Source: Methanocalculus taiwanensis
Lineage (GTDB): Archaea > Halobacteriota > Methanomicrobia > Methanomicrobiales > Methanocorpusculaceae
Length of the DNA stretch: 64,000 nucleotides
Assembly: GCF_024372745.1 (NCBI RefSeq)
Contig: NZ_VOTZ01000004.1
Span: 1-64,000 of the forward strand
Direction of reading: 5' to 3'
The notes under the pieces are model-generated. The model was not told where the DNA came from. It was given only the letters and a program-made list of their open reading frames with translations, and made no database searches. Made by a program: the position numbers and the translations under genes. Positions 1 to 64,000 of the stretch are shown here, in pieces; positions within the stretch are counted from its first letter, which is position 1, and every line of letters starts with the position of its first letter.

Positions 1-2
1 CT

Positions 3-932
3 GACCCGATCAATATCCCAATTGGGATGACAATCGAACCTGGCAATCTCAATGATCAGACCCACTTCAAGAAGACCTATCGCCAGTCAAGGAATCGGCT
101 CAGAGAGGGATCTCTGGTGATATTTGATAAAGGAGCGAACAGTGTCGCCAATACCCAGATGATCCGGGCAGATAATCTCCAGTACATCACCGGAAAGAAG
201 CTCAACAAGAGCGATGACAAGATAATCGCTGAGTTTGAAACCTATAACCCTCAGGAAATTGATGAGGAATCAGGGATTAGTGGAATTAAAATCGAGAAGC
301 CGAACAGTACGAACTATCTCTATTTCTCAGAAAAGCTGCAGAAAGAGCAGCTGGAATCCAGAGCAAGAAAAGTCGTTCGAGAGATAAAAGAAGCAAAGGC
401 CATTCAGGAGAGCATTGACAAGAATAAGGCTCTTCCAAAACGATTCCGGATAAACAATCTTCTTGTTGATGTGGATTACTCCATCCAGACAAAGCTGATT
501 GAACTCTCAGAAGATGATGCTGTCAGGCTTCTTGAAGAGAAGTTCATCACCGGAAGAGAGGGATTCTTCTGCCTGAAATCGAGTAAGAATTTGACACTAA
601 CTGAAGCCCTTCTGACCTATCGAAAAAAGGACTCGATTGAGAAGATATTCAACTCACTCAAGAACGAGATCGAGATCAAACCATTGCGCGTATGGACTGA
701 TAACAGCATTTACGGTGCATTAATCATTGGGTTTATTGCACAATTATTTATCTCGCTGATCCGATTTGAGATCCCTGAACTGAAGCATACGTCAACGAAA
801 TTCATCAAAACGGCGCTATTGAATTTGACAGTAACCGTTGATTCGTGGATGAGGAAGACAAAAAGGTTCATTCACTCCAATTTTGATGCCATTAACACGA
901 TGGTTTTACGGCATAATTGGGCGATTACATGA
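3..932 (+). CDS. IS1634-type DDE transposase, 5' part cut off by the window
   Basis: The reading frame is open back to the window edge, so this is the C-terminal ~309 residues of a larger transposase. The opening residues (DPINIPIGM then EPGNLNDQTHF) match the IS4-superfamily/IS1634 block just after the second catalytic region. The later segment with TYRKKDSIEKIF and LKNEIEIKPLRV carries the glutamate expected as third DDE residue, followed by the usual hydrophobic YGALIIGFIA helix. It would cut and paste the element's ends. The frame closes normally with TGA, with no internal stop. Downstream lies a broken flavoprotein gene, which suggests the element inserted into or beside it. Terminal inverted repeats could not be placed because the left end is outside the window. 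Confidence 0.85.
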   Translation, partial: DPINIPIGMTIEPGNLNDQTHFKKTYRQSRNRLREGSLVIFDKGANSVANTQMIRADNLQYITGKKLNKSDDKIIAEFETYNPQEIDEESGISGIKIEKPNSTNYLYFSEKLQKEQLESRARKVVREIKEAKAIQESIDKNKALPKRFRINNLLVDVDYSIQTKLIELSEDDAVRLLEEKFITGREGFFCLKSSKNLTLTEALLTYRKKDSIEKIFNSLKNEIEIKPLRVWTDNSIYGALIIGFIAQLFISLIRFEIPELKHTSTKFIKTALLNLTVTVDSWMRKTKRFIHSNFDAINTMVLRHNWAIT

Positions 933-1050
933 ATTTTTGATAGGAAAATCATCAACTGTCAAATACTGTTTCCTGATGAAATTCTGGAAAAAATAGATCA
1001 CGGTAGTGAATGCTGTCACTGGGTGGCTGAACCCAAAGTGGCAAACTTAG

Positions 1051-1293
1051 GTTGGAGATCTCCTGTACTATCTCAAAGGACTCCACTTCGACAGAACGGG
1101 GAAGCGTTATGCACTCACCTTCGGATCCATGGGAGGGCGTGGGGGAGCTCCAGCCTTCGTTGCTGAGGAACTAAAGACTGCCGGATTTACGGTAGCCGGA
1201 ACATTTGAGGTCCAGTTTGTACCTGATGAAGGTGAACTGGATTCTGCATTTGATGCAGGGCTCACAATGGCGAAGAGGATTTCTTCAGAATAA
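1051..1293 (+). pseudogene. Remnant of a flavodiiron protein (F420H2 oxidase, FprA-like), C-terminal flavodoxin part
   Basis: The frame ending at TAA 1291-1293 reads VGDLLYYLKGL, then FGSMGGRGGA, then FEVQFVPDEGEL, which is the layout of the C-terminal flavodoxin domain of flavodiiron proteins (linker helix, FMN loop, last strand and helix). There is no start codon, and the frame has a TAG at 1048-1050 just before the matching part, so the metallo-beta-lactamase-like oxygen-reducing domain is missing. In methanogens the intact enzyme reduces O2 to water with F420H2. The transposase gene directly upstream is the likely cause of the loss. The assignment rests on motif recognition over only ~80 residues. 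Confidence 0.6.
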
Positions 1294-1402
1294 GGCCAAA
1301 GACACCATTTCTTTTTTCCGCCATACCAGCCGTATCATCAAATGGAAAAAACCGGATGAAGATTTCGCCACCTTCAAGTAACCAGAAGACAACCATTCCG
1401 CT

Positions 1403-2827
1403 ATGCGTATCCTGCTTGTTACCGGCACCCAGACTGAAGCGATCGTCAAAGAGGCTGCCGAAGAATCCGGTCATGACTGTGATGTCGCCGTCATCGGCGA
1501 AGTGGCATCATTTATATCTCCGGAGCGGCTGATCGAACTGATCACTCAAGATCGGTATGACTTTGTAATCGTCTCTGGAATGTGTACGGCTGACTTTTCA
1601 ACAGTCGAAAAAGAAACCGGAGTCTTCGTCTTCCTTGGTCCCCGGCATGCGTCAGATCTCGCAATGATCCTCCCTGGAGTCGGTCATATCCAGCTCTCCC
1701 GCACAATACCAGCAGACGACCTGATAGCTGGTTTGAAACGGGAACGAGCACTTGAAACACTTCAGGATATTGAAGATTCAGCTGAACCCGAATTTTTCAT
1801 CAGGGGGGTGAAGATCGGCGGGGGGAGCAGGATGAAGGTCGTTGCCGAGATCATGGATGCCCATCGACACCCTGACATCAGATCAGCTGTTCTTCGTTTC
1901 TTCGCTTCAGGTGCCGACATTGTCGATCTCGGATTTGGATTCGATGCAACCCCCGATGATGTAACCAAAACCTTCTCTGCATTGAAAGGAGTAGAGGGGC
2001 CGCTGGCAGCAGACACCCAGAACCCTGATCTGATCAGAGCAGCACTCATAAGAGCGGATCTCATCCTCTCTCTTCAGGAGGAGAATATTCCCCTTGTGGG
2101 ATCTGATATCGCAGAGGCAGGAATTGCAGCGGTGGTCGTGCCCGGTGAAGCAGGACTTGCAGCAAATAGTGCTGCTGCCGAGAACTGTGGGATTCAATGT
2201 ATCATTGCAGATCCGCTCCTCCCGCCAGCCGGATCAGGGCTGGTGAAGTCTCTTGCAGAAATGTCGGGAGCAGAAACACCCTATCCGCTTTTCTTTGGCG
2301 CAGGGAACGTGGTTGAACTTTTAGATGCAGACTCTCCCGGTGCAAATGCACTCCTTGCCGCAATGGCAGCAGAAGTAGGAGCATCCCTGATCTTTACCAG
2401 TGAACATTCAGACAAAACAATCGGATCGGTCACAGAGATGAGAAAAGCGACGATGATGACGGGGCTCATGAACGATCGGCCCTATCCAAAAGATCTTGGG
2501 ATAGATCTTTTTGTCATCAAGGAGAAACGGCGGAGGCGTGAGCCACCTGTCCGGTATGATGCCACACTCCAGACAATTCGATCAGAAAAAGCACTCATCT
2601 ATGATCCATGCGGGAACTTCAGGATCGGAATAGAAGGATCAGAGATCATCGCAGAGAGAAAGGGTGTTGCAGTAAAAGGCGATGAATGGACCACGATTTT
2701 CTCACTCATTGAAGAGAAGGGCTGGGTATCTCTTCTCGATCATGCCGCATACCTTGGCAAGGAACTCTACAAAGCAGAACTCGCCATCCGTTTCAACAGG
2801 AGCTTTGAGCAGGATGGCGACTTCTGA
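1403..2827 (+). CDS. Dihydropteroate synthase-related protein of methanogens
   Basis: 474 residues. The N-terminal ~125 residues form a Rossmann-like segment (MRILLVTGTQTEAIV) typical of the methanogen DHPS-like family. A TIM-barrel DHPS-like domain follows from about residue 140, with DIVDLGFGFDATPDDV standing where true DHPS has its pterin-binding barrel strand. The family is found mainly in methanogens and has been discussed in connection with methanopterin synthesis, but its reaction is not settled, so no enzyme activity is claimed. The start ATG at 1403 is the first in frame and lies 110 bp beyond the flavoprotein remnant. No partner gene is adjacent on the same strand. Confidence 0.8.
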   Translation: MRILLVTGTQTEAIVKEAAEESGHDCDVAVIGEVASFISPERLIELITQDRYDFVIVSGMCTADFSTVEKETGVFVFLGPRHASDLAMILPGVGHIQLSRTIPADDLIAGLKRERALETLQDIEDSAEPEFFIRGVKIGGGSRMKVVAEIMDAHRHPDIRSAVLRFFASGADIVDLGFGFDATPDDVTKTFSALKGVEGPLAADTQNPDLIRAALIRADLILSLQEENIPLVGSDIAEAGIAAVVVPGEAGLAANSAAAENCGIQCIIADPLLPPAGSGLVKSLAEMSGAETPYPLFFGAGNVVELLDADSPGANALLAAMAAEVGASLIFTSEHSDKTIGSVTEMRKATMMTGLMNDRPYPKDLGIDLFVIKEKRRRREPPVRYDATLQTIRSEKALIYDPCGNFRIGIEGSEIIAERKGVAVKGDEWTTIFSLIEEKGWVSLLDHAAYLGKELYKAELAIRFNRSFEQDGDF

Positions 2828-2844
2828 ATTGGCACGTGAGTATC

Positions 2845-3195
2845 CTAAAAGATCCCAAACCAGACGATAAACGAAGTTATGGCCATGATGACCAGAATGA
2901 TGATTATAGCCTTATAGAGGCATCTGGTACAGATGCCAACTACGCCGCCTTCATGTCGCCTGAGACAAAGCCTGCATGGGTGGCCGATCTTTATATCCGG
3001 GTGGTCTTTTTCATAGAGAGCCCGTATCTTCTTTTCAAGATGTGGTGAATTGTGAATCTGGTGCCATTCCTCTTCAGAGAGGCCAATGAAAAGATCACAG
3101 GTACTACACTTGATCCAGATCTCATTATCCGATGGCTGCTCAACATTCAGTGTTTTCTCTCCACACTCAGGACAGTGCAGATGGTTAAAATCCAT
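2845..3195 (-). CDS. Small zinc-ribbon protein with a C-terminal membrane segment
   Basis: 116 residues from the chosen start (MDFNHLHCPECG). Two CxxC knuckles (CPEC and CSTC, about residues 8 to 32) make a zinc ribbon. A second cysteine group (CRLCLRRH, then CTRCL, about residues 75 to 93) is followed by one hydrophobic helix of ~20 residues at the C-terminus. It looks like a small membrane-anchored metal-binding or nucleic-acid-contacting protein; the function is not recognised. A longer frame reaches 3249, but a TATA box at 3218-3227 centred 27 nt ahead of 3195 supports a leaderless transcript starting at the internal ATG. Confidence 0.6.
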   Translation of the reverse strand: MDFNHLHCPECGEKTLNVEQPSDNEIWIKCSTCDLFIGLSEEEWHQIHNSPHLEKKIRALYEKDHPDIKIGHPCRLCLRRHEGGVVGICTRCLYKAIIIILVIMAITSFIVWFGIF

Positions 3196-3217
3196 GGAGA
3201 CTAGAAGGAAGATTAAG

Positions 3218-3227
3218 CATATAAAGG
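3218..3227 (-). promoter_or_regulatory. TATA box for the zinc-ribbon gene
   Basis: Minus-strand CCTTTATATG, centred ~27 nt ahead of the ATG at 3195. The spacing matches archaeal TATA-to-start distance, so the mRNA is probably leaderless. Confidence 0.55.
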
Positions 3228-3340
3228 TGTTTATCGCTCTGGAATGCAAACATCACCCTATCCCAGGATAACCACACTCAAAATGATCGATCAAAAGGAC
3301 TCTTTATGTTCTATGAAGGACATCCAGAAGATGAATAGTG

Positions 3341-4240
3341 ATGAATCATGAGACATACATTGGCTGGTCCTCAGTCCCAAGAGGAGCGAATGTTCGACTT
3401 GCTGACTTTCATACCGGGTTGGCAAACAATCTGAGAAGTGACAAAAAGGGGAAGAAAGCAGTAAAAAAGTGGGCAATGGAGTCACTGAATGAGAACAGGG
3501 AGGCTCTATCAGCAGCACATGATCTCTTCTGGACCGATAAACGCTATTCTCTTCTGATCATCTTACAGGGAATGGATACAGCAGGAAAAGACGGAGCAAT
3601 AAAACACGTAATGTCGGGCTTAAACCCGCAGGGCTGCCGGGTGGAGAGTTTTGGTATCCCGACAAGAAATGAGCAAAACTACCCATTCCTATGGAGATTC
3701 TGGAGATCACTACCCCGAAAAGGGGAGATCGGCATCTTTAACCGCTCATATTATGAAGATGTGCTTGTACCCAAAATACACCCGGAAATACTCAACACGC
3801 AACGGCTTCCTCCCGGATATGGCAGTAAATCCTTCTGGAATGCACGGTTTGAGGATATAAATTCATTTGAGAAGCAACTTGTCAATAATGGAGTTATCAT
3901 TTTAAAATTTTTCCTTCACATCTCATTTGAAGAACAAAAAAAAAGGCTTATATCACGCCTTAAAACCGAAAGTAAACAGTGGAAATTCTCTTCATCAGAC
4001 CTCTCAGAGCGTGACCACTGGAAACAGTACCAGGCAGCATACGAAGAGATCTTCTCAAGAACCAGCACTGACTATGCACCATGGTATATCATTCCCGCGG
4101 ACTACAAATGGGTTGCCAGGATGATGATTGCAGATCTTATCGTGTTGAGCATCCGGCAGCTGGATCTCAGATACCCTGAGATTTCCGACATACAAAAAAT
4201 GGAGATTGAAGCAGCACTTGAAAAGCTTCAGAATACATAG
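3341..4240 (+). CDS. Polyphosphate kinase 2 family protein, first of a tandem pair
   Basis: 299 residues. PPK2 enzymes transfer phosphate between polyphosphate and nucleotides in the cytoplasm. Seen here: Walker A GMDTAGKDG (about residues 77-85), the family block GIFNRSYYEDVLVPKIHPE (about 130-150), and the basic lid segment RLKTESKQWKFSSSDLSER. Length is normal for a one-domain PPK2. A GTG at 3338 is in frame directly ahead, but the ATG at 3341 is preferred. The next gene is a close paralogue 119 bp downstream. Whether it makes NDP/NTP from polyphosphate or acts on AMP cannot be read from these motifs. Confidence 0.9.
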   Translation: MNHETYIGWSSVPRGANVRLADFHTGLANNLRSDKKGKKAVKKWAMESLNENREALSAAHDLFWTDKRYSLLIILQGMDTAGKDGAIKHVMSGLNPQGCRVESFGIPTRNEQNYPFLWRFWRSLPRKGEIGIFNRSYYEDVLVPKIHPEILNTQRLPPGYGSKSFWNARFEDINSFEKQLVNNGVIILKFFLHISFEEQKKRLISRLKTESKQWKFSSSDLSERDHWKQYQAAYEEIFSRTSTDYAPWYIIPADYKWVARMMIADLIVLSIRQLDLRYPEISDIQKMEIEAALEKLQNT

Positions 4241-4318
4241 AAACCATCAAAGAATGGTAGACTGATCCCTCGGATCAACAGATCGAAAAAGTACTATTAA
4301 CAGAGGATGATAAGAGAC

Positions 4319-4328
4319 GTATTTATCA
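4319..4328 (+). promoter_or_regulatory. Possible TATA box ahead of the second PPK2 gene
   Basis: GTATTTATC lies ~36 nt before the ATG at 4360 in a 119-bp gap, which would give a leader of about 10 nt. It implies that the second paralogue can be transcribed alone. Confidence 0.35.
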
Positions 4329-4359
4329 TCGAGTAAACGAATCTGAATCATGATACCAG

Positions 4360-5259
4360 ATGATTAAAGAAAAATACCTCGACAGGCTGATAGTCAAGCC
4401 TGGAAAAACACTCAGTCTCACAGATTTTAACACGGGATGGGCACAAAGTGAGGCACTTCGGGAAGCAGGGAAGAATGCTGTCAAACAGCGGGCTGCCGAG
4501 CTACTTGAAGAGAACCGGGCAGCCCTTGCAGAGGCGCAGGAACTTCTGTGGGCCGATAAACGGTACTCAATCCTGGTGATTCTCCAGGGAATGGATACAG
4601 CAGGCAAAGATGGTACAATAAAACATGTTATGTCGGGTGTGAACCCTCAAGGATGCCAGGTGATGAGTTTCGGCATCCCGACAAAATACGAGCTCGATCA
4701 TACTTTCCTGTGGCGTTTCTGGAAACATATGCCCCGCAGAGGTGAGATCGGGATATTTAACCGCTCATATTACGAGGATGTGCTCGTCCCCAAAGTCCAT
4801 CCGGTCATCCTGGAAGGCCAGCATTTACCGCCGGGATATGGAAGTGATGCATTCTGGGAGGCGCGATATGAAGACATACGGGCATTTGAGCGGCACCATC
4901 ATCAAAACGGAACCATAATATTGAAATTCTTCCTCAATATATCAAAAAAAGAACAAAAGGAGCGGCTTTTATCACGGCTTAAGACAGAGAAGAAGCATTG
5001 GAAATTCTCCCTCTCGGATCTGACAGAGCGGCAGTACTGGAACCATTACCAGGCAGCATATGAAGAGGCGATGTTCCAGACAAGCCATGGTGATGCACCA
5101 TGGCATGTGATCCCGGCAGATTACAAATGGGTCGCCAGAACGCTGGTAGCAGACATTATCGTCCGTGCCATCAGCCGCCTTGATCTCAGGTACCCTGAGA
5201 CCTCAGTTGAACGGATGAAAGAAATTGAAAAAGCACGAATTCAACTTGAGAGTGAGTAG
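4360..5259 (+). CDS. Polyphosphate kinase 2 family protein, second of a tandem pair
   Basis: 299 residues, aligning without large gaps with the preceding gene: same Walker A position (GMDTAGKDG, ~77-85), same GIFNRSYYEDVLVPK block and same PADYKWVAR segment near the C-terminus. The N-terminus (MIKEKYLDRLIVKPGKTLSL) differs clearly from its neighbour. The pair is an old duplication rather than a recent copy, because the DNA has diverged throughout. It has its own upstream TATA-like element. The substrate nucleotide is not determined. Confidence 0.9.
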   Translation: MIKEKYLDRLIVKPGKTLSLTDFNTGWAQSEALREAGKNAVKQRAAELLEENRAALAEAQELLWADKRYSILVILQGMDTAGKDGTIKHVMSGVNPQGCQVMSFGIPTKYELDHTFLWRFWKHMPRRGEIGIFNRSYYEDVLVPKVHPVILEGQHLPPGYGSDAFWEARYEDIRAFERHHHQNGTIILKFFLNISKKEQKERLLSRLKTEKKHWKFSLSDLTERQYWNHYQAAYEEAMFQTSHGDAPWHVIPADYKWVARTLVADIIVRAISRLDLRYPETSVERMKEIEKARIQLESE

Positions 5260-5302
5260 CACCCATTAGATTTCCGGATATGATTTTGGAGTGTGCTGAC
5301 AG

Positions 5303-6133
5303 ATGAGTCGGAAAGAATTAAAAAAGAAGATATGGGAAATTATCGAGCCTTCAGATACAGAAAGCCGTGAGAGTTACATCTTTGGGATCTTCATTACCGG
5401 CGTTATTCTCCTCAATATCACTGCAATGGTCCTATCGAGCATCTGGGAGATTCATACCGATTACCCGATTATATGGACCATTCTTCTCCTGATCTCTGCA
5501 TCGACTCTCATCATCTTCATACTTGAGTACCTGCTCAGGCTCTGGACATGTACAGCAGACCCGGAATATGCAAAACCAATCATTGGGAGGCTTAAATGGG
5601 CAAAAACACCCTTTGCACTCATCGATCTGCTGGTAATACTCCCGTATATTCTCCTGATGTTCACCAGCATCAACCTCACCGGCCTTGTCGTCCTGAGGGT
5701 ATTTAGGCTCTTTAAACTGGTACGCTATTCAGAATCCATCAATTTGATTATCAGGGTGATCAAAGCAGAGAAGAATACGCTCTTTACCACTTATCTCGTT
5801 CTCTTCATCGTCCTCATTGCAGCAGCCACACTTATGTATGAGGTCGAATACCCGGCACAGCCGGAAGCATTCTCAAGTATCCCCGCGGCGATGTGGTGGG
5901 GCGTCATCACCCTGACGACAACAGGTTATGGTGATATCGTCCCGATTACACCCCTTGGAAAGATGCTTGGGACTGTGATTGCCCTCATCGGAATTGCAAT
6001 ATTTGCCCTTCCGGCTGGCATCCTTGCTTCAGGATTTTCCAAAGCCCTGGAAACAGAGATTCGCGATGATGAAGTGTACCTCTGCCCCCATTGCAAAGAG
6101 GAGATAAAAGGCAGGGATCTCTGGAAAAAGTGA
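5303..6133 (+). CDS. Voltage-gated-type potassium channel with C-terminal zinc knuckle
   Basis: 276 residues with a six-helix layout. TM1 is about 25-48, TM2 55-80 and TM3 103-122. An S4-like helix (VVLRVFRLFKLVRYSES, ~129-145) carries a basic residue every third position (R132, R135, K138, R141). TM5 is ~158-180, the pore has the selectivity filter TTTGYGD (205-211), and TM6 is ~218-242. This is the KvAP/Kch-like family and would form a tetrameric K+ pore in the cytoplasmic membrane. After TM6 a short tail ends in CPHCKEEIKG, half of a zinc ribbon, probably a tetramer or ligand element; RCK domains are absent. Confidence 0.88.
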   Translation: MSRKELKKKIWEIIEPSDTESRESYIFGIFITGVILLNITAMVLSSIWEIHTDYPIIWTILLLISASTLIIFILEYLLRLWTCTADPEYAKPIIGRLKWAKTPFALIDLLVILPYILLMFTSINLTGLVVLRVFRLFKLVRYSESINLIIRVIKAEKNTLFTTYLVLFIVLIAAATLMYEVEYPAQPEAFSSIPAAMWWGVITLTTTGYGDIVPITPLGKMLGTVIALIGIAIFALPAGILASGFSKALETEIRDDEVYLCPHCKEEIKGRDLWKK

Positions 6134-6168
6134 TGAACGGGAATGTCAGATCTGACATAATGAGGGAG

Positions 6169-9100
6169 TCAGGCGGCTTTCTGCCTGCACCGCCGTATCT
6201 CCTCCATATACGCACGCTCGGGCTGTATTTCATAGGCTTTTTCAAATGAGTGGAGGGCCTCCTCGAATCGTTCAAGCGCTACAAGAGCCCTTCCCATTGC
6301 ATACCAGAGCCTGTGACGATCAGGTGCTGCATCAAGTGCATGTTTTAGGGAAGAGAGCGCCTCTTCGTTCCTGCCCAGTCGCAGGAGGGCATTGGCATGT
6401 GACTGCCAGGCAGCATGAAATCCTCGATCCACCCGTAAAGCCTCCTCACTGGATTCCATAGCCTCATGATATCTGCCAAGCTGGTGGAGCAGTATGGCAC
6501 GGGCGTTCCATACTTGTGCAGATACAGGATTGAACGCAATGGATCGATCAAATGAGAAGACGGCATCTTCAAACCTGCCAAGACTACCGAGAATGGTTCC
6601 CCGTATATACCATGCACCTCCGTCCTCGGGTATATAATTGAGGGCTTTGTCAATGGATCGCAATGCCTCCTGGTATTTTAATAGACGATGAAGCGCAGTG
6701 CCACGGAGCACCCAGGCATCCGCAAAGTTCTCATCAAGGGCAAGTGCCTTATCTGCCGAAGAAAGTGCGGCAGGGAACCTGCCAAGCCGCCCCTGGATAA
6801 CGCCCCGGAGATACCATGCCTTAGCATGATCTTTCCGCCCGGAGAGAGACCGCTCAATTGAGAATGATGCATCGTCATATCTCCCCATCTTGACAAGCAG
6901 ACGGGAATGCCCATACCACCCATCTGGATCATCAGGATGCTCCTCAAGCCATAAAGTACAATAGGTAAGCGCATCTGCAAACCTGCCAACATGGTACAAT
7001 GCCGATGCATATCCACGGGCAAGCTCGAGCGTTTCAGGATGATCCCGGATTGCGTTATCAAAACAGGCTACTGCCTCTTCAAATCTGCCAAGATGAGAGA
7101 GCGCTGTTCCGCACATGCTGAGGAGCCGGGGATCATCCGGAGAGTGATGAAGTGCCCGCTTAAATGAGGGTAAGGCTTCATTATACCTGCCAAGACGGCA
7201 GAGGAGAAAACCCATCTCTGCCCATCCCCCGGCTCTTTCTGTTGAAACCGCCTTATCATAGGCAGCCAGGGCGTCTTCAAGCCGATCGGCTTGTACCAGA
7301 AGATCCGCATAGAGAAGCAAAATTTCAGGATCATGCGGCATTTCATTAATCAGCGGCTGGATAACATCAAGGGCTTCCATCTCCCTTCCAACTGCGATCA
7401 GCGAGGTTGAGAGAGTATACAGGGCTTCTGGATCAAGAGGTGAGTCCTCCTGTGCTGAGAGCAGAAGGGAAATGGCTTCGTCATACCGCTCGAGGCGGGA
7501 GAGGAGAAGGCCACGAGGAATGACAGTCTCTTCGGGTACCCGCTCATAGGCGAGAAGCGCCTCTTGTGGACGGGAGAGAGACTCGAGCACCAAACCGAGG
7601 ATCTGCCAGACTGCCGGATCATTTGGGAGTTCAAGAGCAAGGTGTGAGACGACGGTATGTGCCTCTTCAAAACGGGAGAGAGCGATCAGCGCATGGGCAC
7701 TCCCAAACAGTGAGATGGTATCAGATGAATCCTCCCGGAGTGCAGATTCAAAGGATAGGAGTGCATCCTCATACCGGCCAAGGGCAGAGAGAACCTCACC
7801 CCGTTTTCGCAGGAGGGAGGGCACGGGATCATCACCTGTGATGAGCCTGTTATAGAGAGAGAGAGCTTCATCATACCTCTTCAGGAGCAAGAGCGTATCT
7901 GCAACCTTGGCAAGAAGGATCTGATCATCCGGATATGCCTGAAGAGCACGCTCGTATACCCCATATGCCTCATCTGGTTTCCAAACCTCCAGAAGAGCGT
8001 CTCCATACAGTTCCAGAAGAGAGGGATCGTCGGGTGAGAGACGCAGAGCCTCTTCATATGCGGCTATTGCATCCTCATACCGGCGAGAGCGGAAGCGGCA
8101 GTCCCCGATCTTCTTCCAGATATCCAGGTTATCATCAGATTCCTCCATGGAGGCGAGATATAACCCTTCAGCCTCGTCAAATCGGCCTGTTCTGAAGAGG
8201 GCTTCGGCATGGAGCCGGTGTTGGAAGGAATCAGGCTCATGCACCTTATCAAACGCTGCCGCTGCTTCTTCATATCTCTCAAGAAGAGAGAGAGCTACGG
8301 CACGCTCACCTTTCAGGTTTTCATCATCCTGTTTTAACGCAAGACCCCGTTCAAATACAGCGAGAGCCTCATCATACCTCTTCAGTTGAGAGAAGACTCT
8401 CCCGCAGAGGTGAAGGAGATACGGATCATCCGGGAATAACTGAAGCGCATTTTGGGCATTTGACAGCGCCTCATCATGCCTGCCTAATTTGCAGAGAACC
8501 ACACACATCGCTCCCCAGCCATCCGGATTCTCAGGCGATATCCCCCTCTGGTAAGCAGAGAGGGCATCATCCAGCTTATTCAGGTTCGCCAGTACATCTG
8601 CATAACGTAGGTGTATCGCGGGATCATCTGGCACCTGTTCGATCAGTAGTCTGAGAACAGGAAGGGCTTCAGTCTCCCTTCCATCTTCAATCAGGGATTT
8701 CGAAAGGGCAGAGAGTATGGCTGGATCGTTGGTTGGATCATTCATCGCAGAGAGCAGCAGGGGAATGGCTTCATCATGCCGACCGAGACGGGAGAGGAGA
8801 AGACCTCGCAAAATGACCGTCTCTTCAGGGATCCGCTCATAAGCCGAAAGCCCCTCTTCCAGCCGAAAGAGGTGCTCAAGCACCAAACCAAGCTGCTGCC
8901 AGATTGCCGGATCGTCCGGAATTTCAAGAGCAAGGTGCGAGAGAATTGCATGTGCCTCCTCAAACCGGGAGAGGGCGATCAAAGCATGGGCATTTCCTCT
9001 CAATGAAGGGATATCGGAAGGGTTCTCCCCAAGAGCAGATGCAAATGATAGCTGCGCATCTGAATAATGGCCGAGTGCTAAGAGTACCTCGCCCCGTTTT

Positions 9101-12100
9101 CGCAGGAGAGCAGGGTCATGAGTGCCGCCCTCCACCAGCCGATCATAGAAGGGGAGGGCATCCTGCTCTCTGTTCAGGAGCAGAAGCGTATCGGCGACTC
9201 TGGAAAGTGCGACCCGATCATCAGGGAAGAGCTCAAGCGCACGCTCATACATACCGCATGCCTCATCTGTTTTTTGAACCGCCAGCAGAGCATCCCCATA
9301 TTGCACCAGAAGAGACGGATCCTTTGGAGAAAGAGGCATAGCCTCTTTATACGCGTTTATAGCATCCGCATACCTATGGGAACGGAGGCGGCAGTCCCCG
9401 ATCTTCTTCCAGATATGAAAAGTATCATCATATCCTCCAAGGGAGGCAAGATAGGATGCTTCAGCCTCGTCATACCAGCCGGTTTCGAAGAGCGCTTCGG
9501 CATGGAGCAGATGCAGATCGGAATCAAACTCCAAAACGTGTTTAAACGCGGCCACAGCATCTTCATATCTCTTCAGAAGAGAGAGCATTCTGGCTCGCTC
9601 TCTCCTGAGGATCACATTATCCGGACTTACTTCAAGACCTTGCTCAATCGCAGAGAGAGCCTCCTCGTTCCGCCCGAGATGAGATAAGATCTCCCCCTGC
9701 CTGGAAAAGTGATCGACGTTTTCAGGTTCAAGCCATATCAGATGCTCAACCGAGATAAGAGCCTCTTCATTTTGTCCAAGAAAGAGAAGGGCCCCTGCAT
9801 GATCTGACCAGACAGATGAATCATCCGGGTATGCAGGAAGTGAATGCCCTAATGATTCCACCGCCTCTTCATAGCGTTCGAGAGCAAGCAGAGCACGCCC
9901 GTGATCACGCCAGACTGAAGGATCGGCTGCATCCAGCGAGATCGCATGGGCAAATGATTCCACCGCCTCATCATACCGCTCAAGAGCAAGCAGAGCACGC
10001 CCGTTATCGCGCCAGACTGAAGGATCAGTGGCATCCGGAGAGATGGCACGAACAAATGATTCCACCGCCTCTTCATACCGCTCAAGAGCAAGCAGGGCTC
10101 TCCCATAATCCTGCCAGATAGAAGGATCATCGGCGTTATAAGAGAGCAGATGCTTAATTGATGAAACGGCATCTTCATATTGCTCAAAGGAGAGGAGGAC
10201 ATAACTTCGTATCTTCCAGTATGAGGGATCATCCGGGGGATCCTCCAGAAGGCGATCTAATGCATGGAGAGATTGTTCATATCTGCCAAGGCGGTGATTG
10301 AGAAGAGCTGACTCAAAGAGGGCATCTCTATTATCCGGGTCAAAGGCGAGCAGCTCATCAAGGGATTTCGCAGCTTCCTCATTAAGCAGCAGTTCTTTCT
10401 GGGCACGCACACGGTTCAGCCAGACATCAGGATTACTGCTCCCTGACCTGATGATCTCATCATAGGCAGAGAGCGCCTCCCGATATCGTTCAAGCTGAAG
10501 GAGGAGCGGAGCAAGCCGCAGAAGAGCAGATTGATCTGTGGGCCGTATGCTGTGGGCATGTTCATATGATTCAAGAGCCTCCGTCTGATGCCCGAGCATC
10601 TCCAATGCGGCCCCATAGTCGACCAGAACAGGATAGTTATCCGGATCTTCCTCCAGTATCCGTTTAAACGCATCCTTTGCCTCATCATATCGGCCGGATT
10701 CCATCAGGAGCCGACCCATGCCCAGATTTGCCCTTGGATCTGAGGGCCGTAGTGAAACAGTCTTCCGGAGAGATTCAAGCGACCCATCGGCACGTCCAAG
10801 CTGTATAAGGGCAAGCGCTCGAAGAGACCAGTAATCCGGGTCGTCATCACGGATTCTTACCGCCTGATCAAGATAGTGAAGGGAATCATGATGCCTTCCA
10901 ATGGAAAGCGCCGCAGATCCGCTGTTCAGCCAGGCTTCATAATAATCGGGCTTAATGTCGATGACCTTCATATAGGCGGCTATAGCTTCCTCGTGACGTC
11001 CCTGTATCTGGAGAAGAGATGCCTTTGAAAACCAGCATTCAGCATCATCCGGATTAATCCCAAGCGAAAGATCAAGGGATCGGACTGCCTCATCGTATCT
11101 TCCAAGATTCCAGAGGCAGATACCATGCTTCTTCCAGATGGTTCCCGTTTGTGGATGTACAGTTTCATTTCGATCTCCCGCTTCATCCTGGAAGAGAGAG
11201 AGCGCATGCTCATAACATTCAATTGCATCATCATATTGCCAGAGTTTATCAAGAGCAATACCTTTCAGGAACCAGACAGCGGGATCATCAGGATTGATAA
11301 AGAGTGATTGCTCATAGGAGAGGAGTGCATCGTCATACCGGGTGAGCCTGCATAGGATGGCACCTTTCATCCCCCATATCTCTGCGAGGCTGAAGGCAGA
11401 ACCTGATATATCGTCTCCATTCCGTCTGAGCGCTTCATCAAATGATTGAAGAGCCTCTTCAAGCCGGAAGAGCCGATAAAGGCATACGCCTTTTAAAAAC
11501 CATATTTTCCGGGAGGCACCGTCCAGTGCAAGAGCTAAATCGAAGATGGTGATTGCTTCATCATACTGCCTCGTCGATAAAAGATGCTCTCCCATCGAGA
11601 TCAGATCATCGAGGTCATCCTGGTGAGAGGACTGCTGTAAAATGCCGATTGCCCGTTTAGTTTGTCCAAGTCCAAGCAGGGCAAAGGCGTACCTGCGCCG
11701 GGTATCCCTGTCATCAGGGCGGATCCTGATGGCATGTTCAAAAGAGTTTGCAGCTTCCTGAAATTCCGAAATGTTGAGAGAAGCGGTTCCTTTGCCTTTC
11801 CATGCAAGGAAATTCTCCGGCTCGATCAATAGAGCTGTCTGGAACGAGCGGATGGCACCTCGCAGATACCACAAACCTGCATCATCAGATTGAAGCGAAT
11901 GGATTGCACCCGGATTATACGTATTCCCGGATTCAGACAGATGGATGAGGATCATGCCACGCCGACACCATATTTCGGCATTACCGGAATCAAGTGCAGT
12001 CATTTTATCAACAAGATCAAGTGCTTCCTTATACCTCCCCGAGGAAAATAGCTCTTGTACAAGTTTTGTAAGATCCGGGAGAGCCGAAGGGCTGAATGTA

Positions 12101-12426
12101 AGATGAAGTACCTTCATTGCATCTGATGTTCTTCCAAGGGCAAGGAGCGCAGAGGCGCATGCCTTGCATGTATCCGGATCATGACCCCGGATACGAAGGG
12201 CTGCTTCAAAGGATAAGACGGACTGCTCGTACTCATCCAGATGGAAGAATGCCTCCCCTTTTCCTCTCCAGGCCTCATAATATCCAGAATCAAGTGCAAG
12301 GGCTTCATCAAACGATTGGATGGCATCCACATACTTCCCCTCCTGAAGCTGTGATACGCCAATACTGACATATCTGTCTGCTTCTTCCTGTTTTACTGAC
12401 TCAGGTTCCCGTTTCCAGATGTCCAT
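6169..12426 (-). CDS. Giant TPR-repeat protein (2085 residues)
   Basis: Almost the whole protein is 34-residue tetratricopeptide units (pattern W..kG..L..lgRydEAl.sfd.Al...PdD), which by length is well over fifty units. There is no signal peptide, transmembrane helix or catalytic domain, so it is probably a cytoplasmic scaffold for protein-protein contacts. Two levels of internal duplication are visible. Residues ~930-1360 and ~1361-1791 are copies offset by 431 residues, and three adjacent units at 9850-10120 are nearly identical at a 102-bp period. The start ATG at 12426 lies ~110 nt downstream of a good TATA box. It stands alone, convergent with the K+ channel gene and divergent from the DUF4013 gene. 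Partners are unknown. Confidence 0.93.
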   Translation of the reverse strand: MDIWKREPESVKQEEADRYVSIGVSQLQEGKYVDAIQSFDEALALDSGYYEAWRGKGEAFFHLDEYEQSVLSFEAALRIRGHDPDTCKACASALLALGRTSDAMKVLHLTFSPSALPDLTKLVQELFSSGRYKEALDLVDKMTALDSGNAEIWCRRGMILIHLSESGNTYNPGAIHSLQSDDAGLWYLRGAIRSFQTALLIEPENFLAWKGKGTASLNISEFQEAANSFEHAIRIRPDDRDTRRRYAFALLGLGQTKRAIGILQQSSHQDDLDDLISMGEHLLSTRQYDEAITIFDLALALDGASRKIWFLKGVCLYRLFRLEEALQSFDEALRRNGDDISGSAFSLAEIWGMKGAILCRLTRYDDALLSYEQSLFINPDDPAVWFLKGIALDKLWQYDDAIECYEHALSLFQDEAGDRNETVHPQTGTIWKKHGICLWNLGRYDEAVRSLDLSLGINPDDAECWFSKASLLQIQGRHEEAIAAYMKVIDIKPDYYEAWLNSGSAALSIGRHHDSLHYLDQAVRIRDDDPDYWSLRALALIQLGRADGSLESLRKTVSLRPSDPRANLGMGRLLMESGRYDEAKDAFKRILEEDPDNYPVLVDYGAALEMLGHQTEALESYEHAHSIRPTDQSALLRLAPLLLQLERYREALSAYDEIIRSGSSNPDVWLNRVRAQKELLLNEEAAKSLDELLAFDPDNRDALFESALLNHRLGRYEQSLHALDRLLEDPPDDPSYWKIRSYVLLSFEQYEDAVSSIKHLLSYNADDPSIWQDYGRALLALERYEEAVESFVRAISPDATDPSVWRDNGRALLALERYDEAVESFAHAISLDAADPSVWRDHGRALLALERYEEAVESLGHSLPAYPDDSSVWSDHAGALLFLGQNEEALISVEHLIWLEPENVDHFSRQGEILSHLGRNEEALSAIEQGLEVSPDNVILRRERARMLSLLKRYEDAVAAFKHVLEFDSDLHLLHAEALFETGWYDEAEASYLASLGGYDDTFHIWKKIGDCRLRSHRYADAINAYKEAMPLSPKDPSLLVQYGDALLAVQKTDEACGMYERALELFPDDRVALSRVADTLLLLNREQDALPFYDRLVEGGTHDPALLRKRGEVLLALGHYSDAQLSFASALGENPSDIPSLRGNAHALIALSRFEEAHAILSHLALEIPDDPAIWQQLGLVLEHLFRLEEGLSAYERIPEETVILRGLLLSRLGRHDEAIPLLLSAMNDPTNDPAILSALSKSLIEDGRETEALPVLRLLIEQVPDDPAIHLRYADVLANLNKLDDALSAYQRGISPENPDGWGAMCVVLCKLGRHDEALSNAQNALQLFPDDPYLLHLCGRVFSQLKRYDEALAVFERGLALKQDDENLKGERAVALSLLERYEEAAAAFDKVHEPDSFQHRLHAEALFRTGRFDEAEGLYLASMEESDDNLDIWKKIGDCRFRSRRYEDAIAAYEEALRLSPDDPSLLELYGDALLEVWKPDEAYGVYERALQAYPDDQILLAKVADTLLLLKRYDEALSLYNRLITGDDPVPSLLRKRGEVLSALGRYEDALLSFESALREDSSDTISLFGSAHALIALSRFEEAHTVVSHLALELPNDPAVWQILGLVLESLSRPQEALLAYERVPEETVIPRGLLLSRLERYDEAISLLLSAQEDSPLDPEALYTLSTSLIAVGREMEALDVIQPLINEMPHDPEILLLYADLLVQADRLEDALAAYDKAVSTERAGGWAEMGFLLCRLGRYNEALPSFKRALHHSPDDPRLLSMCGTALSHLGRFEEAVACFDNAIRDHPETLELARGYASALYHVGRFADALTYCTLWLEEHPDDPDGWYGHSRLLVKMGRYDDASFSIERSLSGRKDHAKAWYLRGVIQGRLGRFPAALSSADKALALDENFADAWVLRGTALHRLLKYQEALRSIDKALNYIPEDGGAWYIRGTILGSLGRFEDAVFSFDRSIAFNPVSAQVWNARAILLHQLGRYHEAMESSEEALRVDRGFHAAWQSHANALLRLGRNEEALSSLKHALDAAPDRHRLWYAMGRALVALERFEEALHSFEKAYEIQPERAYMEEIRRCRQKAA
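7054..9639. repeat. Tandem internal duplication of 1293 bp inside the TPR gene
   Basis: The string GTCCCCGATCTTCTTCCAGA occurs at 8101 and again at 9394, exactly 1293 bp (431 codons) apart. The translated blocks around it match in order over about 430 residues each: HAEALF.TG, IWKKIGDCR, LLRKRGEVL, SRFEEAH and PEETVI.RGLLLSRL. The outer limits are approximate because the flanks are TPR units too. Confidence 0.8.
9850..10122. repeat. Near-identical 102-bp tandem units (TPR triplet)
   Basis: The segment GAGCAAGCAGAGCACGCCCG recurs at a 102-bp period with few differences, and a third, more diverged copy follows. 102 bp equals one 34-residue TPR, so unit-by-unit expansion here looks recent compared with the rest of the gene. 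Confidence 0.8.
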
Positions 12427-12528
12427 TGCACTTCAATCCATCAGTCCGGAAGATACCATGCTGTTAATTCCTCTATTCCATCTCCTATTGGTGCTGTCAA
12501 ACGAAAAGATTGCGTTGATGATTTTTCC

Positions 12529-12541
12529 TTATATAGAGGAG
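12529..12541 (-). promoter_or_regulatory. TATA box for the giant TPR gene
   Basis: Minus-strand CCTCTATATAAGG, one of the best TATA boxes in the window. A start site ~25 nt downstream would give a leader of about 80 nt before the ATG at 12426. Confidence 0.5.
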
Positions 12542-12630
12542 GCAGGAAGAATATAAATAGAAGACGACCCGAATCAGAAAACGAAATAAAATACCATGCC
12601 ATAAATTCTTTGTGTATTTTTTGAGCAAGT

Positions 12631-12640
12631 TTTATATAGT
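12631..12640 (+). promoter_or_regulatory. TATA box for the DUF4013 gene
   Basis: TTTATATAGT centred ~37 nt before the ATG at 12673, giving a ~10-nt leader. AGGTG sits 6-10 nt ahead of the ATG as a possible ribosome binding site. Confidence 0.55.
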
Positions 12641-12672
12641 AGCATGAATAGGATTACTCATTAGGTGTATCT

Positions 12673-13377
12673 ATGTCAATCAGCACATTTGCATCGGGAT
12701 CCTTTACATATGCACAGGAGGCTGTGTGGGGGAAATGGAAGCAGTGGATACTGCTTGTGGTAGCGTACCTGATCACATCGTTTACACTGTTTTTGATTCC
12801 GGTCTTCAACGGGTATGTTGTTTCTGTCCTCTCAGGTAAAACACCAGCACCTGAAGTTGAGAACTGGGGCAAACTCTTTGTTGACGGGTGGAAACTGAAC
12901 ATTGTAGCACTCATTTACATGATCCCTGTGATCATTATCCTGATTATCTTTGGTGCTGCAACACTCCCGTTTGTGATCGCAGGAGCAGCAATGGGTGATA
13001 TGACCGGGGTAGTGCCGGATCAGGCAATCATCGGCGCCATTGGCGAGCTGATGGCCGGACTCTTCATCGCATTCATCATAGGAATCATCATATCATTCAT
13101 TGCTTACACAGGAGTGGTCAGATTCGCAAAAACCGGCAGCATCGGTGAAGCATTCAATTTCGGAGAGATATTTGGACATATCGGAAAGATCGGCTGGCTT
13201 AATTATATATTTGCCATCATTGCCCTCTGGGTGATCATCTTCGTCTTTGCATTCATCATCGGAATTCTCGGTGCAATACCGCTCATCGGATGGCTGATTT
13301 CCCTCTTCCTCGGACCACCGCTTTCCATCTTCACATGGAGATATGTGGCAATGCTGTACGAAAGTGTTCCGGCATAA
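12673..13377 (+). CDS. DUF4013 family integral membrane protein
   Basis: 234 residues, strongly hydrophobic. Helices are visible at about 25-50, 75-105, 115-145 and 170-215. The N-terminal FTYAQEAVWGKWKQWI stretch and the glycine-rich helices resemble DUF4013 proteins common in methanogens. The function is unknown; the fold suggests a membrane protein without enzyme motifs. It has its own TATA box. It is followed after 85 bp by an aminotransferase on the same strand with no obvious functional link. Confidence 0.7.
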   Translation: MSISTFASGSFTYAQEAVWGKWKQWILLVVAYLITSFTLFLIPVFNGYVVSVLSGKTPAPEVENWGKLFVDGWKLNIVALIYMIPVIIILIIFGAATLPFVIAGAAMGDMTGVVPDQAIIGAIGELMAGLFIAFIIGIIISFIAYTGVVRFAKTGSIGEAFNFGEIFGHIGKIGWLNYIFAIIALWVIIFVFAFIIGILGAIPLIGWLISLFLGPPLSIFTWRYVAMLYESVPA

Positions 13378-13462
13378 CCCCAGTCTCATTCTTATTTTTC
13401 CCATTGATTCTTTCTGTGAGCAGAGGAGAGATCTTTTCGCTCTTTAGCCCAAATAGACCGGC

Positions 13463-14629
13463 ATGCAATTCTCCTTCTCCAGCAGATACAGAATTACCCC
13501 AACATCCTTTCTGGATGAGCTCTTCAGAGTTTCACGCGACCCTTCAATCATCTCATTTGCAGGCGGACTGCCTGATACGGATCTGATCGACCTTGATGGG
13601 ATCAGGGATGCAACAGCTGCTGTACTTGAAGAAGAGGGGAGAGCCGCACTCCAGTATACAACCACCGACGGGTACCTGCCGCTCAGGGAATGTATTGCCA
13701 GGCGCTACCAGGAGCGGCTCGGCATTCCTGCTGTACCGGAGGAGATACAGATTGTGAATGGCTCCCAGCAATGCCTGGATATTATGGGGAAGATCTTCAT
13801 TTCAAGAGGATCACATATCGGGATGGAAGCACCCGGATACCTTGGGGCAATAGATGCCTTCTCACTCTACGAACCGATTATCCATACAGTCCCCATAATC
13901 GAAGGGGGCCCCGATCCCGATCGTTTTGAAAAACTCATCCACAACCACCCCCTCTCCTTCTTCTATGGCATTCCTAACTGCCAGAACCCATCCGGAACAA
14001 CCTATTCTGACGAGCGGAGGCGGCATCTGGCAGAGATACTGACAGGATCCGGATGCGCTTTCTTTGAGGATGACGCATTCGGCGAACTCTTCTTTGATGG
14101 AAAACCCCGCCTTCCGATGAAGCACTATCTATTGGATCAGACGATACTCTCGGGATCGTTCTCAAAGATCATCGCGCCGGGGCTTCGGATAGGCTGGATT
14201 TATGCGCCTGTGCCGGTACTTGAACGGTTCAATCATGCAAAACAGGCTGCCGATCTCCATTCGAACCTCCTCTCCCAGATGATATTGGTGCGGTACCTCC
14301 AAAGCAACAGCCTTGATCTTCATATCAAAAGGATAACAGCAGTCTATAAGGAGAAATGCAGGCTCATCTGCGACCATCTTGACGCACTTGGCCTAACCCA
14401 CACAGAGCCTGAAGGCGGCATGTTCCTGATGGCAACACTCCCAGAAGGCACCTCCTCAATGCAGCTCTTTAAGGAGGGCGTGAAGGCCGGGGTTGCCATT
14501 CTGCCCGGGATCCCCTTCTACCCACACGGAGGTGGAGAAGACACAATCAGGATCAACTTCTCAAGCCCCTCTACTGAAGAGATCAATCTCGGTATGGAAC
14601 GGCTTAAGAAGGCATTCAGGGCTCTCTGA
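13463..14629 (+). CDS. PLP-dependent aminotransferase, class I/II (aminoadipate/aromatic type)
   Basis: 388 residues, fold type I. The PLP lysine is K235 in SGSFSKIIAPGLRIGW. The NPSGTTYSDERR loop, the FEDDAFGEL segment with the aspartate that contacts the PLP nitrogen, and a C-terminal arginine in IRINFSSPS fit the LysN/KAT-II-like branch of 2-oxoacid transaminases. The N-terminal FAGGLPDTDLID is characteristic of this branch. There is no winged-helix domain, so it is not a MocR regulator. The amino acid substrate cannot be fixed from sequence. It converges on the MFS gene with a short gap. Confidence 0.85.
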   Translation: MQFSFSSRYRITPTSFLDELFRVSRDPSIISFAGGLPDTDLIDLDGIRDATAAVLEEEGRAALQYTTTDGYLPLRECIARRYQERLGIPAVPEEIQIVNGSQQCLDIMGKIFISRGSHIGMEAPGYLGAIDAFSLYEPIIHTVPIIEGGPDPDRFEKLIHNHPLSFFYGIPNCQNPSGTTYSDERRRHLAEILTGSGCAFFEDDAFGELFFDGKPRLPMKHYLLDQTILSGSFSKIIAPGLRIGWIYAPVPVLERFNHAKQAADLHSNLLSQMILVRYLQSNSLDLHIKRITAVYKEKCRLICDHLDALGLTHTEPEGGMFLMATLPEGTSSMQLFKEGVKAGVAILPGIPFYPHGGGEDTIRINFSSPSTEEINLGMERLKKAFRAL

Positions 14630-14652
14630 AAGAGAACAGATGAGATTATAAC

Positions 14653-16008
14653 TCATGGGAGATGCCGCCTGATCCCTGCAGACTGGAAGAGGATGATTGC
14701 CGATACACCAAGTACTACAAGGAAGATTACGGTGAATGCCTCCTCCGGTGCATAGAGCGTGAGGGCTGCCCCGGCAACAATTGGCCCGAGCGCCCCTCCG
14801 ATGCTCTGGATGGTGTGCAGAAAGGCGCTTGCCGTTGCGGTGCTGCCCGGCGGTGCTGATGCAACAACGATCATGTTATCGATAGTGAGGAGGATCGACA
14901 TGCCTGCAGAGAAGATCATCCAGATACAGACAACAAGAACCGGGGTCATGGGGAAAAGGAAGTAGATCCCACATCCAAAAAGGAGAAATAACGCACCAAG
15001 GATAAACGGGATCACAACACCCTTCCTGGATACCATGAACCCGGCAAGGGGACCCGAGATCATATCCGTCAGTGATCCAGGCATCAGGAGAATCCCTACA
15101 TAGATGACCGAGAGGGCAAGTCCTGCAGGAGAAGCGATCAGGTACGGCATCACCTGAAGGAGGATGAAGAACGAGAAGACGACCAGAAAGGCATTGATAG
15201 TGATCTCCGGAAAAGGAGCTTCATGAATCATTCCGAGATCGAGGAGTGGATCCTCTGTCTGATTCTCATGCCTGAGAAAGAGGAATAAGGAGCAAATCGA
15301 GACGCCAATACAGATCCATACGAGGGGATCACTGATTCCTGCAAGACCAATCCAGGTTATCGCAATCATTCCCGATAAGATCGAAATAGCAAAGAGCATC
15401 ATACCAATGAGATCGATCTTCCCCTTCTTCCGTATCCCATGATCCGGGATTATATGCCATGCGAAGACGATCAGAAGGAGAACTACCGGCACCATCACCA
15501 GAAAACAGGCACGCCATCCGATTTGCTCAATGATAAATGCGCCTGACATAATTCCGATAAAACTTCCAGCTCCATACGTTGCTGCGAGGACACCGATCGA
15601 TGTTGCCACCCATTCAACAGGCGTCTCTTCTGCAACGAGCGCATATGCAAGTGGTGCAATCGCAAGCCCGAGTCCCTGGAGTGTACGGGAGATGAGAAGG
15701 GTTGGCATATCGGGTGCATATCCTGCAAGGGCAACACCTGCACCATAGACGATCAAACAGGCAAGCACAATCCGTCGCTTACCGAGGATATCGCCAAGTG
15801 ATCCTATGGCAAGGAGGAGGACAGCACCGACAAGCATAACAGCAGGGAGTATCCAGGCGATTATAACAGAAGAAACACCAAACTCTTCTTCGATCCCCGG
15901 AAACGCAGCGATGATCATCGCTTCTGTTGCCATCACTGTTGCAATGATGAAACCAAGGAGAATTAAAAGATGGTGATACCGTTTCAGCCCGAACATGAGA
16001 GTGATCAT
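14653..16008 (-). CDS. MFS drug/solute:proton antiporter (EmrB/QacA-like)
   Basis: About 451 residues from MITLMFGLKRYHH. Repeated hydrophobic helices run the whole length. The MFS signature GDILGKRRIVL lies between TM2 and TM3, and TM5 carries the antiporter-type glycine/proline pattern. Likely role: export of small hydrophobic compounds at the cytoplasmic membrane. A longer frame (to 16251) overlaps the divergent methyltransferase gene and lacks transporter character. ATG 16008 is chosen because a minus-strand TATA box (16031-16037) is centred 26 nt ahead, giving a leaderless transcript; ATG 16026 is the alternative. Confidence 0.8.
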   Translation of the reverse strand: MITLMFGLKRYHHLLILLGFIIATVMATEAMIIAAFPGIEEEFGVSSVIIAWILPAVMLVGAVLLLAIGSLGDILGKRRIVLACLIVYGAGVALAGYAPDMPTLLISRTLQGLGLAIAPLAYALVAEETPVEWVATSIGVLAATYGAGSFIGIMSGAFIIEQIGWRACFLVMVPVVLLLIVFAWHIIPDHGIRKKGKIDLIGMMLFAISILSGMIAITWIGLAGISDPLVWICIGVSICSLFLFLRHENQTEDPLLDLGMIHEAPFPEITINAFLVVFSFFILLQVMPYLIASPAGLALSVIYVGILLMPGSLTDMISGPLAGFMVSRKGVVIPFILGALFLLFGCGIYFLFPMTPVLVVCIWMIFSAGMSILLTIDNMIVVASAPPGSTATASAFLHTIQSIGGALGPIVAGAALTLYAPEEAFTVIFLVVLGVSAIILFQSAGIRRHLP

Positions 16009-16037
16009 ATCAACCCGGAAAACCATGAATCTATATG
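16004..16037. promoter_or_regulatory. Interlocked divergent leaderless promoters
   Basis: Plus-strand TATA ATCATATCA (16004-16012) is centred 27 nt before the methyltransferase ATG at 16035. Minus-strand TATA CATATAG (16031-16037) is centred 26 nt before the MFS ATG at 16008. Each box overlaps the other gene's start codon, so binding of TBP at one should exclude the other. Confidence 0.5.
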
Positions 16038-16652
16038 GATCAACAGTCTTCCATATCCCTCCAGAATGCCTGGAACGCTGAGTACCGGGAACGTGGAAAA
16101 CTCTATGGCGGAGCGCCGTTTCCACTCCCGAATATACCAAAGGGAAGCTGTATCCTCGATCTCGGGTGCGGCAATGGCAAACACCTTCACCCAATGGCGG
16201 CGAAGGGATGGATTGTTGTCGGAATAGATATCTCAGAAGAGGCAATCGCAATCTGCCGGGGAATAAGTCCCCTTATCATAGGAGATGCCTGTGCACTCCC
16301 ATTCAAAGATGCATCATTTCATGCGATCATCGGGATCCACATTCTGGGACACCTACCGGAGCAGATGCGTCCACTGCTGATTAATGAAGCCTTTCGGATA
16401 TTAAAATATGGGGGGGTTTTTCAATTGACAGTCTTTTCCCGCGGTGATATGCGGTGTGGAAAAGGAGAAGAGATACTCCCGTTTACATACCTGAGGCGTG
16501 GGATCACAACCCATTATTTCACAGAAGATGAACTCCGGGGAATGAAGGGGCCATTTCAGGAAGAGAAAGTATCACTTGACAGCCACACGGTGCGGTTTTC
16601 AGGAGAGCGGCATATAAGGGAGCATGTATTCTGCACCTTCAAAAAAGTATAA
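16035..16652 (+). CDS. Class I SAM-dependent methyltransferase (ubiE/TehB-like)
   Basis: 205 residues. Motif I is ILDLGCGNGKHL (~40-51), motif II is VVGIDISEEAI with the acidic ribose-binding residue, and motif IV is DASFHAIIGIHILGHL. The N-terminal NAWNAEYRERGKLYGGAP segment is typical of small tellurite/thiol-type methyltransferases, but the acceptor cannot be named. It is transcribed divergently from an MFS exporter through shared, overlapping promoters, which suggests a modify-then-export or alternative-expression pair. Confidence 0.85.
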   Translation: MDQQSSISLQNAWNAEYRERGKLYGGAPFPLPNIPKGSCILDLGCGNGKHLHPMAAKGWIVVGIDISEEAIAICRGISPLIIGDACALPFKDASFHAIIGIHILGHLPEQMRPLLINEAFRILKYGGVFQLTVFSRGDMRCGKGEEILPFTYLRRGITTHYFTEDELRGMKGPFQEEKVSLDSHTVRFSGERHIREHVFCTFKKV

Positions 16653-16736
16653 AAGAAGTGGAATAAAATTAGAGATTAATTGAATATATTTATCTATGAT
16701 CCACATTCAGTATCCTTAATAAGGATGGATGAACCG

Positions 16737-18275
16737 ATGGAGAATAGAAGAATATTCCTTGTAGTATTGTTGTTTTTCTGTGTCCTCATAGCTGCCGCAG
16801 GATGTACTGAAAGAGAAGGAAGGATGGGGGAGCCCGCTGACTCCGGGCTTCGGATCGTCACTGAAGAAAACCCGCCCTATAATTATCTTGACGCGGATGG
16901 TGAGGCGGCAGGGCAGTCAACGGATGTGGTACGTGAGATCCTCGCCAGACTACATGAAAAATCGCCAATTGAGTTGCTACCCTGGAGCGATGCCTACGGG
17001 CTTGCACTGGGCACCCGTAATGTCGCCCTCTACTCTGCGGCACGGACACCTGAGCGGGAGAGCCTCTTTTCATGGGTCGGCCCTATAGGAAAACAGGGTT
17101 TTGTCTTCTATGCACCAGCCGGTTTTGGGGGTGAAATCCCCGGAGTTGATGAGATCCAGAACCAGTATACTGTCGGGGTAGTACGGGATGACTGGAGGCA
17201 CCAGTATCTTGTTAAGCAGGGATTTGAGAGACTGGTTCTATATTCTGATGATATCAAAGCAATACAGGGACTCAAAGCAGGTGAAGCCGATCTCTGGTTT
17301 GGGAGCAGTGATTCCATCACCCCGCTTTCACGTGCCGCAGGACTTGAACCAACGGCTCTTGTGCCGGTCTATACCCTTCGTGAGATTGAACTCTACATCG
17401 CCTTCAATAAAGATACAGATGAGGATGTAATCAGGAGATGGCAGGCGGCACTGGACGGGATGAAGAAGGATGGAACGTATGAGGAGATCACAACACGGGA
17501 ACAGCTTATCCTCTATACCCAGTCCCAGGGTGTGAGCGGGGCAGGGAAGGAGGCGCTAGCCCTGCTCATATCAAAGGGTGATACAAGGCTCACCGGAACC
17601 GCCGATACGCTCCGCCTCCTTGCAGGAACATCTGATCTTATATCCGGCGAGATGGATCGTATCCAGCCGGTGCTTGCAAACCTGAAGTCAAATGATGAGA
17701 CAACCACGTTTAGTTTCATATCCACAGATGGGAACTGGTATCTATCCAGCGATGCTATTCCAAGGCAGGATGCAGGGGTAAGACCATATCTCGCCACACT
17801 CCTGTCAGGAACTCCAGTCACAGGCGTGGTAATCACCGATCCGGTTACTGGTCGTGAGGCGGCTGTTGTTGCAGTTCCGGTCAGAAGCGGGGATACTGTC
17901 ATTGGAGCAGTGGAAGCATTGATTGATCTAACATCACTATCGAGATCCTTAACCACAGATCTGTCGCTTACCGGGACTGCCTATTTCTCTGCATTGACAG
18001 GCGATGGTGTCGTCGCGCTGCATACGCATTCAGAGAAGATTGGAGTTGTCTCTCCTGCCGGTACAGACACCTTTTCAGAAGCGATACGAACAGTTATCTC
18101 TGAAGAAGAGGGAGAAGTGGGATTCTATGAGGACGGCATCTATCACCAGGCTGCATTTAAGGCATCTAAGATATCAGGATGGAGATATATCATCGCAGAA
18201 CAGGGCACACCGCCTGTCCCGCCAAAGACACGGGCAGAAGAAGAACTCGAGAGCCTGCTTGAGTTGCACGACTGA
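16737..18275 (+). CDS. Lipoprotein: family 3 solute-binding domain fused to a Cache-like sensor domain
   Basis: About 512 residues. The N-terminus is a lipoprotein-type signal (MENRRIF, hydrophobic core, then AAAGC lipobox). About residues 30-255 form an amino-acid-type periplasmic-binding domain (LRIVTEENPPYNYLDADG at its start, then the DLWFGSSD and IAFNKDTDEDVI segments). The last ~240 residues contain a Cache-like extracytoplasmic sensor fold (FSFISTDGNWYLSSDAIP, VVAVPVRSGDTVIGAVEALI, GWRYIIAEQG). No transmembrane helix, permease or signalling domain follows. ATG 16737 is preferred over 16680 and 16725 because a TATA box at 16684-16692 and AAGGATG at 16721 lie ahead. Confidence 0.75.
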   Translation: MENRRIFLVVLLFFCVLIAAAGCTEREGRMGEPADSGLRIVTEENPPYNYLDADGEAAGQSTDVVREILARLHEKSPIELLPWSDAYGLALGTRNVALYSAARTPERESLFSWVGPIGKQGFVFYAPAGFGGEIPGVDEIQNQYTVGVVRDDWRHQYLVKQGFERLVLYSDDIKAIQGLKAGEADLWFGSSDSITPLSRAAGLEPTALVPVYTLREIELYIAFNKDTDEDVIRRWQAALDGMKKDGTYEEITTREQLILYTQSQGVSGAGKEALALLISKGDTRLTGTADTLRLLAGTSDLISGEMDRIQPVLANLKSNDETTTFSFISTDGNWYLSSDAIPRQDAGVRPYLATLLSGTPVTGVVITDPVTGREAAVVAVPVRSGDTVIGAVEALIDLTSLSRSLTTDLSLTGTAYFSALTGDGVVALHTHSEKIGVVSPAGTDTFSEAIRTVISEEEGEVGFYEDGIYHQAAFKASKISGWRYIIAEQGTPPVPPKTRAEEELESLLELHD

Positions 18276-18326
18276 TTGTATCTACGGGAACGGGATTTCC
18301 TGATCTGATCTCTTTCTTTTGATTGA

Positions 18327-19064
18327 TCAGACCGGGTGGCGGTAGATGACAGCAGTCGCATTATCCTTTGTGATCATCAGCACCCGCTGCATCAGCCGAT
18401 GCAGAATGTCGGCAGGATCAAGACGGAGAGATTCACAGACGAGCGAATCTTCATCAAGATATTCGTAAAAGCCATCGGTTGCCAGGAGTATGACATCTCC
18501 GGGGTGGAGTATGTCAATCGTTGAGGTAACAATAAAATCGCCCCCGATACTACGGGTGATATATGACCTGAGTGGGTGGTGAATGATCTCGCAGGGATCA
18601 AGAAGCCCCCGTTCAACCATATCGGCAACAAGGGAGTGATCGCGGGTTACAGAAATAACCTGCCCTGAAAGGTGATATGCACGCGAATCCCCGGTATGTG
18701 CAATGATGGCAATTTTGCGTCGGATGAGGGCGGCAACCAGGGTGGTACCCATCCCTTTCGCATCACCGACCGCAGCGGCTTTTACTGCCTGATCAGCAGC
18801 CGAAAATCCTTCCCGAAGGATTTTGTGGCACTCCTCGTTGTTCAGTCCGACAGAAAAATGTTCAGAGATATAATCCCTGAGACTCGAGATAGCAAGTGAG
18901 GATGCACGATCCCCTGCCCGCTGGCCACCGATACCATCAGCCACTGCAATCAGATACCCCGATGGAAGCGGGAGTATCGTATATGAATCCTCATTTGCGG
19001 ACCTGCCACCACGGCATGTGATACCGGCAATCTCGCTTCCGACAGTTACCATCTGTCCGATCAT
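18327..19064 (-). CDS. PP2C-type serine/threonine protein phosphatase
   Basis: 245 residues. The metal-binding motifs of PPM phosphatases are present in order: RSANEDSY near residue 20, VADGIGGQRAGDRAS (~40-55), AHTGDSRAYHL (~120-130) and LLATDGFYEYLDED (~195-208). It should remove phosphate from serine/threonine in cytoplasmic proteins with Mn/Mg. There is no membrane or sensor part. It is the last gene of a same-strand series, 47 bp after the RNase III-like gene. No partner kinase is visible in the window. Confidence 0.88.
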   Translation of the reverse strand: MIGQMVTVGSEIAGITCRGGRSANEDSYTILPLPSGYLIAVADGIGGQRAGDRASSLAISSLRDYISEHFSVGLNNEECHKILREGFSAADQAVKAAAVGDAKGMGTTLVAALIRRKIAIIAHTGDSRAYHLSGQVISVTRDHSLVADMVERGLLDPCEIIHHPLRSYITRSIGGDFIVTSTIDILHPGDVILLATDGFYEYLDEDSLVCESLRLDPADILHRLMQRVLMITKDNATAVIYRHPV

Positions 19065-19111
19065 ATCCCTCTCCCTGCCACCTGAAAAAGCATTGGAATC
19101 TTCGGTACAGT

Positions 19112-19579
19112 TTAATCGAAGGCGAGGTTACTTGAATCTTTCTTATCGGATGTGATTTTGGAGGCTTGAAGTACTGATTTCACAACATCCAGACCCAAAT
19201 CCAGATAAAGGGCGCCGATCAGTGCCTCATAACATTCTGCCAATACACGCCCGGATCTCCAGATCTCCATCTGTCTCTCACCCTTGCCCCACCGGACATA
19301 TGCGGTAAGATCAAGAGATTCAGCGGCATTCCTGAGCCTGAGCATATTCACAGAATTGATCTTTTGTTTCGTGATCGCGCCTTTATCGGACTCACCAGTA
19401 TGAATTATCGCTTCAATTACCACTAGTTCGATGACAGCATCCCCAAGAACAGCCAGAGCATCCATATGGCCGTCTGCCAGGATGCCTGTTTCACTGGCAT
19501 ATGCCGATCTGGTGAGGGCACGGGTAAGAAGTGCTGGATTATGAAACGTGCAGCCGAGGACCTCTTCAAGAGGGGTCAT
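19112..19579 (-). CDS. RNase III-domain protein without dsRNA-binding domain
   Basis: 155 residues, a single RNase III domain. Signature one reads HMDALAVLGDAVIEL (D40 and D47 in place), and signature two reads AECYEALIGALYLDLG with glutamates. The position of the second glutamate of the classical ERLEFLGD motif is alanine (A43), and there is no C-terminal dsRBD, so it resembles mini-III proteins. It might cleave structured RNA with altered metal binding, or only bind it. Its ATG overlaps the stop of mmp10 by 4 bp, so the two are translationally coupled. Confidence 0.75.
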   Translation of the reverse strand: MTPLEEVLGCTFHNPALLTRALTRSAYASETGILADGHMDALAVLGDAVIELVVIEAIIHTGESDKGAITKQKINSVNMLRLRNAAESLDLTAYVRWGKGERQMEIWRSGRVLAECYEALIGALYLDLGLDVVKSVLQASKITSDKKDSSNLAFD

Positions 19580-20808
19580 GCAGCACCATAGAGATTGATC
19601 AGCCTGATCAGATCTGAGAATCCTGAGAATTCCATCTCAAGCACTCCTGTTCTGGTCATTCCCATGCTCGTCTCGGCATCTGCAGTGAGGCATTCCGGAC
19701 CCCGGATAACACGCCTGTTTTTCCCGTCTGCCGATAGGATCGATTCGGCCTCGGGGAGATGGACAAATGAGCGTCCCGGTATGATCACGGTAGTTGAAAG
19801 TGAACGCAGATCCAGCGGCAGCAGATCGTCTGCTGTGATCAGGCAGGCGATCTCCTTTGTAACAGGTACCACATCGCCACCACCGCAGATCTGGAGAATC
19901 TCCCGGATAAAGGGTGCAGCAACACTCCCAGTAATGACGGTTGCAGAACCGGTCACCCTTGGGAGCCTGGCAAGGAGATCCGGCTCATTCCGGATAGCAA
20001 ACGGGGAGCCAAACTCCGGATCAAAGAGCGGGGTGCCTGAGACCTTCATCGAACACTTCGATGCAACTGAACCGACCATAGCTGCAAACTCTTCAACCGT
20101 CTGCACCACCTGATCGGGTATTATAGGGGCATTGCCAAGAATAAGGCCCTGCTCAGTTGCATTTGCAAACCTCATCAGGATATGCCCTTTGACCCCCCGC
20201 TCTTCAAGCCATCTGCAGGTATTTTCGAGGATTACCCCATCATTGACCCCCGGAAGGATGACAGACGCCGCATAGACATCGATCTCCTGAGCAAGCCGCT
20301 CCAGGATCGCAAGCGATGCCTCCGGTGTCGGATCATGCATATACTTCCTCCTGAGCTCAGGATCAGATGAAAACACAGTGAAGGAGATCTCGGATAATCC
20401 CGATTCGATGAGGAGATCGGCAATCCCCGGATCATCAAAGCCCTTCCCGCTTGTGTAGCCGATGTGGAGAGGGGCCTCAAGGCTCGCCAGAAGTTCGATG
20501 AGGTCGACAAATTCAGGATAGCAGCTCGGATCCCCCCCACCGCTGATCGTTATGCGGGTTATATCGCCACGAATCGACTGGATATCCGCAAGTACCGCAT
20601 CTGCCACATCACGGAGCGGTTTGAAGCCAGTATATTCTTCTTTAACGCCACGGCTGCAATAGTCGCATCCCTTGACAAAAGGAAGGCAATAACGGCATCC
20701 AAATGGTGGAATATCCCGCTTTGCCGTATGCCGGAAGTAACAGTACGAACAGTAGCCACGGCAGTCCAGTCCCGGCCGCCCACCGATATCAACCGTCAGC
20801 TGAACCAT
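19576..20808 (-). CDS. mmp10: Mmp10, radical SAM/B12 arginine C-methyltransferase of methyl-coenzyme M reductase
   Basis: 410 residues. Radical SAM cysteines are C16, C20 and C23 (CRGYCSYC), followed by a cysteine-rich loop (CRYCLPFVKGCDYC), the GGGDPS SAM-binding motif and a long C-terminal part. The N-terminal MVQLTVDIGGRPG is characteristic of methanogenesis marker protein 10. The family is known to install 5-methylarginine in the McrA active-site region using SAM and cobalamin. It lies between a DUF362 ferredoxin protein (29-bp gap), a plausible electron donor or partner, and an overlapping RNase III-like gene. Its presence is strong evidence for a methanogen-type MCR in this genome. Confidence 0.92.
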   Translation of the reverse strand: MVQLTVDIGGRPGLDCRGYCSYCYFRHTAKRDIPPFGCRYCLPFVKGCDYCSRGVKEEYTGFKPLRDVADAVLADIQSIRGDITRITISGGGDPSCYPEFVDLIELLASLEAPLHIGYTSGKGFDDPGIADLLIESGLSEISFTVFSSDPELRRKYMHDPTPEASLAILERLAQEIDVYAASVILPGVNDGVILENTCRWLEERGVKGHILMRFANATEQGLILGNAPIIPDQVVQTVEEFAAMVGSVASKCSMKVSGTPLFDPEFGSPFAIRNEPDLLARLPRVTGSATVITGSVAAPFIREILQICGGGDVVPVTKEIACLITADDLLPLDLRSLSTTVIIPGRSFVHLPEAESILSADGKNRRVIRGPECLTADAETSMGMTRTGVLEMEFSGFSDLIRLINLYGAA

Positions 20809-20837
20809 TCAATAACGTTTGGCTCAGGAGTTAATAA

Positions 20838-22001
20838 CTACTGCCGCCTGCCGAGGATGATACAGGAAAGACTACCCTGCCTGAGCTGAATCGCAGCCAC
20901 CTCACATGACTCATGGCAGCAGTAACACCGGATGCAGAGGGAGAGATCGATTACTGCCCGGTACTCCCGGATAGAAGCAGCGTGGACAGGGCAGATACGT
21001 ACGCATGCGCCGCATCCGATACAGGCAGAGGCCATAACCGCCGGATAGGGGAGGAGAACACGGCTTCCCCTCTGGAATCGTGCTAGTACCTTCCTTGAGA
21101 TCTTCATCATGAGGCCTGCAGAACGGGCAGTGTCAGGGAGTCGGAACGGGGGAATCGCCAGATGAGCTGGATCATCTCCGATAATACTGATTTCCCCTTC
21201 AATGAGCCCCCGATCCTCTGCGACGCTAAGTGTCGGAACGAGCGTCTCCGGAATCCCGGTTATTCTGCAGGCAACACGATCAAGTGCATGAGGATTCCGT
21301 GACGCAAGAATAAGCCCTACAGGCACCGGTGTTCCCGAGAGCGGACCGTTTCCCTCCATGCCCACCACCGCATCCATAAGGTGGAGAACCGGAACAATAG
21401 CTCCATGGAGATCGAGGAGCATCTCAGAGAAGCCTTCTGCTTCAGGAAACCGTGAATGAAAGGCAGACTTCTCATGGCCAGGAACGACGCCGAAGAGGTT
21501 CTTCACCGCACCGGTATACGTCGTCAGAAGATGGGTCTTTGGTTTTGAGAGCGATATGATCACATCCGCTGCAACTGCCGGGGAGATGACAAGAAAACGT
21601 TTCACCACCCGTCCTTCCGGTGAGGGGATTGTCGTATGGGAGACATCCTCATTCAAATGAACACCGGGGATCGCCGCCAGAGGAGTATAGCCGGATCGCT
21701 CGTATGCCTTTTTCAGGGAGGAGGGTGTATACCGGGTGCCGGCACCAGGGCTGTCTGCGATCACAACCCTGCATCCGGATGCGGTCAGCAGACGGGCAAT
21801 GGATGCGACGACCATGGGATGGGTGGTGACTGCTTTTTGTGGATCGGCACCTGTGAGAAGATTAGGCTTCAGCAGAACGGTCATCCCCGGAGAGACAAAC
21901 GAACCGATACCTCCAAGGAGATCAATTGCCTGCAGAACCGCCGCATCCACCTCTGCCTCATGATAATGGTGGCAGGTGGCTGATGAGACGATTGTAACCA
22001 T
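20838..22001 (-). CDS. DUF362 domain protein with C-terminal ferredoxin module
   Basis: 387 residues. The N-terminal ~290 residues are DUF362 (VLLKPNLLTGADPQ, VIISLSKPKTHLLTTYTGAVKN and GMEGNGPLSGTP blocks). The C-terminus has two 4Fe-4S motifs, CIGCGACVRICP and CIRCYCCHESC; the second is slightly non-canonical in spacing. It is probably a cytoplasmic iron-sulfur protein. It sits 13 bp after thrS and 29 bp before mmp10. A role in supplying electrons to Mmp10 is inference from position only. Confidence 0.85.
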   Translation of the reverse strand: MVTIVSSATCHHYHEAEVDAAVLQAIDLLGGIGSFVSPGMTVLLKPNLLTGADPQKAVTTHPMVVASIARLLTASGCRVVIADSPGAGTRYTPSSLKKAYERSGYTPLAAIPGVHLNEDVSHTTIPSPEGRVVKRFLVISPAVAADVIISLSKPKTHLLTTYTGAVKNLFGVVPGHEKSAFHSRFPEAEGFSEMLLDLHGAIVPVLHLMDAVVGMEGNGPLSGTPVPVGLILASRNPHALDRVACRITGIPETLVPTLSVAEDRGLIEGEISIIGDDPAHLAIPPFRLPDTARSAGLMMKISRKVLARFQRGSRVLLPYPAVMASACIGCGACVRICPVHAASIREYRAVIDLSLCIRCYCCHESCEVAAIQLRQGSLSCIILGRRQ

Positions 22002-22014
22002 AAAAAAAGGGTTT

Positions 22015-23844
22015 TTAAATATACCGCGGCTTCATCGAAAGGAGGCGCTGGGTATAGAGCGGCCTGAAGGGCATCCCTTTTGTCCCGGAACGGACAGCTT
22101 CGATTACGCCATCTACAGTCAGCTGCTCCTTATAGGGCTTTTTCGGATCCGACTTAGACCGGATTGTGACGGTCAGAACTCCCGACTCCTCCTCCTGATC
22201 CCCGACCACAACCACGAATGGAACCCAGTCCATGCCTGCCTCACGAATCTTCTTACCGACTGATTCTTCACGATCATCGAGATCGGCACGGATATCCTCA
22301 ACAGTCAATGACTCAAGAACCTTCGTCGCATAGGGAATATTCCTGCTTGACACGGGGAGGACTCTCACCTGTGTCGGTGCAAGCCATACCGGGAATGACG
22401 GCACCTTCATCTTTGCAGTTCCCTCAAGCATAGCGCAGATCACCCGCTCGATGGATCCGGTTGGAGAGCAGTGCAGAATCGGTGGGAAGACAACATTTCC
22501 ATCACGATCGATATAGGAGATATCGAACCTGTGCGCACTCTCGACATCAATCTGCACAGTCGGATTCTCAATTGGCCGATCCTGGCTGTCAATTGCCGCA
22601 AGATCGATCTTTGCCACCCAGTAATGGACACGATCAGAGAGGATCTCAATTAAAAGCGGCTTTCCGGAGAGACGGGCAACCTTCTTTACCCAGTCTGCAT
22701 GGTCCAGATAGAAGTCACGCGTACACCTAAACGCGCCTTCGAGCGGGGTACCGAGATCCTCGCCGCTCTTCCAGCCCATGAGTAACTGTTCTTCAAAACA
22801 GGAAAGGGCATTCTCCATATCCTTTGTAAGGGTGTGCATATCCGGCATCGTAAAAGTCCGGAGGCGCTTTAAGCCTATCACCTCGCCTTTCTGTTCATGC
22901 CTGAATGAATAGGTAGAGAGCTCGTACATCTTCATGGGAAGATTGTTCGGGGATATATGCATATCATGCATAATGGAGAACATCCCAAAGCATGCAGCGA
23001 ACCGAAGCATCATGTTCCGGTTATTTGACCTAAACCGGTACTGCCGCTCACCAAACTTCGCTGCATGCTCGTAGATTGCCGGATCCCCCAGATCATACAT
23101 CACCGGGGTTTCAACCGGGGAGCCGCCGTACTCAAGGACGGTTCTGAGGCAGTAATCTGCAAGGAGATCACGGATCAGCTTGCCCCGTGGCATCCACCTC
23201 AGGTTCCCGACATCCGATCTCGCCTCGTAATCGACCAGCTCCTTTGCCCGCATCAGCTCGACATGAACGGGATCGCCGCCTGTTGGAATAGCTGATCCCG
23301 TTTCCTTCTCGATTAACCGGCAGAAGTTTGAACCATCCTTATAATAATCGACCTCCTTTCTCTCACCTTCAGGCGTGAGGACGAACCATTCACGGGTTAC
23401 TTCCTTCTTTGCAGGAGTATCCTCCCCCCCTCCGGGAACAAGTGTGCGTGAGAGCTCGGAGAGCGGGTGGCCTTTACATGAAAGATTGAAGGATTTATAC
23501 CATCCAAACGGAGCCCTTTTCACTTCAATGCTGCCGCTGAGTTTCTCCTCAAGGGCTCGCAGTGCCATTACCGCCTGTTTTGGCGAGGCAAGATCATTGG
23601 ATAGATGGGCATAAGGATAGATCATCACCCTGGCCGATCCGACCTTTTCTGCGGTTTTAAGGATCTCATCTGCCGCCTGTATAACGACATCCATGAGATC
23701 CTCCTCGTCAACCGACTCAACTGCACAGAATGCAGCAATTGCTTCATCGAGGGAGTCTTTTTGGATGATATCCTCCTCTGCCATCGCTGTCTTTTTCTGT
23801 GCCTCATATTCAATGAAATCCGAATGTATCAGAAGAAGCCGCAT
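22015..23844 (-). CDS. thrS: Threonyl-tRNA synthetase, archaeal type
   Basis: 609 residues. The archaeal N-terminal editing domain ([16 protein letters not shown], related to D-aminoacyl-tRNA deacylase) replaces the bacterial one. The class II core contains motif 2 ([16 protein letters not shown] with MKMYELS), motif 3 ([14 protein letters not shown]), and zinc ligands in the AACFGMF, MHDMH and HCSPTGS regions. A C-terminal anticodon-binding domain starts near [12 protein letters not shown]. It charges tRNA-Thr and hydrolyses mischarged Ser-tRNA-Thr. The start at 23844 is preferred over 23859 because AAGG lies ahead and a TATA box at 23885-23894 gives an ~18-nt leader. Confidence 0.95.
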
Positions 23845-23884
23845 TATTAACCTTCCCAAATCCAGTACGTATGCGTATCAATCA

Positions 23885-23894
23885 GTTATATAAC
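23885..23894 (-). promoter_or_regulatory. TATA box for thrS and the genes behind it
   Basis: GTTATATAAC, self-complementary, centred 45 nt ahead of ATG 23844 in the short gap after dcd. It allows transcription of thrS, the DUF362 gene, mmp10 and downstream genes independent of the gat-topA block. Confidence 0.5.
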
Positions 23895-23897
23895 AAT

Positions 23898-24455
23898 TCA
23901 GTCAGGCCGCTTGTTCCCTGCGTACCGGGAGAGCGTAGCCTGGCGCTGGTCCATATATTTTGCATCGGGCTTTTTGTCATAGGGGGTTGCCGCGCGTTCT
24001 GTTGTGTAGAAGACAAGCTGTCCGACGGGCATTCCGGCGTACACCCTGACTGGCCGGACATTGACATTACACATCTCAAGCGTGATCGTGCCGCGGAACC
24101 CGGCATCTATCCATCCACCTGTCTGGTGCAATTCAACCCCGAACCGGGCGATACTGCTCTTACCCTCAATGGAAGCTACGATATTATCAGGAAGCCCTAT
24201 TACTTCGAGGGTTTCAGCAAGAACAAACATGCCGGGCTGAATATCGAAATAATCTGCAAAGGTCTCTTCAGTCTCCAATTCGATGCTCTTTTTGTCATAG
24301 GGATCGATGACAGTATCGCCCGGACGGTACCATACAAAATGATTGCCAAGCCGGATATCAAGAGAGTTTGGTTGAACCAGTGCAGGGTTGTAGGGATCAA
24401 TCAGTATATGCCCATGATTGATCCGATCGCTGATCTCCCAGTCAACAAGAATCAT
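23898..24455 (-). CDS. dcd: dCTP deaminase
   Basis: 185 residues. Trimeric dUTPase-fold enzyme: [12 protein letters not shown] near residue 30, [25 protein letters not shown] (nucleotide-binding and active-site glutamate region, ~95-120), and PVGQLVFY near the C-terminus. It deaminates dCTP to dUTP; bifunctional forms also release dUMP, which cannot be told apart by eye here. The start overlaps the end of the trmJ-like gene by 14 bp, so it belongs to the same operon. Confidence 0.92.
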
Positions 24456-25188
24456 TACTCTTTTGTGGCACCTGATCAGACTTATCGCTTCCTTCTGGAT
24501 TGTCCAGGTGCCACTCAGTCCTCCTTAGCAGGCCATGAAGGGTGCTCGCCTCGCGTGCTGTCAGCTGGGTTCTTCCCAGGATTCTCCTGACAAGGAGAAG
24601 TGTTGTTGCCCGTTTTTCCGGAGGATGTGAAATACGATCCAGAAAAGAGCTGACATGCGAAAAGAGATAGTCCATCTCCAGGCGTGAGGCAAGCTGGTAC
24701 TCTCCGCGGGGGAGATGTGCCAGTTCATAACAGATGATCCCGACTGCATGGGAGATATTGATGATCGGATAGATCTCTGAAGTCGGGATCGTGCAGATGA
24801 GATCAGCCTGTGCGATCTCCTCGTTATTCAGCCCCCAGTTCTCTCTTCCAAACAATATTGAGACCCGCCCGTCAATTTTTCCAATTATATCACGGAGTTC
24901 GGCAGGAGAGTAAAATGGCATCCTCATCGGGTTTGTCACAGATTTACCGAGTGTGCCGGTGGTCGCTATCGTAACAGCACTCCGTCTGAATACCTCATCA
25001 AGGGTGATCCTCTCGGCAGACTCCAGAACATCACGGGCATGTGAAGATCGGGCTTTTGCCTCGTCACCAAGTTCACAGGGATTAATGAGGACAAGGTTTG
25101 TGAAACCGAAGTTCTTCATCACCCGTGCAGCAAACCCGACATTGCCTTCATAGAGGGGTTCAACAAGGACAATATCAACCTCGGGCAT
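24442..25188 (-). CDS. TrmJ-like tRNA 2'-O-methyltransferase (SPOUT family)
   Basis: 248 residues. The SpoU/TrmJ fold starts with [26 protein letters not shown] and continues with [27 protein letters not shown] and [14 protein letters not shown], the knotted SAM-binding motifs. The C-terminal ~80 residues form a helical extension typical of TrmJ. Members methylate the ribose at position 32 of tRNA anticodon loops; the exact site here is inferred from family. It lies 3 bp after the GGGP synthase gene and overlaps dcd. Confidence 0.88.
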
Positions 25189-25191
25189 CCT

Positions 25192-25872
25192 TTACCGGAC
25201 CGCCCTGACAGTTGCGGTCAATGCCTCGATCCCAGCCTCGTACACTGCATTTCCAACAATGATGGTATCTGCATACCCGCTCATCTCAGCAGCACGCTCG
25301 GCACTGTTGATCCCGCCACCATAGAAGAGGCGGGCATCGCTGACTACTTCAGAAACAGCCTGTACAACCGCCGGATCCCCATACGTGCCGGAATACTCGA
25401 TATAGACAACAGGGAATCTGAAGTATCGCTCTGCAACAGATGCATATGCTGCCACATCGGCAGGCTGGAGCGTGCAGTCCGATCCTGTTACCCTGGCAAC
25501 TGATGAGGCAGGGTTTAAAACAATATATGCCTCAGGTACGACACGGGACCAGTCAATCGGGTAGTCCCGGATCCAGCGCTGGTGCTGACCAACGATCCAG
25601 CGGGGATGGGAAGCATTCAGAACGCTCGGAACAAAGACGAGATCCATGCCATCAAACCGCGCACCACCGGGTTCTGCCGGTTCGACAACGATAGGAAGGT
25701 TATAATCACGCACACAATCGTACAGGACAGCCAGCTTCTCAGGAGTGACATCCAGTGTACCGGAGAGCATCAGTGCGTCGGTACCGCTCGTTGCCACCGT
25801 CTCGATTGCATCCCGATCCAGCTGACGATCGGGATCTAATTTTGTTATATGAACCCATTTCTTCCAGTTCAT
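25192..25872 (-). CDS. (S)-3-O-geranylgeranylglyceryl phosphate synthase
   Basis: 226 residues, PcrB-like TIM barrel. The N-terminus [11 protein letters not shown] holds the Mg/phosphate aspartate region, followed by [23 protein letters not shown] and [13 protein letters not shown] (phosphate-binding loop). It joins sn-glycerol-1-phosphate to geranylgeranyl diphosphate, the first committed step of archaeal ether lipids. Start and stop overlap or abut its neighbours: a 4-bp overlap with topA upstream and 3 bp to the trmJ-like gene. Confidence 0.93.
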
Positions 25873-28667
25873 GCTTTTGCCGCCTCTTTTTTTAGTGTAG
25901 CCAGCACCTCTTCAGAGATACCAGGAACAGCATCTTCTGCCGCCAGAAGGGATTTCCGGTCATAGATACCAGAATCCGCAAGTTTTCTGAGTGTCGCCTC
26001 CCCCACGCCTGGCAATTCCAGAAGATCAGATCGTCCTTTCCGGAAAGCGGCATTGGTGATCTTACCAGGGCTTTTCAGAGAATAATAGTCAGTGATCAGT
26101 GACACATGTTTGATCACTGTTTCGATAGTAACGCCTGATGCAATGGAGATCCCGGCAGGATGCGTCCTTATAAAGTCCTCGGGGGCAGTAATCCCCGCTG
26201 CCAGGTACTTTTTCAGGGATGCTGCTGGAATACCCAGATCGCGCAGAATCCTCGAGTCGCTCTCTTTCTTTGCCTCACTGATGAGCGTCTCTGCCTCTTC
26301 ACCTACAACACCTGCTTCTTTCAGAAGAGCACTATCAGCCTTTCCAAGAGCGGTGATATCGCCAACTCCCGCTTCAATAAGCGTATTTGCAACCTTCACC
26401 GGGCTCCTCCCCCTCCTCGGAGTGATATGGGTGCGGATGAACTTCTTCATCTCTGTCCTTCGCTTCAGGCAGGCAATAACCCCCTCTGCGCTCTGCTGGA
26501 GAGATTCTGCTTTCTTCCGGGATATTCCAAGAATCTTTGCGAGATCATCAGCATTTTCCCCAATGATGTCTGTTATCGAATACATGTGATGCGTATGGAG
26601 GGTTGAAATCAAATCCTCACTGCACTCAGGGATCATTCCAAGGGCCTCTTTATTTGAGGCGATATGAGAACAGAGAGGGCAACCAAGATCCCAGGGACGG
26701 GCACCTTTCCGGACGAGGCTTATATGATGGAGCGAGTGGACAGGGCAGACCTCCTTCGTCCTGACCGCACCACCCCAGGTGCCCGGAGGAAGACTGATAT
26801 TAAAAGTACAGTCCGGGTAGTGCATACATCCGATGAACTGGGATGACCCCATCCTCCGTATCCGGAGGGAATGTCCGCAGACCGGGCAGGGTCCGACGAT
26901 CGACTCCTCGACCGTCATCTCCATAATATCTGATCCAATATGCTGCTCGTTTGCCTCAAGCTGGTTGAAGACGCAGTTGAGCATATCCCGTGATTCTGCA
27001 AGGACATTCGCGGACTGCTTCTGACCATCCTTGATCTGGTTCATATGGTCTTCAAGCGATCTCGTCATCTCTGGCTTCGTGATCGTATCGGCATAGGTTG
27101 AGAGCGTATTTGTGACTGCTCGTCCGACAAGTGTCGGGCGGAGCGGGTTGCCCTCAATGTACTTCCTGCCGATAAGTTTCTGGATCACCTCATGCCGGGT
27201 GCTTTTTGTCCCAAGCCCAAGCTCTTCCATCCTCTGAATTAAGCGACTCTGGGTATAGCGGGCAGGTGGTTTTGTCTCTTTCTCATCAAGGTGCACAGCA
27301 TTGATTGGAAGGATCATGCCAACAGACAACTCCGGGAGGTTGAGCTCTTTTGCATCAGAATACGGGTATATGCTCCTGTATCCTGGAACTATCAGCGTAC
27401 TGCCTGTTGTAGTATAAGGTTCTGTGCCAGCGCTCAGGTTCACCTTCATCGTCTTCCATTTCGCATCAGGCGAGAGGGTAGCAAAGAACCGCCTGACGAT
27501 GAATTCATAGAGCTTCCATGCTCCTTCACCAATCTTTTCCGGGCTGCCATAACTTGTGGGGTGGATCGGAGGGTGATCGGTAGTTTCTTTCTTCCCTCTG
27601 GTGGGTTTTGCCCTCATATTGCCAAGCACCCATTTCCCGTCTTCGGCAAAGACCCCATGTGAGAGATCCTGGACGATACCTTTCAGGTTGAGGCTCTTTG
27701 AATAGACGGTGTTGTCTGTCCTCGGATATGAGATGTATCCGTTCATATAGAGATCTTCAGCAATCCGCATCGCGTTTGCAGCAGAGTATCCAAGCCTGCC
27801 GGCTGCAACGATCAGAGTCGTCGTATCAAGGGGTGAAGGTGCACGATCATTCTTCTCCCCTTCAATCACCTCAGTGACGGTGAGGGGTGGGATCGATGCA
27901 GCAACAGATGCCTGTGCATCAGCCTTCTCTTTGAACCTTCCATGGGTATGGCGAGCCTCGATCTCACATCCTCCCTTCTCAGTGTCGAGCCTTATCATCC
28001 AGTATGGTTCAGGGATAAACGCCTCGATTTCGCGTTCCCGATCAACAATCATCGCCAGTGTCGGGCTCTGCACACGACCGACCGAGAGGATATTGCCGCC
28101 ACCGCGTTTCGCTGCAATCGAAATAAAACGGGTGAGTGAAGCGCCCCAGACAAGATCCACAATCTGGCGGGTCTCTCCGGCTGCGGCAAGATTAAAATCA
28201 AGGGGTTTTGTCTCTGCAAAGGCCCTGTTGATCTCTTCAGGCGTGATCGCCGAGAAGTGGGCGCGATCTATGGGAACGGTTTTGTTTACAGCGCGTACAA
28301 GCTCATAGGCTTCTTTTCCAATGAGTTCTCCCTCAGTATCATAGTCAGTGGCAATTGTTACTTTATCTGATCTCCGTGCAGCTTTCTGAAGGAGAGAGAC
28401 CAGTTTCGCCTCAGTAGCCCTCTTGATGATTCCAGCTTCAATGAGTGAGCGGGGAGGGTGGGTTACACTCCGCCAGTTATCATATCCAGGCTCAAAATCA
28501 ACCTCAACAACATGGCCCCGCAGTCCCATGACCCTGGTATCCCCAAACTCATAGACAAAGACAGAGCCATCCTTTTTTGTTGAGAGCTTCTCTTTACCCC
28601 CGAGTATCTCAGCAATCCGCCTGGCAGCGATATTCTTCTCAGCTATTATCAGATGCACAGAAAACAC
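25869..28667 (-). CDS. topA: DNA topoisomerase I (type IA)
   Basis: 932 residues. The Toprim domain starts at [12 protein letters not shown] and carries the DYDTEGE acidic motif (~residue 110). The catalytic tyrosine is in [10 protein letters not shown] (~320). Zinc ribbons follow ([12 protein letters not shown] with CMHYPDC, then CPVHSLHH with CPLC). The last ~230 residues are several helix-hairpin-helix units ([13 protein letters not shown] and similar), a long DNA-binding tail. It relaxes negative supercoils. There is no helicase fusion, so it is not reverse gyrase, which suggests a non-hyperthermophile. It sits between gatB (8-bp gap) and the GGGP synthase gene (4-bp overlap). Confidence 0.95.
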
Positions 28668-28675
28668 GCCCTCAT

Positions 28676-30088
28676 TTAATCCTTGAGAAGATCACCGATA
28701 ATTCTGGCAATCTCCTTTGGATCTGCCCGGCCTCGTGTCGCCTTCATAACCTGACCGACAAGGAAGTTGATTGCACCAGCCTTTCCAGACCGGTGATCGG
28801 CAACTGCGGCTTCGTTTTCTTTGAGAACAGAGGCAACAACCTCAACAAATGATTCGCCTTCCTCTTTTGAAAGTCCCAGACGGGCGATGATCACGCCGGG
28901 CATCTCTGGAGCCTGACCCTCCATAACCTGGTTCAGTATGAGCCTGAGAACCTCCACTGCAGAAGTATCGGTGACTGAACCCTTTTTCACTTCTTCAAGG
29001 AGAGCCCTGTAGTGGAGATTGGGCACCTTTGTCACAGGCATATCACGGTAATTCAACTCTCCGAGAAGAATATCGGCTGTCCATGGGGCTGCGATCTCCG
29101 GCATGCCGGAGGTGACCTCCTCAAAGAACTCGGCAAGCTTCAGATCCCCGGTCAGGGTTCGCGCATGATTTTGGGAGATCCCGTACTGCTGCATGAACCG
29201 GTCCCGCCGTGCATCGGGCAGTTCAGGAAGTGCTATCTCTTCAACCCATGAGCTGACCTCAAGCGGAGCGAGATCGGGCTCCGGGAAGTACCGGTAATCA
29301 TGCTCCATCTCCTTTGAACGGGCAGAGGTAGTGACACCGCGTGCCTCCTGGTAATGCCGTGTTTCACGGACGATTTGAGCATTTCTCCGGATCATCCCTT
29401 TCTGGCGGGTGATCTCAAAGGTGAGGGCCTTCTCAACACCTTTGTAGCTGGTGATATTCTTCACTTCAACCCGTTCATATCCCTTGATGGAGATGTTAGC
29501 GTCAACCCGGAGAGAACCCTCCCGCTCGGAGTCGTAAATACCAAGATATTCGAGTGTTGCCCGAAGCTTATTCAAAAATCTCCGTGCCTCCTTTGGTGAG
29601 GAGAGCTGTGGCTCAGTCACAATCTCGATTAAAGGGACTCCGGATCTGTTGTAATCTACCAGTGTGTAGCGGCCGCGATCGCCGCTGCCTTTATGAACGA
29701 GTCTGCCGGGATCCTCCTCCATGTGGATCCTGGTGAGCTCGATCCGCTTCTCGCCACCCCCCTCCGCTTCGATCTCGATATAACCGCCGAGTGCAAGAGG
29801 CTTATCATACTGGGTGATCTGGAATGCTTTTGGGAGATCGGGATAGAAGTAGTTCTTCCTGGCAAACTCAGAGAATGCAGGAACCTCACAGTGAAGGGCC
29901 TTTGCCACCCTGAGTGCATAGATTACCGCCTGCTTGTTTGTCACCGGCAGCGTTCCTGGCAGGCCGAGGCAGACCGGACATACGTGGGTGTTTGGCCCGT
30001 CATCCCGGTAATCGGTTGAGCAACCGCAGAAGAGTTTCGTCTTCGTATTGAGCTGGCAGTGGATCTCAAGGCCGATGATGACGGTCAT
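28676..30088 (-). CDS. gatB: Asp/Glu-tRNA amidotransferase subunit B
   Basis: 470 residues. The opening VIIGLEIHCQLNTKTKLFC is the GatB signature, followed by LVDYNRSGVPLIEIVTEP (tRNA and active-site region) and RVEVKNITS-like motifs. A GatB/Yqey C-terminal domain spans the last ~150 residues. It activates Asp-tRNA-Asn (and Glu-tRNA-Gln in organisms lacking GatDE) by phosphorylation before amidation. Its start overlaps the gatA stop by 4 bp. Confidence 0.95.
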   Translation of the reverse strand: MTVIIGLEIHCQLNTKTKLFCGCSTDYRDDGPNTHVCPVCLGLPGTLPVTNKQAVIYALRVAKALHCEVPAFSEFARKNYFYPDLPKAFQITQYDKPLALGGYIEIEAEGGGEKRIELTRIHMEEDPGRLVHKGSGDRGRYTLVDYNRSGVPLIEIVTEPQLSSPKEARRFLNKLRATLEYLGIYDSEREGSLRVDANISIKGYERVEVKNITSYKGVEKALTFEITRQKGMIRRNAQIVRETRHYQEARGVTTSARSKEMEHDYRYFPEPDLAPLEVSSWVEEIALPELPDARRDRFMQQYGISQNHARTLTGDLKLAEFFEEVTSGMPEIAAPWTADILLGELNYRDMPVTKVPNLHYRALLEEVKKGSVTDTSAVEVLRLILNQVMEGQAPEMPGVIIARLGLSKEEGESFVEVVASVLKENEAAVADHRSGKAGAINFLVGQVMKATRGRADPKEIARIIGDLLKD

Positions 30089-31383
30089 GCAGAGCCCTCC
30101 TCAAAGGCAAGAGCGGCTGAAAGAATCTCATCTTCTGCATAGTGCTTTCCAATCAGCTGGAGGCCGACAGGAAGATTATGCGCAGTTCCACAGGGAACCG
30201 AGAGTGCTGGGACACCGGCGAGGTTTGCCGGGACTGTCAGAATATCAGCCAGGTACATGGAGAGCGGATCGCTCGTCTCGCCAAGGCGGAAGGCGACACA
30301 GGGCATCGTCGGGCCTGCGAGCATATCGACCGTCCGGAAGAGGCGGGCAAAATCATCACGCACCATCCGGCGTGCTGCCTGGGCTTTGGCATAGTACTTC
30401 CCCTGATACCCTGCCGAGAGTGCAAAACTACCGAGGAGGATTCTCCTACGTACCTCCTCGCCAAAACCGCTTTTTCGGATCTGTGAATATGCATCATGCC
30501 AGGAGCGGAAGGAATCAGGTGCAGTGCCATACCGTACCCCGTCATATCTGCCAAGGTTTGAACTCGCCTCGCTCATTGAGGTGACATAGTACGCAGCGAG
30601 TGCATACCGCATGCTCGGCATGGAGCAGGGGATAATTTCAGCTCCCAGGTCTTCCAGCCGGCTAATCCCTGATCGCACGACAGATGCCACATCCAAATCG
30701 ACACCCTCACCAAAGAATTCCGTAGGAACCCCGATCCGTTTCCCGGCAATCTCCGGTTTCAGTGGGGCTGGCGGAGGCAATTCAAGGCTTGTTCCATCGC
30801 GAGGATCATAACCTGCAATCACTGAATAGAGCAGAGCGCAGTCCCTGACATTTTGAGCCAGCGGCCCGATCTGCTCAAGAGAGTTTGCATACGCAATCAG
30901 CCCGTACCGGGAGACGCGGCCATAGCTTGGTTTCAGGCCGACGATTCCGCAGAAGGAAGCGGGACAGCGGATCGAGCCGCCGGTATCGGTGCCAAGTGCC
31001 ATCCGCACAAGCCCGGATGCAACAGCAGCGGCCGATCCCCCGGATGAGCCTCCTGGCGCCCGTGTTGGATCAGCGGGATTTCTTGTTGGTCCATATGCAG
31101 AGTTTTCGGTGGTGGTACCCATACCGAACTCATCCATATTGGTTTTCCCAATGATAGCTGCACCTGCAGACCGAAGCAGGGTGATGGCGTGGCCATCATA
31201 TGGCGGGATATATCCTTTGAGAATCTTTGAGCCGCAGGTAGTCTCTATTCCTGCTGTCGAGATATTGTCCTTGACTGCAACCGGGATGCCGGAGAGGGGG
31301 CCGTCGCCATAGTCAGCCTGACGGCATATGGTAATGAAGGCATTATTTGGGTCATCGTGATCGAACGTGAATGTCGATCCCAT
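30085..31383 (-). CDS. gatA: Asp/Glu-tRNA amidotransferase subunit A
   Basis: 432 residues, amidase signature family. The catalytic triad is visible: the lysine in VAVKDNIST (~residue 34), the cis-serine in the GGSSGGSAAAVASG loop (~110-123) and the nucleophilic serine in GTDTGGSIRCPASFCG. It releases ammonia from glutamine and passes it to GatB. It is slightly shorter than bacterial GatA (~485) because the N-terminal helical part is reduced. It lies 1 bp behind gatC. Confidence 0.95.
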   Translation of the reverse strand: MGSTFTFDHDDPNNAFITICRQADYGDGPLSGIPVAVKDNISTAGIETTCGSKILKGYIPPYDGHAITLLRSAGAAIIGKTNMDEFGMGTTTENSAYGPTRNPADPTRAPGGSSGGSAAAVASGLVRMALGTDTGGSIRCPASFCGIVGLKPSYGRVSRYGLIAYANSLEQIGPLAQNVRDCALLYSVIAGYDPRDGTSLELPPPAPLKPEIAGKRIGVPTEFFGEGVDLDVASVVRSGISRLEDLGAEIIPCSMPSMRYALAAYYVTSMSEASSNLGRYDGVRYGTAPDSFRSWHDAYSQIRKSGFGEEVRRRILLGSFALSAGYQGKYYAKAQAARRMVRDDFARLFRTVDMLAGPTMPCVAFRLGETSDPLSMYLADILTVPANLAGVPALSVPCGTAHNLPVGLQLIGKHYAEDEILSAALAFEEGSA

Positions 31384-31384
31384 C

Positions 31385-31654
31385 TCAGATCACCCGTGGA
31401 GCGCGTATAAACCCATCTTCCGGATCTTGTGCATTCATCAGTACTTCATCATTTAAAAGTGAAGGTTTAACCAGATCTTCGCGGAACACATTCGTCCGGC
31501 TATGGACTGCATCGGCTCCTCCCTCAACAGAATCGAGTACGCCAAAATATTCAAGTATTGCATTGAACTGGCCGGTAAAAAGTTCCAGTTCTGAATCATC
31601 GACGCCGATATCAGCGATTGTGGCGATATGCGCAACATCCTCTTTAGTAACCAT
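31385..31654 (-). CDS. gatC: Asp/Glu-tRNA amidotransferase subunit C
   Basis: 89 residues. VTKEDVAHIATIADIGVDDSELELF and FNAILEYFGVLDSVE are the two N-terminal helices of GatC, and the C-terminal NDEVLMNAQDPEDGFIRAPRVI is the belt that wraps GatA-GatB. It stabilises the complex. Its start overlaps the end of the asparagine synthetase-like gene by 11 bp. Confidence 0.93.
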   Translation of the reverse strand: MVTKEDVAHIATIADIGVDDSELELFTGQFNAILEYFGVLDSVEGGADAVHSRTNVFREDLVKPSLLNDEVLMNAQDPEDGFIRAPRVI

Positions 31655-32660
31655 GCTCTACCTTACCATCCTGCAGATAATTTATGTACCCTTGTACTGC
31701 CCTTTTAAAACCTCTTTCCCGAGCACGATCCCGGATCACCTTCCAGACACCACTGCCGTACTGCATCGCCTTCTTCTCGTACCATGCGATATCCTCAGGC
31801 AGATATGCAGAAGCTACCTGACGGAAGGGGAATTTTCTGGTACCTGACCTGATCATCTCCTCAACCGGAATCTTATCGGCGGCGCGCACCACCCTGGTGT
31901 CAAGATATGGGAGCGAAAGGTGGACATGAAAAAGCCCGGCTACCGCCTGATCCCGTGCAAGCTGCCTTGGAAGGTCGGCGATATCTGCGGTTCTGTCTGC
32001 TTTGAGATCGCAGCTGTCAAGGTACCGCGTATAGCCGCAGAAGAGCTCATCAGCACCCTGCCCGGAGATGATCCGATCATATCCGTGATCGGCTGCTGCC
32101 CGGCAGAGGAAGAAGGCTGTTGCGGCGATGGAGACATCAACCGGATGTGCCGATGGGAGCAGAGGGATTATCCGCCGGAGTACTGACTCCACCTCGGAAG
32201 GATCGATGACTACTGTTGTCAGTTCACAGCCGATTGCGTCTGCAACCTCCACAGCCCGTTTCAGATCATGTGATCCGGGGATACCAACCACGATACAGGG
32301 GAGTTCTGCAATTGCTGCGATGAGGGAGGAGTCGACGCCCCCGGAGAGGGCTACTACACTCCGCCTGCCTTTTCTGAGGAGGACTGCTTTTTGGAGTGCA
32401 TCTTCAAGCGGTATCTCCGGTGGATCGGGAATGATATGGCAGATTGTCTCTTTGTTTTTCTGCAGCGTACCGGGAGGGATAGTCCCGGATACCACACCGA
32501 GGTGATCCCGGAGCCGGTATGCTCCGTACTCGATGGCAAACTCTCCTCCAAAACGGCACGCCCTTTTTGGCTCATCGTCAAGGATAGATTGGATCTCGCC
32601 ATCTGTCAGGACTACTCCATCCTCTTCCACCCATCCTCGGATCGATAGTGCTGCATTCAT
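31644..32660 (-). CDS. Asparagine synthetase-like ATP pyrophosphatase lacking the glutaminase domain
   Basis: 338 residues. The PP-loop SGGVDSS (about 106-112) starts an asparagine-synthetase-type domain with ISGQGADELFCGYTRYL and PYLDTRVV, the AMP/aspartate-binding motifs. The first ~90 residues keep traces of the AsnB amidotransferase half (FGGEFAIEYGAYRLRDHLG), but the catalytic N-terminal cysteine and most of the domain are absent, so glutamine-dependent ammonia release is not expected. ATG 32660 is chosen over GTG 32669 because GGAGTGA lies ahead. Its 3' end overlaps gatC, which links it to the GatCAB amidation route. It may use free ammonia; the substrate is uncertain. Confidence 0.8.
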   Translation of the reverse strand: MNAALSIRGWVEEDGVVLTDGEIQSILDDEPKRACRFGGEFAIEYGAYRLRDHLGVVSGTIPPGTLQKNKETICHIIPDPPEIPLEDALQKAVLLRKGRRSVVALSGGVDSSLIAAIAELPCIVVGIPGSHDLKRAVEVADAIGCELTTVVIDPSEVESVLRRIIPLLPSAHPVDVSIAATAFFLCRAAADHGYDRIISGQGADELFCGYTRYLDSCDLKADRTADIADLPRQLARDQAVAGLFHVHLSLPYLDTRVVRAADKIPVEEMIRSGTRKFPFRQVASAYLPEDIAWYEKKAMQYGSGVWKVIRDRARERGFKRAVQGYINYLQDGKVEHGY

Positions 32661-32714
32661 CGTGGTCACTCCGGTATCATGCTCCTCATCATCATACCGG
32701 AATGATTATAGCTC

Positions 32715-32942
32715 TTATCCACGGTAGACTGCCGCCTCGATCTCATCCCGGACCGCAGATCTGATCATACGCTCGATTGCCTTTTGATCAAATACTGTAT
32801 CGCCCTTCAGTCGCAGTTCATGAATGAGTGCATCCATCACCCGGATCCCCTCGCTCAGGGATGAACCATATCTGATTGCACAATCATAGGCATCATCTGC
32901 AATCCTGACCACACGTGACATGAATCTTATATTTGGGCTCAT
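32715..32942 (-). CDS. Small helical protein, possible ribbon-helix-helix antitoxin-like regulator
   Basis: 75 residues (68 if the ATG at 32921 is used). The segment SRVVRIADDAYDCAIRYG looks like a beta-strand-helix opening of an RHH/antitoxin protein, followed by a charged helical C-terminus. No toxin gene lies beside it. The gene is directly behind three palindromic operators and diverges from the DUF2178/XRE pair, so it could be a regulator or a target. The start at 32942 fits a TATA-like TTTTAATC (minus strand, ~32972-32980) between operators 1 and 2. Confidence 0.5.
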   Translation of the reverse strand: MSPNIRFMSRVVRIADDAYDCAIRYGSSLSEGIRVMDALIHELRLKGDTVFDQKAIERMIRSAVRDEIEAAVYRG

Positions 32943-32953
32943 AAGAGAAATAA

Positions 32954-33031
32954 GTTACATATTGTAACAGACAGATTAAAATGTGTTACATTATGTAACA
33001 GACTGGCGATTCAAACGTTACATAATGTAAC
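32954..33031. promoter_or_regulatory. Three palindromic operators GTTACA-N3-TGTAAC
   Basis: Sites are at 32954-32968 (spacer TAT), 32985-32999 (spacer TTA) and 33017-33031 (spacer TAA), all with perfect 6-bp arms. Start-to-start distances of 31 and 32 bp (about three helical turns) put them on one DNA face. They fill the divergent promoter region between the small minus-strand gene and the DUF2178/XRE pair. A dimeric regulator binding cooperatively is the natural reading; the XRE protein at 33480 is the nearest candidate. Confidence 0.85.
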
Positions 33032-33088
33032 AAAGCCGCTACCGCTTCAGTATCTATTATTAGAAGGATGATCTCAACTACATGAAGG

Positions 33089-33487
33089 ATGAATCAGATC
33101 GTTTCAAAAGCAGCAGTGGCATTCTGTGCTATCCTGCTGGCAGGAGGCATCTGGATAGCTGCCTCATCAGGCAACATCGAACTGCTTATTTTTATTCTCC
33201 TTACTCTTGCGCTCTTCCTCTTCTGGATATGGAAGCGCCTGAATATCATCATCGATGAGCGCCTGGTGGCAATCTATGAGAAGACCTCTGTCAGGACACT
33301 TGAGACATCAGTCCTGATCCTTCTCCTCTTCTCATTATTTATCCTCAGTATCGGGTACTATGCCGGTGCATCGAACCTTCTTGTCTGGGGGTACGCACTC
33401 ATGCAGAATATAGTACTTATCATGGCGATCTATATTCTATTCTGGCTGTATTATTCCCGGAAATATGGAGTAACCGGAGATGAATAA
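33089..33487 (+). CDS. DUF2178-like membrane protein
   Basis: 132 residues with four hydrophobic helices (about 10-28, 32-48, 70-90, 98-120). A short cytoplasmic loop, WKRLNIIIDERLVAIYEKTSVRT, carries the DER...EK motif typical of DUF2178. The function is unknown. This family is often encoded directly ahead of a small XRE regulator, as here, where the two frames overlap by 8 bp. Both are probably controlled by the palindromes upstream. Confidence 0.75.
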   Translation: MNQIVSKAAVAFCAILLAGGIWIAASSGNIELLIFILLTLALFLFWIWKRLNIIIDERLVAIYEKTSVRTLETSVLILLLFSLFILSIGYYAGASNLLVWGYALMQNIVLIMAIYILFWLYYSRKYGVTGDE

Positions 33488-33674
33488 TAGCATCAGGCAG
33501 TATCGGATCGCCCATAATCTGACACAGGAAGAGTTAGCCACTGCACTTGGGGTCACCAGGCAGACGATACTCGCTATCGAGAAGGGAAAATATGATCCTT
33601 CGCTGGAACTGGCTTTCAAGATCAGCCGATATTTCGGGGTATTGGTCGATGAGATCTTTTTATATGACAAATAG
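33480..33674 (+). CDS. Small XRE-family transcriptional regulator
   Basis: 64 residues, essentially one helix-turn-helix domain: NSIRQYRIAHNLTQEELATALGVTRQTILAIEKGKYDPSLELAFKIS. The tail FGVLVDEIFLYDK is typical of YgzD/YozG-like regulators. It likely binds DNA as a dimer. It is translationally coupled to the DUF2178 gene and precedes an ABC exporter that has its own TATA box. It is the best candidate for binding GTTACA-N3-TGTAAC. Confidence 0.88.
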   Translation: MNNSIRQYRIAHNLTQEELATALGVTRQTILAIEKGKYDPSLELAFKISRYFGVLVDEIFLYDK

Positions 33675-33702
33675 GGCGCAGGCAAGGTAGAGCCACATAA
33701 TC

Positions 33703-33734
33703 ATATATAACAAAATGTACAATATATTTTACAT
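33703..33734 (+). promoter_or_regulatory. TATA box plus inverted repeat ahead of the ABC exporter genes
   Basis: ATATATAA near 33703-33710 is followed by ATGTA (33715-33719) and TACAT (33730-33734), an everted version of the TACAT/ATGTA arms in the upstream operators. The repeat would overlap the transcription start, fitting repression. Confidence 0.4.
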
Positions 33735-33769
33735 CACTCAGGCATCCTGCATGAGATCTGGAGAAGATA

Positions 33770-34438
33770 ATGGAGAAATGTATCCGGCTTGAAGATGTCA
33801 AACGAATCTACCAAATGGAAGCGGGAGATGTATATGCCCTCAACGGAGTCACCCTCGATATTGGAGTCGGTGATTTCGTAGCTATCATGGGTGCATCCGG
33901 ATCAGGGAAGACAACCCTCTTAAACCAGATCGGGTGCCTTGACCAGCCGACAAGCGGAAACCTGTTCATTGAAGGAAAAAACACCCGTGAGCTCCCGGAT
34001 AGTGAGATGACAGACCTGAGGCGGGATGCAATCGGTTTCATCTTCCAGAAATTCAACTTAATCCCGCTTCTGACAGCATTTGAGAATGTCGAGTATCCAC
34101 TCATCCTTAAGACAGGTGCACGGGATTCAACCGGAAGGCCTGCCGAGCTCCTTCGGCTTGTCGGCCTTGACGGCGGGCATATTCATCACACACCCAATCA
34201 GCTTTCGGGGGGGCAGCAGCAACGGGTGGCGATAGCCCGTGCTCTTGCAAACGATCCACGAATCCTCCTCTGTGACGAACCAACCGGCAATCTCGACTCA
34301 AAGACCGGTCAGCAGATCATGGATATCCTGACCGATCTAAACGGCCAGGGGAAGACGATTGTAATGGTCACGCACTCTGATGAGATTGCATCCTTTGCAG
34401 ACCGCATCATAACCATCAGGGACGGGGTGATCCAGTGA
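33770..34438 (+). CDS. ABC transporter ATP-binding protein (MacB/LolD type)
   Basis: 222 residues. Walker A is [12 protein letters not shown] (~39-50), the Q-loop lies in [17 protein letters not shown], the signature is [15 protein letters not shown], Walker B is [14 protein letters not shown], and the H-loop is VTHSD. It is the ATPase of a type VII exporter that works on substrates outside the membrane by mechanotransmission. Its stop overlaps the permease start (GTGA). The inverted repeat upstream and the neighbouring XRE gene suggest shared regulation. Confidence 0.93.
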
Positions 34439-35604
34439 TCCGCCCGGGAATGACATTTGAGCTGGCAAAAAGAAATGTCAGGCTTCATCTCTTCAGATCA
34501 ATTCTGGCAGCAATTGGTATTATCATCGGGGTTGTCGCGATCACCTCGATGGGGATGCTTGGCGGTGCTCTTGAACAATCGGTTTCTGATGAGCTTATGA
34601 ATATGGGCAACTCGATCATCATCACCCCTGCTGGCCCCTCGACAGGAGAGCAGAAAGCCGGGATTGAGGAGAAGGATATCAGGCAGATCAAGTTAATTAC
34701 AGGGAGACACCCGACAATCGCCTTCTACAACACCTATGACCAGATCAAGGTGGGCGATAACCGCAGGTATGTCTCGATGTACGGTGTTGATCCGGCAGAA
34801 CTTCCTTCGATAACAACCCTTGTATCCGGAAGGTATGTCTCGGGAACAGAAGGTGTGATGATCGGCCAGAGTCTTGCCCGCCAGTATAATCTTAAAGAAG
34901 GGAACTTCATCACCATCGGCATCGGAAGCCGTGAGCAGCGGTTACGGGTTGTCGGCATCCTCGAAAATACCGGATTCTCCGGAGGAATCCAGACTGATAA
35001 CGCTGTCATAGGGTCAGAACGGTGGTATGAGTCCAAGTATGGGGGAAGAGGGAAATACGATCAGGTTGTCATCACTGTCGAAGACTTAGACGAGATCGAC
35101 CGCATCAAGGATCAGATAGAGGCGAGGCTGAACCGAAGGGAAGATGTCGTAAATATCATGGACTTCAGAGCTATGATCTCATCCATCCAGGATGCAATCG
35201 GACAGATATCCCTCTTTGTAATAGCAATAGGAGGCATCTCCCTCCTTGTCGCAGCAGTCAGCATCCTGAATGTGATGCTCATTTCGGTGAATGAACGTAT
35301 CAAGGAGATAGGGATTTTACGGAGTATTGGTACCCAGAAAGGCGATATCAGCAAGATGTTCCTCTACGAAGCAACGATCCTTGGCCTGATTGGTTCTATC
35401 TGCGGAGGGGTAATGAGCCTGATCGGAGGGGGACTCCTCATCCTGCTCATCATGCAGGATATCAAATATCTGATGACCCTGAATACTGTCTTCACGATCA
35501 TATATGGGATGTGCATCGGAATCGCCATCTGCATCGCTGCAGGGGTATACCCGGCACACCGTGCAGCCCAGATGAACCCGATTGATGCGCTTTCGAATGA
35601 TTAG
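34435..35604 (+). CDS. ABC transporter permease (MacB/FtsX family)
   Basis: 389 residues. One N-terminal helix (SILAAIGIIIGVVAITSMGML) is followed by a ~220-residue extracytoplasmic MacB core domain, and then three C-terminal helices (SLFVIAIGGISLLVAAVSILN, LIGSICGGVMSLIGGGLLILLI, IYGMCIGIAICIAAGVYPAHRAA). The INERIKEIGILRSIG-like coupling motif (VNERIKEIGILRSIGTQ) sits after TM2. The first codon is GTG overlapping the ATPase stop; an ATG at 34450 is the alternative. It probably exports a peptide, drug or lipid-like compound. Confidence 0.92.
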   Translation: MIRPGMTFELAKRNVRLHLFRSILAAIGIIIGVVAITSMGMLGGALEQSVSDELMNMGNSIIITPAGPSTGEQKAGIEEKDIRQIKLITGRHPTIAFYNTYDQIKVGDNRRYVSMYGVDPAELPSITTLVSGRYVSGTEGVMIGQSLARQYNLKEGNFITIGIGSREQRLRVVGILENTGFSGGIQTDNAVIGSERWYESKYGGRGKYDQVVITVEDLDEIDRIKDQIEARLNRREDVVNIMDFRAMISSIQDAIGQISLFVIAIGGISLLVAAVSILNVMLISVNERIKEIGILRSIGTQKGDISKMFLYEATILGLIGSICGGVMSLIGGGLLILLIMQDIKYLMTLNTVFTIIYGMCIGIAICIAAGVYPAHRAAQMNPIDALSND

Positions 35605-35633
35605 GTGAGAGGGACGGGGTGATCCCAATCCTA

Positions 35634-35639
35634 TTTTTT
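35634..35639 (+). terminator. T-run terminator after the ABC permease
   Basis: Six T residues in a pyrimidine-rich stretch ~30 nt after the permease stop, the usual form of archaeal intrinsic termination. No strong hairpin is seen. Confidence 0.4.
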
Positions 35640-35694
35640 ATTCCACACCAGACCACCATCCTACCTTATCAACCCATCTCACCAATGTTCTTCA

Positions 35695-36105
35695 ATGCTC
35701 AGCAGACAGACTGAAGACCAGATACAGGGGTTGCTGGACACCTTTGTCGACATGTACTCACAGAAGGATTGTGAGGGGATCCTCTCCATAACTGCCGTTG
35801 ATATGATGGGATTTGGAACAGGTGCTGATGAAATTGTCAGAAACAGAGAGGAGATGGAGAGACAGCTTCAACGTGATTTTGAAGAAGTGGAGAGCCTCTT
35901 TGTCCGGATAACAGACTACACCATAAAAGCGGAAGGCACAATCGCCTGGGTGATAGGAGATATAACCTTCACAGCAGATGGAAGAGAGATCCCCTCCCGC
36001 CTTACGATGGTGCTGAGGGGAACCGGCCATCGTTGGGAGATTGTGCAGATACATATCTCAGAGCCGGCCGCGGGTCAGGCTGCAGGGAAGTCGTTTTCAG
36101 CCTGA
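35695..36105 (+). CDS. SnoaL/DUF4440-like protein
   Basis: 136 residues with an NTF2-like fold pattern: LDTFVDMYSQKDCEGILSITAVDMMGFGTGADE at the start, then RITDYTIKAEGTIAWVIGDITFTADGREIPSRLTMVLRGTGHRWEIVQIHIS. Members are small stress- or ligand-binding proteins or enzymes; no catalytic residues can be assigned. It stands between the ABC exporter and convergent purB. Confidence 0.75.
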   Translation: MLSRQTEDQIQGLLDTFVDMYSQKDCEGILSITAVDMMGFGTGADEIVRNREEMERQLQRDFEEVESLFVRITDYTIKAEGTIAWVIGDITFTADGREIPSRLTMVLRGTGHRWEIVQIHISEPAAGQAAGKSFSA

Positions 36106-36129
36106 TCACTGAGTCGGATGATGAGGAAA

Positions 36130-37470
36130 TTATGAGGTAAGGGGGGCGAGTTTCTTTATCACCCGTTCCACCTGTTGTACCGAAGTGCCGATATAGCGTT
36201 TCGGCAGGAGTGCATCTTCGATCTCAGCAGAGGAGATCAAACCGGTCACCTCAGGGATCTCCGAGAGGATCTCAGCAAGAGACCTCTTCTCTTCAAGCGC
36301 CTTCATGCTGTTTGCCCTGATCACCTCGTGTGCTGCCTGCCGATCCATCCCGCGTCTCGTTAGTTCAATCATCACAGACTCGGCAAGGTTGATGCCATGA
36401 AGCAGATCAAGGTTCTTTGCCACATTCTCTTCCTTAATGATCAGTCCTTCAAGGGCCTGCGCCATCACCTTCAGGCAGTGATCGCAGAGGATCGTTGCTT
36501 CTGGAAAGATTACCCGTTCACACGAAGAATTTGTAAGATCGCGTTCATCCCACAGTGTGTTATTTAAGAGGGCCGGCTCAACAGCTGACCTGATCACTCT
36601 GGCAAGACCCCCGACCTGTTCGCTCTTGATAGGGTTTCTCTTATGCGGCATCGTGCTTGATCCAACCTGCTTCTTTGCAAATGCCTCTTCAACCTCGGCA
36701 ATCTCTGTCCGCTGGAGGGAGCGGATTTCAATACCAATCTTATCGAGGGTGGTTGCGATGTTGGCAAGCAAAAAGAAGTATTCAGCAAACCGATCCCGGG
36801 AAACCACCTGGTTCGATACATCGACAGAGCCGATCCCGAGGTGCCGCATCATCGCCGCCTGTACCTCCATCCCGTCCTCGCCAAAGGCAGCCTGTGTCCC
36901 GACAGCGCCTGTCATCTGTCCCACAACGACACGTGGGCGGATCTCGCGGAGCCTGATGATATGGCGGCCGATCTCGCTTGCCCATATGGCAAAGCGGAGC
37001 CCGTAGGTTGTCGGAACACCGATCTGGCCATGTGTCCTGCCTGCACAGACAAGTGTCTTGGTGGCAGTGCTCCTCTCAATGAGAACCCGGAGTAGTATCT
37101 TCAGCTTCTCTTCGATGCAGTCGAGGGCATCTTTGATCTGAAGAGCGGTTGCCGTATCCAGTATATCATTGGAGGTTGCCCCATAATGCACCCAGCGCCC
37201 GGCAGGGCCGGAAACCTCAGCCAGCGCTTTGACAACAGCCATCATATCGTGGTTGATCTCAGCTTCAATCTCATTTGCCCGGCGGAGCGATGCCTTCGGT
37301 GCCGCGGCGGCGATCGCCTCTGCCGATTCCATCGGGATAAGGCCGATCTCAGCCTCTGCTGCTGCAAGCGCCACTTCGGCCCTGATTATTGCATTAAATC
37401 TTGCCTCTTCACTCCAGATGCGGCGCATCTCGGTCGTGCCGTACCTGAAGTCTATCGGGTGGATCGCCAT
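36130..37470 (-). CDS. purB: Adenylosuccinate lyase
   Basis: 446 residues. The fumarase-superfamily signature GSSTMPHKRNPIKSE (mobile loop with the catalytic serine) is present near residue 260, with VHYGATSNDILDTA and CAGRTHGQIGVPTTYGLRFA carrying the histidine region. It cleaves SAICAR and adenylosuccinate in purine synthesis. The start MAIHPIDFRYGTTEMRRIW is the canonical N-terminus. It is a single gene, with an 87-bp gap to the MFS gene on the same strand. Confidence 0.95.
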   Translation of the reverse strand: MAIHPIDFRYGTTEMRRIWSEEARFNAIIRAEVALAAAEAEIGLIPMESAEAIAAAAPKASLRRANEIEAEINHDMMAVVKALAEVSGPAGRWVHYGATSNDILDTATALQIKDALDCIEEKLKILLRVLIERSTATKTLVCAGRTHGQIGVPTTYGLRFAIWASEIGRHIIRLREIRPRVVVGQMTGAVGTQAAFGEDGMEVQAAMMRHLGIGSVDVSNQVVSRDRFAEYFFLLANIATTLDKIGIEIRSLQRTEIAEVEEAFAKKQVGSSTMPHKRNPIKSEQVGGLARVIRSAVEPALLNNTLWDERDLTNSSCERVIFPEATILCDHCLKVMAQALEGLIIKEENVAKNLDLLHGINLAESVMIELTRRGMDRQAAHEVIRANSMKALEEKRSLAEILSEIPEVTGLISSAEIEDALLPKRYIGTSVQQVERVIKKLAPLTS

Positions 37471-37557
37471 AGATCTATGTTGGATCTTTGGCAGGATTAA
37501 ACCGATCCATGCCTGTTATTTTAAAGAAGAACAGGAGGAGAAGAAAAGGAGATACGA

Positions 37558-38991
37558 TCAGAAGCCGATCGGCACCTCATCCCCTTTCACAACTCGGCTG
37601 CTTTGAACACCCGCCATCAGAACCATTCCAATAAGCAGGAGTACCATGCAGCAGAAGAACGTCACCTGAAAAGCCCCGACAAGCGCAGCAGGCGGGAGTT
37701 CCTTTGCCGACACCTCAGCGATCTTCGGTCCTGCAGCCAGTGTGGCAACCAGCATAACCCCGGCAACCCCGAGCGAATTGCCGAGGTTCGTCATCATCTT
37801 GATAAGGCCTGAGGAGGCGCTCCTATCCTTATCGGGGACAACACTCATGATGGCGCTATTCAATGGAGCATATGCGGAGCCTGTCCCGATACCGAGGATG
37901 AAGAGTGAGATCCAGATATCGGGAAGACCGGTCTCTGCTCCTATTCTGGTAAGGAGGAAGAGAGAAAGGAGTGATACTGCAAATCCACCAATGATTGGCC
38001 GCCGTGTTCCAATCGCATCTGCTATCTTCCCGGCAATCGGGGCAGATACTATCATACCCAGAGGAAGAGCAATGATGATCAAACCTGCATTATCTGTTGA
38101 AATTCCCCTGACAAGCTCAAGGTAGAATGGCATAATGACAAGGACCCCTGCCATTACCATCTGGAGCAGGAGTATGCAGACATTCTGAAGTGAGAATGAT
38201 CTGTTCCTGAATATGGAGAGATCGATGAGAGGTTCAGAGGATTTTCTCTCATGAATAATGAATAGGAGCCAACTAAACGCAGATATAAGAAGGAGGAGAA
38301 AACCGGCAACACTCCGTGCATCCTGGATAGAGGTAAGTGCGCCGATAAGCGTGGAGAGGGCCAGAAAGATCAGGAGGACACCGAAAAGATCGAGCCGGCC
38401 TTCAGGTGAAGGAGGGTGAACCGCAGGAATAATTTTTATTCCAAGAAGCACCGCTACGATTCCGATGGGTATGTTTACAAAGAAGATCGCGTTCCATGAG
38501 AAGAGAGAGGTGAGGTATCCACCGGCAACCGGCCCCAATGCAGCTCCCATCATCGTGAACATCGCAACAATACCAAGTGCTGCCCCCCTTGCAGATGCCG
38601 GTACAGAGGTAATGACCATCACCGATCCGAGTGCGGCGATGGTCGCACCACCGGCTGCCTGAAGCAGACGGGAGAGGATCAACAGTTCAATAGAAGGAGA
38701 AAGGGCACAGCATGCCGATCCGATCGTAAAGATACAGAACCCTGAGATGAAGACCTTCTTATAACCTGCAATGTCCCCAAGACGCGAGGCGGCAAGAAGC
38801 AGTGAAACGAGGACGATTAGATAAGCGGTAAGAACCCATGAGGCAGCAACAGCTGAAGCATCGAATGCCCCGGCAATTGAGGGAAGGGCAATATTGACGA
38901 TCGTGCCATCAAGACCTGCCATGAATGATCCAAGCGCAATAACAAAGACAATCAGGAGATCACGACGACTGAGTCTGGAGGATCTTCGCAT
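37558..38991 (-). CDS. MFS multidrug exporter, DHA2 (EmrB/QacA, 14-helix) family
   Basis: 477 residues from MRRSSRLSRRD. TM1 holds the family motif GSFMAGLDGTIVNIALPSI (motif D1), and motif A is GDIAGYKKVFI. The antiporter motif C, GPVAGGYLTSLFSWNAIFFVNIP, follows. There are 14 predicted helices. It is a likely proton-coupled drug exporter. An ATG at 39009 is also in frame, but a TATA-like GATAATTATTC (39017-39027) would put the transcript start very near 39001, favouring 38991. It is divergent from the helicase gene. Confidence 0.88.
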   Translation of the reverse strand: MRRSSRLSRRDLLIVFVIALGSFMAGLDGTIVNIALPSIAGAFDASAVAASWVLTAYLIVLVSLLLAASRLGDIAGYKKVFISGFCIFTIGSACCALSPSIELLILSRLLQAAGGATIAALGSVMVITSVPASARGAALGIVAMFTMMGAALGPVAGGYLTSLFSWNAIFFVNIPIGIVAVLLGIKIIPAVHPPSPEGRLDLFGVLLIFLALSTLIGALTSIQDARSVAGFLLLLISAFSWLLFIIHERKSSEPLIDLSIFRNRSFSLQNVCILLLQMVMAGVLVIMPFYLELVRGISTDNAGLIIIALPLGMIVSAPIAGKIADAIGTRRPIIGGFAVSLLSLFLLTRIGAETGLPDIWISLFILGIGTGSAYAPLNSAIMSVVPDKDRSASSGLIKMMTNLGNSLGVAGVMLVATLAAGPKIAEVSAKELPPAALVGAFQVTFFCCMVLLLIGMVLMAGVQSSRVVKGDEVPIGF

Positions 38992-39202
38992 AATAAGAGA
39001 GATAACCATAGTACCTGATAATTATTCGTATCTGTAATCGGACAATTCAGTACCCGAATCACAGAAAAGTAAAGGAGAGAAAGGAAAGCATTCACTCACA
39101 CTATTCAGAAAATACAACTGCACAATCATCAGGACTTAATAATCTGCAGACAGACACATTCATACAGAAGAGTCAAACACAATTCCCCCGGAAATAACGT
39201 AT

Positions 39203-41200
39203 ATGAGCTCCATAAACGACTGGTTCCCCTACACACATTACCGCCCTCACCAGGAGAAGATGCTGAATGCCGCGGCAGATACAGCCAGAAACGGCGGGAC
39301 ACTCCTGATCGATGCACCGACAGGCAGTGGGAAATCAAGTGTCATCTCCGCACTCCTTGCAGAGTCAAAGGGAAGAACCATTCTTGTTGCTGTCAGGACG
39401 ATCAGCCAGCTGAACACCTTCATCAGGGAACTTGATCTGATCAGGAGAAAGAAGCCGGGTCTGAAGTTCACGTACCTGATCGGCAAGCGGAGCATGTGCC
39501 CGCTCGGCGGGGTTGGGGATGTGTACCGGCAATGTGAAGGGGTGAAGAACTTCTCGAGCGCCCTGATGCGTGAACGGGCAATGAAGGGATCGCTTGTGCC
39601 TGCAAAGGATCCCGAAATCCTCCGGCAGATCAAGCGGCAGGACCGTGATCACCCGCTCATATGTCCATATTTCGTGAACAGCAGGATCTTTTTGGAAGGA
39701 GATGAAGGGTTCAGGCTGGTGCCATCACAGGAGATCCGGAGAAAAGCAGAGAAGGCTTCGCTGAATGTTGTGAACCCCGATAATCTCCATGCATATGCCG
39801 GTAGCCTCTGCCCCTATGACCTGATGATGACCTCGGCAAAACATGCAGATGTCGTCATTGTCAACTACCACCACCTCTTTCACGACGATATCAGGGAGCA
39901 ACTGCTCGTCTCGCTGAATGTCGAACCGCAGGATATCATACTGCTCGTGGACGAAGGACACAATGTGGGAGATGTGGTGCAGGGAATCCAGAGTGTCTCC
40001 CTTCAGGAGCGCGATATCCAGCAGGCATCCCATGAACTCTCTTCGCTTAAGTCGAAGGTAAAGGGGGCCGAAGCTGTCAGGCATGTGCTGCCGAGGATTC
40101 GTGACTTCATGGACGGCCTCCGCCGATCAAACGAGACTGAAGACTGGTTCGACCCTGCAATCTTCGACCGTATATTAACGAAAGGTTCCCTCTACCCCAC
40201 AATGGCGGCAATAGTAGAGGATATAATCGCGATCAGTGATACCGAACGTGAAAAGAGTCTCCAGACAGGGGAGTTCAAGGAGACATCCATTGAACGGCTC
40301 TGTGAGTTCCTCTACCGGATACACTGCTCGGCAACCGATCCTGCATACCTGACCGTCTTCCGGAAAGAGGAGGACTCGGTGATCCTTGAGGTCAGGAATA
40401 TAGACCCCGCAGGAAAACTCAGGAATATCGCACAATCTCATCATGCATGCATCTTCATCAGCGGTACGCTCTCCCCTATAAACAGCTTCAGGCAATACTA
40501 TTTTGAGGATATGGATGTATCCACCCTCTCAATACCAAATGCATTTCCACAAAAGAACCGCCTGCTCCTCACATCAGGGGATATCACGACCGCCTTTCGT
40601 ATGAGGCAGGATGCAGGCAATATCGAGCGGACAGTAAAAACGATCACTGCATTTGCAGAGGTTGCCGGTAACCTCGCAGTGTACTTCCCTTCGTACCAGA
40701 TCATGAGTGAGTATGCAGGCCGGTGCAAAATCAGAAAGAAGAAGGTCTTTGTGGAGCCGCGTGATGCGGGTGAGGCGACCGAGCTGCTCACCGAGTTCCT
40801 CGGCCTTCCCGCAAAGAAACGGTCAGGCATCCTGTTTGCTGTCTGCGGCGGCAAATGGAGCGAGGGGCTCGATTATCGGGGCGAACTCCTCTCAGGAGCA
40901 ATGGTTGTCGGCCTCCCGCTTGCCCCGTATACCCAGGTGAGGGCAATGAGCATCCAGTATTTTAAACGGAAGTTTGGGAAAGATGGGGAATTCATCGCCT
41001 ATACACTCCCCGCCATCAATAAGGCAGCCCAGGCGCTTGGCCGCGTGCTCAGGACACCGGATGATCGCGGGGTGCTCATCCTTGGTGACAGCAGGTTTCT
41101 CGAACCAGAGGTGAAAAGCGGCCTCCCGCCCTGGATGCAGGAGGAGATGACAGCCATCACCGCAGATATGATACCCGGGGTGCTCTCAAAATGGCAATAA
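39203..41200 (+). CDS. XPD/DinG-like superfamily 2 DNA helicase with Fe-S cluster
   Basis: 665 residues. Walker A is DAPTGSGKSS (~38-46), and motif II is VDEGHN (DEGH in place of DEAH). The cysteines expected to bind 4Fe-4S fall between them: CPLGG, YRQCEGV, ICPYF and LCPYD. The C-terminal motifs IFISGTLSP, GGKWSEGLDYRGE and QALGRVLRTPDDRG (motif VI arginine finger) complete the helicase core. Archaeal XPD-like enzymes unwind 5'-3' in repair. Its last 10 bp overlap an alkyltransferase gene, which supports a DNA-repair unit. Confidence 0.92.
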   Translation: MSSINDWFPYTHYRPHQEKMLNAAADTARNGGTLLIDAPTGSGKSSVISALLAESKGRTILVAVRTISQLNTFIRELDLIRRKKPGLKFTYLIGKRSMCPLGGVGDVYRQCEGVKNFSSALMRERAMKGSLVPAKDPEILRQIKRQDRDHPLICPYFVNSRIFLEGDEGFRLVPSQEIRRKAEKASLNVVNPDNLHAYAGSLCPYDLMMTSAKHADVVIVNYHHLFHDDIREQLLVSLNVEPQDIILLVDEGHNVGDVVQGIQSVSLQERDIQQASHELSSLKSKVKGAEAVRHVLPRIRDFMDGLRRSNETEDWFDPAIFDRILTKGSLYPTMAAIVEDIIAISDTEREKSLQTGEFKETSIERLCEFLYRIHCSATDPAYLTVFRKEEDSVILEVRNIDPAGKLRNIAQSHHACIFISGTLSPINSFRQYYFEDMDVSTLSIPNAFPQKNRLLLTSGDITTAFRMRQDAGNIERTVKTITAFAEVAGNLAVYFPSYQIMSEYAGRCKIRKKKVFVEPRDAGEATELLTEFLGLPAKKRSGILFAVCGGKWSEGLDYRGELLSGAMVVGLPLAPYTQVRAMSIQYFKRKFGKDGEFIAYTLPAINKAAQALGRVLRTPDDRGVLILGDSRFLEPEVKSGLPPWMQEEMTAITADMIPGVLSKWQ

Positions 41201-41643
41201 AGGAAGGAACAGGCAGGTTCGGACTCTGGCCGGTATCAGCTGCCTGGGACGAGCAGTATGTCTATCGGGTCTGGTTTGGACATTCTGATGGAGATGACGG
41301 GCTTCATCCGATGATCACCGAATACCTCGCCGGCAGACGATATGATCTCCTGGATCTTTTGTCCCCGGCAGATGAAGGGGAGTCGACATCTGCTGTAATC
41401 TACCGGGTTGTGAGAGGTATTCCTTATGGGGAGATGATGACATATGGGGAGGTAGCAGCAGCAGCAGGTACCCACCCGCGGGTTGTCGGCGGGGCGCTCA
41501 GGAGGAACCCGACACCGCTTGTGATCCCATGCCATCGTGTCGTTGGTGAGAAGGATATCGGGGGCTTTACACCGGACATCAGGATCAAGGAAGACCTGCT
41601 TGGGCTTGAAAGACGGATAAAAAAGAACAGGCTTAAGGCTTAG
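41191..41643 (+). CDS. ogt: Methylated-DNA--protein-cysteine methyltransferase
   Basis: 150 residues. The active-site motif PCHRVVG carries the acceptor C114; IPYGEMMTYGEVAAAAGTHPRVVGGAL is the winged-helix DNA-binding part with the arginine finger. It removes alkyl groups from O6-guanine by suicide transfer. The N-terminal domain is short. Its start overlaps the helicase stop by 10 bp, so the two repair genes are probably co-expressed. Confidence 0.92.
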   Translation: MAIKEGTGRFGLWPVSAAWDEQYVYRVWFGHSDGDDGLHPMITEYLAGRRYDLLDLLSPADEGESTSAVIYRVVRGIPYGEMMTYGEVAAAAGTHPRVVGGALRRNPTPLVIPCHRVVGEKDIGGFTPDIRIKEDLLGLERRIKKNRLKA

Positions 41644-41670
41644 GGAAGCATATAAAATCAGTTATTCGAC

Positions 41671-42270
41671 ATGAATGAGAAGAGAACCGCATTGATCCTT
41701 GTTGGTGGAGAGGCACGGCGATCAGGTGGGATGGAGAAATATTTCTTTACATATGGAGGAAAATCATTTCTTTCGCATCTGATCTCAGCTCTCTCACACG
41801 TTACCGACGAGATTATTATTATCGCCCGTGACGAGGAGCAATGCAACAGGTTTCAGGATATTCAGGGCATCAAAATCTGTAGCGATAAGATACGCGGAAT
41901 CGGCCCCCTTGGCGGGATCATTGCAGGTGTCGAAGAGGCTGAAGGTGATCTCATTTTTATTACTGCATGTGACATGCCCTGTATTAAATCCGGTGTTGTA
42001 GACTTACTCTTCAACTCAATCAATGATGCAGATGCCGCAGTTCCCTACTGGAATGATGAGATGTACGAACCCCTGCATGCCGTCTATCGAAGGGAAGCAC
42101 TAAAAAGGTATATTGCCACCCACTCCTCGTACTCTCTCCGGGAGATGATCCGGAGTATCACGACCAGATTTGTTACAATTCAGGAGATTAAAAAGATCGA
42201 CCCGAATCTCAAATCCTTTACCAATATCAATGATCTCTCAGATTTAAAAGCAATAAACGGATCCAATTGA
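41671..42270 (+). CDS. mobA: Molybdenum cofactor guanylyltransferase
   Basis: 199 residues. The nucleotidyltransferase opening ALILVGGEARRSGGMEKYF matches the MobA LAGGxSxRMGxDK loop with some substitutions (Arg-Ser-Gly-Gly). IGPLGGIIAGVEEAEGDLIFITACDMPCI provides the metal-binding aspartate, and AAVPYWNDEMYEPLHAVYRREAL follows the family pattern. It attaches GMP to molybdo- or tungstopterin, as needed for formylmethanofuran and formate dehydrogenases. A TATA-like TATAAAAT at 41651 lies too close to the start to be certain. Confidence 0.85.
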   Translation: MNEKRTALILVGGEARRSGGMEKYFFTYGGKSFLSHLISALSHVTDEIIIIARDEEQCNRFQDIQGIKICSDKIRGIGPLGGIIAGVEEAEGDLIFITACDMPCIKSGVVDLLFNSINDADAAVPYWNDEMYEPLHAVYRREALKRYIATHSSYSLREMIRSITTRFVTIQEIKKIDPNLKSFTNINDLSDLKAINGSN

Positions 42271-42272
42271 TA

Positions 42273-43046
42273 TCAGACCCGTTTTCTCTGCCCGCTTGCA
42301 TCTCGTGCATATGATCCGAATTCTGAATTGATGATCTGATCTCCGGTGAAGACCGGACCATCCCGACAGACACATAGTCCATCCGGATCCATTGCACAGG
42401 ATCCGCATACCCCGACACCGCATTTCATATACCGGTGAAGCGAGAACTGCCCGCGATCTGCAATCCCGGCATCTGAAAGCCGATTCAGAATCCCTTTCAT
42501 CATCATCTCAGGGCCGCAGACGCAGATGGTATCATAGGAGAGGAGATCGATCTGTTCGTCCAGCACCCCGGTGACAAAGCCATGGTGCCCGGCGGTTCCG
42601 TCATCGGTTGCAATCTTCAGATCGGTTAGATCCATAAGCGAATCTGCAAAAATGAGCTCTGCTTCTGTTCTTGCACCCAGAATGAAGGTATCAACTGATC
42701 CATTCACAGCAAGCGGATAGAGCGGTGCGACACCGACACCTCCTGCAATCGCAAGAACCCGCCCCTGCGGTGAGAAGCCATTTCCAAGGGGGCCCCGGAT
42801 GCCAATTTTCGATCCTATTGAAAGCGAAATGAGAGCCTGTGTTGCCTCCCCCACCCTCTGGACAGTGATCATATCCGGCGAAGAGAAGCCCATCGGTACT
42901 TCATCAATCCCCGGCACCCAGACCATGCAGAACTGTCCGGGCAGAATCGTAAATTTCCGATCAAATCTGAGCGTTTTCACAGTCGGAGTCTCATCCATGA
43001 CTTCAACCACCGTCACCACAACCGGCATCCCGTCACTCATGCGCAC
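42273..43046 (-). CDS. pyrK: Dihydroorotate dehydrogenase electron-transfer subunit
   Basis: 257 residues of the ferredoxin reductase fold. The FAD-binding region has LSIGSKIGIRGPLGNGF, the NAD-binding region has VLAIAGGVGVAPLYPLA, and the C-terminal 2Fe-2S site reads CGVGVCGSCAMDPDGLCVC. It passes electrons between PyrD and NAD or another acceptor. It overlaps the end of pyrD by 14 bp, forming the usual pyrD-pyrK unit in reverse gene order of transcription (pyrD first). Confidence 0.93.
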   Translation of the reverse strand: MRMSDGMPVVVTVVEVMDETPTVKTLRFDRKFTILPGQFCMVWVPGIDEVPMGFSSPDMITVQRVGEATQALISLSIGSKIGIRGPLGNGFSPQGRVLAIAGGVGVAPLYPLAVNGSVDTFILGARTEAELIFADSLMDLTDLKIATDDGTAGHHGFVTGVLDEQIDLLSYDTICVCGPEMMMKGILNRLSDAGIADRGQFSLHRYMKCGVGVCGSCAMDPDGLCVCRDGPVFTGDQIINSEFGSYARDASGQRKRV

Positions 43047-43920
43047 ACCCCACTATCCCGGAGGCAGAAACCCCGTCTGTCGAGTACAGTACATCTGCGA
43101 TGCTGCCAAAGACTGAGCTGTCATCATAGACGGCAGATCCGATCTGAACAGCCGAGGCACCTGCCATCATCATCTCGATAACATCCGCAGCAGAGGAGAC
43201 GCCGCCACATCCGATGATCGGGATCGAACACGCCTCATAGAGATCATATACGCATCTAAGCGCAATCGGGAAGATCATCGCCCCGGATAAGCCGCCAAAC
43301 CGGTTCCCAAGCACCGGACGCCTGAGATCGATTGCGATCCGCATCGCCCGGACGGTATTGATCGCAACAAGCGCTGTTGCACCCCCTTCTTCCGCAGCCC
43401 GCCCGATAGTACCGATATCCGTGACATTCGGTGTCAGTTTCACCCACGTCGGCATCCCAAATGCCGCCACCTCCTCGGTGCAGGCACGGACCATTGCGGG
43501 ATCGGATCCGATGGCAGCGCCATACCCTTCCGCATGCGGACAGGAGAGGTTCAGTTCATACCCGGCTGCAACCCCTTCAAACCAGGAGGCAACAGTCCGG
43601 AATTCGTCAGGCTTCCCACCGAAGATACTGACAACAACCGGTTTTCCAGCAAGGGGCTCTAGTTCCTGCAGGAAATTTTTTGAGGGATTTGGGAGACCCA
43701 TTGCATTCAGCAGCCCCCTTTCAAGAGGAACCAGACAGGGGCCTGCATGACCCTCTTTTGGGTTTGGACCTATTGATTTGGTAACCACACCCCCGGCACC
43801 CTGGCGAAGCATCCGAAAGAGCGATGCTCCGGTTGTTCCAAGGACACCGGCTGCAAGGATAAGATGGTTATCGAGTGTTACCCCCCCGACATGAACCAGC
43901 TCCTTCTGTAATGTAATCAT
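43033..43920 (-). CDS. pyrD: Dihydroorotate dehydrogenase, class 1B catalytic subunit
   Basis: 295 residues, FMN TIM barrel. VTKSIGPNPKEGHAG, the NLSCPHAEGYG loop with the class 1 catalytic cysteine, TWVKLTPNVTDI and IGCGGVSSAADVIEMMMAGASAVQIGSA (phosphate-binding end) are all present. It oxidises dihydroorotate to orotate in pyrimidine synthesis and works with PyrK encoded just downstream. It is divergent from the malate dehydrogenase gene. Confidence 0.95.
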   Translation of the reverse strand: MITLQKELVHVGGVTLDNHLILAAGVLGTTGASLFRMLRQGAGGVVTKSIGPNPKEGHAGPCLVPLERGLLNAMGLPNPSKNFLQELEPLAGKPVVVSIFGGKPDEFRTVASWFEGVAAGYELNLSCPHAEGYGAAIGSDPAMVRACTEEVAAFGMPTWVKLTPNVTDIGTIGRAAEEGGATALVAINTVRAMRIAIDLRRPVLGNRFGGLSGAMIFPIALRCVYDLYEACSIPIIGCGGVSSAADVIEMMMAGASAVQIGSAVYDDSSVFGSIADVLYSTDGVSASGIVGCAHE

Positions 43921-43973
43921 CCAGAGGGAATTGGTGCTGTTTAATAATGAGCATACCCCATAGTACCAGTATT

Positions 43974-44840
43974 ATGACGAGCCTAGCAGTGCTTGGCGTC
44001 GGGCGGATCGGGGGGGAATGTGCCTTTGCAGCCGCCACCCTCGGTATCATCGATGAACTCATTCTGGCAGATATCTACAAGCCACTTCTCCGCGCCCAGG
44101 CCCTCGATCTCCTCCATACAAACATAGAGATCCCGATCTCTACAGAAACGGCCAGGATCCGTGATGCAGATATCTGCATCTTTGCAGCAGGATCACCGAG
44201 AAATCCCTCTATTAAGACAAGAGCCGATCTCTTTGATGCAAATCTTCCGGTTGCACAGGAATGTATACAGCACCTAAAAAGTTTTGAAGGAAAGCTGATT
44301 GTTGTATCAAACCCAATGGATATCTTCTGCTATTATTTCCAGAAGAAGCTCGGGATGCCGCGTGAAGACTGCATCGGTTTCGGCGGACAGCTTGATTCCC
44401 GTCGGTTTGAGGTTGCGCTGGAAGGGCGCGGGATTGAGGAGGCTGCCTATGTCCTTGGCGAGCATGGGGAGCACCAGGTTCCTCTCTTCTCACATCTGGG
44501 TAGAGATATATTGCCTTCAGAGCGTGAGGAGATCCTCTCAGAACTCCGTGGCTCGAGCATGGAGATCATCTCGGGAAAAGGTGGAACCGCCTTTGGACCC
44601 GCATCACATATCATCGATCTCATCAGGATGCTGAAAGGTGAGAAGAGAGAGACGATCACCGCTTCGCTCTCCCTTGATGGTGAGTACGGATTCCAAAACT
44701 GTGCAATGGGAGTCCCGGTTTCTGTATCATCAGATGGTGCAAAGATGATTGGTGAGTGGCCGCTTGATGCATGGGAGAGAGAGCATCTGGATGAGGCGGG
44801 AGCGTTTCTGCAATCACTGTGCCGGAGGCTTGATGTCTGA
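43974..44840 (+). CDS. Malate/lactate dehydrogenase family protein
   Basis: 288 residues. The Rossmann motif is SLAVLGVGRIGGECA, then FAAGSPRNPS, RADLFDANLPVAQECI with the substrate arginine region, VVSNPMDIFCYYFQK, and GEHGEHQVPLFS with the catalytic histidine. It probably interconverts malate and oxaloacetate, a branch of the incomplete reductive TCA route in methanogens. The start at 43974 is chosen because the earlier ATG at 43947 lies inside a TATA-like TTTAATAAT placed ~29 nt ahead, which would make the transcript leaderless. Its 3' end overlaps polB by 8 bp. Confidence 0.88.
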   Translation: MTSLAVLGVGRIGGECAFAAATLGIIDELILADIYKPLLRAQALDLLHTNIEIPISTETARIRDADICIFAAGSPRNPSIKTRADLFDANLPVAQECIQHLKSFEGKLIVVSNPMDIFCYYFQKKLGMPREDCIGFGGQLDSRRFEVALEGRGIEEAAYVLGEHGEHQVPLFSHLGRDILPSEREEILSELRGSSMEIISGKGGTAFGPASHIIDLIRMLKGEKRETITASLSLDGEYGFQNCAMGVPVSVSSDGAKMIGEWPLDAWEREHLDEAGAFLQSLCRRLDV

Positions 44841-47238
44841 TCTTGAGATAGCAGTCATACAGGTTGAATATAGCAATGCCCCCGGCGGCCCCCTGATCCA
44901 TATCTTCGGGAGGAAAAGGGATGGTGAGGCGGTCTCAATCGATGTGACCGGCTTCCGCCCCTATTTCTATGTGCCAGCAGCAGAGGCATCCCGTGAGCAT
45001 CATCCTGATACCATCGAAGTCTCTTCAATCCACTCGAAGACGATCAAGGGTGAAGAGGTTGTCCGGCTCTATACCAGGCGGCCGGGTGATGTCAGGGATG
45101 TTCGTGAACGCTATCACCACTTCGAGGCAGATATCCCCTTTGCCACGCGGTTCATGATCGACTGCGGGGTGACTGGCGGAGTGAGTGTAGGCGGGACTAC
45201 TGTTGAATATACGAAGGTGCGTCCCGCCGAAGTGGATGCACCTGCCCGTGTCTGTTTCCTCGATATTGAATGTGATGATTCTGATGGTTTTCCTGAGCCG
45301 GAAAAGCAGCCGATCTTCTGTATCACCTGCTATGATTCCTTTGAATCCCGGTACACAACGTTCCTCCTGACATCACCGGATGCCAAAACATCACCTGAGG
45401 GGGAAGTACAGCATGGCGGGTATGCAAACGGCTGTTTCTCCGAGGATATGCATACGATCTGCTCGTATGATAACGAGAGATCAATGCTTGCGGCCTTTAT
45501 GGCATATATCAGGGAGACGAACCCGGATATCCTCAGCGGGTGGAATATCCTCGATTTCGATATCCCGTATATCACAAAGAGGATGACAACACTCGGGCTG
45601 AACCCGGCTGATCTCTCCCGCCTGCCGGGCCAGACCGACAGGAATGCGATCCGTGGGAGGGTAGTCTTCGATCTTTTGACTGCCTACAAGAAGATGCAGG
45701 GATCGCAGAAGGAATCGTACCGGCTTGATGCGATTGCAGAAGATGAGCTCGGTGAGCGGAAGGTCAGGTACACCGGGACTGTCTTTGATCTCTGGAAGAT
45801 GGACCCGGTCAAGCTGATCGAATATAATTACAAGGATGTAGAGCTCTGTGTCGGGATTGATGCAAAAAATACAATTGTCAGGTTCTACCAGGAGATTGCA
45901 CGCTATGTCGGATGTCCACTCGATCGAACCCTGAACTCATCAAACGTTATAGATATCTATATCCTGAGAAAAGCCTCAGGCACATTTGTCCTGCCATCGA
46001 AGGGCAATGCTACCGGTGATGAGTTCGAAGGGGCAACGGTCTTTGAACCGGCAACCGGAGTCCGGGAGAATGTTGTAGTACTGGATCTGAAATCCCTCTA
46101 CCCGATGGCGATGATGACCCTGAATGCCTCTCCCGAGACAAAAGATCCAACTGGTGAGATCACAGCTCCAAACGGGATCCGGTTCAGTCGTTCACCAGAC
46201 GGGCTTACCAGGAGTATCATCTCGGAGCTGCTCACCGAGCGGGATGAGAAGAAACGGATCAGGAATACCTACGAATATGGATCGGATGAGTACATCCTCT
46301 ATGATCTCCAGCAGAATGTGCTGAAGGTGATCATGAACACCTACTACGGTGTCTCCGGATATGCCCGGTTCCGGCTCTATGACAGGGAGATCGGATCTGC
46401 TGTTACCTCGGTCGGGAGGGCGATCATCCAGCATACACGGGATATTATCGACAGAAAAGGATACTTTGTACTATATGGGGATACCGACTCCTGTTTCGTG
46501 GAGCTTCCGGTCACAGATCTGGATAAAACTATAGAGGTCGCCCGGCAGATTGAAAAAGAGCTGAATGAGAGTTTTTCTGCCTTTGCTCATGAAGTGTTAA
46601 ACGCCGATACCCATTACTTCTCGATAAAATTCGAGAAAGTCTATCGCCGGTTTTTTCAGGCAGGCAGGAAGAAACGATATGCAGGCCACCTTGTGTGGAA
46701 AGAGGGATCAATTGTTGACCAGATCGATATCGTCGGTTTTGAGATGCGGAGATCGGATTCCCCGCAGATCACTAAGATCGTCCAGAAGACAGTAATGGAG
46801 ATGATCCTCCAGGGAGCCGGGTTCGATTCTGTGAAAGAATATCTCGGCGAGGTGATCAGGCATTACCGTGCAGGTCGATGCTCGCTTGAGGATGCAGGAA
46901 TCCCCGGCGGTATCGGCAAGCATCTCGAAGATTATGATACAAAAGATGCCCATATACGGGGTGCAATCTACTCGAATACCTACCTGAAGACCGATTTTAA
47001 GAAGGGCAGCAAACCAAAGCGGGTGTATATCAGGAATGTAACAAGGACCTACCCAAAGACCGATGTACTCTGTTTTGAATATCCTGATCAGGTGCCGGCT
47101 GAGTTCGTCATCGACTGGGAGACGATGCTTGAGAAGACTGTAAAAGGCCCGATATCAAGAATCATTGAAGGCCTTGGATGGAATTGGTCGGATATCGATC
47201 CACAGAACACAACGCTTGCCATGTTTGGGATCTCATAG
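44833..47238 (+). CDS. polB: Family B DNA polymerase
   Basis: 801 residues from MSDLEIAVIQVEYS. Exonuclease motif I is CFLDIECDDSD and exo II is NILDFDIPYITKRM. Polymerase motif A is VVVLDLKSLYPMAMM, motif B is KVIMNTYYGVSGYA, and motif C is YGDTDSCFVEL. It is the replicative or repair polymerase PolB with proofreading. No intein is present at these motifs. A longer frame from 44749 lies inside the malate dehydrogenase gene and is not used. The ATGTCTGA overlap couples it to that gene. Confidence 0.95.
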   Translation: MSDLEIAVIQVEYSNAPGGPLIHIFGRKRDGEAVSIDVTGFRPYFYVPAAEASREHHPDTIEVSSIHSKTIKGEEVVRLYTRRPGDVRDVRERYHHFEADIPFATRFMIDCGVTGGVSVGGTTVEYTKVRPAEVDAPARVCFLDIECDDSDGFPEPEKQPIFCITCYDSFESRYTTFLLTSPDAKTSPEGEVQHGGYANGCFSEDMHTICSYDNERSMLAAFMAYIRETNPDILSGWNILDFDIPYITKRMTTLGLNPADLSRLPGQTDRNAIRGRVVFDLLTAYKKMQGSQKESYRLDAIAEDELGERKVRYTGTVFDLWKMDPVKLIEYNYKDVELCVGIDAKNTIVRFYQEIARYVGCPLDRTLNSSNVIDIYILRKASGTFVLPSKGNATGDEFEGATVFEPATGVRENVVVLDLKSLYPMAMMTLNASPETKDPTGEITAPNGIRFSRSPDGLTRSIISELLTERDEKKRIRNTYEYGSDEYILYDLQQNVLKVIMNTYYGVSGYARFRLYDREIGSAVTSVGRAIIQHTRDIIDRKGYFVLYGDTDSCFVELPVTDLDKTIEVARQIEKELNESFSAFAHEVLNADTHYFSIKFEKVYRRFFQAGRKKRYAGHLVWKEGSIVDQIDIVGFEMRRSDSPQITKIVQKTVMEMILQGAGFDSVKEYLGEVIRHYRAGRCSLEDAGIPGGIGKHLEDYDTKDAHIRGAIYSNTYLKTDFKKGSKPKRVYIRNVTRTYPKTDVLCFEYPDQVPAEFVIDWETMLEKTVKGPISRIIEGLGWNWSDIDPQNTTLAMFGIS

Positions 47239-47877
47239 CCTCCGCCTCCGCAGCGCCCGGTATGAGAGGTAGGCAAAGAAGGCAGAGAAGAGAGAGATAA
47301 GGAGTATTGTAATCCCTGTTGCGATATTTCCAATCAAAAATATCCTGAGCGTATCCGCTCCCAGTGCCATCCCACATGATCCGATTGCTGATCCGGCAAC
47401 CATGATCCAGAAAACTTTCCAGGAATCCATGCCTATCAGCCTGCCGATCACTGAACCCATCAGGGTACCGGCACCCTGTATCGGGAGAGTCACATAGAGG
47501 AGAAGGGTGGCTGAAGTAAACCGCCTCATCCAGGGATTCTCTTTGATTAAATACTCCACATCTACAATGAGCTGTCGCATATATGGCCCTATCTTCGGGA
47601 TGGCAAAGAGATATTCAAAATTCCAGGCCATGAAGAGGGCCCCGGCGAGATCAAGCAGAAAAATGGTGACGCCCGCATACCACCAGGGAAGCCCGGCTAC
47701 AATTGCAACCGGGATGATCCACCTGCCTATCGGAGTTGCAAGATAGGCAGCAATCACCGAAAGGAGGGCGACAATGAGGATCGGGGGGAGAAATACTGAC
47801 GAGATTGCAATATAGATTAGAATCAGAAGAAATGGTACTACAATCCCGATCAGGGGATAGTCATCCTGGATATCCAC
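47233..47877 (-). CDS. Membrane protein resembling small multidrug export proteins (COG2426-like)
   Basis: 214 residues with about six hydrophobic helices. The pattern LPIQGAGTLMGSVIGRLIGM and a following AGSAIGSCGMALG resemble the PF06695 family, where a proline/glycine-rich re-entrant segment precedes a helix. The family's transport activity is poorly supported, so the name is only structural. It is convergent with polB, overlapping its last 6 bp. Confidence 0.6.
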   Translation of the reverse strand: MDIQDDYPLIGIVVPFLLILIYIAISSVFLPPILIVALLSVIAAYLATPIGRWIIPVAIVAGLPWWYAGVTIFLLDLAGALFMAWNFEYLFAIPKIGPYMRQLIVDVEYLIKENPWMRRFTSATLLLYVTLPIQGAGTLMGSVIGRLIGMDSWKVFWIMVAGSAIGSCGMALGADTLRIFLIGNIATGITILLISLFSAFFAYLSYRALRRRRL

Positions 47878-47919
47878 AATCAGAATTGGGAGGGGGTGAA
47901 AATAAAGGTGTTTAAGGAA

Positions 47920-48342
47920 TCAGATGGAACGGAAGAAGACCGTTGTCCTGATCTCGTCTGCACCAAAGAATTTTTTACAGAATTCAGCTGTGATCTGTGG
48001 CGGGTATTCCTTACAGCTGAAGATATCAAGGTATGCACTGTTTGTGTCGTTGGCAAAATGCCCACTAATACATGAGGTTTCGATCAGCTGGACTAATGAA
48101 TATCCGGCAACACGCTCATTTGGACCGAAGTTTACGATAACTGGTTCACCAAAGCGCTTCATATCAATGAGATCGCAGACTTCCACAATGAACTGGTGGA
48201 TTTTCTGCGGGTCACGGATCGTCTCCGGGTTACAATTCTTCAGATCAATTGCCGTACAGAGGCCCCACATGTTCTCCTCCTTGTAACGGTTCATGATCTC
48301 TCTGTCGGACAGTTCTTTTGGTATCTGCATAGTCTGGGTCAT
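47920..48342 (-). CDS. Divergent AdoMet decarboxylase-fold protein
   Basis: 140 residues. GLCTAIDLKNCNP near residue 27, GEPVIVNFG and YSLVQLIETSCISGHF, then AYLDIFSCKEYPP, line up with SpeH-type S-adenosylmethionine decarboxylase (the ESHISIHTWPE and VDIFTCG blocks). The pyruvoyl-forming serine appears kept (S90), but the residue before it is Thr instead of Glu and the next is Cys instead of His. It may be a decarboxylase with a changed substrate or a non-cleaving homologue. A TATA box at 48389-48399 gives a ~25-nt leader with GGGAG ahead of the ATG. Confidence 0.65.
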   Translation of the reverse strand: MTQTMQIPKELSDREIMNRYKEENMWGLCTAIDLKNCNPETIRDPQKIHQFIVEVCDLIDMKRFGEPVIVNFGPNERVAGYSLVQLIETSCISGHFANDTNSAYLDIFSCKEYPPQITAEFCKKFFGADEIRTTVFFRSI

Positions 48343-48388
48343 GGTCTTACAATCTCCCTCTTTGGATACATATAGGTTTCAAAATTCA

Positions 48389-48399
48389 GTATATAAATG
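48389..48399 (-). promoter_or_regulatory. TATA box for the AdoMetDC-fold gene
   Basis: Minus-strand CATTTATATAC, centred ~52 nt before ATG 48342, giving a leader of about 25 nt. Confidence 0.55.
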
Positions 48400-48600
48400 T
48401 TTCTCATACTAAAAACGATTATAATCATCCAATTATGGAACCAGAGAGTTTATTTTGGTCAAAATCGATTAATTTGAGTTTTATGATATCTATTCTCAAA
48501 ATAGGCATTCATAATCGAATAAATTTGAAAAAGCTCAATTTTGCCATCGATAAAAAAAAGAGAAAATTCTAGGTGATGCGCTTTCTGAAAAAGGATGAAG
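48400..48600. other. AT-rich gap without gene
   Basis: Strongly AT-rich DNA (many A/T runs, e.g. around 48460-48570) between the AdoMetDC-fold gene and the aminopeptidase gene. No coding frame with codon bias or recognisable protein is seen on either strand, and no tRNA-like structure. It ends in the isolated promoter-like element at 48601. Confidence 0.5.
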
Positions 48601-48620
48601 TATATAAAGGAAGGAGGTGA
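48601..48620 (+). promoter_or_regulatory. Isolated promoter-like element with perfect Shine-Dalgarno sequence
   Basis: TATATAAAGG (48601-48610) is followed at once by AAGGAGGTGA (48611-48620), a full complement of the archaeal 16S 3' end. No gene follows: the ATG at 48638 opens only ~21 codons antisense to the aminopeptidase end. A short antisense or leader RNA is possible. Confidence 0.3.
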
Positions 48621-48656
48621 CGACCCTCCACTGATAAATGCCAACCGGGCTTTTAT

Positions 48657-51515
48657 TCACTCAAGCTCAGGAATATGACCCTTCGCCGATTCATAGGTTC
48701 TGAGTGCAACAGGATTTCCAAGTACTATTCTCTTTAATGTCAGCTGGATTGCAGCAGAAGATGCCTTTCTCAGGAGATTGATAAGTATACCCATCAATGG
48801 AATATGAGTTGCAGGATCCATCCGGTCAACATGAGAAAAGGCGATAAGGAGCCCGGTTGTTGTATATTCGTTGACATCCATCAGGCGGAACAGGGCATCT
48901 TCAAAAAACGATCTCCCGTCTTCAGTCTCAAGGGATTTTTTCCTGTTTCTTGCAAAACGCCCAAAAAGCGCCCTCTGATCGTTAGCCTGTTCAATCCTGA
49001 GATAACCTGAGGATTCAATCTCCCTGAGAAGAGAGACCAGATCCTCTGCATCTGAGCTGGCAGTTGCTGCAAGGAACTGCTCCCAGACAACTGGATCCTT
49101 TCTTGCCCAATTCATCATATCCCGGAACAGCTCCAGTCGATCCGAATCAGATGAGGCGATCAGGAGAGAGAATGCATGCATACGATCCGTTGCAATAGAC
49201 GTATTCAGATACTGGTTTTTGATCATCTCGTGGATGTCCGGGGTGTCGAGCCGGGCAAGAAGGCGGAGACAGAGGTTCTTCACCTGGCGATTTCTGACAA
49301 ATACGGCAAGCCCCCCGATCGATTCCCAGGTATGATCCGTCTGGTGGTATGCCTTATATAATGCCTGAAGTGTTGGAGCCTGCGATGTAGCGATAGCCAG
49401 CTCCATCCTGCGCCGTGCCTCATATGCAGCCCGGTAATGGTGGGCAACGGCAGGGTCCCCTGCATCCTCAAAGAGGGTCAGAACCTGTGCACCAGCCCCT
49501 TCCATCAGTTCTGGATCTGAGAGGAGATCAATAAACAGGGTGATGAACGCACCCGAGGGACCAGCATCCGGGTTCTTCATCAACCTGTTAAGCTCCATTG
49601 AAGCAATCGAATGAAATGCAAGGTATCTACCTGCAATATCCGGATCGGTTCGTGCCTGAAGATACAGGAGATCTTCACCCGGATGATAATTTAGGAGGCC
49701 GTAACATGAGAAGCCACGGTTCAGTGAATAGTAGGCAGGGCAGTCGACATCCTCAAAGATGATCTGCTCCTCTGCCTGTTGCACAAGGTGGCAGCGGGAG
49801 GCGATTTCAGTGCCATCTTCTTTCATCAGAGCAAGGTCAAACGGGAATATCCATGGGGGATTGCCCCCGGACTGAAGGAGATGAACGGTGCATAGCCGCT
49901 CTTCCGGATTATAATAAGGATTTACAGTAATAGTCGGGAATCCCGGTCGCTTCAGCCAGCCTTCTGCCATTGGGCCAAGATCCACTCCTGCAACCGATCC
50001 CATCAGGTGCACCCAGTCATCCCTGCTGGCATTTGAGTGTGCAAATTTCCTGTGATACAGTGAGAGCGCCCAGACAAAAGGCTCTTTTCCGAGAATTTTT
50101 TCAACCATCCTGACAAATTCCGGTGCCTTGACATAGGTGACAGACGTGATCAGATCATTTGGATCATTGAAACCATCCGGCTCAATCGGCATTGCGGCTG
50201 CCCCGGTATCCCGGGCAAATGTTCCGTCCGCAGGGTCGAGGAGGGAGAGGATCGTCTGGAGGCGGCTGTAGTCCTCGCCAAAGTGAAATGCATGGTACTG
50301 CTGTTCAACATGGACGGTAACAGCTTCGTTCAGCCAGATCTCAAAAGGAGTCTCCCCGGTTACTTCTGATCCATTCAGGTTATGGTAGTACTCATGTAAC
50401 TTGACCCGCATAAGATACTCAAAGCCCGCGTCAGTCATCCCTGCAAACGGCATCAGCCGGTTTGTCGAGATGGTCGTATTTCCGACATTCTCCATCCCGC
50501 CGAAATCGGAGTTCTGCATTCCGATCTCACGGTACACCGATCCGGTATAGATGTACCCGCCGACAATCTCCTTGTCTAGAAGCTCCATCTGGCGGGTGAT
50601 CCGCAGGAGATCGGCTGCATCTGCCCCACGTTTCCTGAGCTTTGCACGCTTGTTATAAAGCCGGTAGATCTCGTGCCTGACTTCAACCTGCTCATAACAA
50701 TGAGGGCCGGTGAAAAGGTACACCCAGAGGATGCCATCCTCAAGGATATCAAGTGCCTGTTCTGCACGGATAGGATCAGATCCCGGAGGGCAGAGGAGTT
50801 CGAGCAGAAAAGTCCTGCCAGAGGGGTATTCAAAGGTCCGCCGGAAGGAGGCATAGGTGCCGACACCAAGGAAGAAGAGGTAGGGTGCCATCGGTGTCGT
50901 GATGTTCTCATAGGTGATCAAGTCCCTTTCAAAAGATGCAGGGTGCTGATGCAGGAACCGTGAAGTCTGCGATAATGGATGCCCTTTTGTCAGCCTGTGC
51001 CGGGGGGTTGCGATATCGCCGTTTGAGATCATATGGGTATACGCTGAGTCGGCGATGATGGTTGTCCTGTACGTGCATTTGGCAGTCATCTCATCGATAC
51101 AGGGCACAAGCCGCTCAAATCCCCATTGTTGGCACTGGGTGATCTGGGTGGGCGGTGAACCCTCCGGAGTCTCATCATAATAGAGTCCTTCAAGGAGGGT
51201 GTGTGAGGGTCGGCAGATCGTCTCGCTCTGAATAATAAACTCGGTTTGGGGCGGGATGTCATCTCCGAATGAAATACGGAGAGTATCTTCCTCCTGGGTA
51301 TATTCGCACCAGCGGCCCCTGCATGAGATGGAGTGGATCTCAAGATCCTTTGCATTCAGGTAGAGGGATCGGATGGGAGTGGACTGTGTCCTGAAGAGGG
51401 TTTCTGCAAGGACGCGGGTCTCGGTATCAGAGATGGCAAAGGTAAGATCCATATGAATGACATCAACGGGGGAAGGTGAGAAGTCCGAGCGGTAGTACCG
51501 GAATCGCGGAGGCAT
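48657..51515 (-). CDS. M1-family aminopeptidase (PepN-like)
   Basis: 952 residues. Zinc site HEYYH at 374-378 with the third ligand E397 (HExxH-x18-E), and the exopeptidase motif GGMEN at 339-343. The N-terminal ~190 residues form the beta-saddle domain and the C-terminal ~350 residues a helical ARM-like domain, as in E. coli-type aminopeptidase N. It removes N-terminal residues from peptides in the cytoplasm; there is no signal peptide. A charged insertion (YRLYNKRAKLRKRGADAADL) lies between the saddle and catalytic regions. The gene is solitary, divergent from the structured RNA candidate. Confidence 0.9.
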   Translation of the reverse strand: MPPRFRYYRSDFSPSPVDVIHMDLTFAISDTETRVLAETLFRTQSTPIRSLYLNAKDLEIHSISCRGRWCEYTQEEDTLRISFGDDIPPQTEFIIQSETICRPSHTLLEGLYYDETPEGSPPTQITQCQQWGFERLVPCIDEMTAKCTYRTTIIADSAYTHMISNGDIATPRHRLTKGHPLSQTSRFLHQHPASFERDLITYENITTPMAPYLFFLGVGTYASFRRTFEYPSGRTFLLELLCPPGSDPIRAEQALDILEDGILWVYLFTGPHCYEQVEVRHEIYRLYNKRAKLRKRGADAADLLRITRQMELLDKEIVGGYIYTGSVYREIGMQNSDFGGMENVGNTTISTNRLMPFAGMTDAGFEYLMRVKLHEYYHNLNGSEVTGETPFEIWLNEAVTVHVEQQYHAFHFGEDYSRLQTILSLLDPADGTFARDTGAAAMPIEPDGFNDPNDLITSVTYVKAPEFVRMVEKILGKEPFVWALSLYHRKFAHSNASRDDWVHLMGSVAGVDLGPMAEGWLKRPGFPTITVNPYYNPEERLCTVHLLQSGGNPPWIFPFDLALMKEDGTEIASRCHLVQQAEEQIIFEDVDCPAYYSLNRGFSCYGLLNYHPGEDLLYLQARTDPDIAGRYLAFHSIASMELNRLMKNPDAGPSGAFITLFIDLLSDPELMEGAGAQVLTLFEDAGDPAVAHHYRAAYEARRRMELAIATSQAPTLQALYKAYHQTDHTWESIGGLAVFVRNRQVKNLCLRLLARLDTPDIHEMIKNQYLNTSIATDRMHAFSLLIASSDSDRLELFRDMMNWARKDPVVWEQFLAATASSDAEDLVSLLREIESSGYLRIEQANDQRALFGRFARNRKKSLETEDGRSFFEDALFRLMDVNEYTTTGLLIAFSHVDRMDPATHIPLMGILINLLRKASSAAIQLTLKRIVLGNPVALRTYESAKGHIPELE

Positions 51516-51610
51516 GAGGATGTATTCGATCTGGAAGGGGTAAAAGGTGATGGTGAGGGGGCGGAGAACGATCTATTGGCCTCCTCGCTATTTTATGTGA
51601 GTAGTTTGAA

Positions 51611-51831
51611 GCAGGTGCGGCGCGGGTATCGGGGGGCGGGCTGGCGAGAGATCAGGCGGAAAGAGGTGATATACCCTTGCTTATCAGAGCAACCTGAAAG
51701 GCGATTCGTAGAATCGGAGTATATCTCCTCTGGCAGACCAAAGGAGCATTCCCGCCCCCTCCCCGCGCTAGCATCTGCGACCGCCCAGTACAACCTCCCT
51801 GCGAAGCATGTGAGGACGGGGACGGGGCGGT
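51611..51831 (+). ncRNA. Candidate structured RNA, multi-branched, GC-rich
   Basis: Helices found by eye: 51611-51618 with 51771-51778; 51620-51626 with 51762-51768; 51632-51640 with 51751-51759; 51662-51674 with 51719-51731 (one mismatch); hairpins 51677-51681/51688-51692 and 51702-51707/51711-51716; and a second domain 51780-51786 with 51825-51831 enclosing a short hairpin (51794-51815). The first helix pairs fully only with a G-U wobble when read as the plus strand, which is the reason for the strand call. It lacks the GAGGAAAGUCC box of RNase P RNA and the GGAAG/AGCA motif of SRP RNA. A weak TATA-like TATTTTATG lies at 51589. The open frames across it show no protein-like composition. Confidence 0.45.
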
Positions 51832-52023
51832 GGGGAAACGCCTTAGTGAACAGATCCTGATGATGATACAAACACCTGACAACCAGATGATGACTCGTTC
51901 CCTATGTAAAACCCATACGAATCAGCGACGAGCCATCTATTGAGTGTTGTGAAACCCTCCTGGTACATAACGTGCCTCAAACAACCGGCAGACCAAAATA
52001 CTCCATCATTTCATTATCCTCTT
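51832..52023. other. Non-coding spacer ahead of alanine dehydrogenase
   Basis: No convincing gene. It holds two RTGATGA-like boxes (near 51859 and 51885) and a CTGA (51877), but no complete C/D sRNA. CCAAAATACT near 51991 sits ~27 nt before ATG 52024 and is the likely TATA element of the next gene. Confidence 0.4.
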
Positions 52024-52959
52024 ATGAAATATTACCCTGATGCGAGCAGGAGCCTCACCTACCCGGAAGTCAACTCTGCAATTGAAGAAGTCTTTGCAGA
52101 ACATGGGCGGGGCACTGTCCAGATGCCGCCGAAGATCTATATCACATTCCCTGAGGGTGATTTCAGGACGATGCCTGCGTCAATTCCGGCGATGAATCTT
52201 GCCGGTGTGAAGATCGTAAACGTCCACCCCGGTAATCCTGCACATGGCCTTCCAACGGTGATGGCAACCATCATCCTTATCGATCCGGATACAGGGGTGC
52301 AGACAGCCTTAATCGATGCAACCGCCCTCACTGATATGAGAACAGGGGCAGCCGGGGCGGTGGCTGCGAAATATCTGGCGGCGAAGAAACCGCTGACAGT
52401 AGGGCTTGTCGGGAGCGGGCGGCAGGCAGAGGCACAGCTCAATGCAGTCGCAGCAGAATGCGATGTCGAAGAGGTGATCGTATGGAGCAGGAGGAGAAAG
52501 AATGCCGAACGGTTTGCCGTTGCATATCCACAGTTGAATACATCACCTGCCGGATCGATTGAGGAAGCCTGCAACTGCGATCTCCTCATCACCACAACGC
52601 CTTCCAGGGAGCCGCTTATCAGATCTGAGTGGATTGCTGCCGGAACACATATCAATGCAATCGGAGCCGATGCCCCCGGCAAACAGGAGCTTGATCCAGC
52701 ACTGCTTGCCCGTGCCAGGGTTTTTGTGGATGACTATGAGCAGGCGATCCATTCCGGGGAAGTTAATGTGCCGATCAGATCAGGTGTGTATTCAGCAGAC
52801 AGGATTATTGGCACACTCGGGGAGGTAGTGATTGGAGAGAAGCGGAGAATTTCAGCAGATGCTGTCACGATATTTGATTCGACAGGGCTAGCAGTGCAGG
52901 ATCTGGCAATTGCACGGCTTGTTGTTGAAAAGATGGAAGGAAAAGAGATCGAACTATAA
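52024..52959 (+). CDS. ala: Archaeal alanine dehydrogenase (ornithine cyclodeaminase/mu-crystallin family)
   Basis: 311 residues from MKYYPDASRSLTYPEV. VGLVGSGRQAEAQLNAV is the dinucleotide-binding loop, VNVHPGNPAHGLPTVMATIILIDPDTG and ATALTDMRTGAAGAVAAKYLA (with the substrate-binding arginine/lysine region) are family blocks, and NAIGADAPGKQELDP follows. It is probably an NAD-dependent alanine dehydrogenase as described for Archaeoglobus; ornithine cyclodeaminase activity cannot be excluded. An upstream in-frame ATG at 51940 is rejected because the family N-terminus begins at 52024 and a TATA-like box lies 27 nt ahead. Confidence 0.82.
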   Translation: MKYYPDASRSLTYPEVNSAIEEVFAEHGRGTVQMPPKIYITFPEGDFRTMPASIPAMNLAGVKIVNVHPGNPAHGLPTVMATIILIDPDTGVQTALIDATALTDMRTGAAGAVAAKYLAAKKPLTVGLVGSGRQAEAQLNAVAAECDVEEVIVWSRRRKNAERFAVAYPQLNTSPAGSIEEACNCDLLITTTPSREPLIRSEWIAAGTHINAIGADAPGKQELDPALLARARVFVDDYEQAIHSGEVNVPIRSGVYSADRIIGTLGEVVIGEKRRISADAVTIFDSTGLAVQDLAIARLVVEKMEGKEIEL

Positions 52960-52965
52960 AGGGTT

Positions 52966-53751
52966 TTACTCCACCGGCACCTTGATCTCGATCTCATAGG
53001 AGTCAATAAGCCTTCTCTCAACGATGAGATAGTAGCTCCGTCCCCCTTCGAGGATTTTTTTACTCCATGGGCGGGGGTCAAATTTTTCATCCTCCCAGAG
53101 CCGGTTGTCAATGATTCCTCCTTCTGTCGGGCTGATCGTGGCAACCACCCTGCTTGGATCACTTGCATCCATCACTGTGATAGTAAACCGGGGATACGCC
53201 GCCATCCCAATAAGTCTTTCATCAGAACCTGCTATCTTTTCACCGGGGTTTGTCGAAGTCTCAAGGGTATACCAGATCTCCCAGCGAGGGAAAGGTATGG
53301 CGAATACCTCGGTTGTCAAAGGTGTTCCGGATGTGAGCCCGTCACCGGTTCCGGCGCTGAATGTTGCATAGGTTGCCAGCCGCGGGGTTGTTGGCCCTTC
53401 ATCAATTGGAGTACGAGCCTGGAGACGGTCATCTTCCAGCCTGAGACCATATGTTGCAGGATCACCAATCCCAAGCTGGATTGGCGATCCATCCCATACC
53501 TGCGAGGGGGCAGCGCCGATCCCTGCCCCTTCAACCGTTGATGGATGGGGGATTCTGATCTGGCCAAGCGGCACCGGAGTTGGAGGCTGTATCTGGTATG
53601 TACCCGGCTCACTCCCGATTCCCGGAATTGACGGGATATCCGGGAGACTCAGATCCGGGCTCTCTCCGGTTGCCATCGGCTTGATGACGACTGCCACAAC
53701 GATGATGAATACAAGCCCGATAAGAAATATTATCCCGTCTTTTTTATCCAT
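52966..53751 (-). CDS. Membrane-anchored extracytoplasmic protein of unknown function
   Basis: 261 residues. The N-terminus MDKKDGIIFLIGLVFIIVVAVVIKP is a single anchor helix, followed by a proline-rich linker (LSLPDIPSIPGIG, TPVPLGQIRIPHPS) and a ~170-residue domain rich in beta strands (FPRWEIWYTLETSTNP, YPRFTITVMDASDP, GRSYYLIVERRLIDSYEIEIKVP). This suggests a surface protein with a beta-sandwich. No family is recognised. It ends head-to-tail with the alanine dehydrogenase gene and diverges from the archaellum operon; a surface or archaellum link is only positional. Confidence 0.7.
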   Translation of the reverse strand: MDKKDGIIFLIGLVFIIVVAVVIKPMATGESPDLSLPDIPSIPGIGSEPGTYQIQPPTPVPLGQIRIPHPSTVEGAGIGAAPSQVWDGSPIQLGIGDPATYGLRLEDDRLQARTPIDEGPTTPRLATYATFSAGTGDGLTSGTPLTTEVFAIPFPRWEIWYTLETSTNPGEKIAGSDERLIGMAAYPRFTITVMDASDPSRVVATISPTEGGIIDNRLWEDEKFDPRPWSKKILEGGRSYYLIVERRLIDSYEIEIKVPVE

Positions 53752-53943
53752 TGCTCACCTCCGGAACGGTTGCTTTGTCAAGGAGCACTATATTCTTCTT
53801 CTGTTTCTCTACATCTCGTATGGTATGCAGATTCATTGGTACAGGAGATTAACCCGCAGGATATTCGTTTTACTACTGACCTCGCTTGTATTATTATTTC
53901 CTGAATATAGTTGGCAATATCTGGCAATAACAATAACTCACCA

Positions 53944-53970
53944 TATGTATGATACATACTTATTTATATC
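53944..53970 (+). promoter_or_regulatory. Archaellum operon promoter with TACATA palindrome
   Basis: TATA element TATTTATATC at 53961-53970. Three nt ahead is the perfect 15-bp palindrome TATGTATGATACATA (53944-53958), holding TACATA on both strands next to the BRE position. The transcript would start near 53990, with ~70 nt of leader before arlB1. TACATA is, as I recall, the hexamer bound by the activator EarA at the Methanococcus fla promoter. Confidence 0.55.
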
Positions 53971-54058
53971 ATTGGATACACTAGGGAACTATGAATATTG
54001 GTTCGCTCCCATAGGAATGAATCCGGTATTCTGGTAAGGAAAAGAAGGTGATTTTAAC

Positions 54059-54619
54059 ATGAGTCTTAAGAGAAAAGAGGACGGCTTCACCGGCCTTGAG
54101 GCTGCGATTGTCTTAATCGCATTCATCGTGGTCGCTGCAGTCTTCTCATATGTGATGCTCGGAGCCGGGTTCTTCACAACCCAGAAGAGCCAGGAGACGG
54201 TCTACCATGCTGTCGGCCAGTCTGCCACCAACCTTGAGGTATCGGGACCTGTGGTTCTGTTATCGAACTCAGCTGGAACAGCCTATGATTGGGCCAACTT
54301 TACTCTCATCATGGCAGCCGGGGGAAGCCCGGTCGACATGTCGAAAGTAGTGTACTCTATTTCGACGAAAGACCAGCTCAAAGAACTTGCGTACAGTGAT
54401 GTTTCATCTGCAATGCGATGGCATAATGCCAATGGTAACAATCTTCTCGAGCGTGGTGAGATCCTTGAGATAGGCATAAGCAATGCGAATGGAGCAAGCT
54501 TTATAAATCCAAATCAGCAGTTTACCATTGAGGTGAAACCAGCAGTTGGCTCAGCACTTCCGATCACACGCACCGCTCCACTCTCGATTGGAGTCAGCAC
54601 ATACTATGAGGTCTACTGA
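54059..54619 (+). CDS. arlB: Archaellin 1 (archaellum filament subunit)
   Basis: 186 residues. A class III (type IV pilin-like) signal peptide, MSLKRKEDG, is cut by the prearchaellin peptidase before FTGLEAAIVLIAFIVVAAVFSYVML, the hydrophobic helix that forms the filament core. The C-terminal ~130 residues are the beta-rich surface domain, with NxS/T sites suited for N-glycosylation (for example NFT). AAGGTGAT lies 6 nt ahead of the ATG. A second archaellin follows 11 bp later and shares the signal region almost exactly. Confidence 0.95.
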   Translation: MSLKRKEDGFTGLEAAIVLIAFIVVAAVFSYVMLGAGFFTTQKSQETVYHAVGQSATNLEVSGPVVLLSNSAGTAYDWANFTLIMAAGGSPVDMSKVVYSISTKDQLKELAYSDVSSAMRWHNANGNNLLERGEILEIGISNANGASFINPNQQFTIEVKPAVGSALPITRTAPLSIGVSTYYEVY

Positions 54620-54630
54620 AGGTGATCATG

Positions 54631-55203
54631 ATGAAAAAACAGAATGAAAACGGATTTACCGGTCTTGAAGCCGCAATTGTCCTGATCGCGTTCGTCGTCG
54701 TCGCCGCGGTATTCTCGTATGTGATGCTCGGTGCAGGCTTCTTCACGTCACAGAAGGCACAGGAAGTTGTCCATACCGGCATGGGACAGGCCGCCTCAAG
54801 CATCGAAGTACATGGTATCGTCTATGGATATGGAAATGGAACCGGAGACAATCAGGCTGGCATCGATACAGTTACTGCCACGATTGCATTAACCTCTGGT
54901 ATGCAAGCGATGAACATCTCCGCGATGCAGGTCACCTATACCGACCCGACGAACAGGGAGTTCCTGACATATACAAGTGGTAATGCAGCAGGCGGAGGTT
55001 GGAACATAAGTAAATTCTTTAACAACATAACGGCAGACACTGTGCTTGAACCAAACGAGAAGTTTACACTGACATTCATGCCAACAACTGCCCCTGGAAA
55101 CAACACGAGGTTCACCCTTGCGCTGCAGCCGGAACAGGGAGCCCTGACAACCATTGTCAGAAGTACTCCGGCAGCGATCTACCCGGTGAATGCACTGGTG
55201 TAA
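54631..55203 (+). CDS. arlB: Archaellin 2
   Basis: 190 residues. Signal MKKQNENG, then FTGLEAAIVLIAFVVVAAVFSYVMLGAGFFTSQKAQE, nearly identical to archaellin 1; the outer domain is unrelated at the residue level. Several N-glycosylation sequons occur (NISAM, NISKF, NNITAD). GGTGAT ahead favours the ATG at 54631; an ATG at 54628 and a GTG at 54622 are in frame. A T-run after the stop suggests that many transcripts end here, so filament subunits are made in excess over motor proteins. Confidence 0.95.
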   Translation: MKKQNENGFTGLEAAIVLIAFVVVAAVFSYVMLGAGFFTSQKAQEVVHTGMGQAASSIEVHGIVYGYGNGTGDNQAGIDTVTATIALTSGMQAMNISAMQVTYTDPTNREFLTYTSGNAAGGGWNISKFFNNITADTVLEPNEKFTLTFMPTTAPGNNTRFTLALQPEQGALTTIVRSTPAAIYPVNALV

Positions 55204-55220
55204 AACCTTCCATCAATCCC

Positions 55221-55226
55221 TTTTTT
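55221..55226 (+). terminator. T-run after the archaellin genes
   Basis: CCCTTTTTTAAC 18 nt after the archaellin 2 stop. Together with the separate TATA box ahead of arlD it splits the locus into an archaellin unit and a motor unit. Confidence 0.45.
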
Positions 55227-55289
55227 AACACAACTGAGTAATTAATCCCATTATTCCACCCCTTTATCGTTTTTGCATCCAAAACCATT

Positions 55290-55300
55290 ATATATCACAC
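55290..55300 (+). promoter_or_regulatory. TATA box for the arlD-arlJ motor genes
   Basis: TTATATATCA centred ~25 nt before ATG 55319, so the transcript is probably leaderless. A TACATA at 55311-55316 lies between box and start codon. Confidence 0.5.
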
Positions 55301-55318
55301 AAATAATATACATACCAT

Positions 55319-56185
55319 ATGGCAGTAAACCAATCTCAGGTCGATAACATTCTGGCGACCGCCTCCGCCGACGATCCCGAGGTTAAACTGCAGAACCTGG
55401 AACAGGAAGTTGACCTCATGAAGAAATCGATCAAGAAGCTTTTGATCGATATACGTGAGCGTCTGAACGAAGCTGATAATCCACTGACAGTCATTGCACA
55501 GGGAGGCGAAATAGTTGCAGGACTCACTCCTGCCGATGCCGCACGAATCCAGGAGATTGAACAGAAAACCCAGGAGGATGCTGCCCGTATCCAGGAGCTC
55601 GAAGAGAAGGTGGAAGAACTCCTCTCCCGCCCTGCCCAGGAGATTGAGAAGCCTCGTTCTGGCAGGCAGCAGAAGTATCCCATTGAGGAGGAAGAGGAGC
55701 CGATTCCTGAGATGCCGCCTCAGTATGCACTCCCACAGGTACCGACAGTCGATCCCACTACCCGGTTTCCTGCAAATCTCCCGATGAAGAAGGAAGAAGA
55801 TGGAAAACTCTGCCTTCACAAGGTGTACCAGCTCTTTAACTGGACCAAAGCCGCTATCACCAAGTACGGCCATGACCGGCTGGATATCATGCTCGATTCA
55901 TACCAGTCCATCGGGTATATCAAAAAAGAGGCAGCAGACGAGGTAAAAGAGATCGCCCGCATCATGCCAGCCTCACTTGGGGAAGAGCATGAAGTGGGTG
56001 CGGACGAGTTTGTATCAGAACTCTATGTACTAAACCAGATACTGGATCCCGAGGACACCTCTCTTGACCGGGACATGATCACTGTCATGATGGAGCGGGA
56101 CACGAAGAAAGGATTTTCAAAGCGGCCAAAATTACCAAAGGAGGAACCTGGCGAAGAGTGGGCACATCTGATCGATAAGATATAA
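55319..56185 (+). CDS. arlD: Archaellum accessory protein ArlD/ArlCE family
   Basis: 288 residues. The N-terminal ~125 residues are charged and predicted coiled coil (VKLQNLEQEVDLMKKSIKKLL, then IQEIEQKTQEDAARIQELEEKVEELL). A proline-rich linker follows, and the C-terminal ~120 residues form the FlaD/E domain (LYQLFNWTKAAI-like segment, YGHDRLDIMLDSYQSIGYI, ADEVKEIARIMP). ArlC/D/E form the cytoplasmic ring linking motor to chemotaxis proteins such as CheF. Only one such gene is present, so it may do the work of all three. Confidence 0.85.
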   Translation: MAVNQSQVDNILATASADDPEVKLQNLEQEVDLMKKSIKKLLIDIRERLNEADNPLTVIAQGGEIVAGLTPADAARIQEIEQKTQEDAARIQELEEKVEELLSRPAQEIEKPRSGRQQKYPIEEEEEPIPEMPPQYALPQVPTVDPTTRFPANLPMKKEEDGKLCLHKVYQLFNWTKAAITKYGHDRLDIMLDSYQSIGYIKKEAADEVKEIARIMPASLGEEHEVGADEFVSELYVLNQILDPEDTSLDRDMITVMMERDTKKGFSKRPKLPKEEPGEEWAHLIDKI

Positions 56186-56236
56186 CACTATACAAACCAT
56201 ACTATACCAGTGAAGAGATCATATGGATGAGACATC

Positions 56237-56740
56237 ATGAGTTCAGAAACCTTCGTCACAGCCATATTTTTAATCACTGCCATTATAGCAGCAGGTGTCC
56301 TCGTCAACGCAGTTTTTCCCTCTATTTACCGTGCATCCGAGACCTTTGTCTCAAGCTCACAGGAGATGGACGATCGGATGCGAACGGACGTAGCGATTGT
56401 GAATACGGTCATGAACGAAGATGACGATATTGCATATATCTGGATAAAAAATACCGGAGTAAACCCGATAGGCGAAGGTCTGATCCCCCGGTTTGATATT
56501 TATCTTGGAAAGACAGGTGAGATCAGACGGATGGAATATGAAGGGGAAGGAGACAATCCCAGTCAGGGTATGTGGAAATACCATCTCTATGACGATAATT
56601 CAAACGATCTCTGGGATCGGGGAGAGACTCTTGAGATCGTAGCACAGAGTAGCATCAGCGTTAGTGAAGGGGACAGAATAACCTTCCAGATCGTCCTCCC
56701 GAACGGGGTGCGGAGAAATATTGACTTCTCGGTCGTCTAG
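56237..56740 (+). CDS. arlG: Archaellum stator-type protein ArlG
   Basis: 167 residues. One N-terminal helix (SSETFVTAIFLITAIIAAGVLVNAVF) without a cleavable class III signal is followed by a pseudo-periplasmic beta-sandwich (AIVNTVMNEDDDIAYIWIKNTGVNPIGEGLIPRFDIYL). It matches ArlG more than ArlF by its SETFVTAIFLI start. ArlG caps ArlF in the stator that contacts the S-layer. It ends 12 bp before arlF. Confidence 0.8.
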   Translation: MSSETFVTAIFLITAIIAAGVLVNAVFPSIYRASETFVSSSQEMDDRMRTDVAIVNTVMNEDDDIAYIWIKNTGVNPIGEGLIPRFDIYLGKTGEIRRMEYEGEGDNPSQGMWKYHLYDDNSNDLWDRGETLEIVAQSSISVSEGDRITFQIVLPNGVRRNIDFSVV

Positions 56741-56752
56741 GAGAGATGCGAC

Positions 56753-57214
56753 ATGGGATTTGCAACCATAATAGGAGCGATTGTAGGGGTGTTCCTTCTT
56801 CTTGTTGTCGCATACCTTCTGATCGGAGCCACTCTGATCACAGCTGAACTCGTGATGACAGCACAACGGGATATGACCGAAGTACAGACGGACAGGACGG
56901 GAACCTCGATTGCAATCGAAGGGCATCAGATAGTGGACAATACAACTCTCTATATCCTCGTAAAAAATGACGGGAACACGGTGATCAGGAACCCAAAACA
57001 GATGGATCTATTCATCGCAACAGAAGATGGATCCCAGGAAAGAAAAAGCTGGGAACCGACCGATCCGGTTCTACTATCCCCGGATCTCATCAATCCGGGT
57101 TTCTTCGACCCAGGCGAGACTCTGAATATGAGCGTGAGTATTGATGCCCTCTCTCCTCCAACCTGGGTGAAGGTGGCAACACCAGCTGGCACCGCCGCAT
57201 CCGCATATCTCTGA
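56753..57214 (+). CDS. arlF: Archaellum stator-type protein ArlF
   Basis: 153 residues. The N-terminus MGFATIIGAIVGVFLLLVVAYLLIGATL is the ArlF-type membrane helix, followed by a small beta-sandwich domain (GHQIVDNTTLYILVKNDGNTVIRN, GETLNMSVSID). ArlF binds S-layer protein and anchors the motor. The N-terminal anchor is not followed by a peptidase site, unlike archaellins. It is in the same operon order as arlG and 9 bp ahead of arlH. Confidence 0.8.
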   Translation: MGFATIIGAIVGVFLLLVVAYLLIGATLITAELVMTAQRDMTEVQTDRTGTSIAIEGHQIVDNTTLYILVKNDGNTVIRNPKQMDLFIATEDGSQERKSWEPTDPVLLSPDLINPGFFDPGETLNMSVSIDALSPPTWVKVATPAGTAASAYL

Positions 57215-57223
57215 GGGACTATC

Positions 57224-57985
57224 ATGGCAAAGTATGATGATGATGATTCCGGTAACTCATACCTGACCGATTTAATCGGAGGTTCAGACAAGGAGATCCT
57301 CTCGACAGGCAACCCCGAGATTGACAGGAAGATCGCAGACGGACTCCCCCTCTACTCGATGACCTTAATCGAAGGCGAGAACGACACCGGCAAGAGCGTC
57401 ATCACCCAGCAGATCATGTGGGGTGCTATGAAGAACTCCTTTACTGTCGATCTCTTCACAACAGAGAATACTGTGAAGAGTTTTCTGGCACAGATGGAAT
57501 CGATGAGCCTTGATATCTCAGATTACTTTGCCTGGGGATATATACGGGTATTCCCCCTCCATGTAGTTGGTTTTGACTGGGATGAAAGCGACATGCAGGG
57601 AATCCTTGGAAGACTGGTGAACCATATCAGAAAAAGTAAAGCTGATGTAATCATCATCGATTCACTGACACTCTTCTCAGAATATGCTTCCACAGACGTG
57701 GTCATGACTTTCTTCACTAACTGTAAAACCCTCGTAGACAATGGAAAGACCATCCTGATCACGCTCCACACCTATGCATTTGAAGAAGACTCCCTTGTAC
57801 GCATCAGATCCACCTGCGATGCCCACCTGGTGATGAAGAAATCACTCATCGGTGACAAATATGTAATGGTGATGGAGGTTGGAAAAGTGCGGGGTGCACG
57901 GAAGACAACCGGAAACCTGGTTTCCTTTGAGGTCCATCCCGGGTATGGTATGAAGATCATTCCGATGTCGGTAGCAAAAGTCTAG
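57224..57985 (+). CDS. arlH: Archaellum motor regulator ArlH (KaiC-like ATPase)
   Basis: 253 residues. Walker A GENDTGKS at 51-58 and Walker B in ADVIIIDSLTLFSEYAS (~140-155); RecA/KaiC fold. ArlH docks on ArlI and, through its nucleotide and phosphorylation state, is thought to control motor assembly. The acidic N-terminus MAKYDDDDSGN is species-specific. It lies 9 bp after arlF and 3 bp before arlI. Confidence 0.93.
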   Translation: MAKYDDDDSGNSYLTDLIGGSDKEILSTGNPEIDRKIADGLPLYSMTLIEGENDTGKSVITQQIMWGAMKNSFTVDLFTTENTVKSFLAQMESMSLDISDYFAWGYIRVFPLHVVGFDWDESDMQGILGRLVNHIRKSKADVIIIDSLTLFSEYASTDVVMTFFTNCKTLVDNGKTILITLHTYAFEEDSLVRIRSTCDAHLVMKKSLIGDKYVMVMEVGKVRGARKTTGNLVSFEVHPGYGMKIIPMSVAKV

Positions 57986-57988
57986 ACC

Positions 57989-59863
57989 ATGGCATCCTCG
58001 CTCTCAATCGACGTAACACTCCCCTTTCAGCCACAAACAGCCGATGTCGAGGAGATCTATGAAGGAGATCTCGAGTCATCAGCGCTGTACCGGATGCTTC
58101 CGGAGAATGCACGGGAATATGTCCGCGAGAGCCCCCATCTTCTTGAATATCTCCTTATTTTCCCAGTTGACATCTATGGCATTCCACTTTTCCTCTCGGA
58201 ACTCAAAGGCGATCTCAAAAAGATGGAGAGTCCGAATGTTATCTACCCTGTCGGTAATGAAACATTCGTCCATATACTCCCCGATCCAAACGATGTACGA
58301 CAGTATTACATCCCGATAGAGCCCTCGTTCCTCCATAGCGTCGGTTACCTCAACGCAGCAATCGAGTGTAAACTCGTTGACCTCCTCGATGCGCTTGATT
58401 ATGATCCCGTAACCGAAAAGGAGCGAGCTGATCTTCTCAAAAAACTCTTAAAAGAGATCACATTCATCAAAACATCGCAGGATACCGCACTCATCGAAAG
58501 CGCAGAGAGTGAACTGCCAGCGTCGATCAAGGATCGGATCATGAACTTCCTCCAGAAGGATCTCAGTGATACAAAGAAAGACTCAGTTGCGCGTAAATTC
58601 CCCGGAGTCCCACAAACTGCGGATGGTAAAGTAATTGTAACTCCTGCACAATATACCGCACTGGAATACGTCCTCATACGCGATAAAGTCGATATGGGGG
58701 TTCTAAAACCCTTTCTCCAGGACAGTTATATCGAAGATATCACCTGCAATGGCGTCGGGCCGATCTTCATAGAGCATAAGATCTTCAAAGGCTTGAAATC
58801 TGTCATCGAATTTAAAAAATCCGACGAACTTGACCTCTTTGTACTAAAAATGGCTGAGCGGATCAAAAATCCTATCACCTACAAGAGCCCGATTGTGGAT
58901 GCCACTCTCCTTGACGGCTCACGTATCAACATCGTCTATGGAACCGAGATCAGCAGGCACGGGAGCAACTTCACCATCCGAAAGGCGATGGGCGAACCCC
59001 TCTCGATCTTAAATATTATTGACAGCGGCGGTATGGACTACATGTGTGCGGCATATCTCTGGATTTTGATCGAATATGGTATGTCCCTCTTCGTCTCCGG
59101 AGAGACGGCGTCAGGCAAGACCACCACACTCAATGCAATAACCGCATTTCTGCCGCCAGAGAATAAAATCGTCACAATTGAGGATACCCCGGAGCTGAAC
59201 ATTCCCCACAGGAACTGGACACGCGAGGTTGCCAAAGGAAAAGGCAAAGGCGAGGGTGAAGGTGGCGAAGTGACAATGTTTGACCTCCTTCGTGCTGCAC
59301 TCAGGCAGAGGCCAAACCAGATCCTCGTCGGAGAGATCCGTGGTGTTGAGGGCTCAGTTGCCTTTGGTGCGATGCAGACCGGGCACCCTGTGATGAGTAC
59401 CTTCCACGCATCAAGTGTAGAGAAACTGATCCAGCGTTTAACTGGCGATCCCATCCTCATTCCAAAGACCTTTGTGGACAGTTTAAACCTTGTTGTCATC
59501 CAGAGTGCTGTGAAACGGCCAACCGGCGAGACGGTGAGGCGGGTTCTGTCCATATCCGAGCTTGTCGGATATGATCCTGAAAGCCAGGGATTCTCCTTTG
59601 TCGAGGCATTTTCATGGGAGCCTGTCACTGATACGCACACCTTTAACGCGAAAGGAATCAGTTTCCTGCTCGAGTACAAAGTGGCAACCCTGCTTGGAAT
59701 TCCTGAACGGAGGAAAGCCGATATTTATCTTGAGATTGAGAAACGTGCCAAAATATTAGAGAAACTTCATGAGGCAGGATTCACCAGGTACTATGATCTC
59801 TTCCATATGCTCACAAAAGTCAGAAAGCAGGGCCTCCTGAAGATCGATATCGGGGGGGACTGA
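57989..59863 (+). CDS. arlI: Archaellum motor ATPase ArlI
   Basis: 624 residues, GspE-type secretion ATPase. Walker A is SGETASGKTT (K377), the Asp box is IVTIEDTPELNIPH, Walker B is NQILVGEIRGVEGSVAFGAMQTGHP, and the His box is STFHAS. The N-terminal ~200 residues are longer and more acidic than in methanococcal ArlI. It hydrolyses ATP for filament export and for rotation. A charged glycine-rich loop (AKGKGKGEGEGGE, near residues 415-427) follows the Asp box. Confidence 0.95.
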   Translation: MASSLSIDVTLPFQPQTADVEEIYEGDLESSALYRMLPENAREYVRESPHLLEYLLIFPVDIYGIPLFLSELKGDLKKMESPNVIYPVGNETFVHILPDPNDVRQYYIPIEPSFLHSVGYLNAAIECKLVDLLDALDYDPVTEKERADLLKKLLKEITFIKTSQDTALIESAESELPASIKDRIMNFLQKDLSDTKKDSVARKFPGVPQTADGKVIVTPAQYTALEYVLIRDKVDMGVLKPFLQDSYIEDITCNGVGPIFIEHKIFKGLKSVIEFKKSDELDLFVLKMAERIKNPITYKSPIVDATLLDGSRINIVYGTEISRHGSNFTIRKAMGEPLSILNIIDSGGMDYMCAAYLWILIEYGMSLFVSGETASGKTTTLNAITAFLPPENKIVTIEDTPELNIPHRNWTREVAKGKGKGEGEGGEVTMFDLLRAALRQRPNQILVGEIRGVEGSVAFGAMQTGHPVMSTFHASSVEKLIQRLTGDPILIPKTFVDSLNLVVIQSAVKRPTGETVRRVLSISELVGYDPESQGFSFVEAFSWEPVTDTHTFNAKGISFLLEYKVATLLGIPERRKADIYLEIEKRAKILEKLHEAGFTRYYDLFHMLTKVRKQGLLKIDIGGD

Positions 59864-59867
59864 AGGG

Positions 59868-61478
59868 ATGTTTGAGGATGTTGTTGAGCGGCTGAGGGAG
59901 AATAATGATGGAAAGCTCCCCTTCGAAGATCTCTTCCAAAGCATATACAAACGCATCACCAGGGTTTTTGATGACCGGAGGATGGCATCTGATATCCTTC
60001 TTATGGTCACATATATGGATTCGCTTGCCATTGCAAAGGCAACACGCCCCGAGATTTTTGCCAGTACTTCTGAAAAGAAGGAGTACGCATCGGCAAAAGC
60101 GATCAAGAAGATTGAATTCTTTGTCAAGCGGTTTGGGTACAGTTATGTACAGGCAATAACAATCGTGGGTGAAAGGGTTGAAAATGCTCTCTTAAAGACT
60201 CTGCTGAATAGATTTGGCAATGCAATGGAGTCCGGGGTGCCCGACATCGATTTCCTTGAGGGCGAACTCTCATCCTCCATGGAGATCTTCAGGAACAACC
60301 AGGAAGCCGGATATGAACTCCTGAAGAAGTGGGCGGACGCATACATCGCTATGCTCCTCTCCTCGGTTGTGATCGCTATTACGCTCATGGTGTCAGTTGC
60401 AATCTATACGCCAGGTTCTGTTGAGGAGACTCTTGGTATTACCTATGTGATTGTGATCCTGATTTCAGCATTTGGTATTGGAACAATGTTTCAGACGGTT
60501 CCAACCGATGATCGCGTCTATAAGTCTGAAGACTGGTCCTCAAAAGAGCAGGGAATGCTGAAAAAACTTGAGAAGATCATTATACCACTCACAATCATCG
60601 CATGGCTTCTTGCCTGGGTAATCGGCATCCCTGCGGGCATTGTCTTTATGCTTGTAGGATTTATGGTTGCGCCGCTGGCGATCATCGCATATATTGACAA
60701 CAGCAATGTCATCGCCCGGGACGAGGAATTCCCAAACTTCATACGTGGAGTTGGTGCAATCATGGGAGGAAAATCAGTGACACTATCAACGGCACTTGCC
60801 CAGGTAGATAAGAAATCAATGCCCACACTCTCGCCGCTGCTCCTCTCAGTCTACTCCAAACTGAACCTGGGGCTGGATGAAGAGCTCTCATGGAAACGGT
60901 TTATCGGCGAGTGCGGAAGTAATTTTATCTATAAGTACTTCAGTATCTTCCGTGACACCGCAAAGATGGGAGGGGATGCAAAGAAGATCGGAACAGTCGT
61001 TGCTGACTCGATGCTTGAGCAGGTGCTGATGAGGAAGCGGCGGGAACTGGCAAGTATGGGTTTTGTGGTTCTCTTAATACCGATGCATGCAGCAATGTGC
61101 GCCATCTTCATCGCCCTCTATAATATTCTATCCACCCTCTCAAAATCAATAACGAGTGTAATGACTAGCTTTGAGGCGGCATCGGCAGCAGCGTCGGGGG
61201 ATGCAATAGGGGGTGCAATGGGTGGAGGGATGATTGGCATGTTCATTGATTTTCCGGATGCCCTGGTCGGTGCCTATGTCGTCCAGATCCTGGTGCTCAT
61301 CTGTTTTGCAAATGTAATCGTCGGGCAGCTGGCAGTGGGTGGCGATCGGAGCATGGTATATCCATTTCTTTCAATAATGTTTTTAGTCACCGGAATGCTC
61401 TTTCTTGCAATTCCACCGGTTGTTGATTTATTCTTCAGCATGGAAGGGCTGGTGTCTACAGGAGGAACTGTTGTATGA
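59868..61478 (+). CDS. arlJ: Archaellum membrane platform protein ArlJ
   Basis: 536 residues. Two GspF-like cytoplasmic helical domains (DDRRMASDILLMVTYMDSLAIAKATRPEIF, then NFIRGVGAIMGGKSVTLSTALAQVDKKS) are separated by clusters of membrane helices near 165-205, 240-275, 395-425 and 470-525. The KYFSIFRDTAKMGGDAKKIGTVVADSM segment is the conserved contact region with ArlI. It is the only integral platform of the motor. Its stop overlaps the next start (ATGA). Confidence 0.93.
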   Translation: MFEDVVERLRENNDGKLPFEDLFQSIYKRITRVFDDRRMASDILLMVTYMDSLAIAKATRPEIFASTSEKKEYASAKAIKKIEFFVKRFGYSYVQAITIVGERVENALLKTLLNRFGNAMESGVPDIDFLEGELSSSMEIFRNNQEAGYELLKKWADAYIAMLLSSVVIAITLMVSVAIYTPGSVEETLGITYVIVILISAFGIGTMFQTVPTDDRVYKSEDWSSKEQGMLKKLEKIIIPLTIIAWLLAWVIGIPAGIVFMLVGFMVAPLAIIAYIDNSNVIARDEEFPNFIRGVGAIMGGKSVTLSTALAQVDKKSMPTLSPLLLSVYSKLNLGLDEELSWKRFIGECGSNFIYKYFSIFRDTAKMGGDAKKIGTVVADSMLEQVLMRKRRELASMGFVVLLIPMHAAMCAIFIALYNILSTLSKSITSVMTSFEAASAAASGDAIGGAMGGGMIGMFIDFPDALVGAYVVQILVLICFANVIVGQLAVGGDRSMVYPFLSIMFLVTGMLFLAIPPVVDLFFSMEGLVSTGGTVV

Positions 61479-62614
61479 AGGATTCATTCAGGCGTATTCT
61501 GCTCTTTTTTGGCATTATATTAATAGGATTGATACTCATCTTCATCGATCTGCCAATCCTCTATCTTATTCTGGTTGTATTCCTCTTTGGGGTAATACTC
61601 CTCTTCATTACAGGATCACTCTCCCTGAAAAATCTAAGAAGAGAAAAAGAGGATACGATAAAAGAAGAAAAACCAGCAGGACCTACATTTGGCGAGAGGT
61701 TTGCAGAAAAAGCACCCACCTTTTATAATCTCTACAAGAAGCTCACCGGTGGAAGCCGAAAGCCAAAAGAGAAGAAAGAGAAAACAAAGAAGGAGAAAGG
61801 ATCTGGGCTTTTCAGCAGGAAGGAGAAAGGATCCGGGCTTTTCAGCAGGAAGGAGAAGGAGCCTGCACAAACCGCCCCACCAGCCATTGCCGCCCCCGCC
61901 CCCGAAGCACCTGACGACGAGCTCGATGAAGAAGATCTCTTCGGCGACATCAACCTGGATGAACTGGATGATGAGGGGCTTGATGATTTTGGAGGAGACG
62001 AAGTAGTCCTCGATATGGGGCAGGATGATGCAGGCTACATGGCAGATGATGTCGCATCGATACTTGCCCAGGCAGGAGATCTGGATGACGATCTGGTGGA
62101 GGAGGGATTTGATCAGCCGCTGGACACTCCATTGGACGATTCATTTGATGGCTCTTTTGATCAGGAGATTCTCACAGGCAGTGATGATCTCGATTCAATC
62201 GATCTTGATGAGATTGAAATGGATGAGGAACCGGAACTTCCGGATGACCTGGTGGATCTGGATGAGATGCCCGATCCATTCGCAGATATTCCTGTTGAGG
62301 AAGAAAAGAGCCGGGATAAAAAGAAAAAGGATGACTTCGGGTTTGGCGCAGGTGCTGAGGCCATCAGTTCGAATGTCGGATTCCTTGACGCAAAAGAGAC
62401 AGAGAAGAAGAGTTCCTTCTTCTCCAAATCCAGCGGTGGAACGGGCTCAGAGGGCGATCTTCTCAGTGAGCTGAAGAGCAGCGCAAAAAATGTCAGAAAA
62501 AAACAGGATTTAAGCCTTGTCCGTGATTTAAAGGATGCCGAGGTTTCACCGGAAGAACTGGAAGAAGAGCTATCAAATCTCCTGACCATCCTTGGAGGGA
62601 AAAAAGATGAATAA
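61475..62614 (+). CDS. Membrane-anchored acidic protein between motor and chemotaxis genes, unrecognised
   Basis: 379 residues. Two N-terminal helices (ILLFFGIILIGLILIFIDLP and ILYLILVVFLFGVILLFITG) are followed by a basic stretch with a duplicated KEKGSGLFSR unit. A ~170-residue very acidic, low-complexity region comes next (DDELDEEDLFGDINLDELDD and similar). A short conserved-looking C-terminus ends the protein (DLSLVRDLKDAEVSPEELEEELSNLL). The start overlaps the arlJ stop by 4 bp, so it is translated with the motor. No known family is recognised. Its position suggests a link between the motor platform and CheF/CheY, which is inference. Confidence 0.8.
   Translation: MKDSFRRILLFFGIILIGLILIFIDLPILYLILVVFLFGVILLFITGSLSLKNLRREKEDTIKEEKPAGPTFGERFAEKAPTFYNLYKKLTGGSRKPKEKKEKTKKEKGSGLFSRKEKGSGLFSRKEKEPAQTAPPAIAAPAPEAPDDELDEEDLFGDINLDELDDEGLDDFGGDEVVLDMGQDDAGYMADDVASILAQAGDLDDDLVEEGFDQPLDTPLDDSFDGSFDQEILTGSDDLDSIDLDEIEMDEEPELPDDLVDLDEMPDPFADIPVEEEKSRDKKKKDDFGFGAGAEAISSNVGFLDAKETEKKSSFFSKSSGGTGSEGDLLSELKSSAKNVRKKQDLSLVRDLKDAEVSPEELEEELSNLLTILGGKKDE
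61790..61849 (+). repeat. 30-bp direct repeat in the acidic protein gene
   Basis: Two adjacent copies (61790-61819, 61820-61849) differing at one base (T/C near position 14 of the unit), with the first 8 bp of a third copy after them. Encodes KEKGSGLFSR twice. Confidence 0.9.
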
Positions 62615-62658
62615 TTATCATCCAGCCAGAGAGATGTATAGAGGAAGGGTGATAGTCG

Positions 62659-63465
62659 ATGGTTAGCGCACCAGTAAAAATCCAGCATAATGATGAATGG
62701 ATCAATCTGAAGATTCAAATAGATGATGAAAAAATTGCCATTCCATCACCGGTTAATGCAACGATTCCGCTCAGGCATATACTCGATCTGGAGGAGAAGA
62801 AGAAGAATACTCTGACTATTGTCAAAAAAGACGGGAAAACCATCGATCTCGTCTCTGTTGACAAGGTGCTTTTTGTACTGAAGCATAAGATACTGATGAA
62901 ATGCAGCGGATATCGGCTGATGGTTCAGTTTATTTCCCCTGCAATACGCGGGGGAGTACTTGTAACAAACGCTACCTGGGAGAAAGGTGCAATCATCGTC
63001 CTCAAAACAGGCATCTGGTGCATTACCCAGAACAAACAGATCTGCATTCCTATCTCTGATGTAACAGGTATTGAGATGACAAAGAGAGAGGTAAACGATA
63101 AGCCGACCGATGTTGTCAAGATCGATCACCTTGAGCACCACGATGTCGTCTCCAGTTTCATCCTCACCCAGGTCTCAACGCTTGAGATACTCCATAATTT
63201 CCTCCAGGAAGCAACAGCGGGCATAAAGATGGAGGGAACCGAACTTGGACCAATGGATCAGCAGATCGCCATGCTCGTGTATTCTGGCATGGACTCCTCG
63301 TCAATCCAGAATATGCTCCAGATACAATTTAAAGAGATTGATCGCGTCTATGAGAAGTTAATCAACCTTAATATGGCTGAAGTCAAAGAGATCAGAAGAG
63401 AGGTTCAGCTCACTGCAAAAGGTGTCCGGTATATCACCGATGCAACAAAAGCTGGTGTGAATTGA
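62659..63465 (+). CDS. cheF: CheF, archaeal chemotaxis adaptor
   Basis: 268 residues. The N-terminal part (VSAPVKIQHNDEWINLKIQ, DGKTIDLVSVDKVLFVLK, GGVLVTNATWEKGAIIV) is the CheF/DUF439 beta-rich domain. The C-terminus (QIAMLVYSGMDSSSIQNML, VREI-like helices ending in QLTAKGVRYI) is a winged helix-like unit. CheF joins phosphorylated CheY to the ArlC/D/E ring so that rotation can be switched. The ATG follows the acidic protein gene by 44 bp. Confidence 0.88.
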   Translation: MVSAPVKIQHNDEWINLKIQIDDEKIAIPSPVNATIPLRHILDLEEKKKNTLTIVKKDGKTIDLVSVDKVLFVLKHKILMKCSGYRLMVQFISPAIRGGVLVTNATWEKGAIIVLKTGIWCITQNKQICIPISDVTGIEMTKREVNDKPTDVVKIDHLEHHDVVSSFILTQVSTLEILHNFLQEATAGIKMEGTELGPMDQQIAMLVYSGMDSSSIQNMLQIQFKEIDRVYEKLINLNMAEVKEIRREVQLTAKGVRYITDATKAGVN

Positions 63466-63489
63466 TCTGTAGAAATAGTAATCTACAGA
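63466..63489 (+). promoter_or_regulatory. Perfect 8-bp inverted repeat between cheF and cheY
   Basis: TCTGTAGA (63466-63473) and TCTACAGA (63482-63489) with an 8-nt AT-rich loop, starting directly at the cheF stop. It precedes a TATA-like CTAAATATC (63498-63506). It may be a transcript-end hairpin or an operator of the cheY promoter. Confidence 0.55.
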
Positions 63490-63536
63490 ACAAAACTCTA
63501 AATATCGTCCCACACACATATCTGGATGGATGCTGA

Positions 63537-63899
63537 ATGGGTAGAATATTGATTGTTGATGATACATTGTTTATGAGAACTCTTCTCAAAAACATTCTTT
63601 TCTCTGGTGGCCATGAGATCGTTGGCGAGGCAGGAGACGGGACAGAGGCTGTTGAAAAATACCAGGCACTGAAACCCGATCTGGTCACAATGGACGTTGT
63701 GATGCCAAAGATGAATGGAATCGAGGCACTGAAGGAGATTAAAAAGATGGATCCCGGTGCAAAAGTCGTCATGTGTACGGCTGTCGGCCAGGAACAGATG
63801 GTGAAGCTCGCCATAAAAAGTGGTGCACGCGGATATGTGGTGAAACCTTTCCAGGCCCCAAAAGTGCTTGATGAAGTGAAGAACGTCCTGGCATCATAG
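63537..63899 (+). CDS. cheY: Chemotaxis response regulator CheY
   Basis: 120 residues, one receiver domain. Acid pocket in LIVDDT (residues 8-9), phospho-acceptor D53 in DLVTMDVVMPK, switch threonine in VMCTAV (~80) and K103 in YVVKPFQAPK. It carries the phosphate from CheA to CheF and the archaellum ring. It lies just after cheF and 3 bp before cheB. Confidence 0.95.
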   Translation: MGRILIVDDTLFMRTLLKNILFSGGHEIVGEAGDGTEAVEKYQALKPDLVTMDVVMPKMNGIEALKEIKKMDPGAKVVMCTAVGQEQMVKLAIKSGARGYVVKPFQAPKVLDEVKNVLAS

Positions 63900-63902
63900 A
63901 CT

Positions 63903-64000
63903 ATGATCACGGTTCTCATTATAGATGACTCCGTCTTCATGCGGACGATTCTGAAGGATATCATCGGCCGTGATCCTGAAATAGAGATTCTTGGAACAGC
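63903..64000 (+). CDS. cheB: Chemotaxis methylesterase CheB, N-terminal receiver start only
   Basis: The 32 residues visible (MITVLIIDDSVFMRTILKD, then RDPEIEILGTA) open a receiver domain in the CheB style, with DDSxFMR rather than the CheY form. The methylesterase domain lies beyond the window end. The assignment as CheB, not a second CheY, rests on this start and on the usual cheY-cheB order. Confidence 0.75.
   Translation, partial: MITVLIIDDSVFMRTILKDIIGRDPEIEILGT

Follow-up and report, generated by a model that had tools for sequence, protein, structure and literature searches.

What is the GC-rich, strongly foldable segment that lies between two genes near position 51,600 of this 64,000-nucleotide stretch of the Methanocalculus taiwanensis genome (hereafter the window)? 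The original prediction had proposed an archaeal non-coding RNA of no recognised family. Folding of the plus strand at window positions 51600-51840 gave -110.9 kcal/mol, compared with -90.5 ± 5.3 kcal/mol for 200 dinucleotide shuffles (z = -3.82, with none of the 200 as good), confirming that complementarity is beyond expectation. The helices were recovered at the predicted positions: G51611-C51618 pairs with G51771-C51778, followed by GCGCGGG/CCCGCGC, GGGGGGCGGG/CCCGCCCCC and an inner stem, and the outer helix does contain a G-U pair (G51615-U51774). While the region is indeed GC-rich, the z-score of -3.8 and the recurrence of the same fold, with covariation, in 44 copies leave chance complementarity a negligible probability. 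The minus strand was found to be equally structured (z = -4.04) and folding energy therefore does not choose between the strands.

The alignment of 44 full copies (79% mean column identity, approximately 70 invariant columns) defines a conserved structured core at 51608-51835 (plus strand), common to the type A and type B elements described below. The RNAalifold consensus of the plain alignment was uninformative, and inspection by eye indicated that the 5' arm could pair with two similar 3' segments. The fold was settled by folding each copy alone and realigning with a covariance model. Domain 1 (51611-51778, plus strand) consists of a long nested stem closed by an inner junction, and most copies fold alike when treated separately. 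This junction had been predicted to be three-way with two hairpins, whereas separate folding of the 44 copies reveals a four-way arrangement with three inner hairpins (TTGCTC/GAGCAA, CCU/AGG and CGATTC/GAATCG). Domain 2 (51780-51831, plus strand) is a hairpin with a conserved TGCGAAGCA motif. It folds as predicted in the window copy but is less consistent in the others, with the outer helix formed in 80% of cells and one pair failing in 26 of the 44 copies.

A known RNA family was rejected as an Infernal-type check against Rfam gave no match at the gathering score, archaeal RNase P and SRP RNA included, in line with the original claim; up to E = 10 only chance matches were obtained. Downstream of the core, a weak sR18-like C/D-box motif at window 51858-51899 (E = 1.7) was set aside, its C box being unconserved in type A copies as judged by eye. 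Frequent indels that are not multiples of three among the aligned copies speak against coding.

The core is contained within a 356-bp element (51579-51934, plus strand) that runs from GCCTCCTCGC at 51579 through GACGAGCC at 51934. The left terminal inverted repeat GCCTCCTCGCTATTTTATGTGAGT (51579-51602, plus strand) differs at 3 of 24 positions from one end of the intact G033 ISL3 transposons (GGCTCCTCGCTGTTTTATGTGGGT). The right repeat (51911-51934), with the minus-strand sequence GGCTCGTCGCTGATTCGTATGGGT, is similar to the ISL3 end GGCTCTTCGCTAAATCCTGTGGGT. The two repeats are imperfect (left GCCTCCTCGCTATTT, right GGCTCGTCGCTGATT as reverse complement), and a conserved GGCTCTTCGCTGAT is present at the right end of type A copies, to which the window copy belongs. 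An 8-bp target-site duplication ATCTATTG brackets the element, the left copy at 51571-51578 matching the right copy at 51935-51942 in 8 of 8 positions. For the 42 copies with recognisable ends, the mean flank match is highest at a length of 8, and at least 6 of 8 flanking bases match in 16 of these copies versus 2.2 expected from shuffles. The insertion lies between two divergent genes, encoding an M1 peptidase and an ornithine cyclodeaminase-like protein (OCD/mu-crystallin family), with window 51515-52024 corresponding to the region between their starts. Intergenic regions of G006 (CACGATCTATCGA) and G004 align across the junction without the element, and the corresponding region in G001 similarly lacks it.

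The element is short, devoid of a transposase gene, multi-copy and dispersed, and there is little doubt that window 51579-51934 is a non-autonomous ISL3-family transposon (MITE). A stand-alone non-coding RNA gene at a fixed place, as had been proposed, would be in keeping with the strong fold, the lack of an Rfam match, the covariation and the slower change relative to the flanks. However, the terminal inverted repeats, the 8-bp duplications, the empty sites, the dispersed copies and the absence of any copy from two Methanocalculus genomes (G005 and G007) make such a gene very improbable: the structured segment is instead the core of a transposable element. A type C repeat, a different ISL3-associated repeat as found after the L151 transposase remnant, was observed near the OCD gene start in L148 (G003) and L149 (G007), which represent one shared gene neighbourhood. 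It apparently occupies this peptidase/OCD intergenic region as well, which suggests that the site has been targeted repeatedly.

The assignment to ISL3 is based on the match between the 5' end of the element and the terminal repeat of intact ISL3 transposons, together with the 8-bp duplications. Such intact transposons occur in two other Methanomicrobiales genomes (G033 and G209), with 8-bp duplications, ends such as GGCTCCTCGCTGTTTTATGTGGGT and GGCTCTTCGCTAAATCCTGTGGGT, and ORFs of 402-414 aa belonging to PF01610. The Methanomicrobiales ISL3 sequences (PF01610; L172, L173, L178 and L182) share terminal sequence and duplication length with the 356-bp window MITE but are 1.3-1.6 kb long and consist mostly of the transposase gene. 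The three G033 copies are 1351 bp with a 414-aa ORF, and hence only approximately 100 nt lie outside the gene. The structured core was not found with the intact ISL3 elements, and the core model gave no match in any genome of the class outside Methanocalculus.

An active MITE is expected to have an autonomous partner, a partner not being part of the definition of MITE origin. Searches of the fragmented Methanocalculus assemblies using terminal-repeat patterns and the ISL3 transposase family did not reveal an autonomous partner with the same ends. The sole ISL3 transposase trace is a 51-aa C-terminal remnant in G002, with a type B-like terminal repeat following approximately 350 bp downstream, and the other seven genomes yielded nothing above threshold. 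A trans-acting ISL3 transposase probably moved the copies; its gene would now be largely lost from these genomes or missing from their assemblies. A separate element of approximately 810 bp in G004 (L152:1764-2574, contig C12) combines type B-like ends with two type C-like units and lacks the structured core, showing that ISL3-type MITEs can be core-free.

When 61 genomes were searched at the DNA level, many copies were identified in the genome containing the window and in five further Methanocalculus genomes, with no convincing match outside the genus. Copies were counted using a covariance model of domain 1, matches above 110 bits being taken as full copies, which gave a total of 68: 8 in G000, 13 in G001, 26 in G002, 2 in G003, 7 in G004 and 12 in G006. 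Six of the eight Methanocalculus genomes thus contain 2 to 26 copies, with zero in G005 and G007. The other 224 genomes of the class contained no core copies when searched with the same model under stricter filters, and plasmids, phages and IMG/VR contigs gave no match. An exact core match in a Chloroflexota bin was rejected as evidence of spread outside the genus: the contig is most likely mis-binned, as its KatG is 97% identical to that of a Methanocalculus genome. This Chloroflexota-filed contig, most likely from Methanocalculus (L133:3660-5482; JAKOVF010000242.1), contains a type B element into which a DDE_Tnp_1 transposon has inserted. A second core match in public records is filed in a Bacteroidales bin.

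Shortened derivatives were also found, one of 218 bp from terminal repeat to terminal repeat (L079) and another of approximately 124 bp (L085). Four G004 contigs (L072, L073, L074 and L075) stop at a type A terminal repeat or a few bases away from one. Assembly breaks caused by near-identical copies would have this effect, and G004 may therefore hold more copies than counted. The sequences on either side of the core differ and sort into types. The window element belongs to a MITE set confined to Methanocalculus, with ISL3-like ends of two kinds and one common structured core of approximately 225 nt. The literature searched contained no description of repeats or MITEs in Methanocalculus. Of the original view, a real and conserved fold outside Rfam is supported; the element carrying it was found only in Methanocalculus, where two of the eight genomes lack it.

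Is the core kept as RNA, or merely as DNA? In the covariance-model alignment of 61 distinct rows, pairing is kept in 93.5% of cells, and changes on both sides are seen in 21 of the 64 pairs, compared with 9.0 ± 1.7 in shuffles (none of 500 reaching the observed number) and 2-6 double-change pairs in slid-partner controls; as this alignment is fitted to the structure, these counts lean towards it. The unfitted MAFFT alignment contains 13 double-change pairs, which is not above shuffles, while the number of double-change cells is (59 versus 35.6). The compensatory changes in relatives that would mark a functional RNA are hence present beyond controls on the structure-fitted alignment, and by cells rather than pairs on the unfitted one. 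Matched changes could also arise without selection, through template switching (quasi-palindrome correction) or gene conversion between copies. Long inverted repeats would be prone to such correction, many copies are available for conversion, and a double change could then occur in one event. Yet the short 3-bp inner hairpin also varies in step, and the contrast between paired and unpaired positions reported below is not obviously predicted by correction alone, so that we consider this origin of the covariation rather unlikely.

The strand on which the core might act was examined through G-U pairs. On the plus strand, 228 G-U cells were counted versus 40 A-C cells, although much of this excess stems from three pairs with a G-U consensus. 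For G-C pairs alone, C-to-U changes occur in 2.9% of cells and G-to-A changes in 1.6%. The lean is not significant when counted by columns (23 of 40 versus 18 of 40, p = 0.37). This amounts to a modest lean towards a plus-strand RNA, the strand originally favoured. The similar folding of both strands would fit a core conserved as DNA only, serving transposition as a hairpin or through transposase-binding repeats and having no RNA role. The core also contains three similar GCANNTGCGG segments, and stable folds are usual for MITEs (PMC10969869). Against this, G-U is (weakly) tolerated more than A-C, old resident copies remain conserved, and such a core is missing from the intact ISL3 elements examined. 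A purely DNA-level role is thus a serious but improbable contender, slightly ahead of the template-switching account.

The conservation of resident copies was assessed using five pairs in which copies occupy the same place in two species; other pairs, sharing only one flank or differing in element type, were taken by eye as separate insertions and left out. The cores differ at 60 of 1129 positions and the flanks at 1672 of 12437, and the core thus changes approximately 2.5 times slower than neighbouring DNA, the flank rate being approximate since the two sides can differ and only one flank could be aligned for one pair. In each of the five pairs the core is closer than the flanks (p from 0.04 to 2e-9). 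Stem positions differ in 28 of 640 cells versus 32 of 215 for unpaired positions, and where orthologous copies differ at a single stem position, the pair is mostly left open and not restored. In L039/L069 the rest of the element is conserved too, in contrast to L046/L065 and L044/L063, where conservation is restricted to the core. The core phylogeny joins both copies as nearest relatives in four of the five pairs, L112/L086 being absent from the tree. The tree does not divide cleanly by end type: several supported groups contain both type A and type B copies, as would fit a core exchanged among MITEs that differ in their ends.

The genomic setting differs between the two types. Genes were called within 600 bp on both sides of 16 type A copies, and 11 of these copies are located between convergent genes, compared with 7 of 41 pairs of adjacent genes in the window; the comparison draws on this single 64-kb stretch and on genes from a simple ORF caller. 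No preference for convergent genes is seen among type B copies, and the window copy is itself an exception, as it lies between divergent genes. The pneumococcal repeats BOX, RUP and SPRITE are likewise enriched between convergent genes, a pattern that their authors attribute to insertions being tolerated there (PMC3049150), and the convergent setting alone is therefore not evidence for function.

We propose that the core is kept because it can fold as RNA. The majority of type A insertions are found directly downstream of genes, and the element would be read within the 3' end of the transcript. There, the fold could terminate, shield or insulate the mRNA, or flag it for processing. Such an RNA-level function is plausible, if somewhat short of an even chance, and the core would probably act in transcript 3' ends, as judged from the placement of type A copies. 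A more far-reaching version is a new class of transposon-borne structured RNA, in which the core would have been captured by ISL3-type MITEs, exchanged between MITEs with different ends and, once inserted, kept by selection as a ready-made RNA module for convergent genes at their 3' ends; this is a tentative proposal that we regard as doubtful. Taken as a whole, an ISL3-type MITE is very probably the right explanation of the locus, the retention of its core as RNA being the less certain part, and the best reading is that of a new family of ISL3-type MITEs whose core is unusual, constrained and structured.

MITE folds are usually taken as a by-product of inverted repeats. Here, the core fold covaries, spans MITEs with different ends and evolves slower than neighbouring DNA. 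A test thus becomes possible of whether providing a useful RNA structure at archaeal gene ends allows a short transposon to spread or to be tolerated, and the matching base changes suggest that this transposon may carry a working structured RNA, beyond a passive inverted repeat.

The closest precedents are other archaeal MITEs, including a 179-bp MITE of ISL3 type in Methanosarcina acetivorans that has ISMac21 as its partner (PMC3852290). These are likewise short, non-coding and multi-copy with ISL3-type ends, whereas the Methanocalculus elements contain a covarying core of 225 nt that is common to MITEs with two different kinds of ends. The BOX, RUP and SPRITE elements of Streptococcus pneumoniae (PMC3049150) are also short interspersed repeats with stable predicted RNA folds, and BOX is modular. 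In contrast to these elements of a bacterial host, the Methanocalculus ends are of ISL3 type, and the likeness lies in size, fold and placement.

Follow-up and report, generated by a model that had tools for sequence, protein, structure and literature searches.

A candidate membrane-anchored archaellum motor protein encoded directly after arlJ in Methanomicrobiales

The DNA analysed here (the window) is a stretch of 64,000 nucleotides from Methanocalculus taiwanensis, positions 1 to 64,000 of contig NZ_VOTZ01000004.1. It carries a full arl operon, comprising two archaellins, arlCDE, arlF, arlG, arlH, arlI and arlJ, followed by an open reading frame of 379 codons (here the window ORF) and then by cheF and cheY (Table 1). 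arlI was named from its sequence and position, without Pfam, and the Pfam match of arlG is below cut-off. The initial annotation, made from the sequence alone, described the window ORF as coupled to arlJ and ahead of cheF. Both points hold: the stop codon of arlJ and the start codon of the window ORF share an ATGA.

Table 1 Features of the arl locus and of the protein encoded by the window ORF, in window coordinates.
Feature	Position	Strand	Basis
Upstream arl operon (gene starts: arlB 54059, arlB 54622, arlCDE 55319, arlF 56237, arlG 56753, arlH 57224, arlI 57989)	54059..59863	+	PF01917, PF04659, PF06745 matches
arlJ, membrane platform	59868..61478	+	PF00482 match below cut-off
ATGA overlap, arlJ stop/window ORF start	61475..61478	+	sequence
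Window ORF (379 aa), encoding a candidate membrane-anchored component of the archaellum motor	61475..62614	+	ORF, profile matches
N-terminal membrane hairpin, residues 3-45	61481..61609	+	hydropathy, AlphaFold2
Basic linker, residues 53-132, net +11	61631..61870	+	charge count
Acidic stretch, predicted disordered, residues 133-300, net -55	61871..62374	+	charge, AlphaFold2
Acidic motif SDDLDSIDLDEIEMD (LDxIDLDE), residues 236-250	62180..62224	+	motif scoring in order loci
C-terminal helical hairpin, residues 325-374, with SLVRDLKD...ELEEEL	62447..62596	+	conservation, AlphaFold2
cheF	62659..63465	+	PF04283
cheY	63537..63899	+	PF00072

The protein is predicted to have a helical hairpin at each end, with a long charged region between them. 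KD-19 hydropathy exceeds 1.6 solely in segments starting at residues 3-36, the highest value elsewhere being 0.76. AlphaFold2 (13 sequences) predicts helices at residues 3-23 and 28-45, then disorder, and then helices at 325-354 and 359-374. The two membrane helices originally proposed are supported by both methods, and the positive-inside rule predicts that both ends of the hairpin are cytoplasmic. The scores of the model are low (mean pLDDT 53.3, pTM 0.18), with confidence confined to the terminal helices, and therefore only these two helical islands (3-45 and 325-374) are meaningful. The long acidic disordered region of the initial annotation is found again in both the charge count and the AlphaFold2 disorder, and its conserved-looking C-terminal helix is seen as a predicted pair of helices in which R350 is invariant across 39 sequences. 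The family consensus here is DDLL..SL-RDLK...ELE.EL. Conservation within the family falls on precisely two parts, the membrane segment and the paired C-terminal helices; the former is a hairpin in Methanomicrobiales and a single helix in other families. A basic repeat had also been noted. It is present, as a 30-bp tandem duplication of 2.3 copies inside the basic linker (61789-61857), but it is not conserved: among six genomes of the genus compared it is private to the source genome, and the two nearest relatives have a single copy of the unit.

Searches of Pfam and NCBIfam gave no family above cut-off for the window ORF, nor for 39 of its relatives, which returned scattered weak matches only. 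These matches, such as LapA_dom in 3/39 relatives, probably reflect the membrane part. PHROGs gave no match to the window ORF, and a PDB sequence search gave no relative. A profile of the C-terminus run against the PDB produced four rows (E 0.11-0.39, 21-31 positions matched each), which are taken as chance. The C-terminus was also compared with ArlCDE, ArlH, CheF and other arl proteins, and has profile kinship to none of them; homology therefore points to no partner. In the comparison with ArlC/D/E, PF04659 is absent from the window ORF and the profile probability is at most 0.5%. The gene is not named in any paper found by literature searches. The archaellum-gene section of PMC4858521 gives seven components, none like the window ORF, and the supplementary arCOG tables of that paper may list the family; excerpts of PMC12488501 and PMC2666748 do not mention it. 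The window ORF apparently represents a conserved family of the archaellum operon that is as yet unnamed.

ArlJ is present in 110/150 genomes of Methanomicrobiales. The loci used here are the window and 108 others that were fetched, giving 109; G086 was excluded because its contig stops inside arlJ. In all 109 readable loci the family gene lies directly 3' of arlJ. Thirty-nine of these sequences served to build profiles for the N- and C-termini. The N-terminal profile matches next to arlJ in 108/109 loci, and in the remaining one (L104) it matches in a frame that had been assigned to arlJ. For the C-terminal profile there are matches in 106/109, the other three loci reaching a contig end. Since 39 of the tested sequences went into the profiles, the remainder of each locus served as a control: there the C-terminal profile gave no matches and the N-terminal profile matched only in L104, so that the matches beside arlJ are not due to chance. 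In 104/107 loci the start of the gene is no more than 25 bp past the arlJ stop, and in 32 the two overlap.

The same association is seen at the level of genomes. In a draw of 392 genomes from the phylum, the family profile matched 68/68 ArlJ-positive and 0/15 ArlJ-negative genomes of Methanomicrobiales. The family diverges fast, and single-query searches consequently miss many members: the window protein alone matched in 60/150 genomes of the order and missed 50 of the 110 that have ArlJ, so that a first look would falsely suggest a patchy presence. The mean distance for the joined ends of the family is 0.63, compared to 0.42 for ArlJ. Family distances correlate with those of ArlJ (r 0.86) and ArlI (r 0.88), but the partial r is 0.16-0.24, and common descent accounts for most of the mirror-tree correlation. 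The initial annotation suggested a new archaellum component, and named orthologues unlinked to archaellum genes, or present in non-motile species, as what would count against it. Such cases were looked for, and no family match (60/150 genomes with the single query, 87/392 with the family profile) falls in an ArlJ-negative genome. Together with the linkage to arlJ, this co-occurrence strongly supports the suggestion.

Beyond Methanomicrobiales the family profile adds 19 genomes, from families f9, f12 and f14. Twenty loci were read from these genomes, and in 19 the match is a same-strand gene beside arlJ; in L148 and L151 about 650 bp separate the two. A stray C-terminal fragment occurs in L140 (contig 8 of G371, 8986-9258), and G371 also has the gene at arlJ. 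A further 35 loci outside the order were picked by ArlJ alone. The gene is found in 5/5 loci of f9, 8/8 first-type (arl1) loci of f8 (one of which, L168, was called by eye only), 3/3 of f12 and 1/1 of f14. These families are presumably Archaeoglobaceae (f9), Methanosarcinaceae (f8) and Methanocellaceae (f14), and "haloarchaeal-like", used below, is an equally presumptive name. In one Archaeoglobaceae-like locus (L159 of G277, a genome without CheF) the gene has moved to a position between arlH and arlI (3604-4260). A profile-profile comparison shows that C-termini from the order and from the other families are clearly related (E 2.3e-13, probability 98%).

Other lineages differ. The gene is found in 0/8 haloarchaeal-like loci, and is therefore dispensable for some ArlCDE motors; one of these loci, L181, has a CheF-like gene, identified by eye, after arlJ. 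In second-type (arl2) loci of f8 (5 loci), and in f10 (4) and f24 (1), arlJ is followed instead by a gene for a soluble protein. Its profile probability against the family C-terminus is 18.5% for the second-type Methanosarcinaceae-like set and 2.6% for f10/f24, values too low to show kinship, and the copy in L171 matches the C-terminal profile at 9.7e-6. These genes (L169, L171, L172, L189, L192, L176-L178, L185 and L186) encode acidic proteins whose C-terminus looks like that of the family but which lack a membrane part. CheF was found in 0/7 of their genomes examined in which the membrane-type copy was not seen. In the f10 loci L176, L177, L185 and L186 a response-regulator-like protein of about 280-560 residues takes the place of cheF downstream, perhaps as a different input to the motor.

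The initial annotation suggested that the protein might tether CheF or the ArlD ring to the membrane, and asked whether the gene always lies between arlJ and cheF. The latter nearly holds: cheF (PF04283) adjoins the family gene in 97/99 CheF-positive loci of the order. The exceptions are L101, in which cheF is 650 bp away, and L113, which has two cheF copies, the first of them adjoining; the copies of L113 (G035) form a tandem pair 3' of the family gene. It fails in seven loci that keep the gene with no cheF after it (G002, G011, G020, G026, G038, G061 and G133). Neither CheF nor CheA was found in these seven genomes, of which G011 is a single contig and four are at least 91% complete; all seven fall in only two families (f3 and f6) and are not independent. 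Outside the order, CheF is absent from 8/36 genomes that carry the family gene, and where a cheF was seen in Archaeoglobaceae-like loci it lies about 1-6 kb past the family gene. The gene is thus kept by seven genomes of the order and eight outside it that have no CheF. Since it persists without CheF and CheA, tethering of CheF cannot be its core function, and this was ruled out as the main role.

The acidic motif was considered as a possible binding site for CheF. In a leave-one-family-out scoring, LDxIDLDE reaches z>3 in 86/93 CheF-positive but only 1/7 CheF-negative loci of the order, whereas the C-terminal hairpin does so in 93/93 and 7/7, and both ends of the protein persist in the CheF-less loci whose motif is lost. 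Seven loci with contig ends, an insertion or frameshifts (L037, L050, L054, L039, L098, L099 and L101) and two that were uncalled (L047 and L104) do not enter the alignment of 100 sequences or the motif counts. Within the order the case for a binding site looks good, but the link to CheF is not borne out elsewhere. Six genomes of genus g46 in f9 (G300, G228, G256, G386, G363 and G316) have CheF, and in the members read the motif was judged by eye to be absent; G186, G178 and G235 lack CheF and retain a stretch resembling the motif (as read in L164 and L191). These results bear on the reading in which CheF (and CheY-P) would be kept at the motor by the acidic arm, with chemotactic switching as the main job of the protein. 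The adjoining cheF and the selective loss of the motif within the order speak for it, although the losses of CheF there are few (families f3 and f6). Given that the gene survives without CheF in both sets of genomes, and that motif and CheF part company outside the order, we regard this reading as unlikely. CheF and the window ORF are neighbours in most loci of the order, but their sequences differ, and CheF is missing from genomes that retain the family gene.

Bacterial FliM and FliY carry an N-terminal peptide that binds CheY. By analogy, the short acidic motif carried by the flexible arm of the window ORF protein could conceivably be a recruiting peptide. Beyond the order, however, the presence of the motif does not follow that of CheF.

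The retention of the gene after the loss of CheF and CheA indicates that it belongs to the motor rather than to chemotaxis. We propose that the window ORF encodes a dedicated component of the archaellum motor, a membrane tether or stator bracket with a docking helix pair, in the manner of an ArlX counterpart, and give this reading a slightly better than even chance. The N-terminal hairpin would fix the protein in the cytoplasmic membrane beside ArlJ, and the long flexible charged arm would extend into the cytoplasm. The C-terminal helical hairpin would dock on a part of the motor, most likely the ring of ArlCDE or ArlH around ArlI. These are put forward as the likeliest partners because two reviews place ArlCDE and ArlH as a ring around ArlI and describe ArlCDE as having no membrane anchor (PMC8978795, PMC12024892). 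Tethering of ArlCDE or of the ArlH ring is a possible role for the protein. In chemotactic lineages the acidic arm might perhaps also help to recruit CheF or CheY.

The crenarchaeal scaffold ArlX (FlaX) offers the closest description: it is membrane-anchored, has a cytoplasmic part and is encoded in the arl operon (PMC8978795, PMC12024892). The window ORF protein, likened to it by description, has a predicted transmembrane anchor and cytoplasmic part and is also encoded in an arl operon. It differs in that it coexists with ArlCDE rather than replacing it, arlCDE (PF04659) being in the same operon, and in its place after arlJ, its membrane hairpin (in this order) and its long acidic disordered arm. 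With the ArlC/D/E (FlaC/D/E) switch ring it shares the operon and a proposed link between motor and chemotaxis, but ArlCDE is soluble, separately encoded here (PF04659), and without profile similarity to it.

The translational coupling to arlJ and the strict co-occurrence with ArlJ would also suit an assembly or export factor, that is, a chaperone-like membrane partner of ArlJ/ArlI polymerisation or of ArlJ insertion that stays outside the rotating motor. A tether seems the better match for a long disordered arm with a conserved pair of helices at its far end. Moreover, if G001, whose copy is interrupted (see below), is Methanoplanus endosymbiosus, as we infer, the record "flagella reported" for that species (PMC4149034) would mean that the gene is not needed for assembly. 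This alternative is accordingly rather improbable. A polar organiser, linking archaella to the polar cap or the chemoreceptor array and not to the motor ring, would fit a protein predicted to be membrane-bound, flexible and acidic, and an anchoring role has been proposed for polar caps (PMC8978795), but the gene is retained after the loss of chemotaxis and we consider this very unlikely.

The membrane tether can be taken one step further, more tentatively. The protein may be the missing anchor of the ArlCDE/ArlH ring in non-haloarchaeal Halobacteriota, a torque-bearing bracket required for rotation and not for building the filament. Reviews treat as unsettled which parts of the motor stay still (PMC8978795, PMC12024892), and the protein described here, conserved, membrane-bound by prediction and linked to ArlJ in Methanomicrobiales as well as in four other families, offers a concrete candidate for a static bracket. 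If it bears torque, an interrupted gene should leave archaella that are built but do not turn. G001 may provide such a case, as a natural insertion mutant and a candidate natural test of the role of the gene. In this genome (L039) the family gene is split by an ORF of 388 residues on the opposite strand, named by eye as transposase-like; the insertion lies about 1.4-2.6 kb past the arlJ stop, and arlJ and cheF are intact. Methanoplanus limicola is listed as "motile, flagella" (PMC4149034) and its strain M3 is reported to be weakly motile; G001 may be M. endosymbiosus, and the comparison of the two species is a lead only. In G031, which belongs to the same genus as G001, the family gene is intact.
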